A stretch of 64,000 nucleotides of DNA, taken from NCBI RefSeq assembly GCF_000373365.1, contig NZ_KB891274.1:1-64000 (forward strand). Direction: 5' to 3'. Made by a program: the position numbers and the translations under genes. This DNA is from Parafrankia discariae (GTDB taxonomy: Bacteria; Actinomycetota; Actinomycetes; Frankiales; Frankiaceae). This document shows, one piece after another, positions 1-64,000 of the stretch. The notes beneath the pieces are model-generated. The model did not search any database, had not been told where the DNA came from, and was given only the letters and a program-made list of their open reading frames with translations. How positions within the stretch are numbered: position 1 is the first letter of the stretch; every line of letters starts with the position of its first letter.

Positions 1-633
1 GGCTGCGGGTACCGGTCCGTGGCTGGTGACCACGCCGACGGTGCCCTCCGCGAGCCGGTACGACAGGCCGACCACGGCGCATCGTCCGGCGGCGACCTCG
101 GCCGCGAGCAGGACCGACCGGCCGACCAGGCCGTCGACCGTCCGCCGGATGTGCGTGCGTACGAACGCGTCGATATCGGTGTGTCCGGCCGCCCGCGCCG
201 AGAGCACGCTGGGCATGACCCGTTCGACCACGTCCCCGAGATAGCCCGCCGGGGCGGTCCCGTCGCGATCCGCCTCGGACGCCGCGGTGACGGCGCCGCA
301 CGAGTCGTGGCCGAGAACGACGACGAGGGGCGCGCCGAGCACGCTGACGCCGTACTCGATGCTGCCCAGCACCTCAGGCCCGGCGACGTGCCCGGCGGTC
401 CTCACCACGAAGAGATCCCCCAACCCCCGGTCGAAGATGATCTCAGCTGCCAGCCGGGAATCGGAACATCCGAACAGCACGGCGAACGGATGCTGTCTGG
501 GCGCCACCGCCGATCGACGGTCGGCGTCCTGGTTCGGGTGCAGCCGTTCACCGCGCACGAAGCGCGCGTTGCCTTCTCTCAGGGCCGCGAACGCCTCGGC
601 GGGCGAGGAGACAGCGAGATCGGAATCGGGCAC
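1..633 (-). CDS. beta-class carbonic anhydrase (3' end cut by window)
   Basis: Reading the minus strand from a GTG at 633 gives 211 codons that run off the window edge without a stop. The protein should catalyse reversible hydration of CO2 to bicarbonate in the cytoplasm. The zinc-site motifs of beta-carbonic anhydrases are present: CSDSR (Cys ligand and the Asp/Arg pair) and HDSCGA (His and Cys ligands). A TAGGTT hexamer ends 7 nt before the GTG, so the transcript may be leaderless. The C-terminus is missing only because the window ends. Family assignment is firm; the exact start is inferred. Confidence 0.9.
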   Translation of the reverse strand, partial: MPDSDLAVSSPAEAFAALREGNARFVRGERLHPNQDADRRSAVAPRQHPFAVLFGCSDSRLAAEIIFDRGLGDLFVVRTAGHVAGPEVLGSIEYGVSVLGAPLVVVLGHDSCGAVTAASEADRDGTAPAGYLGDVVERVMPSVLSARAAGHTDIDAFVRTHIRRTVDGLVGRSVLLAAEVAAGRCAVVGLSYRLAEGTVGVVTSHGPVPAA

Positions 634-1199
634 GCGCAGCAACCTACCTGGTCAGGCGCCTAATCGAGCCCGATTGCGGCAACGCGGCCGGCAACCGCCC
701 AGGCCGGGCGCCCGCGAAGGCCCGTCGTCGGGGTATCTCCGCGTACCGGGGCGTCCCTATGCCCGGCCCCACGCCCGGTCCGCCCCTCGACCGCGGCCCG
801 CCATCCCACACTCAAGATAGTCAACGAGGTTGACGGCCTGTCCCTTCGCTGATGATCTCCCTTCGACGTCAGGCTGCTCCGCGGTGTCGTCCGCGCCGGC
901 GACGCGGACTCCGTCCGACTGATCCGTTGTCGGATAGACGTCAGCGGGTGCTCCGGCCCGCGGCACAGTGGTCGACCGCCTCAGGCGTCATTCATCGGGT
1001 CTTCGCAGGTCAGCGCCTCACCATGAGCTCGGGCGCCGCTCGTGCGCCCACCCGGGCGCACGGATCACTGCCGGATCAGGATCGATCGCGCTTTGCTAAC
1101 ATCCGGCACTCCAGGGGTGCCCGAAAGGGGCACGGGTGGCGATAGCGGGCGTGGCTCGCGCACCGTCCTTCTGCGGGACGGCGACCAGGAGGTCGGTCT
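634..1199. other. intergenic region between carbonic anhydrase and first kinase
   Basis: 566 bp with no convincing gene. It holds one copy of the 47-nt GTCAAC-N3-GTTGAC element (813-859). A TTGCTAACAT stretch near 1093-1102 could be the -10 region of the kinase promoter, and a small hairpin (arms GTGCCC and GGGCAC) lies near 1118-1135. Nothing else recognised. Confidence 0.5.
813..859 (+). repeat. 47-nt conserved intergenic element, copy 1
   Basis: Layout: CAAGATA, then GTCAAC-GAG-GTTGAC (perfect 6-bp inverted repeat), then an 18-nt variable spacer, then TGATCTC. Two further copies with the same order lie at 35570-35616 and 43904-43951. The core could be an operator overlapping a -35 (TTGAC), with TGATCT as a weak -10, or the unit could be a small dispersed repeat. 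Function unknown. Confidence 0.6.
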
Positions 1200-3755
1200 G
1201 TGTCGGTCATCGACCGGGCTCGCGTGGCCGCGGTACTGCCCGGGTACGTGCTCGGCCGGGAGCTGGGCGCAGGGGCGTTCGGCCTGGTGATCGCCGGACG
1301 CCGGCTCCCACCCGCCACCGGCCTCGGAGTCGACGGCGCCCCGGCCGGCGGCGGCGCGACGGACGTAGCCGTCAAGATCCTCGATCTGGGGCTGGCCGGT
1401 GGGCCTGCCGCGGACGGCAGCGGCGGGCTGTCCGCGGCGACCTTCGTACTCGGTTCGGACCCTGCCTCCGCCGCGCCGCCGGACCGTGACCAGGACGCCC
1501 GGATCCTCACCCAGCTCGGCCATCCACACCTGTGCCAGATGATCGACATCGTGCCTGTCGACGGGCTGCGGCTGCTGGTGAGTGAGCTGCTGCCGGGCGG
1601 GACGCTGGTCCGCCAGAGCCTGACCCCGCCGGCGGCCTGCGCGGTGGTGCTCGCCGTCGCGGACGCGCTCATGCACGCCCACGCCGCCGGCGTCCTGCAC
1701 CGCGACGTGAAACCCGCCAACATCCTGTTCACCGCGGCCGGCCGGCCGGCCCTCACCGACCTGGGCGTCGTCGGGCTCGTCGACGGAACACCGCTCACCG
1801 CCGGCAGGATCGTCGGGACGGCCCAGTACCTGGCGCCCGAGCAGGTGACCGGGGGCCGCCTGGGGCCCGCGACGGACGTCTACGCGCTGGCCGCGACCCT
1901 GTACGAGCTGCTCGCCGGGACGCCGCTGTTCGGCGCCGGCCTGACCGCTCCCGACCTGCTGCGCCATCACTGCGAGGTCGTCCCGGCCCCGCCGCCGGGC
2001 GTCCCGCCGCCGGTGGCGGCGGTGCTGGCCAGGGCATTGGCGAAGGCGCCGGGGGAGCGGCACCGCACCGCCGGGCAGTTCGCCATGGATCTCGCCGCCG
2101 CCGCGCGGCTGGGGTACGGCGGCGACTGGCTGGCACGGGCGGACGTCCCACTGGCGGTCAGTGACGGACTGCGCGAACAGGGGTCAGGACCCCACCCGGC
2201 GCTGGCCCCACCCGGCACCGCCGCTCCCGGTACCGGTCACCACACAGGGGCTGAGGACGATCCGGCGGACCGGACCACGAGGCTGGACCCGCCGCTGCCG
2301 CCGGTGACCTCCCTGCTCCTGGAACCCATGCCGACGGGTCCCCCCGATGCCTTCCCCCTGGCAGCGCCGGGCGGTCCGGCCGGTGGCGGCGCCGGGCCCG
2401 CCGGCCACATGCCCGGCGGCACCGGGGCCACCAGCGCCACCGAGACCGGCCCGGCCGCCGGGGGACCGCCGGCCCGCCCGGGCCGGGACGACCCCGCTGA
2501 TCCCCATGGCCCCGGCGGGCCTGACGGACCCGAGGGGCCGGCCGGCCGGCGGGCGTCGCGGCGGCGGGTGTGGCTGGTCGGCGCCGCCGTCGCGGCGGTG
2601 CTGGCGGTCGTGGCCGCGCTGGTCGTCCCGCGGGTCACCGACGACGGTCCGGCGGTCCCCGGCGCCGCCGCGGCCAGCCCGCTGAGCGGGCCGGGGCCGG
2701 CGGCCTCCGCGCAGCGGCCCGGACCGCTGCCGCCACCACCGCGGTACCCGGTGGTCACGGTGGCCGGGACGGGCGAGGCGGCGTTCTCCGGCGACGGCGG
2801 CCCCGCCGGTTCGGCGGCCCTCAACGGCCCGTTCGGGATGGTCGCGGACTGGGCGGGCAACATCTACGTCGCCGACTTCGACAACAACCGGGTCCGGCGG
2901 ATCACGGCGGACGGGACGATCACCACGGTCGCCGGGACCGGCGAGGCGGGCTTCTCCGGGGACGGCGGGCCGGCCACCCGGGCACAGCTGCGCCAGCCGG
3001 CGGCCGTCGCGCTCGACGCGGCCGGCAACATCCTGATCGCCGACACGTTCAACCAGCGGATCCGCCGTGTCGACCCGGCCGGGATCATCACGACGGTGGC
3101 GGGCAAGGACGACCGCGGGTTCGGCGGGGACGGTGTGCCGGCGACCGAGGCCACCCTCTGGTATCCCGGCGGGGTGGTGGCCGACCCGACCGGCAACATC
3201 TACATCGCCGACAGCGGCAACAACCGGATCCGCCGGGTCGGCACCGACGGAATCATCCAGACGGTGGCCGGCGGGGACGGCGAGGGCGCGTTCGGGGACG
3301 GCGGCCCGGCGGCCGACGCGCTGCTGGCGTTCCCGATCAGTGTGGCGATGGACCGTCCCGGCCGGCTCTACATCGCCGACTCCGGCAACAACCGGGTCCG
3401 CCGGATCGGGCTGGACGGGGTGATCGAGACCGTCGCCGGCACCGGCCTGCCCGGCTACTCCGGCGACGGCGGGCCGGCGACCCGCGCCACGCTGCGCTCC
3501 CCGCGCGGGGTCGCCGTCGACGCGCGCGGCACGATCTTCGTCACCGACCGCACCAACCGGCGGATCCGCCGCGTCGACCCGTCCGGGATCATCACCACCG
3601 TGGCGGGTACCGCCCACCCGGGCCGGGACGAGTCGGTCGACCCGGACGCGATGAGTCCCGACGGGCCGGTCGCGCTCGACCCCACCGGGGACGTGTTCGT
3701 CGCCGACCGGCGGCACAACCGGGTGCTCCACGTGACGCTGACCGGCCCCGGGTAG
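1200..3755 (+). CDS. Ser/Thr protein kinase with NHL/beta-propeller sensor domain (first of three)
   Basis: 851 aa from GTG. A cytoplasmic kinase domain (about residues 15-300) has the glycine loop GAGAFG (23-28), VAVK (about K58), HRDVKPANILF and APEQ. The usual DFG metal-binding motif reads DLG. A Pro/Gly-rich linker leads to one membrane helix (about 455-480) after an Arg-rich stretch. Six 55-57-residue repeats follow (about 519-848), each with TVAG, GDGGPA, a NIYIAD-like strand and NRxRR. These should fold as an external NHL-type propeller. The layout suggests a membrane receptor kinase. Paralogues follow at 3835 and 6144. Ligand and substrates are unknown. Confidence 0.9.
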   Translation: MSVIDRARVAAVLPGYVLGRELGAGAFGLVIAGRRLPPATGLGVDGAPAGGGATDVAVKILDLGLAGGPAADGSGGLSAATFVLGSDPASAAPPDRDQDARILTQLGHPHLCQMIDIVPVDGLRLLVSELLPGGTLVRQSLTPPAACAVVLAVADALMHAHAAGVLHRDVKPANILFTAAGRPALTDLGVVGLVDGTPLTAGRIVGTAQYLAPEQVTGGRLGPATDVYALAATLYELLAGTPLFGAGLTAPDLLRHHCEVVPAPPPGVPPPVAAVLARALAKAPGERHRTAGQFAMDLAAAARLGYGGDWLARADVPLAVSDGLREQGSGPHPALAPPGTAAPGTGHHTGAEDDPADRTTRLDPPLPPVTSLLLEPMPTGPPDAFPLAAPGGPAGGGAGPAGHMPGGTGATSATETGPAAGGPPARPGRDDPADPHGPGGPDGPEGPAGRRASRRRVWLVGAAVAAVLAVVAALVVPRVTDDGPAVPGAAAASPLSGPGPAASAQRPGPLPPPPRYPVVTVAGTGEAAFSGDGGPAGSAALNGPFGMVADWAGNIYVADFDNNRVRRITADGTITTVAGTGEAGFSGDGGPATRAQLRQPAAVALDAAGNILIADTFNQRIRRVDPAGIITTVAGKDDRGFGGDGVPATEATLWYPGGVVADPTGNIYIADSGNNRIRRVGTDGIIQTVAGGDGEGAFGDGGPAADALLAFPISVAMDRPGRLYIADSGNNRVRRIGLDGVIETVAGTGLPGYSGDGGPATRATLRSPRGVAVDARGTIFVTDRTNRRIRRVDPSGIITTVAGTAHPGRDESVDPDAMSPDGPVALDPTGDVFVADRRHNRVLHVTLTGPG

Positions 3756-3834
3756 CGCCGCGCCCGAACGGACGACCAGAGCCAACGGACGACCAGACAG
3801 CCAGCAGAGGGCAGACCAGGACGGGAGGGGAGCC

Positions 3835-6135
3835 GTGCCAGTCGTCGACCGCGCCCGCGTCGCCGCCGCGCTCCCGGGCTACGGGATCGGCGGTGAGCTG
3901 GGGTCGGGTGCCTTCGGGCTCGTGCTCGCCGGCTACCACCAGGAGCTCGACCGGCGGGTCGCGGTCAAGGTGCTCGCCAGCGGCGCGGCGGAGGCGGCGG
4001 CCGACTTCCGCACCGAGGCCCGGCTGCTCAGCCGCCTCGACCACCCGCACATCGTGCGGACCTACGACTACGTCACCCGCGGCGACCTGTGCCTGCTGGT
4101 GATGGAGATGCTGCCCGGCGGGACGCTGACGCACCGGGTGATGCGCCCGGAGGCCGCCTGCGCGGTCGGTCTGGCCGTCGCCGACGCGCTCGCCCACGCG
4201 CACGCGCACGGGGTGCTGCACCGTGACATCAAACCGGCGAACATCCTGTTCACCGACGCCGGCCAGCCGAAGATCACCGACTTCGGGATCTCGAAGGTGT
4301 TCGAGGGGTCGGCGTCGACGGCGAGCCGGGTGGTGGGCACCCCCCGGTACATGGCCCCCGAGCAGATCACCGGCGACCGGCTGGGCCCGGCCACCGACCT
4401 GTACGCGCTCGGTGTCGTGCTCTACGAGCTGTTCACCGGGTCGTCGCTGGCGCCGCCGTCGCTGCCGCTGCCGGTGCTGCTGCGCCATCACACCGAGGTC
4501 GTGCCGCCCCCGCCGCCGGGAGTGCCGGCTCCGCTGGCGCAGGTGCTGATGCGCAGCCTGGCCAAGCGGCCCGAGGACCGCCATCCCAGCGCCCGGGCGT
4601 TCGCGTTCGACCTGGCCCGCGCGGCCACCGCCGTGTTCGGGCGGCACTGGCTCGACCGCGCCGGCATCCCGATCCACCTCGCCGAGGACGTCCGCCAGGT
4701 CACCACCCGCAGGTTCGGGCGGGCGCCGGGCGCCGAGGAGCACGGGTGGCCTGGCGGCGGCGGACCGGCCCGGAACGGCCGGCCCCGTGGCCGGCTGGGC
4801 GGGTGGCTGCCGGCCGGCCTGTTCGCCGGGGGCCGCGGCGCGCGGGTGCCGCTGGCGGTGACCGCGCTCGCCGTCGTCCTCGCGCTCGTCGCGGGCGGCG
4901 GCGCCGGCTGGGTGGTGTGGGGGCGGCCGGGACCGGCGCCCCCCGCCCCGCCGGCCCCACCGCCCGCGTGGCAGCCGGTGCTGGCCACGGGCACGATCAC
5001 CACGGTGTTCGGCTCCGGCTCGGAGGGCTTCTCCGGCGACGGCGGGCCCGCCGCCCAGGCCGAGTTCGACACCCCGGACGACCTGACGGTCGACACCCCG
5101 CGCGGCTACGTCTACGTCGCCGACACCGACAACCACCGGATCCGCCGCATCGACCGGACCGGCACGATCACCACCGTCGCCGGCACCGGCACGGACGGCT
5201 TCGCCGGCGACGGCGGCCCGGCCACCGACGCGCAGCTCGACAGCCCGGACAGCGTCGCGGTGGCCCCCGACGGCACCCTCTACATCGCCGACACGCACAA
5301 CCACCGGATCCGCCGCGTCGGCCTGGACGGGATCATCACCACGATCGCCGGCCAGGACGACTTCGGGTTCGCCGGCGAGGTGAGCGATGACGGCCTGCGG
5401 TTCTCCGGCGACGGCCTGCCGGCGGTGGACGCGAAACTGAACTACCCGAACACCGTCCTGATGGAGCCCGACGGGAGCCTGCTCGTCGCGGACGGGGAGA
5501 ACAACCGGGTCCGCCGGATCGGCCTGGACGGGATCATCACCACGATCGCGGGCACCGGCGCGGAGGGCTTCGGCGGCGACGGCGGCCCGGCCACCTCCGC
5601 GCGCCTGAGCTACCCGAGCGCGCTGGCCCGCGGCCCCGACGGCAGCCTGTACGTCGCCGACCAGGACAACCACCGGGTCCGCCGCCTCGCCCCGGACGGG
5701 ACGATCAGCACGTTCGCCGGGACCGGGACGATGGGCTTCTCCGGTGACGGCGGCCCGGCCGGCCAGGCCGAGCTCAACACGATCGGCGCCGACCTCGCCG
5801 TCGACGCGGCCGGCGTCGTCTACCTCTCCGACCCGGGCAACAGCCGGGTCCGGCGGATCGGCACCGACGGCGTCATCACCACGATCGCGGGCACCGGCAC
5901 GTCGGAGTACTCGGGCAACGGCGGCCCGGCGACCGCCGCCGAGCTGGTGTACCCGGGTGGTCTCGCGCTCGACGACGTCGGGAACCTGTACATCGCCGAC
6001 GGTGTCGACGGCCGGGTGCGCGCCCTGCGGCTGCCGCCGGGCAGCTGCGCCGCGGCGCCGTGCCCGACCCCCTCGGCCTCCCCGGGCTCGACGGCCTCGG
6101 CGCCCGCCCCGCCCGTCCCGGGCGCGGCGGCGTAG
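3835..6135 (+). CDS. Ser/Thr protein kinase with NHL/beta-propeller sensor domain (second of three)
   Basis: 766 aa from GTG, with GGGAGGGGAG just upstream as ribosome site. The kinase domain has GSGAFG (23-28), VAVK (about K45), HRDIKPANILF (about 130), canonical DFG (about 150) and APEQ, so it should be active. One membrane helix lies at about 338-362. Six NHL-like repeats (about 386-730) follow, with the same TIAG / GDGGPA / ADxxNHRIRR pattern. The third repeat carries a short insertion. The protein ends in a Ser/Pro/Ala-rich tail. Spacing to the first kinase is 79 nt and to the third only 8 nt, so the three are probably co-transcribed. Confidence 0.92.
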   Translation: MPVVDRARVAAALPGYGIGGELGSGAFGLVLAGYHQELDRRVAVKVLASGAAEAAADFRTEARLLSRLDHPHIVRTYDYVTRGDLCLLVMEMLPGGTLTHRVMRPEAACAVGLAVADALAHAHAHGVLHRDIKPANILFTDAGQPKITDFGISKVFEGSASTASRVVGTPRYMAPEQITGDRLGPATDLYALGVVLYELFTGSSLAPPSLPLPVLLRHHTEVVPPPPPGVPAPLAQVLMRSLAKRPEDRHPSARAFAFDLARAATAVFGRHWLDRAGIPIHLAEDVRQVTTRRFGRAPGAEEHGWPGGGGPARNGRPRGRLGGWLPAGLFAGGRGARVPLAVTALAVVLALVAGGGAGWVVWGRPGPAPPAPPAPPPAWQPVLATGTITTVFGSGSEGFSGDGGPAAQAEFDTPDDLTVDTPRGYVYVADTDNHRIRRIDRTGTITTVAGTGTDGFAGDGGPATDAQLDSPDSVAVAPDGTLYIADTHNHRIRRVGLDGIITTIAGQDDFGFAGEVSDDGLRFSGDGLPAVDAKLNYPNTVLMEPDGSLLVADGENNRVRRIGLDGIITTIAGTGAEGFGGDGGPATSARLSYPSALARGPDGSLYVADQDNHRVRRLAPDGTISTFAGTGTMGFSGDGGPAGQAELNTIGADLAVDAAGVVYLSDPGNSRVRRIGTDGVITTIAGTGTSEYSGNGGPATAAELVYPGGLALDDVGNLYIADGVDGRVRALRLPPGSCAAAPCPTPSASPGSTASAPAPPVPGAAA

Positions 6136-6143
6136 GGGCCGGC

Positions 6144-8399
6144 GTGCCCGCCGTCGACCGGGCCCGGATCGCCCGGGCGCTGCCCCGCTACACCCTCGGC
6201 GACCAGCTCGGCTCGGGCTCGTTCGGCCTGGTCATCGCCGGGCACCACCAGGACCTCGACCGCCCCGTCGCGATCAAGGTGCTGTCGGCGACGCTCGCGG
6301 CCGACTTCCGGGCCGAGGCGCGGCTGCTCAGCCGCCTGGACCACCCGCACATCGTCCGGATCCACGACTACGTCGCCCAGGACGACCTCTGCCTGCTGAT
6401 CATGGAGCTGCTGGGTGGGGGCAGCCTCGCCCAGCACCGGCTGCGGGCCGAGGCGACCCTGGCCGTCGGGGTGGCCGTCGCCGACGCGCTGGCCCACGCG
6501 CACGCCCACGGGGTGGCGCACCGCGACATCAAGCCCGACAACATCCTGTTCACCGAGACGGGGCAGCCCAAGCTGACCGACTTCGGCATCGGCCGGCTGT
6601 TCGAGGGCGGGCCGGGGACGACGAGCGGGATCGTCGGCACCCCGAAGTACATGGCCCCCGAGCAGATCACCGGTGGGCCGGTCGGCCCGGCCGCGGATCT
6701 CTACGCGTTCGGCGCCGTCCTGTACGAGCTGGTCGCCGGCCGGCCGGTGTTCGACCCGGGGCTGTCCGTGCCGGAGCTGCTGCGCCACCAGTGCGAGGTC
6801 GACCCGCCGCCGCTGGCAGGGGTGCCGCCGACGGTGGCCGCCGTCGTCCTGCGGGCGCTGGCCAAGGTGCCCGCCGAGCGGCAGCGTGACGCCCGCGAGC
6901 TGGTCCGTGACCTGTCCGCGGCCGCGGCCGGGCTGTTCGGCCCGCAGTGGCGGGCCCGCAGCGGCCTGGTCGTCCGCCTCACCGAGTCCGTCGACGAGCC
7001 GACCGTCGGTGACGGCTCGGGCACGATCCGCCGGTTCAGTCCGCCGCCACGCGGGACGGGTCCGGGCGCGGGCGTCGCGAGTTCCGGGCTGGCCGGCCCC
7101 GCCGCCGCCGGGACGCCGGTCGTCGTCGCCCCGGCCGGGATTCCGGCCGGGGCGGGGCCGGACCCGGGGCCCGGCCCGGCCGGCGGGAGTGGCGCGGTCC
7201 CGGCCGGTACCACGACCGCCCCGGGACGGAACCTGTTCGAGGGCACCCCGTACGGGCGGCGCGGCCGGCTCTCCGGACGGCGGGCGGGCGCGGTCGCGCT
7301 CGTCGCGGCCGTCGCCGTCGCCGTGATCGCCGCCGCGGTGCTCGCGCTCGGTGGCGGTGGCGGTGGCCCGGCCGCGGACGGCCGGCCCGGCGGCCCGCCC
7401 ACGCCGGCGCCCGCCCGGACTCCACCAGTCGTGACCCTGCAGCAGATCGCCGCCTGGGCCGTCGCGCCGTCCGGTGGCTTCTACGCGGTCGACTCCGCCG
7501 GCACCCGGCTGCTGCGCCTGGACCCGGCGGGGAAGGTGTCGCTCGTCGCGGGTACCGGTGTGCCGGGGTCGACGGGCGACGGGGGACCGGCGGCGCAGGC
7601 CCGCCTGCGTGGCGTGCGGGACGTCGCGGTCGACGGCGCCGGCAACATCTACCTCGCCGAGGACCGCGGCCCCCGGATCCGGCGGGTCGGCCGTGACGGG
7701 ATGATCACGACGGTGGCCGGCGGCGGCTCGGCCCCCTACCGCGACGGCCTGCCGGCGACGAGCGTCGAGCTCAGCTTCGTCTCCGGTCCGATCGCCGCGG
7801 ACCTGGACGGTCAGCTCTATCTCAGCGGCGCGGGCCGGATCTACCGGGTCGACCGCACCGGCGCCATCCGGCTGATCGCGCGGACCGGCAGCGCGGGCGG
7901 TGAGCCGGCGGCCTCGGACGAGGCGGGGGTGCCGGTCGTCGCGGCGGGCATCGGGGACGTCGAGGCGCGGGCCGGGCGGCTCTACGTCGCCGACTACGAG
8001 ACCAACCGGATCCAGGTGCTCGAGCCGGACGGCACGGTGCGCACGCTGGCCGGCACGGGCCGGCAGGGCTTCAGCGGCGACGGCGGCCCGGGCCCTGCCG
8101 CCGACCTGAACCTGTCGATCGACCCGTCCACGCTCGCGCTCGACGCGGCGGGCGACCTGTACTTCCCGGAGACGCTCAACCACCGGGTCCGCCGGGTCGA
8201 CACCCGGGGGATCATCACCACGGTCGCCGGCACCGGCGAGCTCGGCACCGACGGCAACGGCGGCCCCGCCCGCAACGCCAGGCTGTGGGGGCCCGAGCGG
8301 GTCGCGGTCGACGCCGCCGGCGTCCTCTACCTCGGCGAGAGCGGCGTCACCGTCCGCCGGGTGGGCCCCGACGGGATGATCACCGAGTTCCCGGGCTGA
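6144..8399 (+). CDS. Ser/Thr protein kinase with NHL/beta-propeller sensor domain (third of three)
   Basis: 751 aa from the GTG at 6144. This start follows GGGG by a few bases and gives the same PAVDRARIA opening as the two upstream paralogues; an in-frame GTG at 6060 would overlap the previous gene. Motifs: GSGSFG (23-28), VAIK (about K45), HRDIKPDNILF, DFG and APEQ, all canonical. One membrane helix lies at about 380-402. The extracellular part (about 430-751) has more diverged NHL-type repeats than its neighbours, with some repeats lacking the NRxRR signature. It probably senses a different signal or is under weaker constraint. Substrate unknown. Confidence 0.9.
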   Translation: MPAVDRARIARALPRYTLGDQLGSGSFGLVIAGHHQDLDRPVAIKVLSATLAADFRAEARLLSRLDHPHIVRIHDYVAQDDLCLLIMELLGGGSLAQHRLRAEATLAVGVAVADALAHAHAHGVAHRDIKPDNILFTETGQPKLTDFGIGRLFEGGPGTTSGIVGTPKYMAPEQITGGPVGPAADLYAFGAVLYELVAGRPVFDPGLSVPELLRHQCEVDPPPLAGVPPTVAAVVLRALAKVPAERQRDARELVRDLSAAAAGLFGPQWRARSGLVVRLTESVDEPTVGDGSGTIRRFSPPPRGTGPGAGVASSGLAGPAAAGTPVVVAPAGIPAGAGPDPGPGPAGGSGAVPAGTTTAPGRNLFEGTPYGRRGRLSGRRAGAVALVAAVAVAVIAAAVLALGGGGGGPAADGRPGGPPTPAPARTPPVVTLQQIAAWAVAPSGGFYAVDSAGTRLLRLDPAGKVSLVAGTGVPGSTGDGGPAAQARLRGVRDVAVDGAGNIYLAEDRGPRIRRVGRDGMITTVAGGGSAPYRDGLPATSVELSFVSGPIAADLDGQLYLSGAGRIYRVDRTGAIRLIARTGSAGGEPAASDEAGVPVVAAGIGDVEARAGRLYVADYETNRIQVLEPDGTVRTLAGTGRQGFSGDGGPGPAADLNLSIDPSTLALDAAGDLYFPETLNHRVRRVDTRGIITTVAGTGELGTDGNGGPARNARLWGPERVAVDAAGVLYLGESGVTVRRVGPDGMITEFPG

Positions 8400-8406
8400 G
8401 CGCGGC

Positions 8407-9195
8407 TCAGGCCGGGTCGGCGCCGGTGCCCTGGTCTCCGGTGCCCTGGCCGGCGGTGGGCTCTCCGGCGGCGATCAGGGAGAGGACGTCGGCGAGGTAG
8501 GCCTCGGCCGCGGCCTTGCCGATGCCCAGCGCGGTGAGCGGGCCGGTGCCGTCCTCCAGCTCCAGCAGTGCCAGCAGGATGTGCTCGGTGCCGACGTAGT
8601 TGTGCCCGAGCCGCAGCGCCTCCCGGAAGGTGAGCTCGAGCACCTTCTTGGCCGGGGCGTCGAACGGGACGAGACTGGGAACGGCGTTCACCCGCGGGGG
8701 CAGGGTCGCGGTCACGGCCTGGCGGACCGCGTCGAGGGTGACCCCCTGGGCGGTGATGGCGGCCGGGCCGAGGCCCCGCGGGTCGGCGAGCAGGCCGAGG
8801 ATCAGGTGCCCGGGGGTGATCTCGCGGTTCCCCGCTGCCAGGGCCTCGTTCTGGGCGGCGGCGACGCTGCTGCGGGCCCGCGGGGTGTACCGGCTGAACC
8901 CCTGCGACGGGTCGAGGCTGGCCGGCTCGCCGGGCCCCTTGGGCACGAAGCGCTTCTGCGCCGCCTGCTTCGTCACGCCCATGCTGGCGCCGATCTGGGT
9001 CCAGGAGGCACCGGAGCGGCGGGCCTGGTCGACGAAGTGGCCGATGAGGTGGTCGGCCACCTCGCCGAGGTGGTCGGCGGCCATGACGGCGTCGGTGAGC
9101 TGGTCGAGGGCGTCCGAGTGGACCTTCTTGATCGCCGCGATGAGGTCGTCGAGGCGGACCGGGTTGTTGAGGGTGACCGGGTTCGGGTTCGTCAT
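8407..9195 (-). CDS. HTH plus Clp N-terminal domain protein
   Basis: 262 aa. Residues about 1-85 hold a helix-turn-helix-like region (SGASWTQIGASMGVTKQAAQ). Residues about 95-245 hold a double Clp-N repeat (ARSSVAAAQNEA, GHLILGLL, LGHNYVGTEHILLALL). There is no AAA+ domain, so it is not a ClpC chaperone. Actinobacteria carry such stand-alone proteins, probably as adaptors or regulators linked to Clp proteolysis; the exact role is not known to me. Two GTCAAC-N5-GTTGAC sites sit on its promoter, which suggests autoregulation. The gene converges with the third kinase with a 7-nt gap. Confidence 0.85.
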   Translation of the reverse strand: MTNPNPVTLNNPVRLDDLIAAIKKVHSDALDQLTDAVMAADHLGEVADHLIGHFVDQARRSGASWTQIGASMGVTKQAAQKRFVPKGPGEPASLDPSQGFSRYTPRARSSVAAAQNEALAAGNREITPGHLILGLLADPRGLGPAAITAQGVTLDAVRQAVTATLPPRVNAVPSLVPFDAPAKKVLELTFREALRLGHNYVGTEHILLALLELEDGTGPLTALGIGKAAAEAYLADVLSLIAAGEPTAGQGTGDQGTGADPA

Positions 9196-9198
9196 GCC

Positions 9199-9244
9199 GT
9201 CAACTCTAGGTTGACGCTCCGCGTGGCGTCAACCATGAGTTGAC
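9199..9244 (-). promoter_or_regulatory. leaderless promoter with two palindromic operators for the Clp-N gene
   Basis: Two 17-bp sites, 9199-9215 and 9228-9244, each have perfect arms GTCAAC and GTTGAC around 5 bp, centred 29 bp apart. On the minus strand TTGACG (9232-9227), an 18-bp spacer and TAGAGT (9208-9203) form a good promoter. It ends 7 nt before the ATG, so the mRNA is probably leaderless. One operator covers the -35 and the other the -10. Confidence 0.65.
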
Positions 9245-9267
9245 GACAGATCCGGGCCGGGTCCGGG

Positions 9268-10149
9268 TCAGTCGGTGGTGCGGCGCCGGTAGAGGGCGAC
9301 GGCCAGCGGCGCGCACACCGCGACGATCCCCATCGACCACAGCACGGCGGCGAGCACCGGATGTTGCATCGGCCAGGCGTCCGAGGCCGCGGACGGGTTC
9401 GGATTGCCGAACAGGTCCCGCGCGGCCGCCGTCACCGCGCTTACCGGGTTCCACTCGGCGATCGCCCGCACCGCGGCCGGCATGCCGGCGGTGGGCACCA
9501 TCGCGTTGGAGACGAACGCCAGCGGGAACAGCAGCACCAGCCCGATCCCCTGCGCGCTCTCCGGCCCCTCGCTGACCATGCCCAGGCACGCCGTCGCCCA
9601 GGCCAGCGCGTAGGCGAACAACAGCGGGATCGCGAACGCCGCCACGAACCGGGCCGGCGAGGTGTGCGGCCGCCAGCCGATCGCCAGCCCGGTGAGCACG
9701 ACGATCGACATGCACACCAGCGACGAGAGCAGATCGGACAGCGACCGGCCGACGAGGACGGCCGCCCGCCACATCGGCAGGGTGCGGAACCGGTCGACGG
9801 CCCCGCTGCCCAGATCCGTGCTCAGGCCGACCGCGGTGCCGATCGAGGCGGTCGTGAGGTTCAGCGAGATCAGCCCGGCGATCGCGAACTGCTTGTAGTC
9901 ACCGCCCCCGACGGCCACGCCGCCACCGAGCACGTACACGAACAGCAGCGTGAACAGCACCGGCTGGATGGTCACGTCGGACAGCTGCAGCGGTTCCCGG
10001 GCGACGTGCACGAGGTTGCGGCGGGTCAGCACGACGACGTCGCGCACCGCCTGGCCGACCGAGCCGGACCGCGCGGGTGCCGCGGGCGCGACGGGTGTCA
10101 TGGGGGCGACCGGGGTGGGGCCGCCGGTCGCGACGGTGAGCTGAGGCAT
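9268..10149 (-). CDS. ABC-2 type transporter permease (DrrB-like)
   Basis: 293 aa from ATG at 10149. This is the membrane subunit of an ABC-2 exporter of the daunorubicin-resistance type. About six hydrophobic segments are visible (for example VLFTLLFVYVLGGGVAV, LVCMSIVVLTGLAIGW, GIGLVLLFPLAFVSNAMVP), and the family's C-terminal NPVSAVTAAARDLFG stretch is present. The start codon shares one base with the stop of the ATPase gene (TGATG), so the two are translationally coupled. The likely role is drug or lipid export under the divergent TetR; the substrate is unknown. Confidence 0.88.
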   Translation of the reverse strand: MPQLTVATGGPTPVAPMTPVAPAAPARSGSVGQAVRDVVVLTRRNLVHVAREPLQLSDVTIQPVLFTLLFVYVLGGGVAVGGGDYKQFAIAGLISLNLTTASIGTAVGLSTDLGSGAVDRFRTLPMWRAAVLVGRSLSDLLSSLVCMSIVVLTGLAIGWRPHTSPARFVAAFAIPLLFAYALAWATACLGMVSEGPESAQGIGLVLLFPLAFVSNAMVPTAGMPAAVRAIAEWNPVSAVTAAARDLFGNPNPSAASDAWPMQHPVLAAVLWSMGIVAVCAPLAVALYRRRTTD

Positions 10150-11087
10150 CAGGACACTCCCTGGCCGGTGAGCGCGAAGAAGACGTCGTCGAGGGACGGG
10201 GCGTGCACGACGACGTCGTCGACGAGCGCGCCCACCCCGTCGAGGGCCCGGATCACCTCGGTCGCCACCCCGGAGCCGTTGCGCACTCCGGCCCGCAGCC
10301 GCCGCCCGTCCGCGTCGACGTCGACCCGGCCCTCGACCAGCGGCTCCAGCGCGGCGAGCGCGTCGTGGTGCGGGGCGCTCAGCGTGACCTCCAGGCGGTG
10401 CCCGCCGATCGCCGCCTTCAGCTCGCCGGCGGTACCCCGGGCGACGACCCGGCCGTGGTCGATCACCACGATGTGGTCGGCGAGCGCGTCGGCCTCCTCC
10501 AGGTACTGCGTGGTCAGCAGGATCGTCGTGCCGGCCGCGACGAGCTCGCGCACGACGTCCCACATCCGCGCCCGGCTCGTCGGGTCCAGCCCGGTGGTCG
10601 GCTCGTCGAGGAACAGCACGGCCGGGTCGGCGACGAGGCTGGCGGCGAGGTCCAGGCGCCGGCGCATCCCACCCGAGTAGCCCTTCACCACCCGGTCGGC
10701 GGCACCGGTCAGCTCGAACCGCTCCAGCAGCCCGTCGGCGCGGGTGGCGGACGCCGCCCGGCGCAGGCCGCTGAGCTCGGCGACCATCCGCAGGTTCTGC
10801 CGGCCGGTCAGCGCCTCGTCGACGGTGGCGTCCTGGGCGGTCACGCCGATGCGCCGGCGGACCTCGCCGGCCTGGGCGACCACGTCGTAGCCGGCGACGC
10901 GGGCGTGACCGGCGTCCGGTCGGGCCAGCGTCGTCAGGATCCGCACGGCGGTGCTCTTGCCCGCCCCGTTCGGGCCGAGGACACCGAGGACCGTTCCCGC
11001 GGGGACGCTCAGGTCGACCCCGGCCAGTGCCTGGGTGTCGCCGTAGCGTTTCGCGAGGTCCGTCGCCTCGATCATGATCTGGTCCAT
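10149..11087 (-). CDS. ABC transporter ATP-binding protein (DrrA-like)
   Basis: 312 aa from ATG at 11087, chosen because GGAGG lies just upstream; a longer frame reading into the operators is not credible. Walker A is GPNGAGKST, the signature is YSGGMRRRLDLA, Walker B is VLFLDEPT, and the H-loop region LLTTQYLEEAD follows. The C-terminal extension of about 90 residues is typical of DrrA/NodI-type exporters. Paired with the permease downstream. Transcription starts within the shared region containing two TetR operators. Confidence 0.9.
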   Translation of the reverse strand: MDQIMIEATDLAKRYGDTQALAGVDLSVPAGTVLGVLGPNGAGKSTAVRILTTLARPDAGHARVAGYDVVAQAGEVRRRIGVTAQDATVDEALTGRQNLRMVAELSGLRRAASATRADGLLERFELTGAADRVVKGYSGGMRRRLDLAASLVADPAVLFLDEPTTGLDPTSRARMWDVVRELVAAGTTILLTTQYLEEADALADHIVVIDHGRVVARGTAGELKAAIGGHRLEVTLSAPHHDALAALEPLVEGRVDVDADGRRLRAGVRNGSGVATEVIRALDGVGALVDDVVVHAPSLDDVFFALTGQGVS

Positions 11088-11109
11088 GCGGCCTCCGCCG
11101 TGTGCGTGT

Positions 11110-11151
11110 TTACCTGTTGACAGGTAAGTAAGCTTACCTGTCGCAAGGTAA
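11110..11151. promoter_or_regulatory. paired TetR-type operators between ABC exporter and tetR
   Basis: Two 18-bp palindromes 24 bp apart: 11110-11127 has arms TTACCTG and CAGGTAA around TTGA. 11134-11151 has arms TTACCT and AGGTAA around GTCGCA. They sit in the 100-bp divergent promoter region, so the adjacent TetR protein very probably represses both directions. Confidence 0.75.
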
Positions 11152-11187
11152 GCAACATCGCGCGGGGTCGTCAAGTAGGTTGAGATC

Positions 11188-11802
11188 ATGCCCAGACCGT
11201 CCATGCCCGCCGAGGGGGAGAAGAGCACCCGGGAACGGATCCTCGACGTGGCCCTGGAGCTGTTCAGCACCGCCGGGTACGAAGCGGTGTCGCTGCGCGA
11301 GATCGCGGAGCGGATGAACTTCACGAAAGCCGCGCTCTATTACCACTTCTCCAGCAAGGACGACATCCTGCTCGCGCTGCACCTGCGCCTGCACGATCTC
11401 GGCCGGGCGGGCTTCGACGACCTGGAGGCGGACCTGGCCCGCCCCGAGCGCTGGCCACAGCTGCTCGACCTCGTCGTCAACACCATGCTGGCGAACCGGT
11501 CGCTGTTCCTGTTCCACATCCGCAACCACAGCGCGCTCGAGCGGCTGCACAGCCACAGCCACGACCCCGGCCACGCCGACCTGCAGGAACGGTTCCAGCG
11601 GATCCTCACCGACGAGAGCGTCCCGGTGGAGCTGCGGGTGCGGCTGATGTGCGCGCTCGGCGCGATCGCCGGCGGGTTCGTGCTCGGCGGGGAGGTGTTC
11701 GCCGACGTCCCGGACGCCGACCTCGGCCGGATGCTGCGTGCCGCCGTCGGTGACCTGATGTCCCCGGCCGCCGCCCTCGCGCAGCCGACCCGCACCTCCT
11801 GA
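11188..11802 (+). CDS. TetR family repressor of the adjacent ABC exporter
   Basis: 204 aa from ATG at 11188. The N-terminal TetR domain (residues about 13-60) has [29 protein letters not shown] and the recognition helix [17 protein letters not shown]. The C-terminal half is the ligand/dimer domain and not family-diagnostic. No strong ribosome site is seen; an ATG six codons in is an alternative. It is divergent from the DrrAB-like genes and shares the two 18-bp operators, so the simplest model is local, ligand-released repression of the exporter. Confidence 0.88.
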
Positions 11803-11873
11803 CCGGACCCCGCCACGCCGTGCGGTAGTCGATAGGTCACTGCCGGCGATGGTCGCTGTCATGATCCGGGGCC

Positions 11874-13475
11874 ATGACGGCTCGGGACGGGCGGCAGCCG
11901 GCGAGCCGGCGGGAATTCCTCGACACGACGCTGCGGCTGGCTGCCTCCGGCGGGCTCGCCGCGGTCACCGGCGCCGGGGCCGCCGGCTGCGACGGCCCGG
12001 TGACCGGTCCGAGCGGTCCGGGCGGCCCGCCACGGGCCACCGCCACACCCCGGCCCTTCGCCACCGGCTCGCCGGGCCCGATCACCGCCACCGATCTGGT
12101 GGACGTCGACACGCTCTGGGGCTGGGTCGAGCGGATGACCGCCGTGGGGCCGCGGTTCACCGGCTCCGCGGCGCACCGGCGCCACATCGACGACCTCGAG
12201 CGCCAGTTGCGTGACTACGGCCTCGAGGTGACCCGCCATCCGACCCCGCTGGCCCGGTGGCTGGCCCGGTCCTGGTCGCTGCGGATCACCGACGCCACCG
12301 GCGCCACCCGGTCGGTGCCCGTCGCCTGCTACCGGCCGTACTCGGGGGAGACCGGTCCGGCCGGCGTCGAGGGCCCGCTGCGCGACCTGGGCGACCTGAG
12401 CACCCCGCATGCTCTGAGCGGCCAGGTCGCGGAGTCACCGGCCGGAGCGATCGTGCTGGTCGACGCCCCGGTGGCCCGCCTGCGCGCCTCGGTGCTCGCC
12501 GACCTGGCGTACGAGGTGTACCCGCCGGGGGCCCGCGCCGAGTTCGCGGCGGAGGACTACTCCCGGGTCTGGCTCGGGGTCCCGCCGGCACCGGACCTGG
12601 CCGCCGCCCGCGCCGACGGCGCCGTCGGCATGATCGAGATCTCCGACATGTCGCCCGCGCTCGCCGCCGGGCAGTACACCCCGCACCAGCAGGAGCACGC
12701 CGGCCTCCCGGCGCTGCGGGTCGACCGGGAGCAGGGCGCCGTCCTGCGGGGCCTGCTCGCCCGCGGCCCCGTGCGCGCCACCCTCGTCCTGGAGGCGGAC
12801 CGCGACGACACCACCGTGGACTACCTGCTGGCCCGGCTGCCCGGAGCCGGTCCGCGCCGGGACCCGCGATCCGTGCTCGTCGCCACCCACACCGACGGGC
12901 AGAACGCCGTCGAGGAGAACGGCGGGCCGGCGCTGCTCGCGCTCGCCGAGTACTTCAGCCGCTTCCCGGCCGCCACCCGTCCCCGCGACCTGCTGTTCAT
13001 GTTCTCCCCGAGCCACATGACCGCCGAGACGGCGACGGTGAAGCCGGACGAGTGGCTGCGCGCGCATCCCGAGATCACGGCCGGGGTCGACATGGCACTG
13101 GTCGCCGAGCACCTGGGCGCCATGGCCTGGGACGACGACGGCGGCACCGGCCCCTACCGGGCCACCGGCCGCACCGAGCCGGTCGCCGTCGCGGTGGGCA
13201 ACAGCGAGCCGCTGCGCCGGCTGGCCACCGACGAGGTCCGCCGCGACGACCTGGCCCGCACCGGCATCCAGAAGCCGTTCCAGGACGGCCTCTACGGCGA
13301 GGGGACCTTCGCCCACCGCCTCGGCCTGCCCACCATCGCCATGATCACCGGGCCGGCCTACCTGCTGCAGGTCACCCCGGGAGACAACCTCGACAAGCTC
13401 GACCGGGACCTGCTGCACCGCCACACGCTCTTCCTGGCCCGGCTGCTCGCCCGCATGACCGGACTGCCCCGGTGA
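11874..13475 (+). CDS. Tat-exported lipoprotein, M28-like peptidase fold
   Basis: 533 aa. The N-terminus has a twin-arginine signal (SRREFLDTTLRLAASGG) and a lipobox ending GAAGC, so it should be exported folded and lipid-anchored. The body resembles M28 aminopeptidase-like proteins: ERMTAVGPRFTGSAAHRRHID, a PA-like insertion, then VATHTDGQN (likely zinc His/Asp), EENGGPALLALAEYF, and AEHLGAM. The usual GxDN ligand motif reads EEN, so the metal site may be modified. The true substrate is unknown. Assignment to M28-like fold is moderate. Confidence 0.65.
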   Translation: MTARDGRQPASRREFLDTTLRLAASGGLAAVTGAGAAGCDGPVTGPSGPGGPPRATATPRPFATGSPGPITATDLVDVDTLWGWVERMTAVGPRFTGSAAHRRHIDDLERQLRDYGLEVTRHPTPLARWLARSWSLRITDATGATRSVPVACYRPYSGETGPAGVEGPLRDLGDLSTPHALSGQVAESPAGAIVLVDAPVARLRASVLADLAYEVYPPGARAEFAAEDYSRVWLGVPPAPDLAAARADGAVGMIEISDMSPALAAGQYTPHQQEHAGLPALRVDREQGAVLRGLLARGPVRATLVLEADRDDTTVDYLLARLPGAGPRRDPRSVLVATHTDGQNAVEENGGPALLALAEYFSRFPAATRPRDLLFMFSPSHMTAETATVKPDEWLRAHPEITAGVDMALVAEHLGAMAWDDDGGTGPYRATGRTEPVAVAVGNSEPLRRLATDEVRRDDLARTGIQKPFQDGLYGEGTFAHRLGLPTIAMITGPAYLLQVTPGDNLDKLDRDLLHRHTLFLARLLARMTGLPR

Positions 13476-13545
13476 ACCCGCCCGCCGGCTTCGGGCTGGC
13501 CGCCCGGGAATTCGGTGCGCGGGATTCAGGACATTCGTGACCTTT

Positions 13546-13581
13546 CCCAAATTGTATGGCAGCATCTGCCATCTGATTGGG
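13546..13581 (+). promoter_or_regulatory. nested palindrome overlapping the ribosome site of the CocE-type gene
   Basis: Inner arms ATGGCAG and CTGCCAT around CAT (13556-13572) are flanked by outer arms CCCAA (13546-13550) and TTGGG (13577-13581). The outer right arm touches the GGAAGGAG ribosome site, 11 nt before the ATG. It could be a repressor operator or an RNA hairpin that hides the ribosome site. Confidence 0.5.
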
Positions 13582-13591
13582 AAGGAGCCTC

Positions 13592-15259
13592 ATGGCCAGG
13601 TGTGAGCCACCGTTCATCCGCCGCTTCGCTCCGGTCGCCGCTCTGGCGGTCGCCGCCGCTTTGTCCGCCTCGGCTTTGTCCGCCTCGGCCGGGATCGCCG
13701 CCCCGGCGACATCCCCGCCCACGTCCGTCGTAGCCCGGCCTTTATCGGCCGGCACCCAGGCCTGGTGGAACTACGACCGTCCGGCCACATACCAGACCAT
13801 CTCCACCGAGACCACGGTTCCGACCCGGGACGGCACCCCGCTGAGCTGCACCCTGGTCCGGCCGGCGACCGACGGCGCGCCGGCCGCGGGAACCTTTCCC
13901 GGCCTGGTCGTCGAGTTCACCCCGTACGCGGTATTACGCACGACCTATGTCGCCAGTGAGGCCACCTATTTCGCGACCCACGGCTACAACGCCCTGGTCT
14001 GCAACCTGCGGGGTACCGGCGGATCGGGGGGCACCTGGCAGAACGCCATGTCGTCCCAGGACGGCAAGGACGCCCGCGACCTGGTCGAATGGCTGGCCGT
14101 CCAGCCCTACTCGAACGGCCGGATCGGAATGACCGGCGAGAGCTACGGCGGTGACACGACCTACGCCGCCGCCATCAACCGGCCGCCGCACCTGGTCGCC
14201 ATCGCCCCGCTGCAGTCCCCGGCCGACCTCTACCGTGACGTCATCTACCCGGGTGGCATCAAGTCCACCGAGGGCGGCACCATCGACAACTGGCCCGACA
14301 CCGCCCAGCTGATCAGCGGTGGGGCGATCAACGCCGCGGCCGAGTACGCGGCCAACCGCGCCCACCCCACCTACGACAGCTACTGGCAGTCGCGGACCTT
14401 CGTCGGCCACTACGACGAGATCAACGTCCCGATCTTCGCCATGGGTGGCTGGGTCGACCAGTACTTCCGCTCCGGCCAGCTCACCAACATCGAGGGAGCT
14501 CTAGGCCGCACGTGGGCCGTCTACGGTCAGTGGCCGCACCGGGCCCCGCTGCAGTACCCGAACTGCCCGGGGTTGTGCAACCCCGAAGGACTGTCCCCGG
14601 GGATCACGCTCGCCTGGTTCGACCACTGGGTGATGCGGCTTCCCGGCGTCCCGATCCCCCCGCGGCCGACCCTGGTCAGCTACGCCGGCGCCAGCCCCGC
14701 CACGAACTCCTCGGGATGGCGTGAGATCGTCGGCTACCGGCCGACCGGCACCACCACACGAGCGTTCGCCCTCAACGCGGACGGCTCGCTCGGCGCGGCC
14801 GGCCCGACCCTCGGAACCAGGACGTTCCACCAGCCGCAGGACCCGTCGACCGCCGGGGGGTCCGTCCTGTTCCAGACCGGCCCGCTCACCACGCCGACGG
14901 CGCTGTTCGGCCGCCCGACGCTCACACTGCGGGCGAGATTGTCCGGCCCGGACGCCAACCTCTACGCCGAACTGCTCGACGTCGGACCTGACGGTACCGA
15001 GACGCTGGTCAACAACGGTTTCCTCCGGGCCAGCCACCGGATCTCGAGCGTCGTTCCGACCCCGGTGCCGACCGGGGTACCCGTTACCCTCACCGTGTCG
15101 ATCCGGCCCGACGACTGGCAGTTCGGGGCCGGCCACCGCATCGCCGTGCGGGTCTCCGGCGGCGTCCCGACGATGCTCACCCAGAACCCGACTCCGGTCG
15201 ACGTCACCATCGCCACCGGTGTCGGCGGCTCCACCCTGACCCTCCCGACCGTCGCCTGA
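13592..15259 (+). CDS. secreted CocE/NonD family hydrolase
   Basis: 555 aa from the ATG at 13592, preceded by GGAAGGAG; an upstream TTG is less likely. A Sec-type signal (RRFAPVAALAVAAALSASA) indicates secretion. The alpha/beta-hydrolase core begins at VPTRDGTPLSCTLVRPA. The nucleophile elbow is GESYGG (Ser about 185). Candidate Asp lies in GGWVDQYF and candidate His in QWPHR, giving a full triad. The C-terminal X-Pro dipeptidyl-peptidase-type jelly-roll domain (from about 380) ends in RIAVRVSGG. It probably cleaves esters, amides or X-Pro peptides outside the cell. A strong terminator follows. Confidence 0.88.
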   Translation: MARCEPPFIRRFAPVAALAVAAALSASALSASAGIAAPATSPPTSVVARPLSAGTQAWWNYDRPATYQTISTETTVPTRDGTPLSCTLVRPATDGAPAAGTFPGLVVEFTPYAVLRTTYVASEATYFATHGYNALVCNLRGTGGSGGTWQNAMSSQDGKDARDLVEWLAVQPYSNGRIGMTGESYGGDTTYAAAINRPPHLVAIAPLQSPADLYRDVIYPGGIKSTEGGTIDNWPDTAQLISGGAINAAAEYAANRAHPTYDSYWQSRTFVGHYDEINVPIFAMGGWVDQYFRSGQLTNIEGALGRTWAVYGQWPHRAPLQYPNCPGLCNPEGLSPGITLAWFDHWVMRLPGVPIPPRPTLVSYAGASPATNSSGWREIVGYRPTGTTTRAFALNADGSLGAAGPTLGTRTFHQPQDPSTAGGSVLFQTGPLTTPTALFGRPTLTLRARLSGPDANLYAELLDVGPDGTETLVNNGFLRASHRISSVVPTPVPTGVPVTLTVSIRPDDWQFGAGHRIAVRVSGGVPTMLTQNPTPVDVTIATGVGGSTLTLPTVA

Positions 15260-15265
15260 CTCTGA

Positions 15266-15303
15266 TCAGGATCAGGGCCGCGCTGACCCGGCCCTGATCC
15301 TGA
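15266..15303 (+). terminator. 14-bp perfect hairpin after the CocE-type gene
   Basis: Arms TCAGGATCAGGGCC (15266-15279) and GGCCCTGATCCTGA (15290-15303) are perfectly complementary around a 10-nt loop and begin 7 nt after the stop codon. There is no T-run, as is usual for GC-rich actinobacteria. Confidence 0.75.
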
Positions 15304-15394
15304 CCCGGCCCCGAGCCCGCGGGGGCCTGCCCGGCGCCTAGCCTGATGCTGGACGGTCCGATCCACCGTCATGGGCGCGCGGGCGGGAGGGCGA

Positions 15395-16033
15395 GTGGCC
15401 GGGGACGGCACGAAGCGGCCGTACCGGACGTCGCCGAGTGTGCGACAGGCCCGGGCCGACCGGCTGGAAGCCGCGGCCCGGGCCGTCGAGTCGGCGGCGC
15501 TCCGGCTGTTCGAACTCCGCGGGTTCGACGGGGTGACGGTCGACGACATCGCGGGCGCCGCGGGGATCTCCGTCCGCACCTTCTACCGCTACTTCCCGGC
15601 CAAGGACGACGTTCTGCGGGCCGTCGTCCGGCGCCGGGCCCAGGCCGTCGCGACCGCCCTGACCGCCCGGCCACCGGACGAGGCGCCGATGCGTTCGGTC
15701 CGCCGGGCCGTCCAGGACGTCGTCGCCGCCGAGGACCCGACCCAGGTCGCCCGGTGGGTCCGGGTGGTGGAGGCCAGCCTGTACGCCACCCGGGTGATGC
15801 TCGGGGTGAGCATCCTGGAGTTCAACGGCGTCCTCGCCGAGTTCCTCGGCGCGCGGCTGGGCCGGGCACCCGACGACCTGGAGCCGGCGATGCTCGCGGT
15901 CGCCGCGGGTGGGATCATCATCGCCGCGCAGACCCGCTGGTACCTGCTCGGCGGCGACCTGGCGGCGACGATCGGCGATGCCCTCACCGTCATCGACACC
16001 GTCGTCCCGGGCCGGCCCGGCGCGACGGGATGA
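15395..16033 (+). CDS. TetR family regulator
   Basis: 212 aa from the GTG at 15395, preferred because GGGAGG lies 4-9 nt upstream; an ATG at 15371 is in frame. The HTH region reads AARAVESAALRLFELRGFDGVTVDDIAGAAGISVRTFYRYFPAKDDVL. The C-terminal domain has RWVRVVEASLYATRVMLGV and resembles the MftR-like C-terminal type seen in actinobacterial TetR proteins (tentative). No obvious target gene is adjacent: the upstream gene ends in a terminator and the next gene is another TetR. Function unknown. Confidence 0.85.
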   Translation: MAGDGTKRPYRTSPSVRQARADRLEAAARAVESAALRLFELRGFDGVTVDDIAGAAGISVRTFYRYFPAKDDVLRAVVRRRAQAVATALTARPPDEAPMRSVRRAVQDVVAAEDPTQVARWVRVVEASLYATRVMLGVSILEFNGVLAEFLGARLGRAPDDLEPAMLAVAAGGIIIAAQTRWYLLGGDLAATIGDALTVIDTVVPGRPGATG

Positions 16034-16125
16034 GGCCGGCGTCCCCGCTCGGCGCGGCGTGAGCCGCCGTGGCGGACGTTTCGCCTCGCACCTGGTCGAA
16101 CCCGCGCGCCGCTACTGTTGGACGG

Positions 16126-16956
16126 GTGGATGACCGGCAGCCGCGACCGCGCGCCGCGGGCGGGGAGACCGGGCCCGGCCCGGCGCCCGGCCCGCTGTGG
16201 GAGAACCCGCCGGCACCGCCGCGACCTGGGCTGACCCGGGCGGCGATCGTCGGCGCCGCGATCGACATCGCCGACCGCGAGGGGCTCGACGCGGTCTCCA
16301 TCCGCCGGGTCGCGGCCGTGCTCGGCGCCCGGCCGATGAGCCTCTACACGCACGTCCCGAGCAAGGACGACCTGCTCGACCTCATGACCGACCGGGTGGC
16401 GGGGGAGGCGGTCCTGGCCGGGCCGCTGCCGGTGGACTGGCGCGCCGCGATGACGGCCATCGCCGCCCGCGGCCGGGAGGTGGGCCTGCGCCATCCGTGG
16501 ATGCTGCGGTCCGTCGTAAACCGCGGCCACATCGGCCCGAACGCCGTGCGGCACATCGAGCAGTCGTTCGAGGCCCTCACCGGCCTGCGGGTGCCGACCA
16601 GCCGCAAGATCGAGATTCTGCGGGCGGTGGACACGTTCGTGGTCGGTCACATCCTCGGCGAGGTCTCCGCGCGCAAGCGCGCGGGCCGGCACCTGTGCGC
16701 CGACGGCCCCGCCGCTGGTGGCCCCGCCGCCGACGGATCGGCCGCCGGCGGGCCGGCCGCCGATCCGCGCTGGCAGGCCGTCGTCGAGCATCTGCACCGG
16801 CTCGCGGCGAGCGGGCGGCACCCCGCGCTCGCCGAGGTGCTGACCGAACCGCTCATCCTCTCGGGCGAGGACGCGGACCGGGCGTTCGCGCAGGGCCTGG
16901 ACTGGCTGCTGTCCGGCATCGCCGACACCCTGCCACCGAACGCCACGGCGGCCTGA
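16126..16956 (+). CDS. TetR family regulator with TetR-class C-terminal domain
   Basis: 276 aa from GTG at 16126. An in-frame GTG at 16069 is possible, but TACTGT lies a few bases before 16126 and could be a -10 for a leaderless start. The HTH lies at about residues 36-85 (LTRAAIVGAAIDIADREGLDAVSIRR, RPMSLYTHVPSKDDLLDLM). This pattern matches the TetR/TetR_C class. The C-terminal domain contains an Ala/Gly-rich insertion (AGGPAADGSAAGGPAAD) of low complexity. No neighbouring target is apparent; the next operon starts more than 100 bp downstream. Confidence 0.85.
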   Translation: MDDRQPRPRAAGGETGPGPAPGPLWENPPAPPRPGLTRAAIVGAAIDIADREGLDAVSIRRVAAVLGARPMSLYTHVPSKDDLLDLMTDRVAGEAVLAGPLPVDWRAAMTAIAARGREVGLRHPWMLRSVVNRGHIGPNAVRHIEQSFEALTGLRVPTSRKIEILRAVDTFVVGHILGEVSARKRAGRHLCADGPAAGGPAADGSAAGGPAADPRWQAVVEHLHRLAASGRHPALAEVLTEPLILSGEDADRAFAQGLDWLLSGIADTLPPNATAA

Positions 16957-17074
16957 TCCGGCCTTTCGTCGATCGTGCCGGCGCGACCGTCGACCGCGCC
17001 TTCCTCACTTGTCTTCTTTGCTTTATCCACTGGTTTGGTAGACATGGTTCCGGGCTGCCGGTACCGTCCCTGAC

Positions 17075-17158
17075 ATGAGCGGTCAGGCGGTCCTGGTCGA
17101 CCGCCCGCACGTCGACTACGGGCGGGTAGCCAGCGCCCTCTGTCCGCGCTGCCGCTGA
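17075..17158 (+). CDS. 27-aa putative cysteine-responsive leader peptide upstream of ssuCBA
   Basis: ATG at 17075, TGA at 17156-17158. The peptide has a hydrophobic start, then the pattern R-P-H-V-D-Y-G-R, then five residues, then Cys-Pro-Arg-Cys-Arg at the end. Short peptides of this R..[HV]D..R.....C type are annotated ahead of sulfur-assimilation genes in Streptomyces and relatives (recalled, not searched), where Cys codons could sense cysteine supply. It lies 242 nt before ssuC. A second peptide with the same D-x2-R-x5-C spacing precedes the other sulfur operon (24562-24642). Confidence 0.7.
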   Translation: MSGQAVLVDRPHVDYGRVASALCPRCR

Positions 17159-17400
17159 GCCTGCCGCCCACTCCGCGCACGTCTCCGCCCGCCCCCGTGG
17201 CCCCGCTCCTCCAAAGTTCGCCGCCGCGCACTCGATGATCCGACGGTCCCGGAGTCGCGGGTTCCCGGTCGCGCCAGGCCATCGGCGACCCGCCCGGCCC
17301 ACGGGCCAGGCCTCCCGCTGACGCCGGTTCCCGGCCGGGTGACGGCGCGGCCCCGGGCTCGGGCCACATCACAGCACCAGCGCAGCAACGGAAGGCTGAC
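17159..17400 (+). promoter_or_regulatory. leader region between the Cys peptide and ssuC
   Basis: 242 nt, GC-rich, with several short self-complementary blocks (for example GGCCC-AC-GGGCC near 17301-17312) but no single dominant hairpin that I can pick by eye. It ends with GGAAGG, the ribosome site of ssuC. If the leader peptide works by attenuation, this is where termination or anti-termination would occur. Confidence 0.4.
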
Positions 17401-18309
17401 ATGTCACCACCCGACGCGTCGGACCTGCTTGTCGAGGCGGCGGACCCGCCGGCCGTCGACCCACCGGGCACGGACCCGCCGGGGGAGACGGCCCGGCCCG
17501 GGCCCGCCGTCGAGAGGCTGTCCGGGGCCGGCCTGCGGCGGCGGCGCGGCCTGCCCCGGCCGGTCCGCCGGCTGTTCGGCCCGATCCTGCTGGTGGCGGT
17601 CTGGCAGGTCGGCTCGGTCGTCGGTTACCTGCCCGCGGACACGATCGCGGCTCCGAGCACGGTGGCCGGCACCGGCTGGGACATGATCGTCGATGGTTCG
17701 CTGCCGGAGGCGCTGGCGGTCTCGTTGCGCCGGGTCGGCTACGGCCTGTTCCTCGGCGGGCTCGCGGGGCTGGTGCTCGGCCTGCTCTCCGGCCTGTTCC
17801 GGCTCGGTGAGGACCTCATCGACGCGCCCATGCAGATGCTGCGCACCGTTCCGTTCCTCGGCCTCATCCCGCTGCTCATCATCTGGTTCGGGATCGGCGA
17901 GGCCCCGAAGATCGCGCTGGTGACGCTGGCGGTCGCCTTCCCGCTCTACCTCAACACCTACGCGGCCATCCGGGACGTCGACGAACGCCTGGTGGAGGCC
18001 GCCGGCACCCTGGGGCTCAACCGCTGGCGGCTGGTCTGGCACGTCGTGCTGCCGGGGTCGCTGCCGGGCATGCTGGTCGGCCTGCGCTACGCCCTCGGCT
18101 TCTCCTGGCTGGCCCTGGTCATCGGCGAGCAGGTGAACGCCGACCAGGGCATCGGCTACCTGATGATGAACGCCCGCGAGTTCCTGCAGACCGACGTGAT
18201 CGTGGTCTGTCTCGTCGTGTACAGCCTGCTCGGGCTGCTGACCGACGTGATCGTCCGCCTGCTGGAGAAAGGGGCGCTGTCATGGCGGCGCGGATTCTCG
18301 GGCCAGTGA
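17401..18309 (+). CDS. ssuC: aliphatic sulfonate/taurine-type ABC transporter permease
   Basis: 302 aa from ATG with GGAAGG upstream. After a long Pro-rich cytoplasmic N-terminus (about 1-60) there are about six membrane segments. The EAA loop that contacts the ATPase is VEAAGTLGLNRWRLVWHVVLP-like (about residues 199-219). Other family marks are LGLIPLLIIWFGIGEAPK and NADQGIGYLM. This matches the SsuC/TauC/NitT permease family. Gene order permease, ATPase, binding protein, dioxygenase, and the Cys leader upstream support sulfonate uptake; nitrate or other substrates are less likely. Confidence 0.88.
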   Translation: MSPPDASDLLVEAADPPAVDPPGTDPPGETARPGPAVERLSGAGLRRRRGLPRPVRRLFGPILLVAVWQVGSVVGYLPADTIAAPSTVAGTGWDMIVDGSLPEALAVSLRRVGYGLFLGGLAGLVLGLLSGLFRLGEDLIDAPMQMLRTVPFLGLIPLLIIWFGIGEAPKIALVTLAVAFPLYLNTYAAIRDVDERLVEAAGTLGLNRWRLVWHVVLPGSLPGMLVGLRYALGFSWLALVIGEQVNADQGIGYLMMNAREFLQTDVIVVCLVVYSLLGLLTDVIVRLLEKGALSWRRGFSGQ

Positions 18310-19046
18310 ACGGACACACCGCCGACGCGCACGCCCGGGGTGGCGCCGTCACGGTCCGGGGCCTGCGCCGGGTGTTCCCCGACCCGGCCGGTGGAACGCG
18401 GGCCGTCCTCGACGGGCTCGACCTGACGGTGGCCCCCGGTGAGTTCGTCGCGCTGCTCGGTCGCAGCGGCTGCGGCAAGAGCACCCTGCTGCGGATCCTG
18501 GCCGGCCTCGACCGCGAGGTCGAGGGCGACGTGATCGTCCCGACCAGACGCTCCGTCGCCTTCCAGGAGCCACGCCTGCTGCCGTGGAAGAAGGTGTGGC
18601 GCAACGTCGCGCTCGGCCTGACCGGACCCGACGTGCGCCCCCGGTCGCTGGCCGCGCTCGCCGAAGTGGGCCTCGAGCACCGGACCGACGCCTGGCCGCT
18701 GACGCTGTCGGGTGGGGAGGCGCAGCGGGCCGCGCTGGCCCGCGCCCTGGTGCGCTCGCCGGACCTGCTGCTGCTCGACGAGCCCTGCGCCTCCCTGGAC
18801 GCGCTCACCCGGCTGCGGACGCAGGCGCTGATCGCGGACCTCTGGCGGCGGCACGGCCCGGCCGTCGTGCTGGTCACCCATGACGTGGAGGAGGCCCTGC
18901 TGCTGGCCGACCGGGTCCTCGTGCTGGCCGACGGCGGGATCGCCCAGGACGTCCCGGTCCTGGTCGACCGGCCGCGCCGGCTCGACGACCCCGAGGTCGG
19001 ACGGCTGCGCACCCGACTGCTCACCCTGCTGGGGGTCCCGGTGTGA
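18282..19046 (+). CDS. ssuB: aliphatic sulfonate-type ABC transporter ATPase
   Basis: 254 aa from ATG at 18282, overlapping the permease gene by 28 nt, with GGAG-N4-GGGG upstream. Walker A is GRSGCGKST, the Q-loop FQEPRLLPWKKVWRNVALGL is typical of SsuB/TauB, the signature is LSGGEAQRAALARAL, Walker B is LLLLDEP, and the switch His is in LVTHDVEEAL. It powers uptake with SsuC. The overlap implies translational coupling. Confidence 0.9.
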   Translation: MAARILGPVNGHTADAHARGGAVTVRGLRRVFPDPAGGTRAVLDGLDLTVAPGEFVALLGRSGCGKSTLLRILAGLDREVEGDVIVPTRRSVAFQEPRLLPWKKVWRNVALGLTGPDVRPRSLAALAEVGLEHRTDAWPLTLSGGEAQRAALARALVRSPDLLLLDEPCASLDALTRLRTQALIADLWRRHGPAVVLVTHDVEEALLLADRVLVLADGGIAQDVPVLVDRPRRLDDPEVGRLRTRLLTLLGVPV

Positions 19047-19087
19047 GCCGGGACCGGCGCCCACCCGAAACCGAAGGAGAACCACCC

Positions 19088-20146
19088 GTGTCCACCCTCG
19101 TCCGCCGCCGCCCGTGGTGGGTCGCCGTCCCACTGGCCGCCGCGCTCGCGCTGGGCGCCGCCTGCTCGTCGAACGACGACACCGCCACCCCGGACGCCGC
19201 GGCGGGCCCCGTCGACCTGTCGACGGTCACGCTCAAGGTGGGTGACCAGAAGGCCGGCACCAAGGCGCTGCTCGGCGCCGCCGGCCTGCTGGACGATGTT
19301 CCTTACACGATCGAGTGGAGTTCGTTCACCTCCGGGCCGCCGCTGCTCGAGGCGCTGGCCGCCGACGCCATCGACCTCGGTGGTGTCGGCGAGACCCCAC
19401 CGATCTTCGCGGCGGCCTCGGGCGCGGAGCTGACCCTGGTGTCGGCCTACGAGGGTGACCCGGCCGGGGCGGCGATCGTGGTCAAGGACGCCTCGTCGAT
19501 CAGGACCGTCGCGGACCTGCGGGGCAGGAAGGTGGCCGTCGCCAAGGGCTCGTCGGGGAACTACCACCTGCTCGCCGCGTTGGACAAGGCCGGGCTGACC
19601 TTCGACGACATCGACCCGGCCTACCTCCAACCGCCGGACGCGCTGGCGGCGTTCAACAACGGCAGCGTGGACGCGTGGGCGATCTGGGACCCCTACACCG
19701 CCATCGCCGAGCAGAATCTCGGCGCCCGGATACTGGTGAACGGCGAGGGTGGCCTCAGCACCGGGCTGACCTTCCTGGCCGCCCGCCCGGAGGCGGTGGC
19801 CGACCCCGGCCGGCACGCCGCGATCGCGGACTTCCTGGCCCGACTGCGCCGGGCCTACACCTGGACGACCGAGAACCCGGACGCGTGGGCGCGGGCGTGG
19901 GCCACCGAGACCGGCCTGACGACCCAGATCGCGACGCTGGTGCTGGGCCGGGAGAACCGGGCCTGGATCCCGCTCGACGACGACGTCGCCAAGCGGCTGC
20001 AGGTGGTGGCGGACGCCTTCACCGAGGCCGACCTGATCCCCCGCGAGGTGGTGGTGGCCGACCTCGTCACCGACCAGTTCAACGACGCGGTCCAGGCCTC
20101 GGCCCCGCCGGCGCCGGCCAGTCCCACAGCGCCGGCCGCCTCATGA
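19088..20146 (+). CDS. ssuA: sulfonate-type substrate-binding lipoprotein
   Basis: 352 aa from the GTG at 19088, which follows GAAGGAG; an upstream GTG (19043) overlaps ssuB but lacks such a site. A lipoprotein signal ends in the lipobox LGAAC. The body is a SsuA/NMT1-like two-lobe binding protein: KVGDQKAGTKALL, GGVGETPPIFAAASGAELTLV, LRGRKVAVAKGSSGNYHLLAAL, and NNGSVDAWAIWDPY. It should capture an aliphatic sulfonate outside the membrane. Substrate is inferred from the family and from the sulfur-operon context. Confidence 0.88.
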   Translation: MSTLVRRRPWWVAVPLAAALALGAACSSNDDTATPDAAAGPVDLSTVTLKVGDQKAGTKALLGAAGLLDDVPYTIEWSSFTSGPPLLEALAADAIDLGGVGETPPIFAAASGAELTLVSAYEGDPAGAAIVVKDASSIRTVADLRGRKVAVAKGSSGNYHLLAALDKAGLTFDDIDPAYLQPPDALAAFNNGSVDAWAIWDPYTAIAEQNLGARILVNGEGGLSTGLTFLAARPEAVADPGRHAAIADFLARLRRAYTWTTENPDAWARAWATETGLTTQIATLVLGRENRAWIPLDDDVAKRLQVVADAFTEADLIPREVVVADLVTDQFNDAVQASAPPAPASPTAPAAS

Positions 20147-20213
20147 CCGGTGTCCCGCGCGCCGCCGCCCCCGATCTCGTCGGTCGTAACTCCTCCCGGA
20201 AGGAAGCCGCACC

Positions 20214-21149
20214 ATGACCAGTCCGGCCGTTGTCGACCTCGACGTCACCCCGCTGACCCTCCGCATCGGTGCCCGCGTCGACGGCGTCCGCCTGTCCGGC
20301 GATCTCGACGCCGCGACCGTGGCGGCCCTGCGCCAGGCGTTGCTCAGGCACAAGGTGCTGTTCTTCCGCGGGCAGCACCACCTGGACCCCGACAGCCAGA
20401 TCGCCTTCGCCCGCACGCTGGGGGAACTCACGCTGGCGCACCCGACCCAGGCGTCGCTCGCCGGCTACCCGCTCATCCACGAGCTGGACGCGTCCAAGGG
20501 GGGCCGGGCGGGCGCCTGGCACACCGACGTCACGTTCGTGGTCAACCCGCCGGCGATCTCGGTGCTGCGCGGCGTGGAGATCCCGGCGACCGGCGGCGAC
20601 ACGGTCTGGGGCAACACCGCCACCGCGCTGAGCGACCTCCCGCTCGAACTCCAGACGCTCGCCGAGAGCCTGCGGGTCTTCCACACCAACCAGCACGACT
20701 ACGGCCTGCGCCGCCAGGACCTCGAAGGGCTGCCGGAGGAGTTCATCGCCAGATTCGAGGAGTTCCGCTCCATCGAGTTCGAGGCGGAGCACCCGGTGGT
20801 CCGGGTGCACCCCGAGACCGGTGAGCGGGCCCTGGTGCTGGGCGGCTTCGTCAAGCAGCTCAAGGGCGTCTCGCAGAGTCAGTCGGAGCTGCTGCTGAAC
20901 ATTTTCGCCGAGGTCGTCAGCCGGCCCGAGAACCAGGTCCGCTGGCACTGGAACACCGGCGACGTCGCGATCTGGGACAACCGGGCGACCCAGCACTACG
21001 CCGTCAACGACTACACGACCGAGCCGCGGATCGTGCACCGGGTGACGGTGGCGGGCGACCTCCCGGTCGGCACCGACGGCCGCCCGAGTGTCGTCCGGGC
21101 CGGTGACGCGTCGAGCTACTCGCCGATCGCCCCGGTCTGGGTTCGATAG
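20214..21149 (+). CDS. TauD/TfdA family Fe(II)/2-oxoglutarate dioxygenase
   Basis: 311 aa from ATG with GGAAGGAAG upstream. The iron ligands are visible: AWHTDVTF (His and Asp about 103 and 105) and TQHYA (distal His about 261). The 2-oxoglutarate-binding Arg is in IVHRVTVAG, and WDNRATQHYAVNDY matches TauD closely. It should hydroxylate the carbon next to sulfur in taurine, other sulfonates or alkyl sulfate esters, releasing sulfite or sulfate. It lies 67 nt after ssuA and is probably in the same operon. Substrate (taurine versus alkyl sulfate as in AtsK) cannot be decided. Confidence 0.88.
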   Translation: MTSPAVVDLDVTPLTLRIGARVDGVRLSGDLDAATVAALRQALLRHKVLFFRGQHHLDPDSQIAFARTLGELTLAHPTQASLAGYPLIHELDASKGGRAGAWHTDVTFVVNPPAISVLRGVEIPATGGDTVWGNTATALSDLPLELQTLAESLRVFHTNQHDYGLRRQDLEGLPEEFIARFEEFRSIEFEAEHPVVRVHPETGERALVLGGFVKQLKGVSQSQSELLLNIFAEVVSRPENQVRWHWNTGDVAIWDNRATQHYAVNDYTTEPRIVHRVTVAGDLPVGTDGRPSVVRAGDASSYSPIAPVWVR

Positions 21150-21192
21150 TCGTTGTCGGCGTCCGCGCACGTTCGGCTGGAGGTGGTCGGTC

Positions 21193-22290
21193 GTGAGGTT
21201 CCTGGCCAGCACGCTAATGCCCAGGCAGAGCACCGGCGCCGGGCGTCCACCGCTCAGCCAGCGCGACCGGTTCCGCGAGGTCGTGGATCTCGCGCTGTGG
21301 GCCGAGCGGATCGGCTACGACGCCTTCGGGGTCGGCGAGCGGCACAACCCGGCCCTGCTGTCCTCGTCGCCGGCGGTGATCCTCTCGCACATCGCGGCGC
21401 GGACCACCCGGATCCGGCTGGTCACCACCGTCGCCGTGCTCTCCCTGACCGATCCCGTCAGGTCGGCCGAGGACTACGCGACACTCGACCACCTCAGCGA
21501 CGGCCGGCTGGATCTGATCATCGGCAAGGGCGGCGACCCGGTGGCCCCGAGCGTCTTCGACGTGGCCGAGGCCGATCTGTGGGACCGCCTGGAGGAGGGC
21601 TACGAACTGGTCCGCCGGCTGTGGCGGGAGGAGAACGTCACCTGGGAGGGCCGCTTCCGCCCGAAGCTGACCAACGCGACCGTCGAGCCCCACCCGCTGC
21701 AGCGGCCGGCTCCCCGGGTGTGGCACGGCTCGGCGACCAGCCCCCGCTCCACCGAGCTCGCCGCGCGCTGGGGTGATCCGCTGTACTCGGCCAACGGGCT
21801 GCGCAGGGTCGATCACTATCTGGGCCTGGTGCGCCACTACCGGGAGCGGCTCGCCTTCCACGGCCATGATCCCGCCGCGGCGCTGATCGCGGTCGGTGTC
21901 CACTCGCCGATCATCACCGACCGCTCCCAGGACGCGCTGGCGATCGCCCGGCCCGCCTACGAGGCCTCGGTACGGGAGCATTTCCAGGACCGGGCGGCCT
22001 TCCCGTTCGACTCCCTGGAGGATTTTCTGCGGAACGGATCGGCGCTGGTGGGAACGGCGGAGCAGATAGCCGAGAAGCTCATCGACCTGCAGGCGAAGTT
22101 CGGTAACCAGGTGTTCGGAGTCGGCGTGGAGGGATTCTTCTCCACCTACACGAACGCGCTGGGCGCGACCCGCGACCATCTCGAACGTTTCCTCGCCGAG
22201 GTGGCCCCGATCCTGCGCGCGGAGATTCCCAGCACGGTCTGGGCACCGGCACCGGCACCGCCGGCGCAGGTCGCGGCCCGGCCGGCGTAG
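21193..22290 (+). CDS. LLM class flavin-dependent oxidoreductase
   Basis: 365 aa from the GTG at 21193 (GGAGG upstream). Luciferase-like TIM-barrel signatures: YDAFGVGERH, SSSPAVILSHIAARTTRIRLVTTV, DYATLDHLSDGRLDLIIGKGG, and HGSATSPRSTELAARWGDPLYSA-like text. It should use reduced FMN or F420 from a partner to oxidise a substrate. As the last gene of the ssu/tauD operon it probably acts on an organosulfur compound. A strong hairpin terminator follows. Cofactor and substrate are not determined by sequence. Confidence 0.85.
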   Translation: MRFLASTLMPRQSTGAGRPPLSQRDRFREVVDLALWAERIGYDAFGVGERHNPALLSSSPAVILSHIAARTTRIRLVTTVAVLSLTDPVRSAEDYATLDHLSDGRLDLIIGKGGDPVAPSVFDVAEADLWDRLEEGYELVRRLWREENVTWEGRFRPKLTNATVEPHPLQRPAPRVWHGSATSPRSTELAARWGDPLYSANGLRRVDHYLGLVRHYRERLAFHGHDPAAALIAVGVHSPIITDRSQDALAIARPAYEASVREHFQDRAAFPFDSLEDFLRNGSALVGTAEQIAEKLIDLQAKFGNQVFGVGVEGFFSTYTNALGATRDHLERFLAEVAPILRAEIPSTVWAPAPAPPAQVAARPA

Positions 22291-22293
22291 CTT

Positions 22294-22334
22294 CCGGGCC
22301 GGCCCGGAAGCGGGCGGCTTCCGGGCCGGCCCGG
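22294..22334. terminator. 18-bp hairpin terminator between convergent sulfur operons
   Basis: Arms 22294-22311 and 22317-22334 are perfectly complementary (each holds CCGGGCC-GGCCCGG) around a 5-nt loop. It begins 4 nt after the LLM gene and ends 18 nt before the flavin reductase stop, so it can serve both directions. Confidence 0.8.
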
Positions 22335-22351
22335 CCCATCCGGCGCGGTGC

Positions 22352-22906
22352 TCAGCGTTCGAGCCGGCGGAACTGGCTGGCGTGGAACACCAGCGGGCTG
22401 ATGTCGTGGTCGGCGTCCAGGTCGTGCACGCGCAGCACGACGATGTCGTGGTCGCCGGCGCGGACCTGCTGGTCGATGCTGGTCTCGATCCAGGCGCTGG
22501 CTCCGTCCAGCAGGACGGCGCCGTCGTCGGTCACCCGCCAGCGCAGCTCGGCGAAGCGGTCGCCGTGGCGGCCCGCGAGCTGGTGGGCCGCCCGCTCCTG
22601 CTCGGCGCTGAGGATGCTCAGCCCGAGCCGCGGCGCGGCGCGCAGCGCGGGCCAGGTGCCGGATGTGTGGCCGATGCACAGCGACACCAGCGGCGGGTCC
22701 AGGGAGACCGAGGTGAACGAGCTCGCCGCGATCCCCACCGGCACACCGTCGACCAGCGCCGCCACCGCCGCCACCCCGGAGGGGAAGGCGCCGAAGACGT
22801 TGCGCAGCCGCCCGGGGTCGAAGACCTGCGTCGCGGCCCGCCCCCCGGTCGGTTCCTCGTCGAGTACGCCGCGATGCGCCGGGTGCGCGGTGCGGTGGTA
22901 GGTCAT
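22352..22906 (-). CDS. flavin reductase domain protein (partner of the monooxygenase)
   Basis: 184 aa from ATG with GGAG upstream. The flavin-reductase split-barrel fold is shown by FGAFPSGVAAVAALVDGVPVGIAASSF, SLDPPLVSLCIGHTSGTWPAL, GLSILSAEQERAAHQLAG and GDHDIVVLRVHDLD. It should supply reduced FMN to the adjacent two-component monooxygenase, as HpaC/DszD/SnaC-type proteins do. It starts 4 nt after the monooxygenase stop, so the two are one operon. Confidence 0.88.
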   Translation of the reverse strand: MTYHRTAHPAHRGVLDEEPTGGRAATQVFDPGRLRNVFGAFPSGVAAVAALVDGVPVGIAASSFTSVSLDPPLVSLCIGHTSGTWPALRAAPRLGLSILSAEQERAAHQLAGRHGDRFAELRWRVTDDGAVLLDGASAWIETSIDQQVRAGDHDIVVLRVHDLDADHDISPLVFHASQFRRLER

Positions 22907-22910
22907 CGGT

Positions 22911-24311
22911 TCACACTCCTGCCGGTTCAGGCTCGGCGGTGGACGCGGTGGACGCGGCGGGCGTGGTGTCGGCGGTGGCCTGCTGCTGGCGGGCGGCGGT
23001 GTGCCGGTTCTCCGGGACGGGCAGGCCGAGGTTGCCGCGCAGCGTCGTGGACTCGTACTCGCTGCGGACGATGCCCCGCTCCCGCAGGATCGGCAGCACC
23101 TGGTCGACGAACTGGGCGAACTCGCTGGGCACCGTCACCATGATGTTGACGCCGTCGAAGCCACCGCCTTCGAACCAGCGCTCGATCTCGTTCGCGACGG
23201 TGAGCGGCGAGCCGACGAACGGCGAGCGGAACGCGTTGAGCTGGTGCTCGACGACCTGGCGCAGCGTCAGGTGGTTCTCCCGGGCCAGCTTCTTGATGCC
23301 CTCCGCCTGGGTCCGGAAGCTGCGCTCACCGGCGTCGCCGACCTCGGGGAACGGTGCGTCCAGGTCGTACTGCGAGAAGTCGTGCCAGCCGAAGGGGCGG
23401 CCGAGTTCGGCCAGCGCGCGCTCGAAGCTCTTGGCGCCGAGGGTCGCGTCCTCCTTGGCGCGGGCCTCGGCGTCGGTGTCGGCGATGATCGGGAAGATCC
23501 CCGGGATGACGAGCAGCTGCTCGGGGTCGCGCCCCTTGGCCGCCGCCCGCGCCCGCAGCTCGCTGCGGAACGCCTGGGCCTGCTCGAGGGTCTGGGCGTG
23601 GCTGAAGATCGCGTCGGCGATGCTCGCCCCCAGGTCGCGGCCCTCTTCCGAGTCGCCCGCCTGGAAGATCACCGGCTGGCCCTGGGGTGTGCGCTCCAGG
23701 TTGAGCGGCCCGACCACCGAGAAGTACTCGCCGGAGTGGTTCAGCGCGTGCTGGCGGTCGCGGTCGAAGAAGACCCCGCGCTCCTTGTCCCGGGGGAAGG
23801 CGTCGGCCTCGTAGGAGTCCCACAGCCCCTGCGCGATCCGCACATGCTCGTGCGCCCGCCCGTAGCGGGTGGCGTAGTCGTAGTGCTCGTCGCGGCTGTA
23901 GTTGCCTGCCGTGCCGCCGTCACCGCTGGTGACGACGTTCCAGCCGGCCCGGCCGCCGCTGATGTGGTCGAGCGAGGCCAGCCGGCGGGCGACGTTGAAC
24001 GGCTCGTTGTAGGACGTGGTGATCGTCCCCACCAGGCCGATGTGGCTGGTGTGCACGGCGACCGCGGACAGCAGCGTCAGCGGCTCGAGCCGGCTGAGGT
24101 AGTGGTTCGGCGAGTCCGGGGTGATGAACTGGCTGTCCACGATGAAGATGTGGTCGAACTTCGCGGCCTCCGCCTGCTGCGCGCGGGCGATGTACCAGCG
24201 GACGTCCACGCTGGCGTTGCCCGGGATCTCGGGGCTGAGCCAGGTGTTGTGCTGCCCGGGGCCGCCGACCCCGATGAGAACGGCACCCAGCTTGAGCGTG
24301 CGAGCAGACAT
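22911..24311 (-). CDS. NtaA/SnaA/DszA family FMN-dependent monooxygenase
   Basis: 466 aa from the ATG at 24311, with GGAAGG upstream; the longer frame is not supported. Family marks: GAVLIGVGGPGQHNTWL, DHIFIVDSQFITPDSPNHYLSRLEPLTLLSAVA, TSYNEPFNVARRLASLDHISGGRAGWNVVTS, PVIFQAGDSEEGRDLGA and VVEHQLNAFRSPFVGSP. This FMN-dependent family includes dibenzothiophene-sulfone (DszA), nitrilotriacetate and dimethylsulfide monooxygenases. With its reductase, the sulfur context and the upstream Cys leader, an organosulfur substrate is likely. The C-terminal 40 residues are Ala/Thr-rich and low in complexity. Confidence 0.88.
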   Translation of the reverse strand: MSARTLKLGAVLIGVGGPGQHNTWLSPEIPGNASVDVRWYIARAQQAEAAKFDHIFIVDSQFITPDSPNHYLSRLEPLTLLSAVAVHTSHIGLVGTITTSYNEPFNVARRLASLDHISGGRAGWNVVTSGDGGTAGNYSRDEHYDYATRYGRAHEHVRIAQGLWDSYEADAFPRDKERGVFFDRDRQHALNHSGEYFSVVGPLNLERTPQGQPVIFQAGDSEEGRDLGASIADAIFSHAQTLEQAQAFRSELRARAAAKGRDPEQLLVIPGIFPIIADTDAEARAKEDATLGAKSFERALAELGRPFGWHDFSQYDLDAPFPEVGDAGERSFRTQAEGIKKLARENHLTLRQVVEHQLNAFRSPFVGSPLTVANEIERWFEGGGFDGVNIMVTVPSEFAQFVDQVLPILRERGIVRSEYESTTLRGNLGLPVPENRHTAARQQQATADTTPAASTASTAEPEPAGV

Positions 24312-24532
24312 CGGTGGAACCTTCCTGGTGATCGCGCGGCGAGCGCGTCGGGACGGCCCCGTCCACCGGATCGCGCCGGATGTCGGCCTGACGGGTGTGC
24401 TGACGGGGCGGGCGGGATCTGGACGGGCCACCTCGCCGGGCGCTCCGGTCGGCGCCCCGCGCGGCGCCGGTCAGGTCGGACCGGCGATGGTGCGGATCAT
24501 CGGTGACGCAGGGCAACGAGGGGTCGGGCGGT

Positions 24533-24563
24533 GACCCGATCAGGTCGGTGGACGGATCGGGTC
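24533..24563 (-). promoter_or_regulatory. hairpin at the stop codon of the second leader peptide
   Basis: Arms GACCCGATC (24533-24541) and GATCGGGTC (24555-24563) are perfect 9-bp complements with a 13-nt loop. On the minus-strand RNA this hairpin forms at the leader stop codon, the position expected for an attenuator element. By-eye evidence only. Confidence 0.45.
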
Positions 24564-24642
24564 AGCGACAGCGGGTCGCCTGACTGCGCGCAAGGTCCAA
24601 CCAGCGACGACACGTGAGCAGCACGGTGGTCGACTGGGCCAT
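24562..24642 (-). CDS. 26-aa putative cysteine-responsive leader peptide upstream of the monooxygenase operon
   Basis: ATG at 24642 (or 24654, four codons longer), TGA at 24562-24564. The peptide has VLLT-Cys-R-R-W-L-D-L-A-R, then five residues, then Cys-Arg at the end. It shares with the peptide at 17075 the spacing R-x2-[VL]-D-[LY]-x-R-x5-C. It lies 250 nt before the monooxygenase gene, almost the same distance as the first leader to ssuC. No clear ribosome site is seen, which lowers confidence. Confidence 0.6.
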   Translation of the reverse strand: MAQSTTVLLTCRRWLDLARSQATRCR

Positions 24643-24701
24643 GTCGATGAGCATGCGATGCGCGTGACGCCGATGTCCAACGATGGTTCGCGATGGCGAC
24701 C

Positions 24702-24740
24702 CATCACGTCTTGTGATGATTCTTCATCATCCCGATGAAG
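24702..24740. promoter_or_regulatory. two LysR-type palindromes in the divergent region
   Basis: CATCAC-GTCTT-GTGATG (24702-24718) and arms CTTCATC and GATGAAG around ATCCC (24722-24740) are both perfect, with 5-bp spacers and centres 21 bp apart (two helical turns). They sit between the LysR gene and the leader/monooxygenase operon, as expected for a LysR-type activator site. Confidence 0.6.
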
Positions 24741-24771
24741 ATTAGTGGGTTGGGCAAGTAGCCTGACTGGT

Positions 24772-25671
24772 GTGAGGCGGACCCTGGACATCGCGCCCCT
24801 GCGCAGCTTCGTCGCTGTCGCGGACTGTGGCGGTTTCCAGCGGGCCGCGTCATCGCTGCACCTCAGCCAGGCGGCGGTGAGCCAGCACGTGCGCCGCCTC
24901 GAAACCGCCACCGGACGGGTCCTGGTCGAGCGCCAGGGGCGCCGGTCCCAGCTCACCCGGGACGGCGAGCACCTGCTCGGCCAGGCGCGGCGGATCCTGA
25001 GCCTGCACGACGAGACCCTGCACGGCTTCGGTCTGGCCGAGACCGAGGAGGCCGTGGTCATCGGCTCGACCGAGCACGGCGCGGCCCAGCTGCTGCCGGT
25101 CCTCGCGGACGTGCTGGGACAGTCGCTGCCTCAGCACAGTGTGCGGTTCCGCATCGACCGGGGCGCCAGCCTGCTCGAAGGGCTCGAGGCCGGCCGGATC
25201 GACCTGGCGTTGCTGCTCGGCCCGGCCGACAACCCGCGCGCACAGCCGGTTGGAGAACTGGAGCTGACCTGGTATTCCGCCCCGACCTGGCGGCGGCCGT
25301 CGCTGGCCCGGCCGATCTCGGTGGTGGCCTTCGACCAGCCCTGCGCGTTGCGCTCCCGGGCGCTGGAGACACTGTCGCTGCACGCGATCGAGACGGTGAT
25401 CGGCGCGGAGGCCATCCAGCTGGCCGGCGTGCAGGCGGCGGTCGGGGCCGGTCTCGGGATCGCGTTGATGGCCACGTTCGGCCAGACCCCCGAGGGCCTC
25501 GTCGCCCGCGACGACCTGCCCAAACCGGCCCCGCTGCCGATGGCCCTCTGGGCCAGGCAGGGTCTTCCCGCGAAGACCTCGCAGTGCGTCGTCGAGGGGT
25601 TGCGGCAGGCGCTGGGGCGGTTGTCGGCCGAGCGGAACACCGCGCGGCTCGAACTCGCCACCGGAGCCTGA
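24772..25671 (+). CDS. LysR family transcriptional regulator
   Basis: 299 aa from the GTG at 24772; TAGCCT ends 7 nt before it, so the mRNA may be leaderless. An in-frame GTG at 24745 is the alternative. The N-terminal HTH is clear: IAPLRSFVAVADCGGFQRAASSLHLSQAAVSQHVRRLE. The C-terminal substrate-binding domain starts near residue 85 (EAVVIGSTEHGAAQLLPVL). It is divergent from the leader/monooxygenase operon and leads its own operon of a hydroxyacid dehydrogenase and SDR. It probably controls one or both in response to a sulfur-related metabolite. Confidence 0.88.
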   Translation: MRRTLDIAPLRSFVAVADCGGFQRAASSLHLSQAAVSQHVRRLETATGRVLVERQGRRSQLTRDGEHLLGQARRILSLHDETLHGFGLAETEEAVVIGSTEHGAAQLLPVLADVLGQSLPQHSVRFRIDRGASLLEGLEAGRIDLALLLGPADNPRAQPVGELELTWYSAPTWRRPSLARPISVVAFDQPCALRSRALETLSLHAIETVIGAEAIQLAGVQAAVGAGLGIALMATFGQTPEGLVARDDLPKPAPLPMALWARQGLPAKTSQCVVEGLRQALGRLSAERNTARLELATGA

Positions 25672-25687
25672 CGGGAGCCAGCGCACC

Positions 25688-26752
25688 ATGTCGCTCACCT
25701 CGATTCCCGGGGCCGCACCGGTCCCCGGCGCCGTGCCCCGCACCCGCCCGGCCACGCCGGTGGTGATCGCGGCCGTGGTGCCGGGCCCGTTCGTCGACCG
25801 GGTCCGCTCCCTGCTCGGCACCGGGTCGCCCGGCGACGCCGGCGCCGAGGACGGCGACACCGAGAACGCCGATCTCGACGTCGTCGACGTTCTCGGTGGG
25901 CAGGGCGTGCCGGCGGACTCGTCCGCGCCGGTGGCGGCGCTGGTGATGCCCGCGCTGCTGCGTGACTCGCCACCGGACGCCGTGCTGGCGGCGGTCGAGC
26001 GGGCCGACTGGGTGCACTTCCTGTCGACCGGTGTCGACGGCTTCCCGCTCGACCGTCTCGCCGGCCGTACGGTGACCTGCGGCCGCGGGGCGAACAGCTC
26101 GGCGATCGCCGAGCTCACCGTCGGCCTGCTGCTCGCCGCCGAGAAGCGCATCCCGCAGATCTGGGAGGCCGCGACGATCGAGCCGTTCCTCGCCGAGCCC
26201 CTGGGTACCCTCGTCGGCCGGACGGTGGGGCTGCTCGGGTTCGGGTCCATCGGTCAGGAACTGGGCCGCCGGCTGGACGGGTTCGACACGCGGCTGCTGG
26301 CCCTGCGCCGCAGCGGACGCCCGGCCGAACAGCCCGCCGTGACCGTGGTGCGCACCCTGCCCGAGCTGCTCGGCGCGGCGGACCACCTCGTCGTGGCCGC
26401 CCCACTGACGCCGGACACCGACCGGCTGCTGGACGACGCGGCGTTCGCCGTCACCAAGCCCGGCCTGCACCTGGTCAACGTCGCCCGGGGCCGGATCGTC
26501 GACACCGACGCGCTGGTCCGGGCGCTGGCCGCCGGGACGGTGTCGCGTGCCAGCCTGGACGTCACCGACCCCGAACCGCTGCCGGCCGACCATCCGCTGC
26601 GCCACGACCCCCGGGTCCGGATCCTGCCGCACGTGTCCTGGTCGGCTCCCGGCGGCCTCAACCGCGGTTTCGGCCTCTTCGCCGACAACCTGCGCCGTTG
26701 GCGCACGGGTCGGCCGCTGCACGGCGTCGTCGACGTCGACGCCGGCTACTGA
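25688..26752 (+). CDS. D-isomer specific 2-hydroxyacid dehydrogenase family protein
   Basis: 354 aa from ATG, 16 nt after lysR. The nucleotide-binding motif is LLGFGSIGQELGRRL. The catalytic Arg is in NVARGRIVDTDAL, Glu in DVTDPEPLPADHPLR and His in ILPHVSWSAPGG, so the triad is complete. It should reduce a 2-oxoacid or oxidise a D-2-hydroxyacid with NAD(P). Lying between LysR and an SDR, it may process the carbon skeleton left after desulfonation. The substrate is not determined. Confidence 0.88.
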   Translation: MSLTSIPGAAPVPGAVPRTRPATPVVIAAVVPGPFVDRVRSLLGTGSPGDAGAEDGDTENADLDVVDVLGGQGVPADSSAPVAALVMPALLRDSPPDAVLAAVERADWVHFLSTGVDGFPLDRLAGRTVTCGRGANSSAIAELTVGLLLAAEKRIPQIWEAATIEPFLAEPLGTLVGRTVGLLGFGSIGQELGRRLDGFDTRLLALRRSGRPAEQPAVTVVRTLPELLGAADHLVVAAPLTPDTDRLLDDAAFAVTKPGLHLVNVARGRIVDTDALVRALAAGTVSRASLDVTDPEPLPADHPLRHDPRVRILPHVSWSAPGGLNRGFGLFADNLRRWRTGRPLHGVVDVDAGY

Positions 26753-26797
26753 CCCCTGCGCCCACAGCCGAGAAACGTGCGGGGAGGAGGAGCCGGC

Positions 26798-27574
26798 ATG
26801 GTCAGCGGATCCGTCGTCGTCACCGGCGCCGCAGCCGGGATCGGAGCGGCGTGCGTCGAACTGTTCGCGCAGCGCGGGTTCGGGGTCGTCGCGTCCGACG
26901 TGTCCGAGGAGGGATTGGGCAAGCTCGCCGGGCACCCTGACGTCGTCACCCTCGTGGGTGACGCGGGCGACCCGGCGGCCAACGAGGCGATGGTGGCCCT
27001 GGCCGTCGAACGCTTCGGCCGCCTCGACGCCGCTGTGCTGAACGCCGGCCTCGGGGGCGCCCCACCGATCGAGGCACCGGGAGCCGTCGAAAGCCTTGAT
27101 GCGATCTACGCGGTGAACGTCCGTGGCCTGGTGCTGGGGATCCGCGCCGCCGTCCCGGCACTGCGGGCCACCGGCGGCGGGGCGATCGTCGTGACATCCT
27201 CCGGCGCCGGGCTGCGGGGCGATCCCTACACCTGGGCCTACAACACCACGAAGGCCGCGGCGAACAACCTGGTGCGCTCCGCCGCGCTCGACTACGCCTT
27301 CGAGGGCATCCGGATCAACGCGGTCGCCCCCGGTCTCACCGAGACACCCCGCACCGCCGGTCAGCGCGCCGACCCGGTCCTCGCCGCGGCGCTGACCCGA
27401 CGGATCCCGATGCAGCGCTGGGCTCAGGCCCGCGAACAGGCCGAGGTCATCTGGTTCCTGGCGTCACCGGCGGCGTCGTACGTCACCGGCGTCACCATCC
27501 CCGTCGACGGCGGGCTCACCGCCTCGAACGGAATCCTGCTGCCGCCCACCTACCACGGCGAGCCGCCGCGGTAG
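26798..27574 (+). CDS. short-chain dehydrogenase/reductase
   Basis: 258 aa from the ATG at 26798, which follows GGGGAGGAGGAG. Classical SDR motifs: TGAAAGIG cofactor loop (residues 9-16), NAGLGGAP, Ser in VVTSSGAGLRGDP, and YNTTKAAANNLVRS (Tyr and Lys). The C-terminal PVDGGLTASNG is typical. Fourth-strand details do not fix NAD versus NADP. Third gene of the LysR operon. It may act on an alcohol or ketone from organosulfur breakdown; this is inference from context. Confidence 0.9.
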   Translation: MVSGSVVVTGAAAGIGAACVELFAQRGFGVVASDVSEEGLGKLAGHPDVVTLVGDAGDPAANEAMVALAVERFGRLDAAVLNAGLGGAPPIEAPGAVESLDAIYAVNVRGLVLGIRAAVPALRATGGGAIVVTSSGAGLRGDPYTWAYNTTKAAANNLVRSAALDYAFEGIRINAVAPGLTETPRTAGQRADPVLAAALTRRIPMQRWAQAREQAEVIWFLASPAASYVTGVTIPVDGGLTASNGILLPPTYHGEPPR

Positions 27575-27617
27575 GTGGGCGAAGCACTGCCGCCCGCCCG
27601 GCCAGGAAAGGAACGCC

Positions 27618-28091
27618 ATGGGCACAGAGGCCAACAAGGACATCGCGCGCCGCCTCTACGAGGACGTCGTCAACCAGGGAAAGGTGGAACTGCTGGAGAC
27701 GTTCGTCGCGGACGACGCGGACGACGCCACCCGCCGGCACGCCGGCTGGTCCATCGGCCGTGCCGGTTTCCGTGAGCACGTCGAGTGGCTGCGCGCGTCC
27801 GTTCCGGACGTGCGCAGCACGGTGACGGAGCTGGTCGCCGAGGACAACCGGGTGGTGGTCTTCTGGCGGATCGAAGGAACGCACCAGGGTGAGCTGTTCG
27901 GCGCGCCCGCGACCGGTAGGCGCATCGACGCGACCAGCGTCAGCCTCATCACCTTCCGCGACGGTCAGATCGTGAACTACTCGGTGCTCCCCGACCGGCT
28001 CACCATCCTTCGCCAGGTCGGCGCCGTCGCGGTCACCGGTACCCCGACGGGAGGCGAAGATCAGCCATCGCGACCGAGTGGCTCATCGTGA
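27618..28091 (+). CDS. SnoaL-like ester cyclase/polyketide cyclase family protein
   Basis: 157 aa from ATG with GGAAAGGA upstream. NTF2-like fold signs: NKDIARRLYEDVVNQGKVELLETFVADD, FREHVEWLRASVPDVRSTV, VVVFWRIEGTHQGELFGAPATGRRI and ISFRDGQIV-like SLITFRDGQIVNYSVLPD. The family includes SnoaL cyclases and many uncharacterised ester cyclase-like proteins; the actual reaction is unknown. It follows the SDR by 43 nt and is likely the fourth gene of the LysR operon. The stop codon overlaps a small ORF (TGATG). Confidence 0.8.
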   Translation: MGTEANKDIARRLYEDVVNQGKVELLETFVADDADDATRRHAGWSIGRAGFREHVEWLRASVPDVRSTVTELVAEDNRVVVFWRIEGTHQGELFGAPATGRRIDATSVSLITFRDGQIVNYSVLPDRLTILRQVGAVAVTGTPTGGEDQPSRPSGSS

Positions 28092-28240
28092 TGCGCGCCG
28101 GCTACGTGATACACCGGCACGTCCATCGGCTGTTCCACGGCAAGCCGCCGCCGGCGTCGTTGCACTGCCAGGTCGGCGCGGGCGAAAGGGTGGGCCGACC
28201 ACCGGTGACCACGACGCCGGTCGAACAGACCCACGGCTAG
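28091..28240 (+). CDS. small ORF coupled to the SnoaL-like gene
   Basis: 49 aa starting at an ATG that shares one base with the preceding stop codon (TGATG), a layout typical of translational coupling. The product is basic with several His (YVIHRHVHRLFHGK) and one Cys, and has no hydrophobic segment. I do not recognise it. It ends directly before a 17-bp terminator, so it is the last possible gene of the operon. It could also be an eroded gene remnant. Confidence 0.35.
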   Translation: MRAGYVIHRHVHRLFHGKPPPASLHCQVGAGERVGRPPVTTTPVEQTHG

Positions 28241-28245
28241 TACGG

Positions 28246-28288
28246 CCCGACGGCCGCGACCTCGCACGCGAAGGTCGCGGCCGTCGGG
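28246..28288. terminator. 17-bp perfect hairpin terminator
   Basis: Arms 28246-28262 (CCCGACGGCCGCGACCT) and 28272-28288 are perfectly complementary around a 9-nt loop. It lies between the LysR operon and the convergent secreted-protein gene, and can end both. Confidence 0.85.
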
Positions 28289-28323
28289 TCGTCGGGCTCA
28301 GAAGCTCGCGATGGCCTCCGACG

Positions 28324-28935
28324 CTAGGACAGCGCGGCCTTGTTGCAGACCGACGTCGCGACGACCGCGCTCTCGAGACCTCCGAGCAGACTGACCGACA
28401 CCGCGTCGACCGTCAGCGTGCCGTCGGGGGTGAGGGTCTGGTGGTTGAGGAGCAGCGTTCCCAGGCCGCCGGGCAGGGCGATGGTGGTGTCCGGTGCCGG
28501 GTTCGGCTGGATCAGGACCGGTATTCCGAGCAGCGCGATCCGCGCGTTCGTGATGGCGGTACTCCCGGTCACCGTTCCGGTGGAGGGGTTGTAGACACAG
28601 CCCGACCTGATCGAGTCGACGCTCACGGTCGCGACCCCCGACAGGCCGGCGGAGACGCCGCCGACCGTCGCGCTGGCGCTGGTCGGGCCCGCGGCGGTGT
28701 CGATGACGCCGACGCTGATCAGCGACGGGATGCTGAGGCCCACCCGGTGGTTCTGCGGGGTACCGGGGAAGGTACTGACGACGGCCGGGCCGCTGGGAAC
28801 GGCCCCGCTCGCCCGGAGGCCGACCGCGATGTTCGGCGCCGCCGCGGTGGCGGGTGTCGTGGTCGCCAGTGCCACGCCGCCGGCGACGGCGAGTACGCCG
28901 AGACACCGGGCCGTGCGTTGTGCCAGTTTTCTCAT
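28324..28935 (-). CDS. secreted choice-of-anchor P-like protein
   Basis: 203 aa from ATG with GGGAG upstream. A Sec signal is present (RCLGVLAVAGGVALATTTPATAAA). The mature part reads as all-beta: NIAVGLRASGAVPSGPAVVSTFPG, two Cys (SGCVYNPSTG and SVCNKAALS) likely joined by a disulfide, PNPAPDTTIALPGGLGTLLLNHQ and DAVSVSLL. This resembles the actinobacterial choice-of-anchor P family of secreted proteins of unknown function. No cell-wall anchor motif is seen at the C-terminus, so it is probably released or loosely bound. Confidence 0.65.
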   Translation of the reverse strand: MRKLAQRTARCLGVLAVAGGVALATTTPATAAAPNIAVGLRASGAVPSGPAVVSTFPGTPQNHRVGLSIPSLISVGVIDTAAGPTSASATVGGVSAGLSGVATVSVDSIRSGCVYNPSTGTVTGSTAITNARIALLGIPVLIQPNPAPDTTIALPGGLGTLLLNHQTLTPDGTLTVDAVSVSLLGGLESAVVATSVCNKAALS

Positions 28936-29268
28936 GGCTGCTCCCTGTTTGCCGGGTCGGGAACGGTCGGCACGGCATCACCGGCCGAATCACCGTGCTA
29001 TCCAGGAGCTCACCGGGAACTGTCGTGACTTTGTTCCGGCAGAAAGTAACGTGCGCCCCTGGTGGAACCCCGGCCTCGTACCGGGAAATGGAGGTTCACC
29101 GCCGAAGACGCGACGGGCTTCCTTTCGGCGCGTATCCGCCGCCGCGATCGGCCGCGGGCCTCGTGGGCCCCGCGGGCCGGGCGCGGGAACCTCCCGCCGG
29201 GGCGCGCGGGCGGGCCGCCGCGGAGATTATCTTGACTGAGTGTAAATTCTCAGGCCAAGCTACTCGCC
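28936..29268. other. divergent intergenic region
   Basis: 333 bp between the secreted-protein gene (minus) and the NTF2-like gene (plus). No ORF is convincing. An AT-richer patch (29226-29256) with TATCTTGAC and TAAATTCTC probably holds the plus-strand promoter. Nothing else recognised. Confidence 0.4.
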
Positions 29269-29715
29269 ATGAGTCGAAGCGAGATGAGCCTCGAAGAGCG
29301 CGTGCGGCTGCTGGAGGACCGGGAGGAGATCCGGCAGAGTCTGATCGACTACGGCGAGCTGCTCGACGCCCGTGACCTCGACGCCTGGGCGGAACTGTGG
29401 GCGCAGGACGGCGAGTTCGAGATGAGCTCGGGCCGGACGGCGCTCGGGCGGACCGCGATCAGGGAGATGCTGGCCGCGGTGATGGCGAAGAACCCGCCGG
29501 CGGTGGTCCACATGGAGATCAATCCGCGGGTCACCGTCGACGGTGACACCGCCCGTTCCACCGCGCTCTACGGAGTCGGCCGCACCCAGGACGACGGGCT
29601 GACCCGCGTCATCTGGTTCGGCCACCACCACAGCCGGCACATCCGCACCCCGGACGGCTGGAAGATCCACCACCGGCGCAACACCGTCGACCTGCCGGAG
29701 ACCGGCCACCCCTGA
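29269..29715 (+). CDS. SnoaL/NTF2-like protein
   Basis: 148 aa from ATG. NTF2-like fold: REEIRQSLIDYGELLDARDLDAWAELWAQDGEFEM, GRTAIREMLAAVM, VVHMEINPRVTVDGDTARSTALYGV and RTPDGWKIHHRRNTVDLPE. This matches the SnoaL_4-type group found beside ring-hydroxylating or dehydratase genes, but many members lack known activity. It is single here, with the next gene convergent. No catalytic residue pattern can be claimed with confidence. Confidence 0.8.
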   Translation: MSRSEMSLEERVRLLEDREEIRQSLIDYGELLDARDLDAWAELWAQDGEFEMSSGRTALGRTAIREMLAAVMAKNPPAVVHMEINPRVTVDGDTARSTALYGVGRTQDDGLTRVIWFGHHHSRHIRTPDGWKIHHRRNTVDLPETGHP

Positions 29716-29737
29716 ACCGGCCGCTGGACGGCGGGGG

Positions 29738-30973
29738 TCAGCCGCGGCGGTCGGCGAGGGCGACGGCCGGGGCGCAGGCGGCGCGGGCGCTGCGCGCGGG
29801 TGCGCCGAGCAGGTAGCCCTGGCCGAAGTCGACGCCGACGTCGATGGCGACCCGCAGCTCGGCGGCGTTCTCGATACCCTCGGCGATCACGCAGCCGCCG
29901 ATCTCCGCGGTGACGTCCACGATGGCGGCGGCGACGGCACGCCGGGCCGGGTCGTGGTCCATCCCGTGGGTGATCAGGTAGTCGAGTTTCACGATCTCGG
30001 GTCGCAGATGGATGAGCTGTTCGAGGCCGGCGTAGCCGGTGCCGATGTCGTCCACCGCGATCTGGACGCCGAGCGCGCGCAGCGCGTGGACGCCACGCAT
30101 GACCACCGGGTCGGCACTGAAGTACTCGTGCTCGGTGATCTCGACGATCAGCCGCTCGCACGCCGGGAACGAGGCCAGCAGGCCGATCAGACCGGAGGTG
30201 ATGGTGGCCGGCGAGGCGTTCACCGCGAGGGTGACCGGGCGGGGCAGCTCGGACAGCACGGTCAACGCGCGCCGGATGGCCACCAGCTCCAGGTCCGTGC
30301 CCAGGCCGACGCTGCTGGCCACGGCATACCAGCCCTCCGGGTCGTCGGTCGACCCCGGGAAACGGGAGAGGGCCTCGACTCCCACCACGCGGCCCTCGGT
30401 GAGGTCGACGACCGGCTGGAAGACGATCTGCGGGCCACCGGCGTCGATCAGATCGTTGATCACCCGGGAGACCCGGCTGCGGGTCTCCCACACCCGGTGC
30501 AGATCGATGACGGCGTCGCTGAGGAACGCGGCCAGCAGGCTGAGGAACCGGCCTTCGCGTTCCCGTAGCTGCGGATGGGGCTGATGGGCGAGGCAGCCGA
30601 GGATGCCGTAGATGTCGTTGTCGTTGTCGTAGACCGGCGTCGCCGCGTACGCCCCGATGCCCAGCGCCCGGACGGTGCCCGCGGCGGCGGTCCGCGGGTC
30701 GCGGTGGGTGTCGGGGACGATGACCGGCTGGTCGTGGGCGAGCACCTGGGTGTAGAGGGCCGCCTCGCGGCGGATGGTGCTGCCCGGCGCGAGACCGAAG
30801 CCGGCGGCGTCACCGTTGACGACCTGCAGCACCAGCAGGTCGCCCTCGACCCGGCCCAGCCAGGCGAGATCCATGCCGAGGTGGCGGCGCAGCACCCCGA
30901 GCAGGTCGGCCACCGCGGGGTCCGGTTCCACCACCTCGATCGGTGGGCCCAGGGGTGACGCCGGACGCGCCAT
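29738..30973 (-). CDS. GAF-EAL cyclic-di-GMP phosphodiesterase
   Basis: 411 aa from the ATG at 30973 (GGGGAGG upstream), not the longer frame. An N-terminal GAF sensor domain (about 20-165) reads AALYTQVLAHDQPVIVPDTHRDPRT and GIGAYAATPVYDNDNDIYGILGC. The EAL domain (about 180-405) keeps its catalytic signatures: VVGVEALSRF, VNASPATI, IVEITEHEYF, VDDIGTGYAG, KLDYLI and IAEGIEN. Cyclic-di-GMP hydrolysis is therefore expected. No GGDEF domain and no membrane segment are present, so it is a soluble enzyme tuned by a small ligand or redox state bound to GAF. Confidence 0.92.
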   Translation of the reverse strand: MARPASPLGPPIEVVEPDPAVADLLGVLRRHLGMDLAWLGRVEGDLLVLQVVNGDAAGFGLAPGSTIRREAALYTQVLAHDQPVIVPDTHRDPRTAAAGTVRALGIGAYAATPVYDNDNDIYGILGCLAHQPHPQLREREGRFLSLLAAFLSDAVIDLHRVWETRSRVSRVINDLIDAGGPQIVFQPVVDLTEGRVVGVEALSRFPGSTDDPEGWYAVASSVGLGTDLELVAIRRALTVLSELPRPVTLAVNASPATITSGLIGLLASFPACERLIVEITEHEYFSADPVVMRGVHALRALGVQIAVDDIGTGYAGLEQLIHLRPEIVKLDYLITHGMDHDPARRAVAAAIVDVTAEIGGCVIAEGIENAAELRVAIDVGVDFGQGYLLGAPARSARAACAPAVALADRRG

Positions 30974-31048
30974 GGGCACCACCTCCCCGCTACGGCATGC
31001 CCAGGCCGGTGCGGCACACACCCCGCGCCGGGGTCAGAGGCGCCGGGG

Positions 31049-32308
31049 TCAGAGCCAGCCGTTGCGGCGGAACGCCCGGTACAGGAACAGGCAGGCGAGC
31101 GCGATCGTCACCAGCACGGCCGGGTAGCCCCAGACCTGCCGCAGCTCGGGCATGTGGTCGAAGTTCATCCCGTAGATCCCGGCGACGGCGGTCGGCACGG
31201 CCCCGATCGCCACCCAGGCGCTGATCCTGCGCATGTCCTCGTTCTGCGCGATGGTCACCTGGGTCAGCGTCGCCTGCAGGATCGAGGAGAGCAGCTCGTC
31301 GAGGTGGGTGATCCGCTGGGTGGCCTGCACGAGGTGGTCGAAGACGTCCCGGAAGTGGTCGCGCACGTGCGGGTCGATCATCGGCAGGGCGGTGTCGGAC
31401 AACGACCGCAGCGGGGCGGTCAGCGGGGTCACCGCGTGCTTGAACTCGAGGATCTCCCGCTTGAGCTGGTAGAGCTTCTCCACCGACGGCCGCGCGGAGC
31501 GTTCGAACACCGACGCCTCGGCGGTGTCCACGTCGGCCTCGATGCGGTCGACGACCGCCAGGTAGTCGTCGACGACCCGGTCGCACACCCCGTGCAGCAC
31601 CGCCGACGGCCCGTGGCGCAGCATCTCCGGACGGCCCTCCAGCTCGCCGCGCAGCTGCTGGAGCCCACCGTGGTTGCCGTGGCGGACGGTGACGACGAAG
31701 TCGGAGCCGATGAAGACCATCACCTCGCCGGTGACGACGACCTCGGTGTCCGCGGTCAGCTCGCCGTGCTCGACGTAGCAGGCGGTCTTGAGCACCACGA
31801 ACAGGGTGCTGCCGTACCGTTCGATCTTGGGTCGCTGGTGGGCGACGACGGCGTCCTCCACGGCGAGCGCGGGCAGGCCGTAGATGTCGGCGATGGACTC
31901 CAGCTCGGCGTCGGTGGGCTCGAACAGGCCCAGCCAGGCGAACGCGCCGTGGTGGCGGCGGGCGATGTGCGCGGCGGTCAGCAGGTTCGACCCGTCGGGG
32001 ACCCGCTGGCCGTCGGCGTAGACGTGGCAGGCGACGACCTGCCCGGAGCGGACCTGCTCGGGGGTGGGCGTCGGGGGCCGCTTGGGCCGGGTGCGCACCA
32101 GCGACACCGGGCGGGCCAGGGCCCCGGCGAGCAGGTCGCGCAGCGACCCGCCGCCGTGCTCGAGATCGAGCCCGTTGTCGCCGAGCCCGCTGTCGTGCCC
32201 GTGCGGACGCCCGTGCCCGTGGTGCCCGCCGGTGCCGTCCTCGTCGTGCCCGTTCACGCCGTTCCCCTCCGCGAGCTCGCTGCGGCCCCTGTCCGGCCCG
32301 GCGTCCAT
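31049..32308 (-). CDS. corA: CorA-type magnesium/divalent cation channel with His-rich N-terminus
   Basis: 419 aa from ATG at 32308 (start uncertain; the first 60 residues are not conserved in the family). The C-terminus has the two CorA helices (ISAWVAIGAVPTAVAGIYGMNF and VWGYPAVLVTIALACLFLYR) with the signature GMN and the loop DHMPEL. The cytoplasmic domain contains VAYHQRPKIERYGSTLF-like text and the long helix DRVVDDYLAVVDRIEADVDTAE. The N-terminal extension (about residues 20-52) has seven His among Gly and Asp, suggesting an additional metal-binding segment. Confidence 0.88.
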   Translation of the reverse strand: MDAGPDRGRSELAEGNGVNGHDEDGTGGHHGHGRPHGHDSGLGDNGLDLEHGGGSLRDLLAGALARPVSLVRTRPKRPPTPTPEQVRSGQVVACHVYADGQRVPDGSNLLTAAHIARRHHGAFAWLGLFEPTDAELESIADIYGLPALAVEDAVVAHQRPKIERYGSTLFVVLKTACYVEHGELTADTEVVVTGEVMVFIGSDFVVTVRHGNHGGLQQLRGELEGRPEMLRHGPSAVLHGVCDRVVDDYLAVVDRIEADVDTAEASVFERSARPSVEKLYQLKREILEFKHAVTPLTAPLRSLSDTALPMIDPHVRDHFRDVFDHLVQATQRITHLDELLSSILQATLTQVTIAQNEDMRRISAWVAIGAVPTAVAGIYGMNFDHMPELRQVWGYPAVLVTIALACLFLYRAFRRNGWL

Positions 32309-32349
32309 CCTTGCGGACGGCGGTGACGGCTCCGGCCCCGGCTGAACCC

Positions 32350-32402
32350 TGAGCCCGCGGCTGTGACCGCGGCGGAACGAACGGTGGCGGCCCGCGGGCT
32401 CA
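32350..32402 (-). terminator. hairpin between SDR and corA
   Basis: Arms TGAGCCCGCGG (32350-32360) and CCGCGGGCTCA (32392-32402) form 11 perfect pairs over a 31-nt loop that has further internal pairing. The right arm includes the SDR stop codon, so it would end SDR transcription before corA. Confidence 0.55.
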
Positions 32403-33161
32403 GGCCTTCGGGCCGCCGGCGACGTAGAGAACCTGGCCGGAGACGAAACCGGCGCCCTCACCGACGAAGAACGACACGGCGTGGGCGATGTCGTCGACCT
32501 CGCCCGGCCGGGCGACGGGAATCTTCGACTTCGCCGCGGCCAGGTAGTCCTCCCAGCCGACACCCAGGCGCTCGGCGGTCGCCCGCGTCATGTCGCTGAC
32601 GATGAACCCGGGCGCCACGCAGTTCACCGTGATGCCGAACTTGCCCAGCTCGATCGCCAGCGTCTTGGTGAAGCCCTGCAGGCCGGCCTTGGCGGCGGAG
32701 TAGTTCGCCTGACCGCGGTTGCCCAGCGCGGAGATGCTGGACAGGTTGACGATTCGGCCCCACTTCGCGTCCACCATGTACTTCTGGGTGGCCCGGGCGG
32801 TCAGGAACGAGCCGCGCAGGTGGACGCCCATGACCGCGTCCCAGTCGCCCTCGGTCATCTTGAACAGCATGTTGTCGCGGGTGATGCCGGCGTTGTTGAC
32901 CAGCACCGTCGGCGCGCCGAGCTCGGCGGCCACCCGGGCGACGGCCGCGTCGACCGCGGCGGCGTCCGACACGTCGGCGCCGATCGCGATCGCCTTCCCT
33001 CCGGCGGCCGCGATCGCGTCCACGGTGGTCTTGGCCGCCGACTCCTCGAGGTCGAGCACGGCCACCGCCAGGCCGTCGCGGGCCAGGCGCTGCGCGATGG
33101 CGGCACCGATGCCGCGGGCCGCTCCGGTGACGATCGCGACGCGGGACGGGGCTTCGGGCAC
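32400..33161 (-). CDS. FabG-like short-chain reductase (acetoacetyl-CoA/3-oxoacyl reductase type)
   Basis: 253 aa from the GTG at 33161, which follows GAGGAG; a longer frame exists but lacks support. SDR motifs: TGAARGIG, DVSD, NNAGITRDNMLFKM, Ser in VNLSSISALGNRGQANYSAAKAGLQGFTKTLA (Ser, Tyr, Lys all present) and APGFIVSDMTRA. Close to the FabG/PhaB group, so it probably reduces 3-oxoacyl-ACP or CoA with NADPH. It stands alone here, with no fatty-acid gene nearby. Confidence 0.9.
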   Translation of the reverse strand: MPEAPSRVAIVTGAARGIGAAIAQRLARDGLAVAVLDLEESAAKTTVDAIAAAGGKAIAIGADVSDAAAVDAAVARVAAELGAPTVLVNNAGITRDNMLFKMTEGDWDAVMGVHLRGSFLTARATQKYMVDAKWGRIVNLSSISALGNRGQANYSAAKAGLQGFTKTLAIELGKFGITVNCVAPGFIVSDMTRATAERLGVGWEDYLAAAKSKIPVARPGEVDDIAHAVSFFVGEGAGFVSGQVLYVAGGPKA

Positions 33162-33397
33162 GGACCGGCTCCTCACACCAGACGCCACGCGCGACGGCGT
33201 GGCGATCGGACACGGCCGGCAGCCGTCCACCGCGGGCGAGTCGCCGGTGCGACCGGACCACCGCCGGCACCGGGCCCACACCGGCCCGACGATCTGAAGT
33301 CAACCGGTTCGCGGCCCCGGACGCCACCGGTCGACCGCCGCCGTCGACCCGTTGTGGAGCTGGTGGTGACCGGCGGCGGCGCACCGCGCCGGGGTGC

Positions 33398-34816
33398 TCA
33401 GTCGGCGCGGGCCGGGCGGCGCAGGAGGGCCACGGCGGGCACGATCGCGGCGAACGACAGGGCGGCGGTGACCCACCAGACCCGGGTGAACAGGTGCAGC
33501 GGGATGCCGCTGCCCACCGACGACTCGCCGAGCACCGCGATGGTGAGGGCGACACCGAGGGCGATGCCGGTCTGGCGCACCATGTTGACAACCGCGGAGC
33601 CGGTCGCGAACGACTGCGGGGGCAGTGATCCGGCGGCCGTCGACATCATGGTGGGCAGGGTCAGGCCGACGCCGATCCCGGTGAGGATCATGCCGCCGAG
33701 CACGCCGGAGACGTAGTTCGGCTCGGTGGTGATCGCGAGCGCCCACCAGGCGATCCCGGCGCCGAAGACGGCGCTGCCCAGCCCGATGACGCTCGCCGGC
33801 CCGTAGCGGGCGATCAGCCGGCCGGTGAGGCCGAACGAGATGAGCGGGACCATGAACGGCCCGGGCGCCATGGCCAGGCCGGCCCGCAGCGCGGACCAGC
33901 CCCACTGGCCCTGCTCCCAGAGCACGATCGACAGCAGCATCGCGCCGAAGGAGGCGGAGAAGAACAGCGCGACGACCGAGGCGCCGGTGAACTGTCGGGA
34001 GGCGAACAGGGACGGGTGCACCAGCGGGTTGCGGCTGGTCGCGCAGTGCGCGGCGAACAGTACGAGCAGGACGGCCCCGCCGCCGAGCGAGCCGACCAGG
34101 GCCGCCGAGGACCAGCCCCAGTCCGGGCCGCGGACCAGCCCGGCGGTCAGCAGGCCGACGCCGCCGGTGGCCAGCAGCACGCCGACGGCGTCGGGCCGCT
34201 CGGTGGGCTGTCCGGCCAGCCGCGGCAGCCGGCGCCAGCCGACGACGAGGGCGGCGAGCCCGACCGGGACGTTGACCAGGAACGCCCAGCGCCAGCTGGC
34301 GGCGACGAGCAGCCCGCCGACGACCGGGCCGATCGCCGCCGACATCCCGCCGACGGCGGTCCAGGTGCGCACGGCGCCCTGGCGGCGCGCGGGTTCGTGC
34401 GCGGCGAGCACCAGGGCGAGTGAGGTGGGGGTGACCAGCGCGGCCCCGGCGGCCTGCACGAGCCGGAAGCCGATCAGCATGTCGACGCTGGTGGCCGCCG
34501 CGCAGGCCGCCGACGCGACGGTGAACACCGCGGCACCGAGCAGGAAGCCGAGGTCGCGGCGGTAGCGGTCGGCGAGCCGGCCGAAGAAGACGAGCAGCGC
34601 CGCGTAGACGACCGCGTACCCGTTGAGCACCCAGGACAGCCGGCTCAGGTCGGTCTCGCCGAGATCGTGGGCGATCTGCGGCAGCGCGACGTTGACGATG
34701 AACAGGTCGAGGCTCGCCAGGATCACGCCCGTGCAGACGATCAGCAGAACCTCGCGCCCGGACGCCTCGCGGCGCCGTGCGGGCGAGACGCCCCGGTCCA
34801 GCAGGAGTTCTGTCAT
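33398..34816 (-). CDS. DHA2 family MFS drug exporter (14 TM)
   Basis: 472 aa from the ATG at 34816; the apparent longer frame runs into the divergent regulator and is excluded. Family motifs: VILASLDLFIVNVALPQIAHDL (helix 1), LSWVLNGYAVVYAALLVFFGRLADRYRRD (motif A), RLVQAAGAALVTPTSLALV and GGMSAAIGPVVGGLLVAASWRWAFLVNVP (motif C region). About 14 membrane helices. It should export drugs with proton antiport. The divergent HxlR gene and two direct repeats over the promoter suggest local control. Confidence 0.9.
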   Translation of the reverse strand: MTELLLDRGVSPARRREASGREVLLIVCTGVILASLDLFIVNVALPQIAHDLGETDLSRLSWVLNGYAVVYAALLVFFGRLADRYRRDLGFLLGAAVFTVASAACAAATSVDMLIGFRLVQAAGAALVTPTSLALVLAAHEPARRQGAVRTWTAVGGMSAAIGPVVGGLLVAASWRWAFLVNVPVGLAALVVGWRRLPRLAGQPTERPDAVGVLLATGGVGLLTAGLVRGPDWGWSSAALVGSLGGGAVLLVLFAAHCATSRNPLVHPSLFASRQFTGASVVALFFSASFGAMLLSIVLWEQGQWGWSALRAGLAMAPGPFMVPLISFGLTGRLIARYGPASVIGLGSAVFGAGIAWWALAITTEPNYVSGVLGGMILTGIGVGLTLPTMMSTAAGSLPPQSFATGSAVVNMVRQTGIALGVALTIAVLGESSVGSGIPLHLFTRVWWVTAALSFAAIVPAVALLRRPARAD

Positions 34817-34860
34817 GCAACTGACCATAGGGCGCTGGCGTTCCATCACGCAACTGACTA
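34813..34860. promoter_or_regulatory. direct repeats between MFS exporter and hxlR-type gene
   Basis: TCATGCAACTGACCA (34813-34827) and TCACGCAACTGACTA (34846-34860) are 15-bp direct repeats differing at two positions, 33 bp apart. The second overlaps a TAGCGT -10 candidate for the regulator, which starts at 34871 and may be leaderless. Likely HxlR binding sites. Confidence 0.6.
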
Positions 34861-34870
34861 GCGTGGGGGC

Positions 34871-35353
34871 ATGGAGCGCAAGAGCTTCGCGGACATGAAC
34901 TGCTCGGTGGCGCAGTGCCTCGAGGTCGTCGGCGAGTGGTGGACGATGCTGATCCTGCGCGACGCCTTCCTGGGGGTGAGCCGCTTCGACGACTTCCAGC
35001 GCCGGCTCGGGATCTCCCGCAACGTGCTCACCCAGCGCCTCGCCGGCCTGGTCGAGGCCGGCGTTCTGACCAGGACCGCCTACCGGGAACACCCGCCGCG
35101 CTACGACTACCGGCTCACCGACAAGGGCCGCGACCTGTGGCCGGTGCTGTCCGCGATGCGGCAGTGGGGCGACCGGCACGCCGCGCCCGCGGGCCCGCCG
35201 GTGATTGTGCGGCACCGCGGCTGCGGCGAGGTGTTCCACACGGTGCCCACCTGCTCGCAGTGCGGTGAGCCGGTGGGCCCGGCCGACGTCCGCGCCGCCG
35301 TCGGCCCCGGGGGCAGCGCGGATCTGCTGCCCGGCCCCGTGGCGCGGGCCTGA
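34871..35353 (+). CDS. HxlR family transcriptional regulator with C-terminal Cys pair
   Basis: 160 aa from ATG. The HxlR winged helix is clear: CSVAQCLEVVGEWWTMLILRDAFLGVSRFDDFQRRLGISRNVLTQRLAGLVEAGVL and YRLTDKGRDLWPVL. The C-terminal extension has RGCGEVFHTVPTCSQCGEPV, with Cys-x2-Cys and a further Cys that could bind zinc. HxlR proteins often respond to reactive electrophiles or drugs. It is divergent from the MFS exporter and probably regulates it and itself. Confidence 0.9.
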   Translation: MERKSFADMNCSVAQCLEVVGEWWTMLILRDAFLGVSRFDDFQRRLGISRNVLTQRLAGLVEAGVLTRTAYREHPPRYDYRLTDKGRDLWPVLSAMRQWGDRHAAPAGPPVIVRHRGCGEVFHTVPTCSQCGEPVGPADVRAAVGPGGSADLLPGPVARA

Positions 35354-35376
35354 ACCTCGGCGAGGCCCTGAAACTC

Positions 35377-35548
35377 AGCGCAGGCCCGAACGCACGAAGG
35401 CGTCGACGATGTGGCGGGTCGGGTAGTCGCCGACGTCACGCAGGTTGAGGATGCCGGGCAGGTCCAGCGCGCGGGCCGAGGGGGGCCACCAGGCCGTTGG
35501 CCGCCGCGTCGAACATCGCCTCGACCAGGCGCTCTGGTGAGTCGCCCG
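35377..35548 (-). pseudogene. possible N-terminal remnant of a tyrosine phosphatase (IphP type)
   Basis: The minus strand encodes RLVEAMFDAAANGLVAP in one frame (about 35548-35490). A different frame then gives LDLPGILNLRDVGDYPT and VRSGLR before a stop near 35377. NLRDVGGYPT followed by RSG/RSD is the start of IphP-type tyrosine phosphatases, whose catalytic HCxxGKDRT should follow but is absent. So this looks like a truncated, frameshifted fragment. Similarity is by eye and limited to about 30 residues. Confidence 0.35.
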
Positions 35549-35569
35549 CGGCGGGGAACCGTCACTCAC

Positions 35570-35616
35570 CAAGATAGTCAACAGTGTTGACGTCGCCGCC
35601 GGCCCGTTGTGATCTT
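35570..35616 (+). repeat. 47-nt conserved intergenic element, copy 2
   Basis: CAAGATA, then GTCAAC-AGT-GTTGAC, 18 nt of unrelated sequence, then TGATCTT. It has the same order and spacing as the copies at 813 and 43904. It lies between a phosphatase-like remnant and the 3' end of a convergent membrane-protein gene, with no plus-strand gene directly downstream. Confidence 0.6.
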
Positions 35617-35701
35617 GTTTCATTTCCGATGGATCCATTCCACCTGGCCGGGAGGGACCCACGGTTCGTCGGCCGCAGCGCGCCGCTAGTGACGGCCGGG
35701 G

Positions 35702-36730
35702 TCAGCGGCTTGGCGGGTCCGAGCGCCACACGACGCGTAGCCCGGCGACGCGGAAAAGGTCGATGACGGCCGCCACGGTGATGAGGCTGAACGCGAGGGC
35801 GAACGTCGCTCCGGTGACGTTGTCCTCCCGGCCCCAGCGGCCGTAGCGGAGTGAATGCGCGACCGGCATCAGTGACCATGTTCCACCGATCACAAAGGTT
35901 GTCACGACCCAGCCGGGTCGTCGCGGGCTGGCCGCGGTCGCCACGAGGGCGGCGACGGCGACGGTGGCCGGCACGACCATCTCGACGGTGTCGAGGAGTC
36001 CGCCTGGGGAGCGGTAGGCGGTCAACGGCCAGTTCCAGCTGGCGCCGATGTACGTCCGGTGCAGGAACAGCGCGCTGCGGGCGGTCGCGATGGACAGGAG
36101 CAGGACGAACGCGGCCGCGGCGGTGAAGAGGTCGCGGCGGCGGACTGCTGGTGGCATGCCGGCGGCAGCCATTCCGGCGAGCAGGCCCAGGACCATGAGC
36201 AGGTACATCTGTGGCCGTTCGGCGGCGGTGTGCGCGGCCGCCGGCACCACCGCACACACCGCGAGGCAGGTGATCCCCAGCAGTCCGCGGGCGACCCGGC
36301 GGGCGCCGAGTGCGGCGGCGGTGAACGCGAGGACCGGGATCGGGTAGATGACAACGCCGAGAGTGACGAAGGGGCCGAAGGTCAGGCCGGTGCTGGACGG
36401 CTCGTAGCCGTGGTTGTCCGGGAACGGTTCGGGCAGTACTTCGGCGACGACGAGCAGGAACATCGACAGCGTGGCAGTGGAGGCCAGCGCCAGGATCGCG
36501 ATGCGGTGCCGAACCGCTGCGGGTATCAGGCCGAGTGTGACACCAAAGCGGGCGGCGAGGCCGTGCACGATGAGGTCCGCGGCGTCGACGGGGCTCGGTC
36601 CGGTGCGTCCGCGGGCGTCCGCGATGTCCAGCAGGGTGGCGAGGACTTCGTCTTCGTTCGCCTGCCGCCAGCTGCGGGGGTAGCACCGCAGCAGTCGGCG
36701 GTAGGCGCTCTCGAGGTGCGGGGCTGTCAT
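35702..36730 (-). CDS. membrane protein co-transcribed with PadR
   Basis: 342 aa from the ATG at 36730, which overlaps the padR stop (ATGA). The N-terminus LESAYRRLLRCYPRSWRQANEDEVLATLLDIADARGRT is typical of actinobacterial membrane proteins paired with PadR regulators. After residue about 75 come several hydrophobic segments (IAILALASTATLSMFLLVVAEV, LGVVIYPIPVLAFTAAALGA, YLLMVLGLLAGMAAAGMP and others), probably eight. Function unknown; the partner regulator suggests a stress or drug-linked role. Confidence 0.75.
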   Translation of the reverse strand: MTAPHLESAYRRLLRCYPRSWRQANEDEVLATLLDIADARGRTGPSPVDAADLIVHGLAARFGVTLGLIPAAVRHRIAILALASTATLSMFLLVVAEVLPEPFPDNHGYEPSSTGLTFGPFVTLGVVIYPIPVLAFTAAALGARRVARGLLGITCLAVCAVVPAAAHTAAERPQMYLLMVLGLLAGMAAAGMPPAVRRRDLFTAAAAFVLLLSIATARSALFLHRTYIGASWNWPLTAYRSPGGLLDTVEMVVPATVAVAALVATAASPRRPGWVVTTFVIGGTWSLMPVAHSLRYGRWGREDNVTGATFALAFSLITVAAVIDLFRVAGLRVVWRSDPPSR

Positions 36731-37071
36731 GCCTGTGCCGCGCGCGGCCGGGTCCGTGAGCGTAGCCGGCGGTCGGCCTCGGCGGCGTTCGCGCGCAGCC
36801 GGGCGGCCTGTTCGGTGAGAACCTCGGCGCCGGCGTCGGTGAGGTCGTAGTAGCGCCGCAGGCGACCGTCGACGACCTCTTCGCCGGTCCGGCGTACCAG
36901 CCCCTGGTCGGCGAGCCGGCTGAGGGCCGCGTAGAGGGTGCCGGCTCGTAGGGTCACCCGGCCGTCGGAGATGGCGTCGACCTCCTGGATCAACGCGTAT
37001 CCGTGTTTGGCCCCGTCCGCGAGAGCCGCGAGGACCAGGAAGGTCGGCTCGCGTATGTCCTCGATACCCAT
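36727..37071 (-). CDS. PadR family transcriptional regulator
   Basis: 114 aa from ATG. The PadR winged helix is complete: EPTFLVLAALADGAKHGYALIQEVDAISDGRVTLRAGTLYAALSRLADQGLVRR and RRYYDLTDAGAEVL. A short C-terminal helix (AARLRANAAEADRRL) should make the dimer. The stop codon overlaps the start of the membrane-protein gene. A perfect 16-bp palindrome immediately upstream overlaps the likely -10 (TATGAT), consistent with autorepression. Confidence 0.9.
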   Translation of the reverse strand: MGIEDIREPTFLVLAALADGAKHGYALIQEVDAISDGRVTLRAGTLYAALSRLADQGLVRRTGEEVVDGRLRRYYDLTDAGAEVLTEQAARLRANAAEADRRLRSRTRPRAAQA

Positions 37072-37077
37072 TTGACC

Positions 37078-37093
37078 ATCATATTCATATGAT
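37078..37093 (-). promoter_or_regulatory. PadR operator palindrome
   Basis: Perfect arms ATCATAT and ATATGAT around TC. On the minus strand TATGAT lies 6 nt before the ATG of padR, so the site overlaps the -10 of a probably leaderless promoter. The AT-rich patch stands out in this GC-rich DNA. Confidence 0.65.
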
Positions 37094-37199
37094 CTTTATA
37101 TGGGTCGATGGCTGTCGTGTAGGGAGTGGGGGTTCCGCGGAACCTCATGATCGACGGCCGCCGTGTTCCCTCGGTGGCGACTCGGGTGGTGTCGAGTGG

Positions 37200-37901
37200 T
37201 CAGACGGGGCGTAGGGAGGTGAGGAGGCGGTGGGTGGTCTCGAGGGTTTCGGCGAGGTCGGTGGCGCTGGGCGGCCGGCCTGGTGCGGTGGTGCTGGCGG
37301 CGGTGTCGAAGTAGCGCTGGGCGAGCATCGCCGCTTTGAGGCGGGAGGCGCTGTGGGGGCAGGTGACGCTCAGCCGGCGGGCGGCTCGGCCGGCGGCGGT
37401 GAGGAGTTCGGGGGTGGGTGGGGTGGTGCTTTCGGTGCTGGCGGCGTGGCCTACGCGTAGGTAGTGGTAGGCGAGGTCGTCGACCCGGTCGTAAGGGGGG
37501 CGTTCTCGGAGCAGGGCTCCGGTCGGACTGGCGAAGATCAGGGTGTGGATGAGTGTGCCGGTGGCGGCCAGGGCGATGGTGGTGGTGTACCAGGGGGTGC
37601 CCAGGTGGGTTCCGGTGAGGTAGCGGGTGGCGACGACGGCTGCCAGTGTCCAGCCGGGGGTGAGGAGAAGGGCGCCGATGGTGATGCCGGTCAGGCGGCG
37701 GCTGCGCCGGTAGCGGCTGGCGGCCTTGGCGACGGGGTCGTGCGCCGGGGTGGTCGTCCCGGTGGCGGCTGCCGGCGCGGGTGGCGGCCCGGTGGGTGCG
37801 GGGTGGGGTGGCTGCTCGCCCGTGGGGTGGGTGCGGGGTGGTGGGACGGTGGCCGAGGGGTCGGGTGCGGGGCTTGTCCGTTCCTGTACTTCGCGCATCA
37901 T
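37200..37901 (-). CDS. hypothetical membrane protein with Pro-rich N-terminus
   Basis: 233 aa from the ATG at 37901 (GGGAGAGG upstream); an ATG at 37925 is also in frame. Residues 1-60 are Pro/Thr/Ala-rich and probably disordered. Two membrane helices follow (LTGITIGALLLTPGWTLAAVVATRYL and YTTTIALAATGTLIHTLIFA). A cytoplasmic helical tail contains RVDDLAYHYLRVGHA and ATDLAETLETTHRLLTSL. I do not recognise the family. It stands alone between the PadR pair and the TetR/MFS pair. Confidence 0.6.
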   Translation of the reverse strand: MMREVQERTSPAPDPSATVPPPRTHPTGEQPPHPAPTGPPPAPAAATGTTTPAHDPVAKAASRYRRSRRLTGITIGALLLTPGWTLAAVVATRYLTGTHLGTPWYTTTIALAATGTLIHTLIFASPTGALLRERPPYDRVDDLAYHYLRVGHAASTESTTPPTPELLTAAGRAARRLSVTCPHSASRLKAAMLAQRYFDTAASTTAPGRPPSATDLAETLETTHRLLTSLRPV

Positions 37902-37951
37902 GATCAGACAGCCTCTCCCGATCATTACCAGGAGTTAGATCGTATGTCGAA

Positions 37952-38641
37952 TCAGGTGACGGTCGGCTGCTTAGACACGCCTGGACGCGCGGTGCCACCG
38001 GGCCCGGATCCGGTGCCGGCGGCCGGCTGGCTTCGGGTGGGACGCATCCCGGCGAAGATGAAGTCGAGGTGACGCTGGCAGGCCGGGGCGGGGTCGTCGT
38101 CGCCGGCGGGTGCCTCGACGATTCCGCGCAGTGAGCGCAGGGTCATCAGGACATCGGTGAGTGTGACGTCGTCGCGGATGGCGCCGGCCTGCTGGGCGTC
38201 GTGGAGCAGGTCGGCGGCGGCCTGGCGCATCTTGGCCTGTTCGGGGGCGGGGGCGCGTTCCCACAGCCGGGCGAGGCAGCCGCGGTGGGCGGCCATGGTG
38301 TTGGCGACCGCGCGGACGTAGCGTTCCAGGCCGTGTCCGTCGGGGGTGGCCCGGGCGGTGTCGGCGGCTCCGCCCATCTCGGTGAGGATGGCGTGGATCA
38401 GGTGTTCGATGAGGGCCTGTTTGGTGGGGAAGTGGCGGTAGAGGGTGCCGATCCCGAGGCCGGCGCGTTGGGCGATGTGTTCGACGCCGGCCTCGATGCC
38501 CTCGTCGTTGAAGACCTCGATGGCGGTGGTGATGAGGCGTTGGCGGTTGGCGGCGGCGTCGCGGCGCAGCCGTGGACCCGCCTCGGTGGCGGTGCCGTCC
38601 CCGGTGTTCCGGTTGGCACCGCCGGTCGCCGTGGAGATCAC
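37952..38641 (-). CDS. TetR family regulator downstream of MFS exporter
   Basis: 229 aa from GTG. TetR HTH: RRDAAANRQRLITTAIEVFNDEGIEAGVEHIAQRAGLGIGTLYRHFPTKQALIEHLI. The C-terminal part (LERYVRAVANTMAAHRGCLARLWE, LTDVLMTLRSLRGIVEAP) fits a TetR ligand domain; the tail is low complexity. It lies 116 bp downstream of the MFS gene on the same strand, so it is probably made from the same transcript and represses it at the 29-nt palindrome at 40237. Confidence 0.85.
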   Translation of the reverse strand: MISTATGGANRNTGDGTATEAGPRLRRDAAANRQRLITTAIEVFNDEGIEAGVEHIAQRAGLGIGTLYRHFPTKQALIEHLIHAILTEMGGAADTARATPDGHGLERYVRAVANTMAAHRGCLARLWERAPAPEQAKMRQAAADLLHDAQQAGAIRDDVTLTDVLMTLRSLRGIVEAPAGDDDPAPACQRHLDFIFAGMRPTRSQPAAGTGSGPGGTARPGVSKQPTVT

Positions 38642-38757
38642 AGTCGAGTCCGCCTCAGAATCGTCACCCGATCATCGGGCTATCACCCTAACCGGGTGAG
38701 CCGACGGATCGTGGTTGACCGGACAGTCCGGGTCTGGTCGGCGTAGCGCGGGTCTGC

Positions 38758-40224
38758 TCATTCCGGGTCGGCTCCGAGCAGGGTGCCGCCGGGGACCAGC
38801 CCGAGTTCGGGGTGCGGCAGGTCCTCGGCGGTCGCCGGGTGGCCGCGCCGGGCGGCGGGGATGGCCAGGGCCGCGAGCAGGGCGAGCACGGTGGCGCCGG
38901 CGAGCATGAGGAAGCCGTGGGTGTAGCCGGCCTCCCGGGGCAGGCCGCCGGGCGCGGCGCCGGAGGTGACGACGGTGGCCATCAGCGCGGCGCCGATGGA
39001 GCCGCCGATGGTCCGGATGTTGGCGTTCATGCCCGAGGCGACGCCGGTCTGGGTGGCGGGGACGGATTCGACGATGAGACTGGCCATGGCGGAGAAGGTC
39101 AGGCCGATGCCGATGCCCATCACCGCGGCGGCGATGTAGAGCTCCCATTTGTCGTCGTGGGCGAAGGCGAGCAGGGAGAACGAGGCGATCGTGACCGCGG
39201 CGCCGGTGACGACGACCGCCTTGGCGCCGAAGCGGGCGGCGAGCGGGCCGGAGGCGATACCAACGATGAACATGGTCACGCTGAGGGGCAGCAGGATCAG
39301 CCCGGATTCGGTGATGGTCGCTCCGAAGCCGTATCCGGCGGAGGGGGGTGTCTGGACGAACTGCGGCAGGAAGGCCATGAAGGCGTACATTCCGACGCCG
39401 ACGAGCAGGGCGACGAGGTTGGCGGTCCAGACCGCCGGCAGGCGCATCATGGTCATGTCGATGAGGGGGGCGGCGGAGCGGGCCTCGACGAGGGCCCAGG
39501 TCGCGCCGAGCAGCACGGCGCCGACGAGCAGGGCGATCACCGCGCCGGAGGTCCAGCCCCAGTCCGGGCCTTCGGACAGGCCGAGCAGTAGGCAGACCAG
39601 CCAGGCGGACAGCAGCAGCGCCGGCGGGATGCTGATGCGCGTGGGGGTGCGGATGGCGGATTCGGGGATGAACACGACGGCGGCCGCGGCGGCGATCAGG
39701 ATCATGATCAGGGGAACCCAGAACAGCCAGTGGTAGTCCAGCAGGTCGACGATCGGCCCGGCGAGGACCAGGCCGAGGCCGGCGCCCACCGCGGTCAGTG
39801 CGGCCAGGACCCCGATGGCGCTGGAGACCTTGGTGGGGGGTAGCTCGTCGCGCACGATGCCGAACGCCAGCGGGAGGACGCCTCCGCCCACCCCCTGGAT
39901 CACCCGAGCGATGATCATCAGGGTGATTCCGGTGGCGAGGGCGGCCAGGGCTGAGCCGATCGCGAGGGCGGCCAGGGCGACCAGCAGCATTTTCTTCTTG
40001 CCGACGCTGTCTCCGATGCGGCCCATGATCGGGGTGAAGATCGACGCGGAGAGCAGGTAGGCGGTCAGTACCCAGGTGACCGTGGTCTGGTTGGTGTGCA
40101 GGGCGACCATGATCGTCGGTAGTACGGGGTTGACCAGGGACTGCAGGAGCGCGTAGGTGGCCACCGCGAGTGCGAGCACGGCGAACGTGACCTGGTGGTG
40201 GGTTCTGCGGGCGGGTTGGATCAT
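38758..40224 (-). CDS. DHA2 family MFS drug exporter (14 TM)
   Basis: 488 aa from ATG with GGAGG upstream. Helix 1 lies near VATYALLQSLVNPVLPTIMVALHTNQTTVTWVLTAYLLSASIFTPIMGRIGDSVGKKKML, which includes motif A. Motif C region: GAGLGLVLAGPIVDLLDYHWLFWV. About 14 membrane helices; the C-terminal 40 residues are hydrophilic. It is expected to export toxic compounds. Its promoter has a 29-nt perfect palindrome and it is followed by its likely repressor gene. Confidence 0.9.
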   Translation of the reverse strand: MIQPARRTHHQVTFAVLALAVATYALLQSLVNPVLPTIMVALHTNQTTVTWVLTAYLLSASIFTPIMGRIGDSVGKKKMLLVALAALAIGSALAALATGITLMIIARVIQGVGGGVLPLAFGIVRDELPPTKVSSAIGVLAALTAVGAGLGLVLAGPIVDLLDYHWLFWVPLIMILIAAAAAVVFIPESAIRTPTRISIPPALLLSAWLVCLLLGLSEGPDWGWTSGAVIALLVGAVLLGATWALVEARSAAPLIDMTMMRLPAVWTANLVALLVGVGMYAFMAFLPQFVQTPPSAGYGFGATITESGLILLPLSVTMFIVGIASGPLAARFGAKAVVVTGAAVTIASFSLLAFAHDDKWELYIAAAVMGIGIGLTFSAMASLIVESVPATQTGVASGMNANIRTIGGSIGAALMATVVTSGAAPGGLPREAGYTHGFLMLAGATVLALLAALAIPAARRGHPATAEDLPHPELGLVPGGTLLGADPE

Positions 40225-40236
40225 GGACCCTCCAGG

Positions 40237-40265
40237 CTTGCGGAGCGGAGGCTCCGCTCCGCAAG
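40237..40265 (-). promoter_or_regulatory. 13-bp inverted repeat upstream of the MFS exporter
   Basis: Arms CTTGCGGAGCGGA (40237-40249) and TCCGCTCCGCAAG (40253-40265) are perfect with a 3-nt spacer, 13 nt before the start codon. The size and symmetry fit a TetR-type operator; the TetR gene downstream in the operon is the obvious candidate. Confidence 0.7.
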
Positions 40266-40463
40266 GAGCGTAACAGGAGCGGATCCTCCGTTCCCGCCGA
40301 GGCGCGGGCCGTCGCCCGCCGCGCCGTACCGGCCGGGCGGGCCCCTCCCGGCCTCCGGTGTCGCCCTGGCCGCCCGTGCCCTCCTCGACGCCGCCGAGGG
40401 GGGCTGGTGAATGCTTTGTCCAGGCCGTCGTGTCGGCGGCCGGTGCGAGTGAAAGGTGATCCG

Positions 40464-41210
40464 ATGGCGGTGTCCCGACGTGACGTCCCGACGGCAGACG
40501 GGCCGATGGACGTCTATCTCCACGCCCCCGAGGGCGGGGCTCCGGCCCCGGTTGTGATCATGTACCCGGACGCCTACGGCGTCCGGGACACGGTGCATCG
40601 GATGGCGGCGCGGCTGGCGTCGGCGGGCTACCTGGTGGCGGTGCCGAACGTGTTCCACCGCGCGGGGGCCGACGCGACGCCACCGGCGAAGATCGACTTC
40701 GCCGATCCGGAGCAGCGCGCCTGGCTGGGCCGGGTCACCTCCCAGGCGACCCCGCCGCGGGTGATGGCCGACACCGGCGCACTGCTGGACGTCCTGGCCG
40801 GTGAGCCGGGCGCGCTGGACGGCCCGGTGGGGACCATCGGCTACTGCATCGGCGGCCGGATGGCGTTCACCGCGGCGACGGCGCACCCGGAGCGGGTCGC
40901 GGCGGCGGCGTCGATCCACGGTGGTGGGCTGGGCAGCGACGATCCGTCCAGTCCGTACCTGGCGGCGGACCGGATCCGCGCCGCGCTGTACATCGCGATC
41001 GCCACCGACGACCCCCACCACACCGCCGCTGACCACGCCCGGCTGGTGGCGGCGCTGGACGAGGCGAAGGTGGACTACGAGACGGAGATCCTCCCGGCTC
41101 GGCACGGGTTCGCGCTCGTCGACTTCCCGGTGTACGACGAGGCCGCGGCGGAGCGGCACTGGGAGAGGTCGCTGGCGCTGTTCGCCCGCGCCCTGCACCC
41201 GGCGGCCTGA
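40464..41210 (+). CDS. dienelactone hydrolase family protein
   Basis: 248 aa from the ATG at 40464 (GAAAGGTGAT upstream). The fold signs are VVIMYPDAYGVRDTVHRMAARLASAGYLVAVPNVFHR, the nucleophile elbow GYCIGGRM (Cys), Asp in IAIATDDPHH and His in PARHGFALVDFP. This Cys-Asp-His triad is characteristic of dienelactone hydrolases, which open lactone rings in aromatic degradation, but many homologues have other esterase roles. No aromatic pathway genes are adjacent. Confidence 0.88.
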   Translation: MAVSRRDVPTADGPMDVYLHAPEGGAPAPVVIMYPDAYGVRDTVHRMAARLASAGYLVAVPNVFHRAGADATPPAKIDFADPEQRAWLGRVTSQATPPRVMADTGALLDVLAGEPGALDGPVGTIGYCIGGRMAFTAATAHPERVAAAASIHGGGLGSDDPSSPYLAADRIRAALYIAIATDDPHHTAADHARLVAALDEAKVDYETEILPARHGFALVDFPVYDEAAAERHWERSLALFARALHPAA

Positions 41211-41241
41211 CCTTCGCCCGTGGGCCTGCGCGCCGCCCGGT

Positions 41242-42474
41242 TCACCGCGGCCCCACCGCCGGTTCGGCCGGGGGTGGGGTACGGGCGGCGCGCAGCTCGG
41301 CGGTGAGCTCGTCGACCTGCCGTTCGGCGCGTTCGGCGCGGACCCGGGCCTCGGCGCGGGCGTCGGTGAGCACGGCGAGCCGCTCGGCGGCGGCCTGCTG
41401 CTCGGCCGCCAGCCGGGACGCCGCCTCGGCCCGGGCCCGTTCCCGCTGGTCGGCGGCGCTGCTCCGTTCCCGTTCGAGGTCCTCGGCGGCGGCCGCGCGG
41501 ACCCGGGCGGTCTCGGCCTGGGCGTCGGCGTGCGCGCGGACCAGTTCGTCGCGTTCGCGGCGGGCGTCGTCGCGGATCCGGTCGCGGTCGGCCCGCAGAT
41601 GGTCGCGGTCCACCCGCAGCTCGCCGAGGGCCGCCGCGTCACGCTCGGCGGCCCGTTCCGCGGCCTGCAACGCCACGGTGAGCCGGTCGGTCTCCGCGCT
41701 CAGTTCGGCACGGACCCGTTCGGCGTCGGCGCGGACCCGGCCGATCTCGGTGGCCGCCTCCCGCCGGGCCCGCTCGATCTCGGCGTCGGCGCGGGCCCGT
41801 TCCTGCTCGAGGCGGGTCTCGGCGTCGGCGTGGGACGCCGCCACGGCCGCGGCGAGCGCGTCGGCGTGCGCCGTCTCGGCGGCGGCCAGGCGCCGCTCGG
41901 CGTCCTCGAGGGCGGCGACCGCTTCGGCGGCGACCGCCTCGGCCTCGGCGCGGGCGGCCTGCTCGGCCCGGGCGGCCTGCTCGCCGCGTACCGCCCGGGC
42001 CACCGCCTCCGCGACCCGTTCGGCGGCGTCGGCTTCGGCCGCCTCGACCTGCGCCTCGGCGCGGGCGACATCACCCAGGCCGGCCATCTCCCGGGAGAAG
42101 CCGTCCAGGGAACGGGTCAGGTCGGCGGCGAGCGCACGGATCTGCGCGGCGAGCTCGTCGGCGCGCAACCGTCCGGCGGCGATCGGCCGGGCGACCGGTG
42201 GGTGGGCCGCCGTCGGATCCCCGCCGAGGGGTGGGGTGTTCTCCCGGCGGGCGAGGTCGCGGCGACGCCGGTAGGCCGCGAGCCGGTTGTGGGCCGGGTC
42301 GTCGCAGTAGGACGGCGGCCGTCCGGGCCGGTCGGCGGGTGCGGTGGGCCGCTCGCAGCCGGGGAAGACGCACCGCGGTGCCGGTGATGGCGCGGTCTGG
42401 ACACCACCTGTCCGGGTCGTGGCGCTGGGATCGTCGTCTGCCGGTGTCGTCCCGGGATCGTCGGCCGAGCTCAT
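41242..42474 (-). CDS. long coiled-coil protein with Cys/His N-terminal motif
   Basis: 410 aa from the ATG at 42474; the open frame extends upstream without a better start. Residues about 34-60 contain CVFPGCERP, then GRPPSYCDDPAHNRLAAYRRRR, a Cys/Cys/Cys/His set that may bind zinc. Residues about 100-395 are an almost unbroken Ala/Glu/Arg coiled coil (AEAQVEAAEADAAERVAEA, ERVRAELSAETDRLTVALQ). No catalytic domain is visible. Similar layouts occur in plasmid or chromosome-associated coiled-coil proteins, but I cannot assign a function. Confidence 0.7.
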   Translation of the reverse strand: MSSADDPGTTPADDDPSATTRTGGVQTAPSPAPRCVFPGCERPTAPADRPGRPPSYCDDPAHNRLAAYRRRRDLARRENTPPLGGDPTAAHPPVARPIAAGRLRADELAAQIRALAADLTRSLDGFSREMAGLGDVARAEAQVEAAEADAAERVAEAVARAVRGEQAARAEQAARAEAEAVAAEAVAALEDAERRLAAAETAHADALAAAVAASHADAETRLEQERARADAEIERARREAATEIGRVRADAERVRAELSAETDRLTVALQAAERAAERDAAALGELRVDRDHLRADRDRIRDDARRERDELVRAHADAQAETARVRAAAAEDLERERSSAADQRERARAEAASRLAAEQQAAAERLAVLTDARAEARVRAERAERQVDELTAELRAARTPPPAEPAVGPR

Positions 42475-42906
42475 GCCTCCGGTTCTACCGGACGAACCCC
42501 GAAGTGGATCGTGCGCGACCCGGGTGGCGGCCGGGGAAACGGCGGGTGACCCGTGCGCGCGGGGTGGACGCGGCGGGGTGGACGCGGTAGGAACGGGACC
42601 TGAGAACGCGCTGGTGACGGCTGGAGCCGCTGACGAGGCCGCTGAGGTGGATCGGCTGCCCTTCCGGCACCGGCGGTGTCCGCGCCCGTGCCGGTGCCGT
42701 GGGTCGTCAGGCGACCCGGGTGCCGCCCGATCCGGGGAGGTGAGCCCGATCCCGCTGTCGCAGGCTGGGCGCTCTCCTCGCGCGTTCACCAGATCCGCCG
42801 GCCGACCCGCTCACCGCGCCGCCCGCTGAGGCGTCCGGCGCCGGGCGGCGCCGTGCGCGGGACCGGTGCGCCGTGCAGTGCGCTCTCGGTGTTCCGGAAG
42901 GTCCTC
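42475..42906. other. 432-bp region between coiled-coil gene and methyltransferase
   Basis: No supported gene. Open frames here are in-frame extensions of the two flanking genes. TAGAAC about 8 nt before the coiled-coil ATG could be the -10 of a leaderless transcript, and GGAAGG before 42907 is the methyltransferase ribosome site. Confidence 0.4.
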
Positions 42907-43836
42907 ATGTCGGGTTCCATCGTTTCTCCGTCTTCGTCTTCGTCTTCGTCGTCTCCTGCGCCTTCTCCTTCGCTCGCTGTCTCGGGTTCGTCGTGTTCCT
43001 GCCCTGACCGGTCGGCCGTCGTGGCGGGGCTGCGCGGGGCTGGTTGTGTGTTCGCCGAGGAGGAGGCCGCGCTGCTGCTGTCCGCCGCGCGGACACCCGA
43101 CGAGCTCGCCGAGATGGTCGCCCGCCGGGTGTCCGGGCTGCCGTTGGAGCATGTGCTGGGCTGGGTGTCGTTCTGCGGCCTGCGGGTCGCCGTCGACGAG
43201 CGGGTGTTCGTCCCTCGCCGCCGCACCGAGTTCCTCGTCCACCGGGCCGCGGCGATCCTGAGCGCCGCGATGACTGTGGGGGACCGGCCCCGGACGGCGG
43301 CGGGCTGGATGGTCGTCGATCTGTGCTGCGGGTCGGGCGCGGTCGGCGCGGCGCTCGCCGGCGCCGTCGACGGGCCGGTCGACCTGCACGCGGCGGACGT
43401 CGACCCGGTCGCGGTCGCCTGCGCCCGACGTAACCTGACCGGGCCGGCGCGGGTCACCCGGGCACCGGCCCGGGTCTACACCGGTGATCTTTTCGCGGCG
43501 CTGCCGTCGGTGTTGCGCGGGCGGGTGGACCTCCTGGTGGCCAACGTCCCGTACGTTCCGACGGGCCGGTTGGGGCTGTTGCCCCCCGAGGCGCGGGTCC
43601 ACGAGCCACGCGAGGCCCTCGACGGTGGTTCGGACGGGTTGGACGTGCTGCGCCGGGTGGCCACCGAGGCCACGGCCTGGTTGGCGCCCGGGGGGAGTGT
43701 GCTCGTCGAGACCAGCCGGGCCCAGGCGCCGCGGGCGGGGGAGACGTTCCGGTGCGCCGGCCTCGTCACCACGGTCGCGACTTGCGAGGACCTGAGCGCC
43801 ACCGTCATCTCCGGCCGGCGCCCACCGGGGGCCTGA
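42907..43836 (+). CDS. PrmC-like putative protein-(glutamine-N5) methyltransferase with polyserine segment
   Basis: 309 aa from ATG with GGAAGG upstream. Residues about 7-30 are a polyserine/Ser-Pro stretch coded by TCTTCG repeats. The N-terminal helical domain reads GLPLEHVLGWVSFCGLRVAVDERVFVPRRRTEFLV, as in PrmC/HemK. The SAM motif is VVDLCCGSGAVGAAL, followed by ADVDPVAVACARRN. The catalytic NPPY motif appears as NVPYVPTGRLGLLPPEARVHEPREALDGGSDGLDVL. This corresponds to the PrmC-related actinobacterial subgroup, whose target is uncertain. Confidence 0.82.
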   Translation: MSGSIVSPSSSSSSSSPAPSPSLAVSGSSCSCPDRSAVVAGLRGAGCVFAEEEAALLLSAARTPDELAEMVARRVSGLPLEHVLGWVSFCGLRVAVDERVFVPRRRTEFLVHRAAAILSAAMTVGDRPRTAAGWMVVDLCCGSGAVGAALAGAVDGPVDLHAADVDPVAVACARRNLTGPARVTRAPARVYTGDLFAALPSVLRGRVDLLVANVPYVPTGRLGLLPPEARVHEPREALDGGSDGLDVLRRVATEATAWLAPGGSVLVETSRAQAPRAGETFRCAGLVTTVATCEDLSATVISGRRPPGA

Positions 43837-43903
43837 CCATGCTCGCGGGCTGGCTGTCCGGTCACGAGCCCGACCGGACAGCCAGCCCGTAGCCCCGCAT
43901 CGT

Positions 43904-43951
43904 CAAGATAATCAACAACGTTGACCGCGCGCCTCACCGCATTTTGATCTT
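43904..43951 (+). repeat. 48-nt conserved intergenic element, copy 3
   Basis: CAAGATA, then ATCAAC-AAC-GTTGAC, 19 nt, then TGATCTT. One arm base differs from copies 1 and 2 and the spacer is one base longer. It lies 45 nt before the truncated epimerase reading frame. Confidence 0.55.
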
Positions 43952-43995
43952 CAAAGTCACTTGACAACCTAAAAACACCACAGGGAAATTCGGAG

Positions 43996-44800
43996 GTGGA
44001 TGGCGCGGATGCGGTGGTGAACCTGGCCGGGCGCAGTGCGAACTGCCGGTACACCAAGGCGAATCTGGCGGAGATGATGGCGTCGCGGGTGGATTCCGCG
44101 GCTGTGGTGGGGGCGGCGATCGCCGGGGCGGCCCGTCCGCCGCGGGTGTGGTTGCAGATGAGCACCGCCACGATCTACGCGCACGGTTTCGACCGGGCCA
44201 ACGACGAGGCGTCGGGAATTGTCGGTGGTGGCGAGGAAGATGTGCCGGCGTACTGGGCGTTCAGCGTCGACATCGCCCGCCGGTGGGAGGCCGCGCAGAC
44301 GCGGGCGGCGACGCCGGCCACCCGCCGAGTGGCGCTGCGGACGAGCATCGTGATGGCTCCGGGCCGGGGTGGCGCGTTCGACGTGCTGTGGCGGATGGAC
44401 CCGTCTGGGTCTCGGTGGGCCGGTGGCGGGGGGCCGGCAGTACATGTCGTGGATTCACGACCGTGATTTCGCCCGGGCGGTGATGTTCCTGGTGGAGTGT
44501 GACGATCTGGTGGGGCCGGTGAATCTGGCGTCGCCGAACCCGCTGCCGTACCGGGAGTTCGTCGCGGGTCTGCGGTCGGCGGTCGGGGTGCGGGTGGGGT
44601 CGCCGGCGACGGCGTGGATGGCCGAGCTGGGGGCGTTCGCGATGCGCAGCGACACCGAGCTGCTGCTGAAGAGCCGGCGGGTGGTGCCGGGCCGGCTGCT
44701 CGACGCGGGGTTCACCTTCGACCTGCCCGACTGGTCCGAGGCGGCCGCGGATCTGGTGGCTCGCAGCCGGGCGGGGGCCGGGCGGCGCGCCGCCCGGTAG
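43996..44800 (+). pseudogene. TIGR01777/YfcH-type NAD-dependent epimerase, truncated and frameshifted
   Basis: The first frame starts with DGADAVVNLAGRS and runs through RRVALRTSIVMAPGRGGAFDVLWRM. The family continues in another frame with TRLGLGGPVAGGRQYMSWIHDRDFARAV, NLASPNPLPYREFVAGLR and LLKSRRVVPGRLLDAGFTF, ending at 44800. One extra G near 44395-44398 explains the shift. The N-terminal 60 or so residues with the GxxGxxG cofactor site are missing. It begins just after repeat copy 3. So this is a decayed gene. Confidence 0.8.
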
Positions 44801-44817
44801 GGCTGTGGCCGGACTGG

Positions 44818-45328
44818 TCAGGGGCCTGGTCGCCTTGGCCAGCGCAGAACGCGGGGAGCTTCTGGGCGTTCGTGGTCGATCAGCACGTCGGCGTGGTCCT
44901 GGGTCGACGATCAGCACCGCGTTGCCGGCCGCCGCGCGGGTGGGGCCCTCGGGCGGGGCGTCACTGTGATGGTCGAGGCTGGTGGTGCGGTAGCGCCGGT
45001 CACCATCCGGGCCGAGTGGGTCGAGGAGGAGGCGGCGTAGGGCGGTGTAGTCGAACGCGTCGTGGAAGTAGCCGTCCGGGGACAGGGACCCGCGGCGGTG
45101 GCGGACGGCCCGGGGCTGGTGGAAGTCGTCGACACTGGCGCGGATGACGGGCCGGTCCCGGGCCGGGGGTGTGGCGGCGAGCTCGTCCGCCAGGGTCGTC
45201 TTGCCGGTGGCGTCCGGGCCGTCGATCGCGACGCGCAGTATCCGGTCCGGGTGGGTGCTGGTCAGCAGGTCGGCGAGTGCGTCCACGACGTGGTCGCGAG
45301 ACGGTATCGCGGCATGATCGGTGGTCAT
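44818..45328 (-). pseudogene. uridine kinase-like gene with internal deletion
   Basis: From an ATG at 45328 the frame gives ADLLTSTHPDRILRVAIDGPDATGKTTLADELA (P-loop GPDATGKT), VIRASVDDFHQPRAVRH and NAVLIVD, where GVFLLRPEL is expected. Instead the sequence jumps, in another frame, to the family C-terminus DHADVLIDHERPEAPRVLRW and stops at 44818. About 60-70 residues with the lid and base-binding part are gone. The frame upstream is open and joins the aminoglycoside phosphotransferase-like remnant without a stop codon. Confidence 0.75.
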
Positions 45329-46176
45329 GGGTTTGGATTTCGCCGGGTGAGTTTCGCTGGTGTCGCTGAGCGGTGGCCGCGATGGGTCGGTGAGGGCCTC
45401 GTCGATGGTGCGCCGGGCGATGCGGGCGAGGGTGGGGTTGCTGTTCTGGTAGTGGGGCAGGGCGATGAGTCCGAAGGACAGCGCCCAGCCGCGGCCTCGT
45501 GCCCAGGTCGCGTCATCGGCTCCGATCGTGTTTCGGAACGCTTCGCGGTCTTCGGCGGGCAGCAGGGTCCAGGCGGCCATCGCGTCGCAGGCCGGATCTC
45601 CCACGCCCAGGCCGCCGAAGTCGATGACGGCCTGTAGACGGCCGGCGTGGGTGAGTAGATTCCCGGGGAGGAGATCGCCGTGGATCCATACTGGCGTGCC
45701 GTGCCAGCGGGGTGCGCGCACGGCCGTGTCCCATACGGCGGTGGTCCCCCGGTGGAGTCTGCCTGTTGCAGGGCTGTGAGGAAGTTTCCCAGTTCGATGG
45801 CCAGGCGGTGTGGGTCGGCGGCGGGCTCGGTGAGTAGGTCTTCGCCTTCCAGCCACTGGTGGACCGACCAGGGCCAGGGATAGCCCTCGCCGGGTGTACC
45901 CGTCGCGAGTGGGACCGGGATGTCCAGTGGTAGTAGTGGCGCGAGCTGCGGCAGCCAGTGGTGTTCCTTGTCTGTCTGCCCGGCCGCTGCGGGGGTGCGG
46001 GGCAGCCGTACCGCCAGGTCCACGCCAAGGCGGTAGATCGCGTTGTCAGTGCCCGTGGAGCGGACCGGTTGGAGAGGAAGGCTTGCCCACGCGGGGAACT
46101 GTGCGGCGATCAATCGGCCCACCAGCGCATTGGTGATGACCTCGTGGGTGTGCGTTCTCCGGTCGGGCTCGGACAT
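45329..46176 (-). pseudogene. aminoglycoside phosphotransferase-like kinase with internal deletion
   Basis: From ATG 46176 (GGCGGAGG upstream): AAQFPAWASLPLQPVRSTGTDNAIYRLGVDLAVRLPR, KEHHWLPQLAPLLPLDIPVPLATG and WSVHQWLEGEDL. After LQQADSTGG the frame changes (near 45745-45765) and some 40-50 family residues are missing. The catalytic part then follows: APRWHGTPVWIHGDLLPGNLL (Brenner-type HGDLxxGN), VIDFGGLGVGDPACDAMAAW and ARIARRTIDEAL. Catalytic motifs survive, but the reading frame is broken. The usual stop is lost, so it reads into the uridine kinase remnant. Confidence 0.78.
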
Positions 46177-46315
46177 GGTGCCTCCGCCTCTCCTGGGCCG
46201 TGTGGGTACTGCGCGGTCGCGGTGGTCCGCAGGGTGGTCGCGCTGCTCGCGTAGGAGACGATGGAGTGTATTGATCAGGGCTGGCCGGTGGGCGCTTCGG
46301 TGGGATGATCGTCGG

Positions 46316-48237
<1,922 letters not shown>

Positions 48238-48241
48238 TCAT

Positions 48242-48370
48242 TCACCGGGAGTGCCGTTTCGGCCAGATGTGTCGCGGAGGTCGGTCGCGCGTCTGCGTGT
48301 CCGTGTATCCGCGGATGCTTCGCGGTTCCTTTTCCGCGGGTCCTGGCTTCGGCTGGAGATTCTGCGGCAT
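48242..48370 (-). CDS. possible upstream ORF in the rox leader
   Basis: 42 codons from an ATG at 48370, six bases after the rifamycin-associated element, ending in TGA 11 nt before the rox ATG. The product is basic and Pro/Arg-rich (RDRPPRHIWPKRHSR), with no recognisable family and no clear ribosome site. It may be chance, or it may couple translation to rox. Low confidence. Confidence 0.25.
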   Translation of the reverse strand: MPQNLQPKPGPAEKEPRSIRGYTDTQTRDRPPRHIWPKRHSR

Positions 48371-48375
48371 GACCC

Positions 48376-48394
48376 GGGTCTTGCCGCAAGCCCC
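48376..48394 (-). promoter_or_regulatory. rifamycin-associated element (RAE) upstream of rox
   Basis: On the minus strand the 19 bases are GGGGCTTGCGGCAAGACCC, an inverted repeat with one mismatch that corresponds to the RAE described upstream of rifamycin-inactivating genes in actinobacteria. CTTGC-GGCAAG forms the core. An AT-rich GATATAG on the upstream side (48411-48405) may be part of the promoter. Expected role: rifamycin-inducible expression of rox. Confidence 0.75.
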
Positions 48395-48535
48395 CCGGTG
48401 TGCTATATCTTGAAAGTGGCGGGGAGTGGGTGAACCTCCCTGCTTTTGTCTTTCCTGGGCCGTCGTGGGTGGGAGAAGTTTCGCCGCGGCGGCCGGGCGG
48501 CCGGTGTATGTGTGTGGTGCCGCGTCGGCGTGGGG

Positions 48536-50020
48536 TCAGCCGTAGCGGCGTAGCCGCGGCCACAGCGTGGACCATGGCTGGCGGGGGCCGGCGCAGACGT
48601 CGACGGGCCGGCCCTGTTCGTCGTTGTCGACGTCGACGGTGTTGTCGATGCGGGCGGCTTCGTGGCAGTCGCTGAACCAGCGGTCGCGGTCGCGTGGGGT
48701 GAAACCGATGACGATGACCCCGGTCGCGGTGTCCGCGGGTGGCCCTTGATCCCACAGGCTGTTCTGCCGGGCGTGGACGGGTCCGACGTCCGGGCGGAAA
48801 CGGAGGAGCGCGCCGGCCTCGCCGTAGTTGGCGGTGACCACGACGGTGCCGGTCGGCTGGGTACGTGCCACCGCGGCGACGGTGTCGGCGAAGGCGGGCC
48901 AGCCGACGGTTTCCCCCGCGTCGTAGTTCACCGCCGCGATCGGGGTGTCGTGCAGGACGGACACCGGCACGATCGGCAGCGTGACGATCATGGATGGTAC
49001 GAACGACAGCACGACGGCCGCACCGAGGAGCGCGGTCCGGGCGGTGTGGTGTGCCGCCCAGCGCAGGGTGGGTTCGGCGGCGGCGGCGAACAGCACCGGG
49101 TAGATGCCGACGAGGTAGTAGGGCTTGCCTCCGGTCGCCAGGAACAGCACGACCAGCACGGCGTAGGCGAGGGGGAACAGTCGCCACGGGGAGCGGGCGA
49201 GGCGGATCAGCCCGGTGATCCACACCGGGGCCAGGGGTAGGCCGAGGAGCAGGAACTGCATCGGGAGGAACTGCCAGCGTGGCTGGCTCGTGCCCGACGC
49301 CCCGGCGGCGATCGCGCGGCTGAGGGTGAGCTGCGGCCAGCCGTGGGTCGCCTGCCAGAGGAGGTTCGGGAACCACGCCAGGGCGGCGATCGTGGTGGCG
49401 GCCCCCAGCCAGCCCGACCGCAGCACCTCGCGGGGCCCGCCGGCGAGGACGCCGATCAGGAGCGCGAACAGGTAGAAGGCGGGCAGGGTCTTGTTCTGCA
49501 GGGCGAGGCCGGCGACGGCGCCGGTGGCGAGCCACACCGGGCCGTCGTCGCGTAGGCCGCGCAGGATCAGCCAGCTCAGCGCCGTCCAGCACAGCAGGTC
49601 GTAGACCGAGGTGGTGGCGAGGTGGCTGATCGCGGTCAGGGTGCCGCCGGCGGTCATGCAGGCGGCGGCGAACAGTTGGGCGCGTGGCGGTGCGCCGAGT
49701 TCGCGGGCGATCAGGCCGGTGAGGGCGACGACGGTGCCGCCGGCGAGCGCGGCGGGGGTGCGTAGCCCGACCAGGCTGTGGTGCAGGGCGGTGTCGAGGG
49801 CGTGGGCGAGCAGTGGGGCCAGGGGTGGCTGGTCGACGTAGCCGAAGGCGGGATGGGCGCCGATGGCGATGAAGTACAGCTCGTCGCGGTGGTAGCCGTA
49901 GCGTCCGCTGACGGCGAGCAGCAACGCGACGACGGCGAGCGCGAGTGCCGCCAATCCACGGTATGCGGCGGCGGGGCGGAGCTGGTGGGGTACTTCGAGG
50001 TGGTGTGCCGCGGAACGCAC
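48536..50020 (-). CDS. GT39/ArnT-like membrane glycosyltransferase
   Basis: 494 aa from a GTG at 50020 (a TTG at 50068 would add 16 residues inside the divergent promoter). The first loop holds SGRYGYHRDELYFIAIGAHPAFGYVDQPPLAPLLAH, with the Asp/Glu (DE) catalytic motif of C-type glycosyltransferases. Around ten membrane helices follow, and a final soluble part contains VTANYGEAGALLRFRPDVGPVHARQNSLWDQG. The family (dolichyl-phosphate-mannose protein mannosyltransferase-like, often annotated as glycosyltransferase family 39) transfers sugars from polyprenyl phosphates. Acceptor unknown. Confidence 0.82.
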   Translation of the reverse strand: MRSAAHHLEVPHQLRPAAAYRGLAALALAVVALLLAVSGRYGYHRDELYFIAIGAHPAFGYVDQPPLAPLLAHALDTALHHSLVGLRTPAALAGGTVVALTGLIARELGAPPRAQLFAAACMTAGGTLTAISHLATTSVYDLLCWTALSWLILRGLRDDGPVWLATGAVAGLALQNKTLPAFYLFALLIGVLAGGPREVLRSGWLGAATTIAALAWFPNLLWQATHGWPQLTLSRAIAAGASGTSQPRWQFLPMQFLLLGLPLAPVWITGLIRLARSPWRLFPLAYAVLVVLFLATGGKPYYLVGIYPVLFAAAAEPTLRWAAHHTARTALLGAAVVLSFVPSMIVTLPIVPVSVLHDTPIAAVNYDAGETVGWPAFADTVAAVARTQPTGTVVVTANYGEAGALLRFRPDVGPVHARQNSLWDQGPPADTATGVIVIGFTPRDRDRWFSDCHEAARIDNTVDVDNDEQGRPVDVCAGPRQPWSTLWPRLRRYG

Positions 50021-50062
50021 CGGCTCATCGTGCCACGGCAGGGACCGATGACGACACCCCTC

Positions 50063-50099
50063 TTGCAAATGACGTCACTGTGACGCCACAATGGCGTCA
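50063..50099 (+). promoter_or_regulatory. leaderless promoter with TGACGYCA operators for the RHH gene
   Basis: TTGCAA (50063-50068), 18 bp, CACAAT (50087-50092), then 6 nt to the ATG. Overlapping it are TGACGTCA (50070-50077, self-complementary) and TGACGCCA-CAA-TGGCGTCA (50081-50099, perfect arms). The sites are close enough for several RHH dimers to bind side by side. Confidence 0.6.
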
Positions 50100-50665
50100 T
50101 GGAGCTTGCGTCGTATGTCGACAGTCTGCGCCGGGACCTCGCCGTCGCCGCGGAAGCGGGAGGAGAGGAGGCGCTGGCGCTGGCGGAACGGCTCGTCGCC
50201 CCCCTGGAGTCGGCGGCCCGGCTTGTCTTGTTGGAGGCGCTCGCGGCCGCCGCGGAGGAGATCAGCTGCGAGCTGGCGCCCGGTTCGGTGGATGTGCGGC
50301 TGCGGGGCAGCGACCCCGATTTCGTCGTGACGTCACCATGGCCAGGTGACGACGTCACCGGTGACACCGGTGGTGGTGCGGGCGCCGCCGGCGGGCCCGC
50401 GGTGCCGCCCGGGGCCGGCACGACGAGCCCGAGCCCGAGCCCGGGCGCGGAGGTGCCGGGTGCCGGTGACGGCCGCACGGCGCGGGTCACGCTGCGGGTG
50501 CCGGAGCATCTCAAACCCCGCATCGACGAGGCCGCCGCCCGGGCGGGCCTGTCGGTGAACACCTGGCTGGTGCAGGCACTCACCACCGCCCTCGATCCGG
50601 CTGCCGTCAGGCCACCGCGTGCCGAGGCGCCGCGAGGGCACCGTTACCGCGGCTGGGTCCGCTGA
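50099..50665 (+). CDS. ribbon-helix-helix transcriptional regulator (HicB-like C-terminus)
   Basis: 188 aa from ATG. The N-terminal part is helical (ELASYVDSLRRDLAVAAEAGGEEALALAERL) and ends in EISCELAPGSVDVRLRGSDPDFVV. A Gly/Pro-rich linker (about 88-123) joins it to a C-terminal ribbon-helix-helix domain: ARVTLRVPEHLKPRIDEAAARAGLSVNTWLVQALTTAL. No toxin gene is adjacent; the next gene is a DUF4097 protein, so this is not a classical toxin-antitoxin pair. TGACGYCA sites on its own promoter suggest autoregulation. Confidence 0.8.
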   Translation: MELASYVDSLRRDLAVAAEAGGEEALALAERLVAPLESAARLVLLEALAAAAEEISCELAPGSVDVRLRGSDPDFVVTSPWPGDDVTGDTGGGAGAAGGPAVPPGAGTTSPSPSPGAEVPGAGDGRTARVTLRVPEHLKPRIDEAAARAGLSVNTWLVQALTTALDPAAVRPPRAEAPRGHRYRGWVR

Positions 50666-50730
50666 CCCGTCGGCCGACCCACCCCCTCCCACACACCTGT
50701 CCCCCCACCCCCCTCATGAGGAGACCTGCC

Positions 50731-51597
50731 ATGGCGACGTTCGACACCCCGACCCCGATCCGCGCCGTGCTCGACGTGGGCGCTGGCACCGTCCGGATCG
50801 ACGCGCAGGACCGCGCGGACACCGTGGTGACAGTCCACCCCCGCGACCCGGGCAGCGACCAGGACACCCGGGCCGCCGAAGCGACCACCGTCGAGTACAC
50901 CGACGGCCGGCTGGTGGTCCGCGGCCCGGTCCAGCGGGTGCGGTCGCTGTTCGGTGCCGGTGGCGCGGTGGAGGTGACGATCAGCCTGCCGGCCGGGTCG
51001 GGTGTCGAGGCCCGCACCGCGGCCGCCCTCACCACCAGCGGCCGGCTCGGGGACTGCCAGCTGCACGCCGCCGGTGAGGTGAGCGTCGAGTGGACCGGTG
51101 CCCTGCGGCTGCGAACCTCTCACGCCGCCGTGTCGGTGGGGAGGGTGGACGGCGACGCCGACATCGCCACCGCCCGCGGTCCGCTGCGGATCGGGCGGGT
51201 CGTGGGCGGCGCGCGGGTCCGGACCGGCCGCGGGGAGATCCACCTCGGGCAGGTCGACGGCCCGGTGCGGGTCGCCAGCGGCGCCGGGCCGATCACCGTC
51301 GACCGGGCCGGTGGTGACGTCGACGCCCGCACCGGGCACGCCGCGATCCACCTCGGGGAGGTCGCCGCCGGCACGGTCACGCTCGCCTCCGGTCACGGCC
51401 GGTTGGAGGTCGGGATCCGGGCGGGCACCGCGGCGCTGGTGGATCTGCTGTCCGGGCACGGGCGGGTCCGTAACGAGCTGACCGAGACCGACGGGCCCGG
51501 CGCGGACGAGGACACCGTCGCCGTGCATGCCCGCACCGGCCATGGTGACATCGTGATCCGCCGGGCGGCGCCCGCGGTGGTGAAGACCCTCGGGTGA
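50731..51597 (+). CDS. DUF4097 family beta-helix protein
   Basis: 288 aa from the ATG at 50731 (GAGGAG upstream), 65 nt after the RHH gene. It has no signal peptide. The sequence is built of repeated short beta strands: VEVTISLPAGSGVEARTAAAL, GRLGDCQLHAAGEVSVEW, GPLRIGRVVGGARVRTGRGEIHLGQVDGPVRVASGAGPI and GHAAIHLGEVAAGTVTLASGHGRLEVGI. This is the adhesin-like DUF4097 domain, function unknown. Pairing with an RHH regulator is likely conserved in actinobacteria (recalled). It is probably a cytoplasmic partner rather than an adhesin. Confidence 0.82.
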   Translation: MATFDTPTPIRAVLDVGAGTVRIDAQDRADTVVTVHPRDPGSDQDTRAAEATTVEYTDGRLVVRGPVQRVRSLFGAGGAVEVTISLPAGSGVEARTAAALTTSGRLGDCQLHAAGEVSVEWTGALRLRTSHAAVSVGRVDGDADIATARGPLRIGRVVGGARVRTGRGEIHLGQVDGPVRVASGAGPITVDRAGGDVDARTGHAAIHLGEVAAGTVTLASGHGRLEVGIRAGTAALVDLLSGHGRVRNELTETDGPGADEDTVAVHARTGHGDIVIRRAAPAVVKTLG

Positions 51598-51635
51598 GCG
51601 CCGCGCCCGGTGGGCGCGCCGGCCGGGCGGATCCC

Positions 51636-52358
51636 TCAGGTGGTTCCGAGGGTGGACAGCTGCGGGTACAGGGCGCGGGGGTCCTGGCTCAGTGCCGCTT
51701 TGAGGGCGACGGTGCCCGCGTCGGCGAGGATCTCGAGCCGGCCGGCGGCCAGGCCGTCCAGCGCGGTGCGTACCACCGCGGCGGGGTCGCTTTTCGGCAC
51801 GTCCCAGCCGGCCATCATGTCGGTGTCGACGGAGCCGACGAACAGGCCGCTGACCAGCGTGCCCTGGCTGGCGAGTTCGAGGCGTACACCGTTGGTCAGG
51901 CTCCAGGCCGCCGCTTTGGCGGCCGCGTAGGCGTTGGCGCCGTCGTGGGACATCCAGGACAGGGCGGAGAGCATGGTGAGGATCGCCCCGCCGCCGTTGC
52001 GTCCGAGGGTGGGGGCGAAGGCGCGTATGACGTGCAGCGGCCCGAAGTAGTTCGTCTCGATCTCCCGGTGGATCGCGGGCAGGTCGCCGGTGACGAGGTT
52101 GGTGCGGGTGGAGATCCCCGCGTTGTTGACGATGAGGGTGACGTCGGTGGCGGTGGCGGCCGCGGTGGTGATCGACGCCGGGTCGGTGATGTCCAGGGGC
52201 AGGGCGACGACTCCGGGCCGGCGGCTGGTGATCGTCTCGGGGGTGCGGGCGGTGGCGTAGACCTTGGCCGCGCCGCGGTCGAGGAGCTGGGTGACGAAGT
52301 GGCGGCCCATCCCGCGGTTGGCTCCGGTGACGAGCGCGATGCTTCCGGCGATTTCCAT
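51636..52358 (-). CDS. short-chain dehydrogenase/reductase
   Basis: 240 aa from the ATG at 52358; the open frame extends much further upstream but through the divergent araC gene. Motifs: TGANRGMG (cofactor loop), LDITDPAS, NNAGISTRTNL, Ser in LTMLSALSWMSHDGANAYAAAKAAAWSLTNG (Tyr and Lys present). It should be a NAD(P)-dependent oxidoreductase. Divergent from an AraC regulator with a shared 26-bp inverted repeat, so probably AraC-controlled. Confidence 0.9.
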   Translation of the reverse strand: MEIAGSIALVTGANRGMGRHFVTQLLDRGAAKVYATARTPETITSRRPGVVALPLDITDPASITTAAATATDVTLIVNNAGISTRTNLVTGDLPAIHREIETNYFGPLHVIRAFAPTLGRNGGGAILTMLSALSWMSHDGANAYAAAKAAAWSLTNGVRLELASQGTLVSGLFVGSVDTDMMAGWDVPKSDPAAVVRTALDGLAAGRLEILADAGTVALKAALSQDPRALYPQLSTLGTT

Positions 52359-52404
52359 GCCTACGACCGTAGGGAGCCGGTGATGCGCCGGTCGATGCGT
52401 CTGT

Positions 52405-52430
52405 GAGTCAGATTCATATCCGTCTGACTC
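52405..52430. promoter_or_regulatory. inverted repeat between SDR and araC-type gene
   Basis: Perfect arms GAGTCAGA (52405-52412) and TCTGACTC (52423-52430) around 10 bp. TAGGGT (52433-52438) follows and ends 7 nt before the AraC ATG, so that transcript is probably leaderless and the site lies on its promoter. Confidence 0.65.
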
Positions 52431-52445
52431 GCTAGGGTCGCTGTC

Positions 52446-53453
52446 ATGGATCTGCTGGCGGATGTTCTCGCGGTGTCCGGGGTGCGTGGCACGGTCGCCG
52501 CCCGGATCAGGGCCGGGTCGTCGTGGGGATGGTGGGCGCGGGACGTCCGCGGGGCCGCGTTCCACGCCGTGACCGCGGGAACCGCCTGGCTGGGTCTGCC
52601 CGGGCAGCCGCCGCGTGAGCTGCTGCCCGGTGACGTCGTCCTGCTCCCGACCGGGACGGAGCATCTGCTGGCCGGTGACGAGCGGATCGCGGCCCGTGGT
52701 GGTGATCATCGCTCCGACTCGTGGGAACGGGCCGGTGACGGGACGGTGCGGATCGGTGTGGGTCCGGTCCGCACCCACATCCTGTGTGCGCACTACACCC
52801 ATGATCCGGCGGTCACCACGCAGGTTCTGGGGTTGCTGCCGGAGATCGTCCACATCCGTGGGTGTCCCGGCGGGACCGGCCTGGATGACACGGTGCGGCT
52901 GCTGGGTCGGGAGTTGGCCGATCCGCGGATCGGCGGTGCCGTGGTCCTGGACCGTCTCGTCGATGTTCTGCTCGTGCAGCTGCTGCGGGTCTGGCTCGCC
53001 GGTGCCCCCGACCGTCCGCGGACGTCGTGGCTGGGCGCGCTGGGTGATCCGGTGGTCGCCGCCGCGCTGCGGGAGCTGCACGCCGATCCGGCGCGGGCCT
53101 GGACGACCGCGAGCCTGGCCGGGGTGGTCGTGGTGTCGCGGGCGACGCTGGCCCGGCGGTTCGCCGCCGCGCTCGGGCAGAGCCCGGGGGTCTACCTCAC
53201 CCGGTGGCGGATGGATCTGGCGGCGTTGCGTCTGCGGGACACCGAGGAGTCGCTGGACGTGGTGGCCCGGTCGGTCGGGTACAGCTCGGTCTACGCGTTC
53301 AGCCGCGCGTTTCGTCGGGCCCGTGGCGCCCCGCCGGGGCGCTACCGGCAGACGGCGCGCGGGAGCGGTACCGGATCGCGCCGGTGGCATGGCGGGGTCG
53401 AACAGGGTGCGGCCGGCCTCGCGCGGCGCGGTCTCGTCCTCCCGCCGGAGTAG
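52446..53453 (+). CDS. AraC family transcriptional regulator with cupin sensor domain
   Basis: 335 aa from ATG. The N-terminal cupin (about 1-165) reads AFHAVTAGTAWLGLPGQPPRELLPGDVVLLPTGTEHLLAG, typical of the cupin_6 AraC group. The C-terminal HTH (about 195-300) has two helices-turn-helices: ASLAGVVVVSRATLARRFAAALGQSPGVYLTRWRMDLAALRLRDTEESLDVVARSVGYSSVYAFSRAFRRARGAPPGRYRQ. These regulators usually activate a divergent oxidoreductase, here the SDR. Confidence 0.9.
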   Translation: MDLLADVLAVSGVRGTVAARIRAGSSWGWWARDVRGAAFHAVTAGTAWLGLPGQPPRELLPGDVVLLPTGTEHLLAGDERIAARGGDHRSDSWERAGDGTVRIGVGPVRTHILCAHYTHDPAVTTQVLGLLPEIVHIRGCPGGTGLDDTVRLLGRELADPRIGGAVVLDRLVDVLLVQLLRVWLAGAPDRPRTSWLGALGDPVVAAALRELHADPARAWTTASLAGVVVVSRATLARRFAAALGQSPGVYLTRWRMDLAALRLRDTEESLDVVARSVGYSSVYAFSRAFRRARGAPPGRYRQTARGSGTGSRRWHGGVEQGAAGLARRGLVLPPE

Positions 53454-53655
53454 GAACCGCCCGGGACGGTGACGCGGCCCAGGGCCACGCCTCAGTACCC
53501 CACGGGTTCCTCCGTCCCGATCTCGTCCGGGGTCGGGCGGGGGCCGATCATCATCGCCACCCACCCTCTTCCGTTCCGTTCCGTTGCGGAAACAAAACAA
53601 AATGGAACGGAACGACGGGGGTGGATACGTAGAGCTACCAGGACTCCCCCACATC

Positions 53656-53690
53656 CTGACGCCCGATAAGCCTCCCTTCTCGGGCGTCAG
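53656..53690. terminator. 11-bp hairpin
   Basis: Arms CTGACGCCCGA (53656-53666) and TCGGGCGTCAG (53680-53690), perfect, 13-nt loop. Possibly the terminator of the AraC gene 200 bp upstream, but the distance is large. Confidence 0.5.
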
Positions 53691-53888
53691 AAATCGGGGG
53701 AGTGGCGGCTACGTCGGGTGTCGAGCCGACCTTTTTCGTTTCGTTTTTCGTCGTGTGGTGACGTTACTTCGATACGTAACGATGTCGGAGAGGGGGTGGC
53801 CGCGTGGTACGGCCGCGGGTGGCACGGGGGTGGCGGCGCGCTCCGGCGAGAGGTGAGATCCGCCCGGTGTCCGGGTGCCGCGCGGCGG

Positions 53889-53927
53889 GACCGGCGTCGA
53901 GATCGTCGAACGATCTCGACGCCGGTC
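53889..53927. terminator. 18-bp perfect hairpin with 3-nt loop
   Basis: Arms GACCGGCGTCGAGATCGT (53889-53906) and its exact complement (53910-53927) around CGA. It lies 31 nt downstream (minus strand) of the small ORF ending at 53959, so it can act as its terminator. It is one of the strongest hairpins in the window. Confidence 0.6.
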
Positions 53928-53958
53928 GCGGTGACGCGCTGTCGGTGATCCCCCGCTG

Positions 53959-54132
53959 TCAGGACGGCTGCTCTGCCGGCGCGGTGAACACGCTGGCGTA
54001 GGGAACGTCCTTCGCTGCGCAGAGACTGGCGTACCGCTCAAGGACACGCCGCTGATCGCCGGCGTGGGGATGGCGCATCACCAGGCCGCCGGGAAGCTCG
54101 TCGACCACCAGCCGATCCTGGCGGAACCGCAC
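53959..54132 (-). CDS. small orphan ORF, possible gene remnant
   Basis: 57 codons from GTG 54132 to TGA 53959. Codon choice looks coding (mostly G or C at third positions), and the product contains DRLVVDELPGGLVMRHPHAG and RRVLERYASLCAAKDVPYAS. I do not recognise the family. It follows the TetR gene by 36 nt on the same strand and ends just before an 18-bp hairpin. It may be the C-terminus of a longer lost protein, because a stop codon lies shortly upstream in this frame. Confidence 0.4.
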   Translation of the reverse strand: MRFRQDRLVVDELPGGLVMRHPHAGDQRRVLERYASLCAAKDVPYASVFTAPAEQPS

Positions 54133-54168
54133 CCGTCGTCGTCGACACCTTCTGTGAGCCCGGCGGGA

Positions 54169-54774
54169 TCAGTCCGATCGGCGGGCTGTGTCGGTCGCCC
54201 TGAGGCCGTCGAGGGTGAGTGCCAGCAGCCGGTCGACGGTGACACCGCCGGGGACGGCCGCCGAGGCCTGCTCGCAGCTCCAGGCCAGGCCGCCGACCAG
54301 GGTGAACAGCTCGAGGGCGGTCAGGTCGGAGCGGATGTCCCCGGCGCGCTGGGCGGCGGTGAGCAGGGCCGAGCCGGCCGCGCGCAGGGCCACGCAGGCG
54401 GCGTGCAGCGCGGTGGAGGGGTCGCGCAGGGTCTGCGTCAGCGTGGCGGTGAGCCCCCGGTAGACGCTGGTGGCCTCGAGGAACTCCCCGAGCCAGCGGG
54501 TCAGTGCCGCCTCGGGGGTGGTGGCGGCGGCCAGTTCGTCGGCGCGGGCGGTGAGCTGGTCGAACCGGTCGTGGAGGACGGCTTCGAGCAGGGCTTCCCG
54601 GGACGGGAAATGGCGGTAGAACGTGCCGGTGCCGACACCGGCGCGTCGGGCGATGTCTTCCAGGGACGCCCCGGTGCCCGCTTCGGCGAAGGCGAGCCGG
54701 GCCTGGGTCAGCAGCCGCTCGTAGTTGGCTTGGGCGTCGGCGCGCAGGGGCCGTGCCCGGGTCGCTCCACTCAC
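54169..54774 (-). CDS. TetR family regulator
   Basis: 201 aa from the GTG at 54774 (GGGGAGGGAA upstream); a longer start at 54816 lacks this. HTH: RADAQANYERLLTQARLAFAEAGTGASLEDIARRAGVGTGTFYRHFPSREALLEAVL. The C-terminal domain has RWLGEFLEATSVYRGLTATLTQTL and DLTALELFTLVGGLAWSCEQA. It is divergent from an LLM oxidoreductase; three GGAGGC-N-GCCTCC-like palindromes lie in the shared region and are its likely operators. Confidence 0.88.
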   Translation of the reverse strand: MSGATRARPLRADAQANYERLLTQARLAFAEAGTGASLEDIARRAGVGTGTFYRHFPSREALLEAVLHDRFDQLTARADELAAATTPEAALTRWLGEFLEATSVYRGLTATLTQTLRDPSTALHAACVALRAAGSALLTAAQRAGDIRSDLTALELFTLVGGLAWSCEQASAAVPGGVTVDRLLALTLDGLRATDTARRSD

Positions 54775-54801
54775 CGCCGTTCCCTCCCCCTGTCGAGGAT
54801 C

Positions 54802-54879
54802 GGAGGCTACCTCCACCCCGCGCGCACATGCGGAGGCCGCCTCCTGTTACGGTGTGGCCGCCTACAGGAGGCAGCCTCC
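54802..54879. promoter_or_regulatory. three GGAGG-N3-CCTCC palindromes between tetR and LLM gene
   Basis: GGAGGCTACCTCC (54802-54814), GGAGGCCGCCTCC (54832-54844) and GGAGGCAGCCTCC (54867-54879). The second and third are also part of a larger 17-bp inverted repeat with one mismatch (54831-54847 and 54864-54880). Likely binding sites for the adjacent TetR protein. Confidence 0.65.
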
Positions 54880-54917
54880 GTTTCGGTGTGGGGGTGGCGG
54901 GAGGGAAGTGGGTAGCG

Positions 54918-55823
54918 ATGGTGGCGGTGACGCAGACCCGACGGCGGCTGGGCAGGTTCGGGGTGTGGGTGGCCCCGTTCACCCTGCTCGACACCCCGGT
55001 GGCGGTGCAGCGTGAGCAGTTCGCCCGGATCGAACGGCTCGGGTACGGCTCGCTGTGGAGTGGGGAGACACCGCCGGGTGCGCCGATGGGGAGCCGGGAG
55101 GTGTTCACCCAGCACGGGTTGATGCTCGCGGCGACACAGCGGATCGTCGTCGGGACGGGTATCGCGAACATCGGTATCCGCACGGCGGGTGCGATGCACA
55201 CCGGTGCCGCGACGCTGGCCGAGGCGTATCCGGGGCGGTTCGTGCTGGGTCTGGGGGGCCACACCGGTGCCCGGCCCCTGGCCCGGCTCCGGGAGTATCT
55301 CGACGCGATGGACCGGTCGGCGGGGACGCTGACGAGGCTACCGGCCTATCCGCGGGTGTTCGCCGCGCTCGGGCCGCGGGCCCATCAGCTGGCGTCGGAG
55401 CGCGCGGACGGTGTGCATCCGTTCCTGCAGCCGGTGGCGCACACGGCGGCGGCCCGGGTGGCCGTCGGCCCGGACGCTCTGGTCATCCCCCATCAGGCGG
55501 TCGTGCTCGACACCGACCCGGACGCGGCCCGGGGGCGGCTGCGGGCGATCTTCGCGTTGGGTGTCGGGGCCGCGGATTCGCCGTACACCGCGCACTACCG
55601 GCGGCTCGGGTACAGCGAGGCGGATCTGGCGGGGCAGCGTAGTGACCGGCTCGTCGACGATGTTCTGGCCTGGGGTGATGAGGCTGCCGTCGCGGCACGG
55701 CTGACCGCGCATCTCGACGCCGGTGCCGATCATGTGCTGGTGAATCCGTTCGCGGCGATGGACCTTCCCGCGGCCGTCGACCAGCTGGAACGGCTCGCTC
55801 CCCTGCTGGTCGACCCGGTGTGA
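54918..55823 (+). CDS. LLM class oxidoreductase, probably F420-dependent
   Basis: 301 aa from the ATG at 54918 (GGGAGGGAAG upstream). LLM signs: LGRFGVWVAPFTLLDTPVAVQREQFARIERLGYGSLWSGE, TQRIVVGTGIANIGIRTAGAMHTGAATLAEAYPGRFVLGLGGHTG and ALGPRAHQLASERADGVHPFLQPVAHT. The pattern resembles the TIGR03620-type F420 subgroup common in mycobacteria and Frankia. The substrate is unknown. Controlled by the divergent TetR. Confidence 0.85.
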   Translation: MVAVTQTRRRLGRFGVWVAPFTLLDTPVAVQREQFARIERLGYGSLWSGETPPGAPMGSREVFTQHGLMLAATQRIVVGTGIANIGIRTAGAMHTGAATLAEAYPGRFVLGLGGHTGARPLARLREYLDAMDRSAGTLTRLPAYPRVFAALGPRAHQLASERADGVHPFLQPVAHTAAARVAVGPDALVIPHQAVVLDTDPDAARGRLRAIFALGVGAADSPYTAHYRRLGYSEADLAGQRSDRLVDDVLAWGDEAAVAARLTAHLDAGADHVLVNPFAAMDLPAAVDQLERLAPLLVDPV

Positions 55824-55880
55824 CCGTGTCCCCGGGGCCGCCTCGGCCCCGGGGCGGGTGACGGCGTGGGTGGGGCCGGG

Positions 55881-56465
55881 TCAGAGCAGGTCGGCGGTGA
55901 GGACCACCAGGTCGTGGCGCTGCCAGGTGATCGCGGCGCGGAAACCGGCCGCGTGCAGCCAGTCGAGCTGTTCGGGTACGCCGCTGGGCTTGTCATGGTC
56001 GGTGTTGACGGGAGTACGGGCGTCGCGGGGATCGTCGGGGATCACCACGTCACCGAGGACGAACCGGCCGCCTGGGCGCAGGACCGCCGCGATCCGGATG
56101 AACAGGTCCGCTTTCCCGGGGCCGTCGAGGTGGTGCACGGCCAGCGCGGACACCACCAGGTCGAACGGGCCGGTGGGCAGCGGGTCCTGCAGCCGGCTGA
56201 CGTGCGGGTGCGCGGCGGGGAGACGCGCCTGGGCCCGGGCGAGCATCGCGGCGCTCTCGTCGAGGGCGGTCAGGTCTGCGTGGGGGTGACGGGCGAGAAC
56301 CCGCAGGCTGGTCTCGCCCGTGCCGGCGCCGAGGTCGAGCAGTCGCGTGGTCGCCGTGTCGGCGCTCGCCCGGGCCACCTCGTTCTGCAGGTCCTCGTAG
56401 GCGGGTACCTCGGCGATGACCATGTCCCGGTAGGTCGCCGGGTCGAAGTGGTACTGCTGTGCCAT
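55881..56465 (-). CDS. class I SAM-dependent methyltransferase
   Basis: 194 aa from ATG. SAM-binding motif I is LLDLGAGTGETSLRVL (about 43-58), then ADLTALDESAAMLARAQARLP, FDLVVSALAVHHLDGPGKADLFIRIAAVLRPGGRFVLGDVV. The C-terminal PEQLDWLHAAGFRAAITWQRHDLVVLTADLL ends like UbiE/MenG-type enzymes. The substrate is not evident. It stands alone, convergent with the LLM gene. Confidence 0.88.
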   Translation of the reverse strand: MAQQYHFDPATYRDMVIAEVPAYEDLQNEVARASADTATTRLLDLGAGTGETSLRVLARHPHADLTALDESAAMLARAQARLPAAHPHVSRLQDPLPTGPFDLVVSALAVHHLDGPGKADLFIRIAAVLRPGGRFVLGDVVIPDDPRDARTPVNTDHDKPSGVPEQLDWLHAAGFRAAITWQRHDLVVLTADLL

Positions 56466-56644
56466 CTGCCCTTTCTAGCCCACGGGGGCCCGCGGTGCCG
56501 GGGCTTCCGGGGGATCGGGTGGGGCCCCGCCGTCGACCGGGCTGGCATGCCGGTCGGCGGCGGGCAGGGAGAACCCGAGGATCGTTTCCGGGACGGGCGG
56601 AAGGTGGCGGGTGGTGTCCTCCCGTCGGGGTGCGGGCGGGACCG

Positions 56645-57580
56645 CTACTGGTTCAGCGGGAAAGCGAGGTCGAACACCTGGCTGTTCACGGGAAAACGGC
56701 CGAGGGATTGGGCTCTGCCGGAGAGCAGTTCGACGGAATACAGGGTGTGGACGCCGCCGACGGACAGCGCCGCGTATCCGGACGAGCCGACGGACCGGCC
56801 GTTGCTGATCGTGCTGTAGATGTCGAATCCGGCGCCGGGGTCGACCGCCGGGCCGAGGTTTCCGGTCGGCGCGAGGAAACCGTTGTTCGCCGGTGACTGG
56901 ACGGCGACCCGGTCGAGGTCGGTGTCGATGTCGAACAGGGTCGTCGCGGTCGAGGGGTCGAGGTCGTTGTTGGTGTAGGCCACGGCGCTGACACCGGTGG
57001 CGAACAGCTGCGACGGGGGGAAGGTCAGGGGTGTGTCGGCGACGGTCACGCCGGCCGCCGGTGTCCCGACCGGGTCGTCGATGTTGTGCCGCAGGTTCTC
57101 CCCGACGTCGCTGACGACCCGCAGCCGGTTCGCGGCGGGGTTGAAGTCCACGCCGAACCGGGTGCCGACCAGGGGCACCGTGAGCTGGGAGACCTTGGTT
57201 GCGACGGCGTTGGCTGTGGACAGGACGTAGATGCCGCCGGCGTTCCCGACTCCGTAGAGGCGCCCGTTCTGGACCCGGTAGTCGATGCCGACCAGCGCAG
57301 TGTCGGCGGTGAGTCCGGTGACCGGGCCGAGGGTGGTCAGGGACCTGGAGTCGGAGGTCTGGAACCGGACGAGGCGGCCGTTGGTGGTCAGGCCGATCGC
57401 GGTGAGGTTCGGTTTGTCGAACCACAGCAGCGGCGCGGGGTCTCCCGTCGGGGCCGGGACGGGGGTGGCTGGTGCCGTCGCCCCGGCCGGGCTCTGGAGT
57501 CCGACGGTCGCCCCGGCGAGCAGGGCCGCGCCCACCAGGGAAAGGGAAAGCGCGTTTCTTCGTAGCTGTTTTCTATGCAT
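56645..57580 (-). CDS. secreted DUF4394 protein
   Basis: 311 aa from the ATG at 57580, with GGGAG upstream. A signal peptide (RNALSLSLVGAALLAGATVGLQSPAGATA) predicts export. The DUF4394 body reads LVGIDYRVQNGRLYGVGNAGGIYVLSTANAVATKV, VPLVGTRFGVDFNPAANRLRVVSDVGENLRHNIDD, AYTNNDLDPSTATTLFDIDTDLDRVAVQSPANNG and GYAALSVGGVHTLYSVELLSGRAQSLG. It probably folds as a beta-propeller outside the cell. Function unknown. Confidence 0.85.
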   Translation of the reverse strand: MHRKQLRRNALSLSLVGAALLAGATVGLQSPAGATAPATPVPAPTGDPAPLLWFDKPNLTAIGLTTNGRLVRFQTSDSRSLTTLGPVTGLTADTALVGIDYRVQNGRLYGVGNAGGIYVLSTANAVATKVSQLTVPLVGTRFGVDFNPAANRLRVVSDVGENLRHNIDDPVGTPAAGVTVADTPLTFPPSQLFATGVSAVAYTNNDLDPSTATTLFDIDTDLDRVAVQSPANNGFLAPTGNLGPAVDPGAGFDIYSTISNGRSVGSSGYAALSVGGVHTLYSVELLSGRAQSLGRFPVNSQVFDLAFPLNQ

Positions 57581-57745
57581 GTGTACTCCCTTCGGGTTCC
57601 GCCGCGTGGCGGAATTCCCGGTGGCTGTGTGGCGGCGCGGTTTTCGGCGCGTTCTGGCGGGCGCGCCGCCACCGGAGTACATACGCACGACGAGTAAAGA
57701 TCAACGATGTGCAGGAGCGGAGGTTTGTCGCGTCCGAACGCAGAA

Positions 57746-57783
57746 AGCCCACGGGCACCCCGCGGGCGGGGTGCCGGTGGGCT
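57746..57783 (-). terminator. hairpin after marR-type gene
   Basis: Arms AGCCCACGGGCACCCC (57746-57761) and GGGGTGCCGGTGGGCT (57768-57783) pair with one mismatch around 6 nt. It starts at the MarR stop codon. Confidence 0.7.
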
Positions 57784-58235
57784 CAGCGGGGTCGGTCGGT
57801 GAGCAGCCGGGTGAGCAGGGCGGTGAACTGGTGACGGTCGGCGGGGGGCAGGGCGGCGAGCAGGTCGTCGCTGATCGCGGCGGTGAGGGTGTCGAGGTGG
57901 TGCAGGTGGGTGGTGCCCTCGTCGGTGAGGGTGATGACGGTGCGGCGCCGGTCGGTGGGGTCGGGGGTGCGTTCGACCAGGCCACGGGCGCGCAGGTCGG
58001 TGAGCAGCGCGGTGGTGCCGGCGCGGTCGAGGGTGGCCCGGCGGTCGAGGGTGGCCTGGCTGGCCGGGCCGTGTTCGTCGAGGGCGGCGAGCAGCGCGTA
58101 GTGGGCGGGGTGGCTGTGCAGCGCGGTGAAGACGTGGGAGCTGCGGCGCTGCGCGTGTTTCGCGAGCTGCGCGATCAGCCAGTGGGTGGCGTGCCGGAGC
58201 CGGGCGGGCGCGGCGTCGGGTGACGTCGGGGCCAT
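57783..58235 (-). CDS. MarR family transcriptional regulator
   Basis: 150 aa from the ATG at 58235. MarR winged helix: HSHPAHYALLAALDEHGPASQATLDRRATLDRAGTTALLTDLRARGLVERTPDPTDRRRTVITLTDEGTTHLHHL, including the DRR wing. TACGCT ends 7 nt before the ATG, so it may be leaderless. The neighbour on the other side is an integrase, and no target gene is obvious. Many MarR proteins respond to phenolics or oxidants. Confidence 0.9.
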   Translation of the reverse strand: MAPTSPDAAPARLRHATHWLIAQLAKHAQRRSSHVFTALHSHPAHYALLAALDEHGPASQATLDRRATLDRAGTTALLTDLRARGLVERTPDPTDRRRTVITLTDEGTTHLHHLDTLTAAISDDLLAALPPADRHQFTALLTRLLTDRPR

Positions 58236-58598
58236 GGCGGGAAGCGTAGCCAGGTGGGGAGGGGCCGGCGGCTGGTCGTGGGCGTGGGTGGTGGCGCACC
58301 GGTTCGGGTGGGCCGGCGGGTGCCCGGTGCCGGTGCCGGGGTGGGTGGCGCCGGACGGTGGGGGTGGCGGGGTGGCCGACGGCACCGAACGGTGGGTCGT
58401 GGCGGGGTGGGAGCGGGGTTGGGTCGTCTCACGGTCAGGGTGCCGCTGCTGGTCGTGGTCGTGGGGGGTGGGTGTGGGCTTGGTCGGGGGGTGGGACACC
58501 ACCCCGGCGGGTGGGGACGGTGTCCCCCGCCACCCCTTATGATCATCTGCGGGTGGGGTGTCGGACCGGTAGGCGCGGTGCGGGTGGGAGGCGGGCGG
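58236..58598. other. G-rich region between marR-type gene and integrase
   Basis: 363 bp, strongly G-rich on the plus strand (runs of GGTGGG and GGGGTGG). Arms GGGACACC and GGTGTCCC (about 58492-58525) can pair, and TTATGATCATCTG (58538-58550) is an isolated AT-rich patch that may contain the integrase promoter. An attachment site could lie here, but I see no repeat partner. Confidence 0.35.
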
Positions 58599-59690
58599 GT
58601 GGCAGGCGGGCAGCGCGGCGGTGGTGAGACCGGCCGGCGGCAGCGGCGGCAGATCGGGTCCGGGCCGGAGGTGGAGGTCGTCGACGGGGTGGAGGTCGTC
58701 GCGGTCGCGCCGGTGGCCGGGCCGGGGCCGGTGGGGCTCGACGGGCCGTTGGCCGGCCGGGTCGGGGATTACGCGCGGGCGTCGCGGTCGGCGGCGACGT
58801 GGCGTGCCTATGACGCTGACCTGCGTCATTTCCGGTCCTGGTGTGAGGGCCGTCCGGTGCCGCTGGTCGCGGTGCCCGCCTCCGCGGTGACGGTCGCCGG
58901 GTACATCACCGAGCTGGCGGACGCCGGGTACGCGCCGTCGACGATCCGCCGCCGGCTGGCCGCGATCTCGGTGGCGCATCAGCTGGCCCATGCGGAGAAT
59001 CCGACGGGGTCGGCGGAGGTGTCGGCGGTGTGGAACGGGATCCGCCGGTCGCGGGGGGTGCGTCCGGCGCGTAAGGCCGCGTTGGACACGTCGTTGCTGT
59101 CGCGGGTCGTCGCCGGTCTTGACGACGGTCAGCTGGCGGATGTGCGGGACCGGGCGTTGCTGCTGGTCGGGTTCGCCGGTTGTCTGCGGCGCAGTGAGCT
59201 GGTCGGGTTGGACACCGCTGATCTGGTGGAGACCGAGGACGGGCTGGTGGTGACGGTGCGCCGGTCCAAGACCGACCAGGAGTCCGCGGGTGCGCAGGTC
59301 GGGTTGGCGTACGGGTCGTACCGGCCGACGTGCCCGGTGCGGGCGTGGCGGGGGTGGGTGGCGGCCGCGGCGGCGGCGGGGACGCCGCTGGCGGGTGGGG
59401 CGGCGTTTCGGGGGGTGAACCGGCACGGGCAGGTGGGGGTGGGCCGGCTCTACCCGGGGTCGGTGGCGCGGATCGTGCAGCGGCGGGTGGCCGCCGCCGG
59501 GTTGGATCCGGCGGATTTCGCGGGGCATTCGCTGCGGTCGGGGTTCGCGACGGCGGCGGCGCGGGCCGGGGTGACGGACCGGTCGATCATGCGGCAGGGC
59601 CGGTGGCGGTCGGCGGCGTCGTTGGAGTCGTATGTGCGGGCCGGGCGGTTGTTCGACGCGGACAACCCGTCGGGTCGGGTCGGTCTGTGA
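58599..59690 (+). CDS. tyrosine recombinase/site-specific integrase
   Basis: 363 aa from the GTG at 58599 (GGGAGG upstream; GTG 58578 is an alternative). The N-terminal core-binding domain reads ASRSAATWRAYDADLRHFRSWCEG and GYAPSTIRRRLAAISVAHQLA. The catalytic domain has Arg in AGCLRRSELVGLD, Lys in RRSKTDQES, His-x2-Arg in GHSLRSGFATAAARAGVTDRSIMRQGRW and the nucleophile in LESYVRAGRLF. All catalytic residues are present. It is a lone integrase with no phage or conjugation genes nearby. It could be a relic of an element or a domesticated recombinase. Confidence 0.88.
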   Translation: MAGGQRGGGETGRRQRRQIGSGPEVEVVDGVEVVAVAPVAGPGPVGLDGPLAGRVGDYARASRSAATWRAYDADLRHFRSWCEGRPVPLVAVPASAVTVAGYITELADAGYAPSTIRRRLAAISVAHQLAHAENPTGSAEVSAVWNGIRRSRGVRPARKAALDTSLLSRVVAGLDDGQLADVRDRALLLVGFAGCLRRSELVGLDTADLVETEDGLVVTVRRSKTDQESAGAQVGLAYGSYRPTCPVRAWRGWVAAAAAAGTPLAGGAAFRGVNRHGQVGVGRLYPGSVARIVQRRVAAAGLDPADFAGHSLRSGFATAAARAGVTDRSIMRQGRWRSAASLESYVRAGRLFDADNPSGRVGL

Positions 59691-59775
59691 TCCGTCCGTG
59701 AGCTGACCGGCTCCGGCGGGCGGGTGTTGCGGTGGGTGGTCGGGGCTGGTCGCGTGGTGGTGGGCGGCGGCCGGT

Positions 59776-59809
59776 GGAACGGGGCGTGGGTCTCAGGGCG
59801 CCCCGTTCC
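59776..59809 (+). terminator. 11-bp hairpin between integrase and riboswitch
   Basis: Arms GGAACGGGGCG (59776-59786) and CGCCCCGTTCC (59799-59809), perfect, 12-nt loop. It likely ends integrase transcription before the cobalamin riboswitch. Confidence 0.65.
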
Positions 59810-59811
59810 GG

Positions 59812-59998
59812 TTGTCCGATGTGCCATGCTGGGCGCCGGACGGTCGGGGAGGAAGCCGGTGTGAATCCGGCGCGGTCCCGCCACTGTTACCGGGGAGTCC
59901 CCCTCAGCGGAAGGTCACGGCGGCCAGGTGGGCCGTTGGAAGGCCGAGGGTGGGTGGTGATCCGGCAGCCAGGATACTTCCGCCGTCCGTGCTGGCTT
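59812..59998 (+). promoter_or_regulatory. cobalamin (B12) riboswitch
   Basis: Diagnostic core GGAAGCCGGTGTGAATCCGG (59851-59870) is followed by GCGGTCCCGCCACTGT and the B12 box AGCCAGGATAC (59967-59977). A later GCTGGCT (59991-59997) can pair with AGCCAG of the B12 box, a candidate for the competing structure that switches expression. Ligand-bound RNA should repress the downstream chelatase-cobO-cobB operon. Outer boundaries are approximate. Confidence 0.9.
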
Positions 59999-60031
59999 CG
60001 AGGGCGAGGACACCCCGGGGAGGACACTGGC

Positions 60032-60112
60032 ATGCCCACGACTGTGTGTGGCCGCGCGGCGGGAGCCGGGTGGCGTTCGACGGCCCGTGCGGGGGTGGCG
60101 GGCCGGTGGTGA
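60032..60112 (+). CDS. small ORF between riboswitch and chelatase gene
   Basis: 26 aa from an ATG that follows GGGGAGG by 9 nt, the best ribosome site in this stretch. Its TGA overlaps the chelatase GTG (GTGA at 60109-60112). It starts MPTT, as some cobaltochelatase-type proteins do (recalled), then reads CGRAAGAGWRS. So it may be a coupling leader controlled by the riboswitch, or the original N-terminus now separated by a frameshift. Confidence 0.45.
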   Translation: MPTTVCGRAAGAGWRSTARAGVAGRW

Positions 60113-62352
60113 GCTTCCCGTTCTCCGCGCTGGTCGGTCAGGATGATCTGCGGTTGGCGTTGCTGCTCAACGCGGTGTCCCCGACGGTGGGTGGGGTGCT
60201 GGTCCGCGGGGAGAAGGGCACGGCGAAGTCGACGGCGGTCCGGGCGCTGGCGGGGTTGCTGCCGCCGGTGGCGGTGGTGCCGGGCTGCCGGTTCTCCTGC
60301 GATCCGGTGGCGCCGGTGGCGCACTGCCCGGACGGCCCGCACCTGACCGGGCCCGCCGCCGGTCACGGTGCCGGCGGGGTGGGGGTGTCGCGGCCGGCGC
60401 GGCTGGTGGAGCTGCCGGTCGGGGCGTCGGAGGACCGGGTGACCGGCGCGTTGGACCTGGACCGGGCGCTGGCCGAAGGGGTGAGCGCGCTGCGTCCGGG
60501 GCTGCTCGCGGCCGCGCACCGCGGGGTGCTCTACGTCGACGAGGTGAACCTGCTCGCCGACCATCTGGTGGATCTGCTGTTGGACGCGTCGGCGCTCGGG
60601 GTGGCGCAGGTGGAACGCGACGGGGTGTCGGTCAGCCATCCGGCGCGGTTCTGGCTGGTGGGGACGATGAACCCGGAGGAGGGTGAGCTGCGCCCGCAGC
60701 TGCTGGACCGGTTCGGGTTGACGGTGCAGGTGGCGGCCAGCCGTGACCCGCGGGTGCGGGCGCAGGTGGTGCGCCGCCGGTTGACGTTCGAAGCCGACCC
60801 GGTCGGGTTCGCCGCCCTCTGGGCCGGTGCGGAGGCGGAGCTGGCGGGGCGGATCGCGCGGGCGCAGGCCCGGCTGGGCCGGGTGGAGCTGCCCGACGCC
60901 GCGTTGGACGCGGTCGCCGCGGTGTGCGCGGCGTGTGACGTGGACGGGATGCGCGCCGACGTGGTGCTGGCGAAGACGGCGATGGCGCGTGCGGCGTGGG
61001 AGGGTCGGGCGGAGGTCAGCCCGGATGACATTCGGGTCGCGGCCCGGTTCGTGTTGCCGCATCGGCGTCGCCGTGGCCCGTTCGACGCCCCGGGTGGGGA
61101 CGGCCGCGCGCTCGACGACACGGTCGAGGAGGTGCTGGCCGAGCGGGTACGCCCCGGCGACGGCCCGGACGGGGACGGGTCGGATGATTCTCCTGGTGGC
61201 GGGTCGCCGGGTGGTGGCCGGCGGTGGCGTGACGACACCGGCGGCGCCGGCGGGTCGGGGGTGGATGTCCCGGCTGGTGGTACCGGTGACCTCACTGGCG
61301 CCTCGGCGGGGGCCGGGGGCGGGTCCGCTGATCTGACTGGGCCGGCGGCGGGTGGGTCCGAGGGTGTCGGGCCGGTGGGCGGTGGTGGGCCGGCCGCGGA
61401 GGCGGGTGGCCCGGCGGGCATGGCCCGAGCAGCCCAGACAGCGCAGAGGCATCATGTGGACGGCGGCGCGGCGGGCGGTGGTGGGCCGGCACCGGCGGCC
61501 GGGGTTCCCGGTATGCCGTTCCGGCCGCGGCTGCTGTCCGTCGCCGGGCTGGGCGCGGGGGCGGCCGGGCGTCGTTCGGCGGCGCGTACCTCCCGCGGGG
61601 CGGTCGCCCGGACCGGCGCGGACGCACCCGGGTTGCACCTGCCGGCGACGCTGCTGGCCGCCGCCCCCCACCAGCACGGCCGGGGCCGCACCGGCCCGGC
61701 GCTGATCCTGCGGCCCGCCGACCGGCGTGGCGCGCACCGCCGTGGCCGGGAGGGGAACCTGGTGCTGTTCGTCGTCGACGCCAGCGGATCGATGGCCGCC
61801 CGCAGCCGGCTGCGGCGGGTCAGCACCGCGGTGCTGTCCCTGCTCGTCGACGCCTACCAGCGCCGCGACCGCATCGGCATGATCACGTTCCGGGGGGTGG
61901 GTGCGCAGGTGGTGCTCGCGCCGACGTCCAGTGTGGAGGTGGGGGCGGCGCGGCTGGTCGGGTTGCGCACCGGGGGGCGGACCCCGATCGCGGCCGGGTT
62001 GGAATGCGCCGGGGTGGTGCTGCGCGCCGAGGCGCGCCGTGATCCCGACCGCCGTCCCCTGCTGGTGCTGGTCACCGACGGGCGGGCCACCGCCGGGGGT
62101 GATCCGGGCGCGGCGGCGCGGGGGTTGCTGCGTGCGGCCGGTGGGGTCGCCGGGCAGGGCGGCGGGGCGCGCGGTGGGGCCGGGGCGGCCGGCCGGGTGC
62201 GCCGGGGCGGGTTGGCGAGTGTGGTCGTGGACTGTGAGACCGGCCCGGTGCGTCTCGGGCTGGCCGGGCGGCTCGCCGTCGCGCTCGGCGCCGACCTGGT
62301 CGACCTCGACGCGCTCCCGCGGGCCGGTGGCGCCGCCGGGTGGGTCGCCTGA
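60109..62352 (+). CDS. fused ChlI/ChlD-type magnesium chelatase subunit, putative cobaltochelatase
   Basis: 747 aa from GTG 60109; GTG 60070 is in frame too. An AAA+ domain (about 1-330) has Walker A GEKGTAKST (34-42), Walker B GVLYVDEVNLL and the VGTMNPEEGELRPQLLDRF segment. An Asp/Gly/Pro-rich linker (about 340-490) leads to a von Willebrand A domain with the MIDAS motif DASGS (about 557) and TDGRAT. Such proteins work with CobN to insert cobalt. CobN is not in the window but may lie beyond it. Riboswitch control and the adjacent cobO support cobalamin synthesis. Confidence 0.88.
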   Translation: MSFPFSALVGQDDLRLALLLNAVSPTVGGVLVRGEKGTAKSTAVRALAGLLPPVAVVPGCRFSCDPVAPVAHCPDGPHLTGPAAGHGAGGVGVSRPARLVELPVGASEDRVTGALDLDRALAEGVSALRPGLLAAAHRGVLYVDEVNLLADHLVDLLLDASALGVAQVERDGVSVSHPARFWLVGTMNPEEGELRPQLLDRFGLTVQVAASRDPRVRAQVVRRRLTFEADPVGFAALWAGAEAELAGRIARAQARLGRVELPDAALDAVAAVCAACDVDGMRADVVLAKTAMARAAWEGRAEVSPDDIRVAARFVLPHRRRRGPFDAPGGDGRALDDTVEEVLAERVRPGDGPDGDGSDDSPGGGSPGGGRRWRDDTGGAGGSGVDVPAGGTGDLTGASAGAGGGSADLTGPAAGGSEGVGPVGGGGPAAEAGGPAGMARAAQTAQRHHVDGGAAGGGGPAPAAGVPGMPFRPRLLSVAGLGAGAAGRRSAARTSRGAVARTGADAPGLHLPATLLAAAPHQHGRGRTGPALILRPADRRGAHRRGREGNLVLFVVDASGSMAARSRLRRVSTAVLSLLVDAYQRRDRIGMITFRGVGAQVVLAPTSSVEVGAARLVGLRTGGRTPIAAGLECAGVVLRAEARRDPDRRPLLVLVTDGRATAGGDPGAAARGLLRAAGGVAGQGGGARGGAGAAGRVRRGGLASVVVDCETGPVRLGLAGRLAVALGADLVDLDALPRAGGAAGWVA

Positions 62353-62960
62353 TGGCGCCCCACGGGCAGCCCGAGCAGGTCCCCGACGACGGGCTGACGA
62401 CGCGGCAGCGCCGCGACCGTCCGCTGCTGATCGTGCACACCGGGCAGGGGAAGGGAAAGTCGACGGCGGCGTTCGGGTTGGCGTTGCGCGGCTGGGCGCA
62501 GGGCTGGCCGGTCGGGGTGTTCCAGTTCGTGAAGTCGGCGAAGTGGCGCATCGGGGAGGAGAAGGCGCTGCGGGTCCTCTCGGCCAGCGGTGAGGGTGGG
62601 ACGGTGAGCTGGCACAAGATGGGCCAGGGGTGGAGCTGGGTGCAGCGGCGCATCGACCCGGCCGCCGACCCGGCGGGTGCGGCCGCCGAGGGGTGGGCGC
62701 AGATCGCCCGCGATCTGAGCGCCGGCACCTACCGGCTTTACGTCCTCGACGAGCTGACCTATCCGCTGCGCTGGGGGTGGATCGATCTGGACGAGGTCCT
62801 CGCCGTGCTCGCCGCCCGACCTGACGGGCAGCATGTGGTGATCACCGGCCGGGAGGCGCCGGCCGCGCTGGTCGACGCCGCGGACCTGGTCACCGACATG
62901 ACGAAGGTGAAGCATCCGATGGACGCCGGGCAGAAGGGGCAGCGGGGCATCGAATGGTGA
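62352..62960 (+). CDS. cobO: cob(I)yrinic acid a,c-diamide adenosyltransferase
   Basis: 202 aa from the ATG at 62352, overlapping the chelatase stop (TGATG). The P-loop is HTGQGKGKSTAAFGLALR (GQGKGKST at 31-38). Other CobA/CobO marks are VGVFQFVKSAKWRIGEEKAL, GWAQIARDLSAGTYRLYVLDELTYPLRWGWIDLDEVL, GQHVVITGREAP and ADLVTDMTKVKHPMDAGQKGQRGIEW. It transfers the adenosyl group from ATP to reduced cobalt in the corrinoid. Length and ending are normal for the family. Confidence 0.95.
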   Translation: MAPHGQPEQVPDDGLTTRQRRDRPLLIVHTGQGKGKSTAAFGLALRGWAQGWPVGVFQFVKSAKWRIGEEKALRVLSASGEGGTVSWHKMGQGWSWVQRRIDPAADPAGAAAEGWAQIARDLSAGTYRLYVLDELTYPLRWGWIDLDEVLAVLAARPDGQHVVITGREAPAALVDAADLVTDMTKVKHPMDAGQKGQRGIEW

Positions 62961-64000
62961 GCGCCGGGCTGATCCCCCGGCTGGTGCTGGCCGCCCCGAC
63001 GTCCGGCGCGGGGAAGACGACGGTGGCGACCGGGTTGATGGCGGCGCTGACCGCCCGTGGGCTGCGGGTGTCCGGGCACAAGGTGGGCCCGGACTACATC
63101 GACCCCGGGTACCACGCGTTGGCGACGGGCCGGCCCGGCCGGAACCTGGACGCGGTGCTGTGCGGGCCGGAGCTGATCGGCCCGCTGTTCGCCCACGGGG
63201 CGGCCGGCGCGCAGCTGGCGGTCGTCGAAGGGGTGATGGGCCTGTTCGACGGGGTCGCCGCCCCCGGCGCCGGGCAGGAGGCTGACCACGGGTCGACAGC
63301 GCATGTCGCGCGGCTGCTCGACGCGCCGGTGGTGCTGGTCGTCGACGCGGCCGGCGCCGGGCGGTCGGTGGCCGCGCTGGTCGCCGGGTTCGCCGCGTTC
63401 GACCGGCGGGTGCGCCTCGCCGGGGTGATCCTCAACCGGGTCGGGTCGCGGCGGCATCGGCAGATCCTCACCGGTGCGCTCGCCGGGATCGGGGTGGCGG
63501 TGCTGGGCGCGGTGCCCCGTGACGGCGCGGTGCACACCCCGTCGCGGCATCTGGGGCTGGTACCGGCGGCGGAACGGGCGGCGGCGGCCGGTGCGGCGGT
63601 GCGGCGGCTCGGGGAGCTGGTCGGCGCGTCGGTCGACCTGGGGGCGCTGATCTCCGTGGCGTCCGCCGCGCCGCGGACGCCGGTCGACCCGTGGGATCCC
63701 GCCCGGCAGATCACCCAGGCCGCCGCCGCTGGGGGTGGGCGGCGTGGACCTGGCTCCGCCGGCGCGGACCCGCCGGGAGGGGGGCGGCCGGTGCGGATCG
63801 CGGTGGCCGGCGGGGCGGCGTTCACCTTCGGCTACACCGAGCATGTCGAGCTGCTCACCGCCGCCGGCGCGCAGGTGCTCACCGTCGACCCGTTGCACGA
63901 CGAGACCCTCCCGGAGGGCACCGACGCGCTGGTCGTCGGCGGTGGGTTCCCCGAGGAGCATGCCGGCGCGCTGGCGGCGAACAGCCGGCTGCGTGGGCAG
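62957..64000 (+). CDS. cobB: cobyrinic acid a,c-diamide synthase (3' end cut by window)
   Basis: 348 codons from a GTG that overlaps the cobO stop (GTGA); the frame is open to the window end. The ATP-binding P-loop is APTSGAGKTT (13-22), followed by GHKVGPDYIDPGYHALATGRPGRNLDAVL, VVEGVMGLFDG and GVILNRVGS. The glutamine amidotransferase part begins near residue 275 (RIAVAGGAAFTFGYTEHVELL) and reaches ALVVGGGFPEEHAGAL; its catalytic Cys and His lie beyond the window. It amidates the a and c side chains of cobyrinate using glutamine. Confidence 0.95.
   Translation, partial: MSAGLIPRLVLAAPTSGAGKTTVATGLMAALTARGLRVSGHKVGPDYIDPGYHALATGRPGRNLDAVLCGPELIGPLFAHGAAGAQLAVVEGVMGLFDGVAAPGAGQEADHGSTAHVARLLDAPVVLVVDAAGAGRSVAALVAGFAAFDRRVRLAGVILNRVGSRRHRQILTGALAGIGVAVLGAVPRDGAVHTPSRHLGLVPAAERAAAAGAAVRRLGELVGASVDLGALISVASAAPRTPVDPWDPARQITQAAAAGGGRRGPGSAGADPPGGGRPVRIAVAGGAAFTFGYTEHVELLTAAGAQVLTVDPLHDETLPEGTDALVVGGGFPEEHAGALAANSRLRGQ

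Follow-up and report, generated by a model that had tools for sequence, protein, structure and literature searches.

The rox locus of Parafrankia discariae

The window, meaning the whole stretch of 64,000 nucleotides of Parafrankia discariae DNA that was analysed, carries the rifampin monooxygenase gene rox on the minus strand (46735..48231). Its product scores 892.5 bits against the NCBIfam equivalog model NF033145 (rif_monoox; cut-off 800), and the top PDB match for the protein is 5vqb, a rifampin monooxygenase. The gene next upstream lies in tandem with rox, in the same strand direction. Other neighbours in the window are a GNAT acetyltransferase (46043-46810, plus strand), a protein with a weak HicB-like C-terminus (50099-50665, plus strand), and a short-chain dehydrogenase inside a longer open frame (51636-53654, minus strand).

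Upstream of rox, a motif match and the comparison with relatives place a rifamycin-associated element (RAE), a 19-bp near-palindrome, at 48376..48394 on the minus strand. Its letters, read on the minus strand from 48394 to 48376, are GGGGCTTGCGGCAAGACCC, and they are numbered here as element positions 0-18. The site has one mismatch to the 19-bp consensus, and the RAE is matched twice in the window (a single site, on both strands) against 0.07 expected. Both the RAE and rox are real at this locus, the RAE being far beyond chance, and the site is a member of the RAE type by its 19-bp palindrome and its position upstream of a rifamycin-resistance gene. This bears out the sequence-only reading, which had placed an RAE before a Rox-type gene, and rox belongs to the known set of rifamycin-induced genes; the distance that it gave as 145 bp is 144 nt, from the end of the RAE to the rox ATG. 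In addition, an open reading frame of 42 codons (48242..48370, minus strand) begins on the sixth base past the RAE. Its existence and coordinates were correctly described in the same reading, while the gap between its stop codon and the rox ATG is 10 nt rather than 11.

Distribution and conservation of the RAE

The rox relatives compared here are the best 80 of a longer list, obtained by a scan of genome contigs, which together with the window make up 81 loci. Among these, 74 have an RAE at no more than four mismatches and within 600 nt upstream of rox, and the remaining seven, which have none at this threshold, were left out (L035, L041, L044, L049, L051, L052 and L069). The gap from RAE to rox varies from 42 to 223 nt across the rox loci. 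Conservation extends past the 19 bp, from about -33 to +63 when the RAE start is taken as 0, with few, specific near-invariant columns outside the RAE. Inside the element, the GGG/CCC arms reach 95-100% conservation across the 74 rox loci, themselves picked at no more than four mismatches. Of 35 genomes in the family to which the window belongs, 28 hold the exact RAE pattern, as do 30 of 396 sampled from the phylum; both counts include the genome of the window.

Among the genes with the strongest rifampicin induction in Mycobacterium smegmatis are helD, arr and a rox homologue (PMC6529629). The full set assembled here comprises 152 RAE loci, which are related rather than independent, and divides into rox (100), helR (32), rph (10), arr (5), rgt (2) and no gene class (3), where the classes from L089 onward were assigned by clustering with BLAST and inspection of the proteins, and the rgt class by inspection of two proteins. 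An NCBIfam check covered one helR, one rph and one arr member, with the rph match falling below the whole-protein cut-off as the gene is truncated by the end of the locus. Loci from L089 onward were found by the exact RAE pattern with three N positions, so their RAE letters are conserved by choice, and they were oriented with a matrix built from the rox loci, which biases them toward the rox-like direction without selecting loci. Behind the 149 RAE elements with an assigned gene, no regulator gene is found. The same RAE architecture was also seen in other classes of the phylum (L129, L149-L157). Furthermore, 35 plasmid records, 28 of them from Streptomyces, include a segment that resembles the element of the window, and the RAE element may be a plasmid-borne traveller.

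An attenuator or hairpin in the sense leader RNA was considered and rejected. The RAE stem has a paired fraction of 0.914 against 0.910 when shuffled, with 22 pairs changed on both sides against 19.0 (137 unique sequences). The nested dyad TGCGGCA-GACCC/GGGTC-TGCCGCA has a paired fraction of 0.746 against 0.747, with 5 such changes against 6.1 in the same 137 unique sequences. The RAE behaves as a fixed DNA motif, with no covariation as sense RNA.

Divergent -10 signatures on either side of the RAE

On the rox side, element positions 30-35 read CAGAAT in the window (48359..48364, minus strand), a putative sense -10 element. The string C/T-A-N-A-A-T stands at these positions in 138 of the 152 RAE loci, and A31 and T35 occur together in 151. 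On the far side, positions -12 to -17 read TATCTT on the plus strand (48406..48411), a putative antisense -10 element, and TANNNT is found there in 150 of 152 loci. Both signatures are present at fixed offsets in 149 of 152 loci, the exceptions being L078, L097 and L108. When offsets from -8 to +19 were scanned in 151 loci, the sense pair was found in 150 at offset 0 and in at most 51 elsewhere, and the antisense hexamer in 149 at offset 0 and in at most 4 elsewhere. Both hexamers lie 21-26 bp out from the RAE centre (position 9). In a -10 element, A(-11) and T(-7) are the letters captured by sigma region 2, and the conserved A and T on either side of the RAE correspond to these two letters.

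We infer that the RAE core, TTGCSGCAA, holds one TTG-type -35 element per direction, the two overlapping and each 19 bp from its -10. In the window, the sense -35 would be TTGCGG (48384..48389, minus strand) and the antisense -35 would be TTGCCG (48381..48386, plus strand), while the rox transcription start, placed 7 nt past the sense -10, would be expected at about 48352 (48350..48354, minus strand). The placement of the sense -35 agrees with helD promoter 2 of M. smegmatis, whose -35 is described as lying within the RAE that overlaps it (PMC10719064). The putative -35 elements match TTGACA at three of six places, the proposed spacers are 19 bp, and a sigma-70 scan with spacers of 16-18 bp returned no promoter at the window's element. 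A MerR-type operator centred in the 19-bp spacer was considered and set aside, since the spacer dyad is poorly conserved and both expected starts put the RAE centre at about -33. By sequence, the RAE sits at the midpoint of a divergent promoter signature with two-fold symmetry, from which we infer promoter activity in both directions.

Another string near the RAE, TATAGC at positions -13 to -8 of the sense strand, was considered as the rox -10 and set aside, since only 118 of 152 loci have it, none of the five arr loci among them, in comparison to the 150 of 152 loci that keep the antisense hexamer. All five arr loci have the latter, in the forms TACAGT, TATAGT, TATGGT, TAAAGT and TACAAT. The absence of TATAGC from arr loci that retain the antisense hexamer speaks for selection acting on the antisense reading. 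The genome of the window has 22 other weak matches to the RAE core, and seven of them served as a control. Six (L083-L088) are without both -10 signatures, and the seventh (L082), which has both, is a degenerate RAE before helR. This second RAE of the window's own genome, GGGGCTTGCGTCAAGGCCT, is located at L082:1501-1519 (G000:C135:30430), between groEL-like and helR-like genes as read from their open reading frames.

A terminator on the antisense strand

Past the putative antisense -10, the plus strand of the window carries a hairpin with its stem at 48419-48426/48436-48443, followed by a T-run at 48444-48453. The expected antisense RNA would be about 36 nt long (48418..48453, plus strand) and would have its own terminator hairpin at its start. 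The fold of the hairpin (-16.3 kcal/mol, z -2.5) is equalled in 6 of 200 shuffles and is not extreme, and a pattern scan places the terminator at 48422-48447, its stem differing somewhat (two sites in the stretch against 0.4 expected). A second terminator-like hairpin with a T-rich tail is found on the antisense strand inside the leader (48309-48325, plus strand).

Many rox loci have the same arrangement, their antisense strand reading GGCAAGGAG...CTCCTTGCC directly past the -10 and then running into a T-run. By a simple terminator score, 80 of 151 RAE loci (L091, too near the contig end, was left out) lie above the 99th percentile of 755 mononucleotide shuffles on the antisense strand, in comparison to 2 of 151 when the opposite strand of that DNA is scored and 0 of 151 downstream of the sense -10. 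By class, the terminator is found in 62 of 100 rox, 9 of 31 helR, 7 of 10 rph, 1 of 2 rgt and 0 of 5 arr loci, and in 1 of 3 loci with no gene class. Its absence in arr and in most helR loci indicates that it is not essential. Of the 90 loci that pass the 95th percentile, 61 have a stem beginning at offset 5, where the antisense +1 is expected.

Compensatory double changes number 19 in 55 registered loci, against 3.0 (maximum 11) with arms shuffled between loci, a count biased by the choice of these loci for good stems. In an arm test without such selection, a locus's own arm pairs at 6.56 of 8 positions against 5.91 (sd 0.06) when arms are swapped between loci, and at 6.36 against 5.74 (sd 0.07) in 128 non-redundant loci; arr alone shows no clear difference (4.80 against 4.56). 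Upstream of rox, a terminator so oriented would serve only RNAs that are initiated at the RAE or close to it and that head away from rox.

That the antisense promoter serves a divergent gene in general was considered and rejected, as a coding-like open reading frame within 250 nt is found in 15 of 100 rox, 4 of 31 helR, 1 of 5 arr, 1 of 2 rgt and 0 of 10 rph loci, and in 0 of 3 loci with no gene class. At one locus upstream of arr (L139), a coding-like open reading frame starts at antisense +22, and a genuine divergent gene may be expressed from the antisense promoter there.

Proposed mechanism

The reading that we favour, with moderate confidence, is that the RAE forms the common core of two overlapping divergent promoters of the sigma-A/HrdB type, symmetric about its centre, and that the 42-codon frame, if viewed as an upstream open reading frame (uORF), lies outside the induced mRNA. 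The sense promoter, Ps, would lead to rox. The antisense promoter, Pas, would point away from rox and run straight into an intrinsic terminator, giving a dead-end RNA of about 36 nt whose hairpin would begin at about the expected first base, in the window and, judged by score, in 62 of the 100 rox loci. Given the footprint of RNA polymerase, Ps and Pas would not be occupied together, and the overlapping footprints would leave one promoter in use at a time, with the polymerase in one of two orientations. Without the drug, Pas, which has the better -10 (TANNNT), would hold the polymerase in futile short cycles and keep Ps low, and as its product is ended at once, this idling would not disturb the neighbours. 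With rifampicin, the balance would tip toward Ps, whether by means of a factor that recognises the RAE or because drug-bound polymerase fails to cycle at Pas. The uORF start codon would lie inside Ps and would be absent from the induced mRNA.

The symmetric pair of -10 signatures, the antisense terminator with its compensatory changes, the uORF without coding signal and the rgt remnants in some leaders are read from the letters of the loci themselves, and the roles of both hexamers as working -10 elements, the -35 elements, the start sites and the switch are proposed from them. The divergent promoter model is consistent with the loss of helD induction on partial deletion of the RAE, which is already partly explained by the lost -35 in a review (PMC10719064).

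Regarding how the drug is perceived, we raise tentatively the possibility that the RAE has no dedicated regulator and that RNA polymerase is itself the rifamycin sensor, with Pas and its terminator acting as a trap that would sample drug-free enzyme and hand the site to the rox, helR, rph, arr or rgt promoter. This possibility is favoured by the antisense -10 kept across five gene families and other classes of the phylum, and by the lack of a regulator among the assigned genes. It is disfavoured in that a polymerase stalled by the drug at Pas would go on covering Ps, and in that promoter overlap abolished induction in Bacillus subtilis, when convergent promoters were moved into a clash (PMC12802891). 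A factor is favoured, on the other hand, by the GGG/CCC arms kept beyond the needs of a -35, by the RAE being without covariation and by the length of the 19-bp spacers.

A factor might also act without any antisense promoter. In this arrangement, which we consider unlikely, the flanking hexamers would be the outer contacts of a rifamycin-responsive factor that binds the RAE as an extended dyad and activates or de-represses a single sense promoter. The RAE is possibly bound by some factor according to the available text of PMC12802891; moreover, the strongly conserved arms described above would not be read by sigma, and GC is found on both sides, at positions 26-27 and -8/-9. However, the outer motifs are unlike each other (CANAAT versus TANNGT/TANGTT), having in common only the A and T captured by sigma, and one of them has the antisense terminator immediately behind it, a sign of an antisense transcript.

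Another arrangement, which we regard as quite unlikely, has two sense promoters in tandem, as has been suggested for mycobacterial helD, where the upstream hexamer would be a sense -10, the RAE would be transcribed and the uORF would lie at least partly in the mRNA. The helD gene of M. smegmatis is reported to have two sense starts, of which the upstream lies some 20 bp ahead of the RAE, with no antisense start named in the available text (PMC10719064). As ANNNT is its own reverse complement, the upstream hexamer is readable as a sense -10, CAACNT, and a sense transcript spanning the RAE has a good fold (48351-48400, -23.4 kcal/mol, z -2.35). Read in the sense direction, though, the first base of this hexamer is C (78%), in comparison to T (99%) when read as antisense, and there is no conserved -35 upstream, the stretch there being the variable terminator loop. 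Moreover, the start would be expected at about position -6 rather than the reported -20, and the nested hairpin is without covariation.

The 42-codon open reading frame

That the 42-codon uORF encodes a translated regulatory leader peptide between the RAE and rox, as the sequence-only reading had raised as a possibility, is very improbable, for although its 42 open codons end next to rox, an SD-like motif precedes its start column in none of the 74 rox loci, no signal by codon position is found, its frames are not conserved, its ATG falls inside the inferred promoter, and the gap in which it lies differs widely in length between rox loci. A frame of at least 42 codons, with any start, arises in 16 of 2000 dinucleotide-shuffled leaders, and one of at least 30 codons in 139 of 2000; its length by itself is somewhat unusual. 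An ATG, GTG or TTG stands at the uORF start column in 57 of 74 rox loci and in 106 of all 152 RAE loci. Across the 74 rox loci, the frame opened at this column is found in each of the three phases with respect to rox, and its end may lie ahead of rox, at rox or within it. With the start column conserved and the frame behind it not conserved, the position of the open reading frame is no evidence of a gene. Before rox itself, 62 of the 74 rox loci have an SD-like motif.

Mismatches number 2741, 3572 and 2952 by codon position, with no excess at the third, and stops are about equal in the three frames (9, 8 and 9) of the 38 leaders of at least 90 nt. In the other three rox loci of the same genus with an RAE, the start codon is replaced by GTA and GCA in two and is ATG in one, which opens a frame of 13 codons. 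The combination of conserved start, ribosome site, conserved frame and coding signal that would mark a translated uORF is not found. In addition, the uORF ATG occupies element positions 24-26, between the RAE and the putative sense -10, and is thus upstream of the expected rox start (about position 42, 48352), so the codon would be absent from the mRNA; no further ATG, GTG or TTG occurs in the frame past the first codon. On this evidence, the 42-codon open reading frame is probably not a working gene. In the literature on leader peptides or uORFs and rifampin, no title concerning the RAE appeared among the matches listed. As a caution, short open reading frames behind an RAE should not be read as leader peptides.

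Long rox leaders and rgt remnants

Part of the window's leader (48232..48316, minus strand) aligns with other rox leaders, the best alignments being to L012 (score 48, z 12), which has no rgt match of its own, and to the leader end of L018 (score 38, z 8), which has one. The two rgt genes of the RAE set (L146 and L117) start 60 nt past the RAE, with start codons taken from the longest frame. In a tblastn search of seven leaders of 209-223 nt, made with filters off and a tiny database, the rox leaders of L004, L013, L017 and L018 (219-223 nt) match the rgt N-terminus at E 7e-7 or better, partly in shifted frames, and in L004, L013 and L017 one rgt match starts exactly at leader position 61. The L054 leader matches at E 4e-4, no rgt match is found in L001 and L057, and the window's leader is at chance level (E 3.1). 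A Pfam scan of the L004 leader gave weak matches below the cut-off, including glycosyltransferase family 28 at E 0.075. In the leaders of L107 and L128, an rgt-like peptide was seen by eye.

From these matches we conclude that some rox genes took over an RAE after deletion of an intervening rgt (rifamycin glycosyltransferase) gene. Judged indirectly, from its alignments, the 144-nt leader of the window is probably a further decayed form of such an rgt remnant leader.

Comparison with known systems

The RAE itself is already known, as a 19-bp palindrome upstream of rgt, rox and helR in Actinobacteria (PMC10719064), and the same palindrome is found here upstream of rph and arr too. In the available text of that review it is described as overlapping the sense -35, and neither the symmetric antisense -10 nor the antisense terminator appears there. 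An antisense promoter or terminator at the RAE is not described in the available parts of PMC8655204, PMC10719064, PMC6529629, PMC12802891 and PMC12825309, and the available text of PMC11464796 does not mention the RAE. The symmetric promoter and terminator architecture was thus not met in the literature covered, which is no proof of novelty. As of January 2026, the precise mechanism of the RAE remains to be elucidated (PMC12802891). For rifamycin sensing through the RAE in Actinobacteria, a symmetric promoter with a dead-end RNA is a concrete and cheaply testable idea.

The rifampicin alarm of helD/pps in B. subtilis (PMC12802891) is alike in that an antisense promoter stands beside the sense promoter of a rifampicin-protection gene. 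In that system, however, the promoters face each other and do not overlap, with about 39 bp between the starts, whereas the promoters proposed here would stand back to back and overlap, and the antisense RNA would end at once. At the window, the convergent arrangement of the B. subtilis dual promoters is not found, the inferred promoters diverging from a common core.

The bidirectional promoters of bacteria (PMC12825309) likewise consist of pseudo-symmetric DNA that binds the polymerase in two exclusive orientations, as would be the case at the RAE. In Escherichia coli, strong activation of one arm of such promoters can repress the other by competition for polymerase, while the basal activity of five tested bidirectional promoters is too low for competition (PMC12825309); the first of these results speaks for the divergent promoter model and the second against it. 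In contrast to these promoters, the symmetry at the RAE would be centred on the -35 elements and the RAE itself, with the -10 signatures 21-26 bp to either side and kept across five resistance-gene families.
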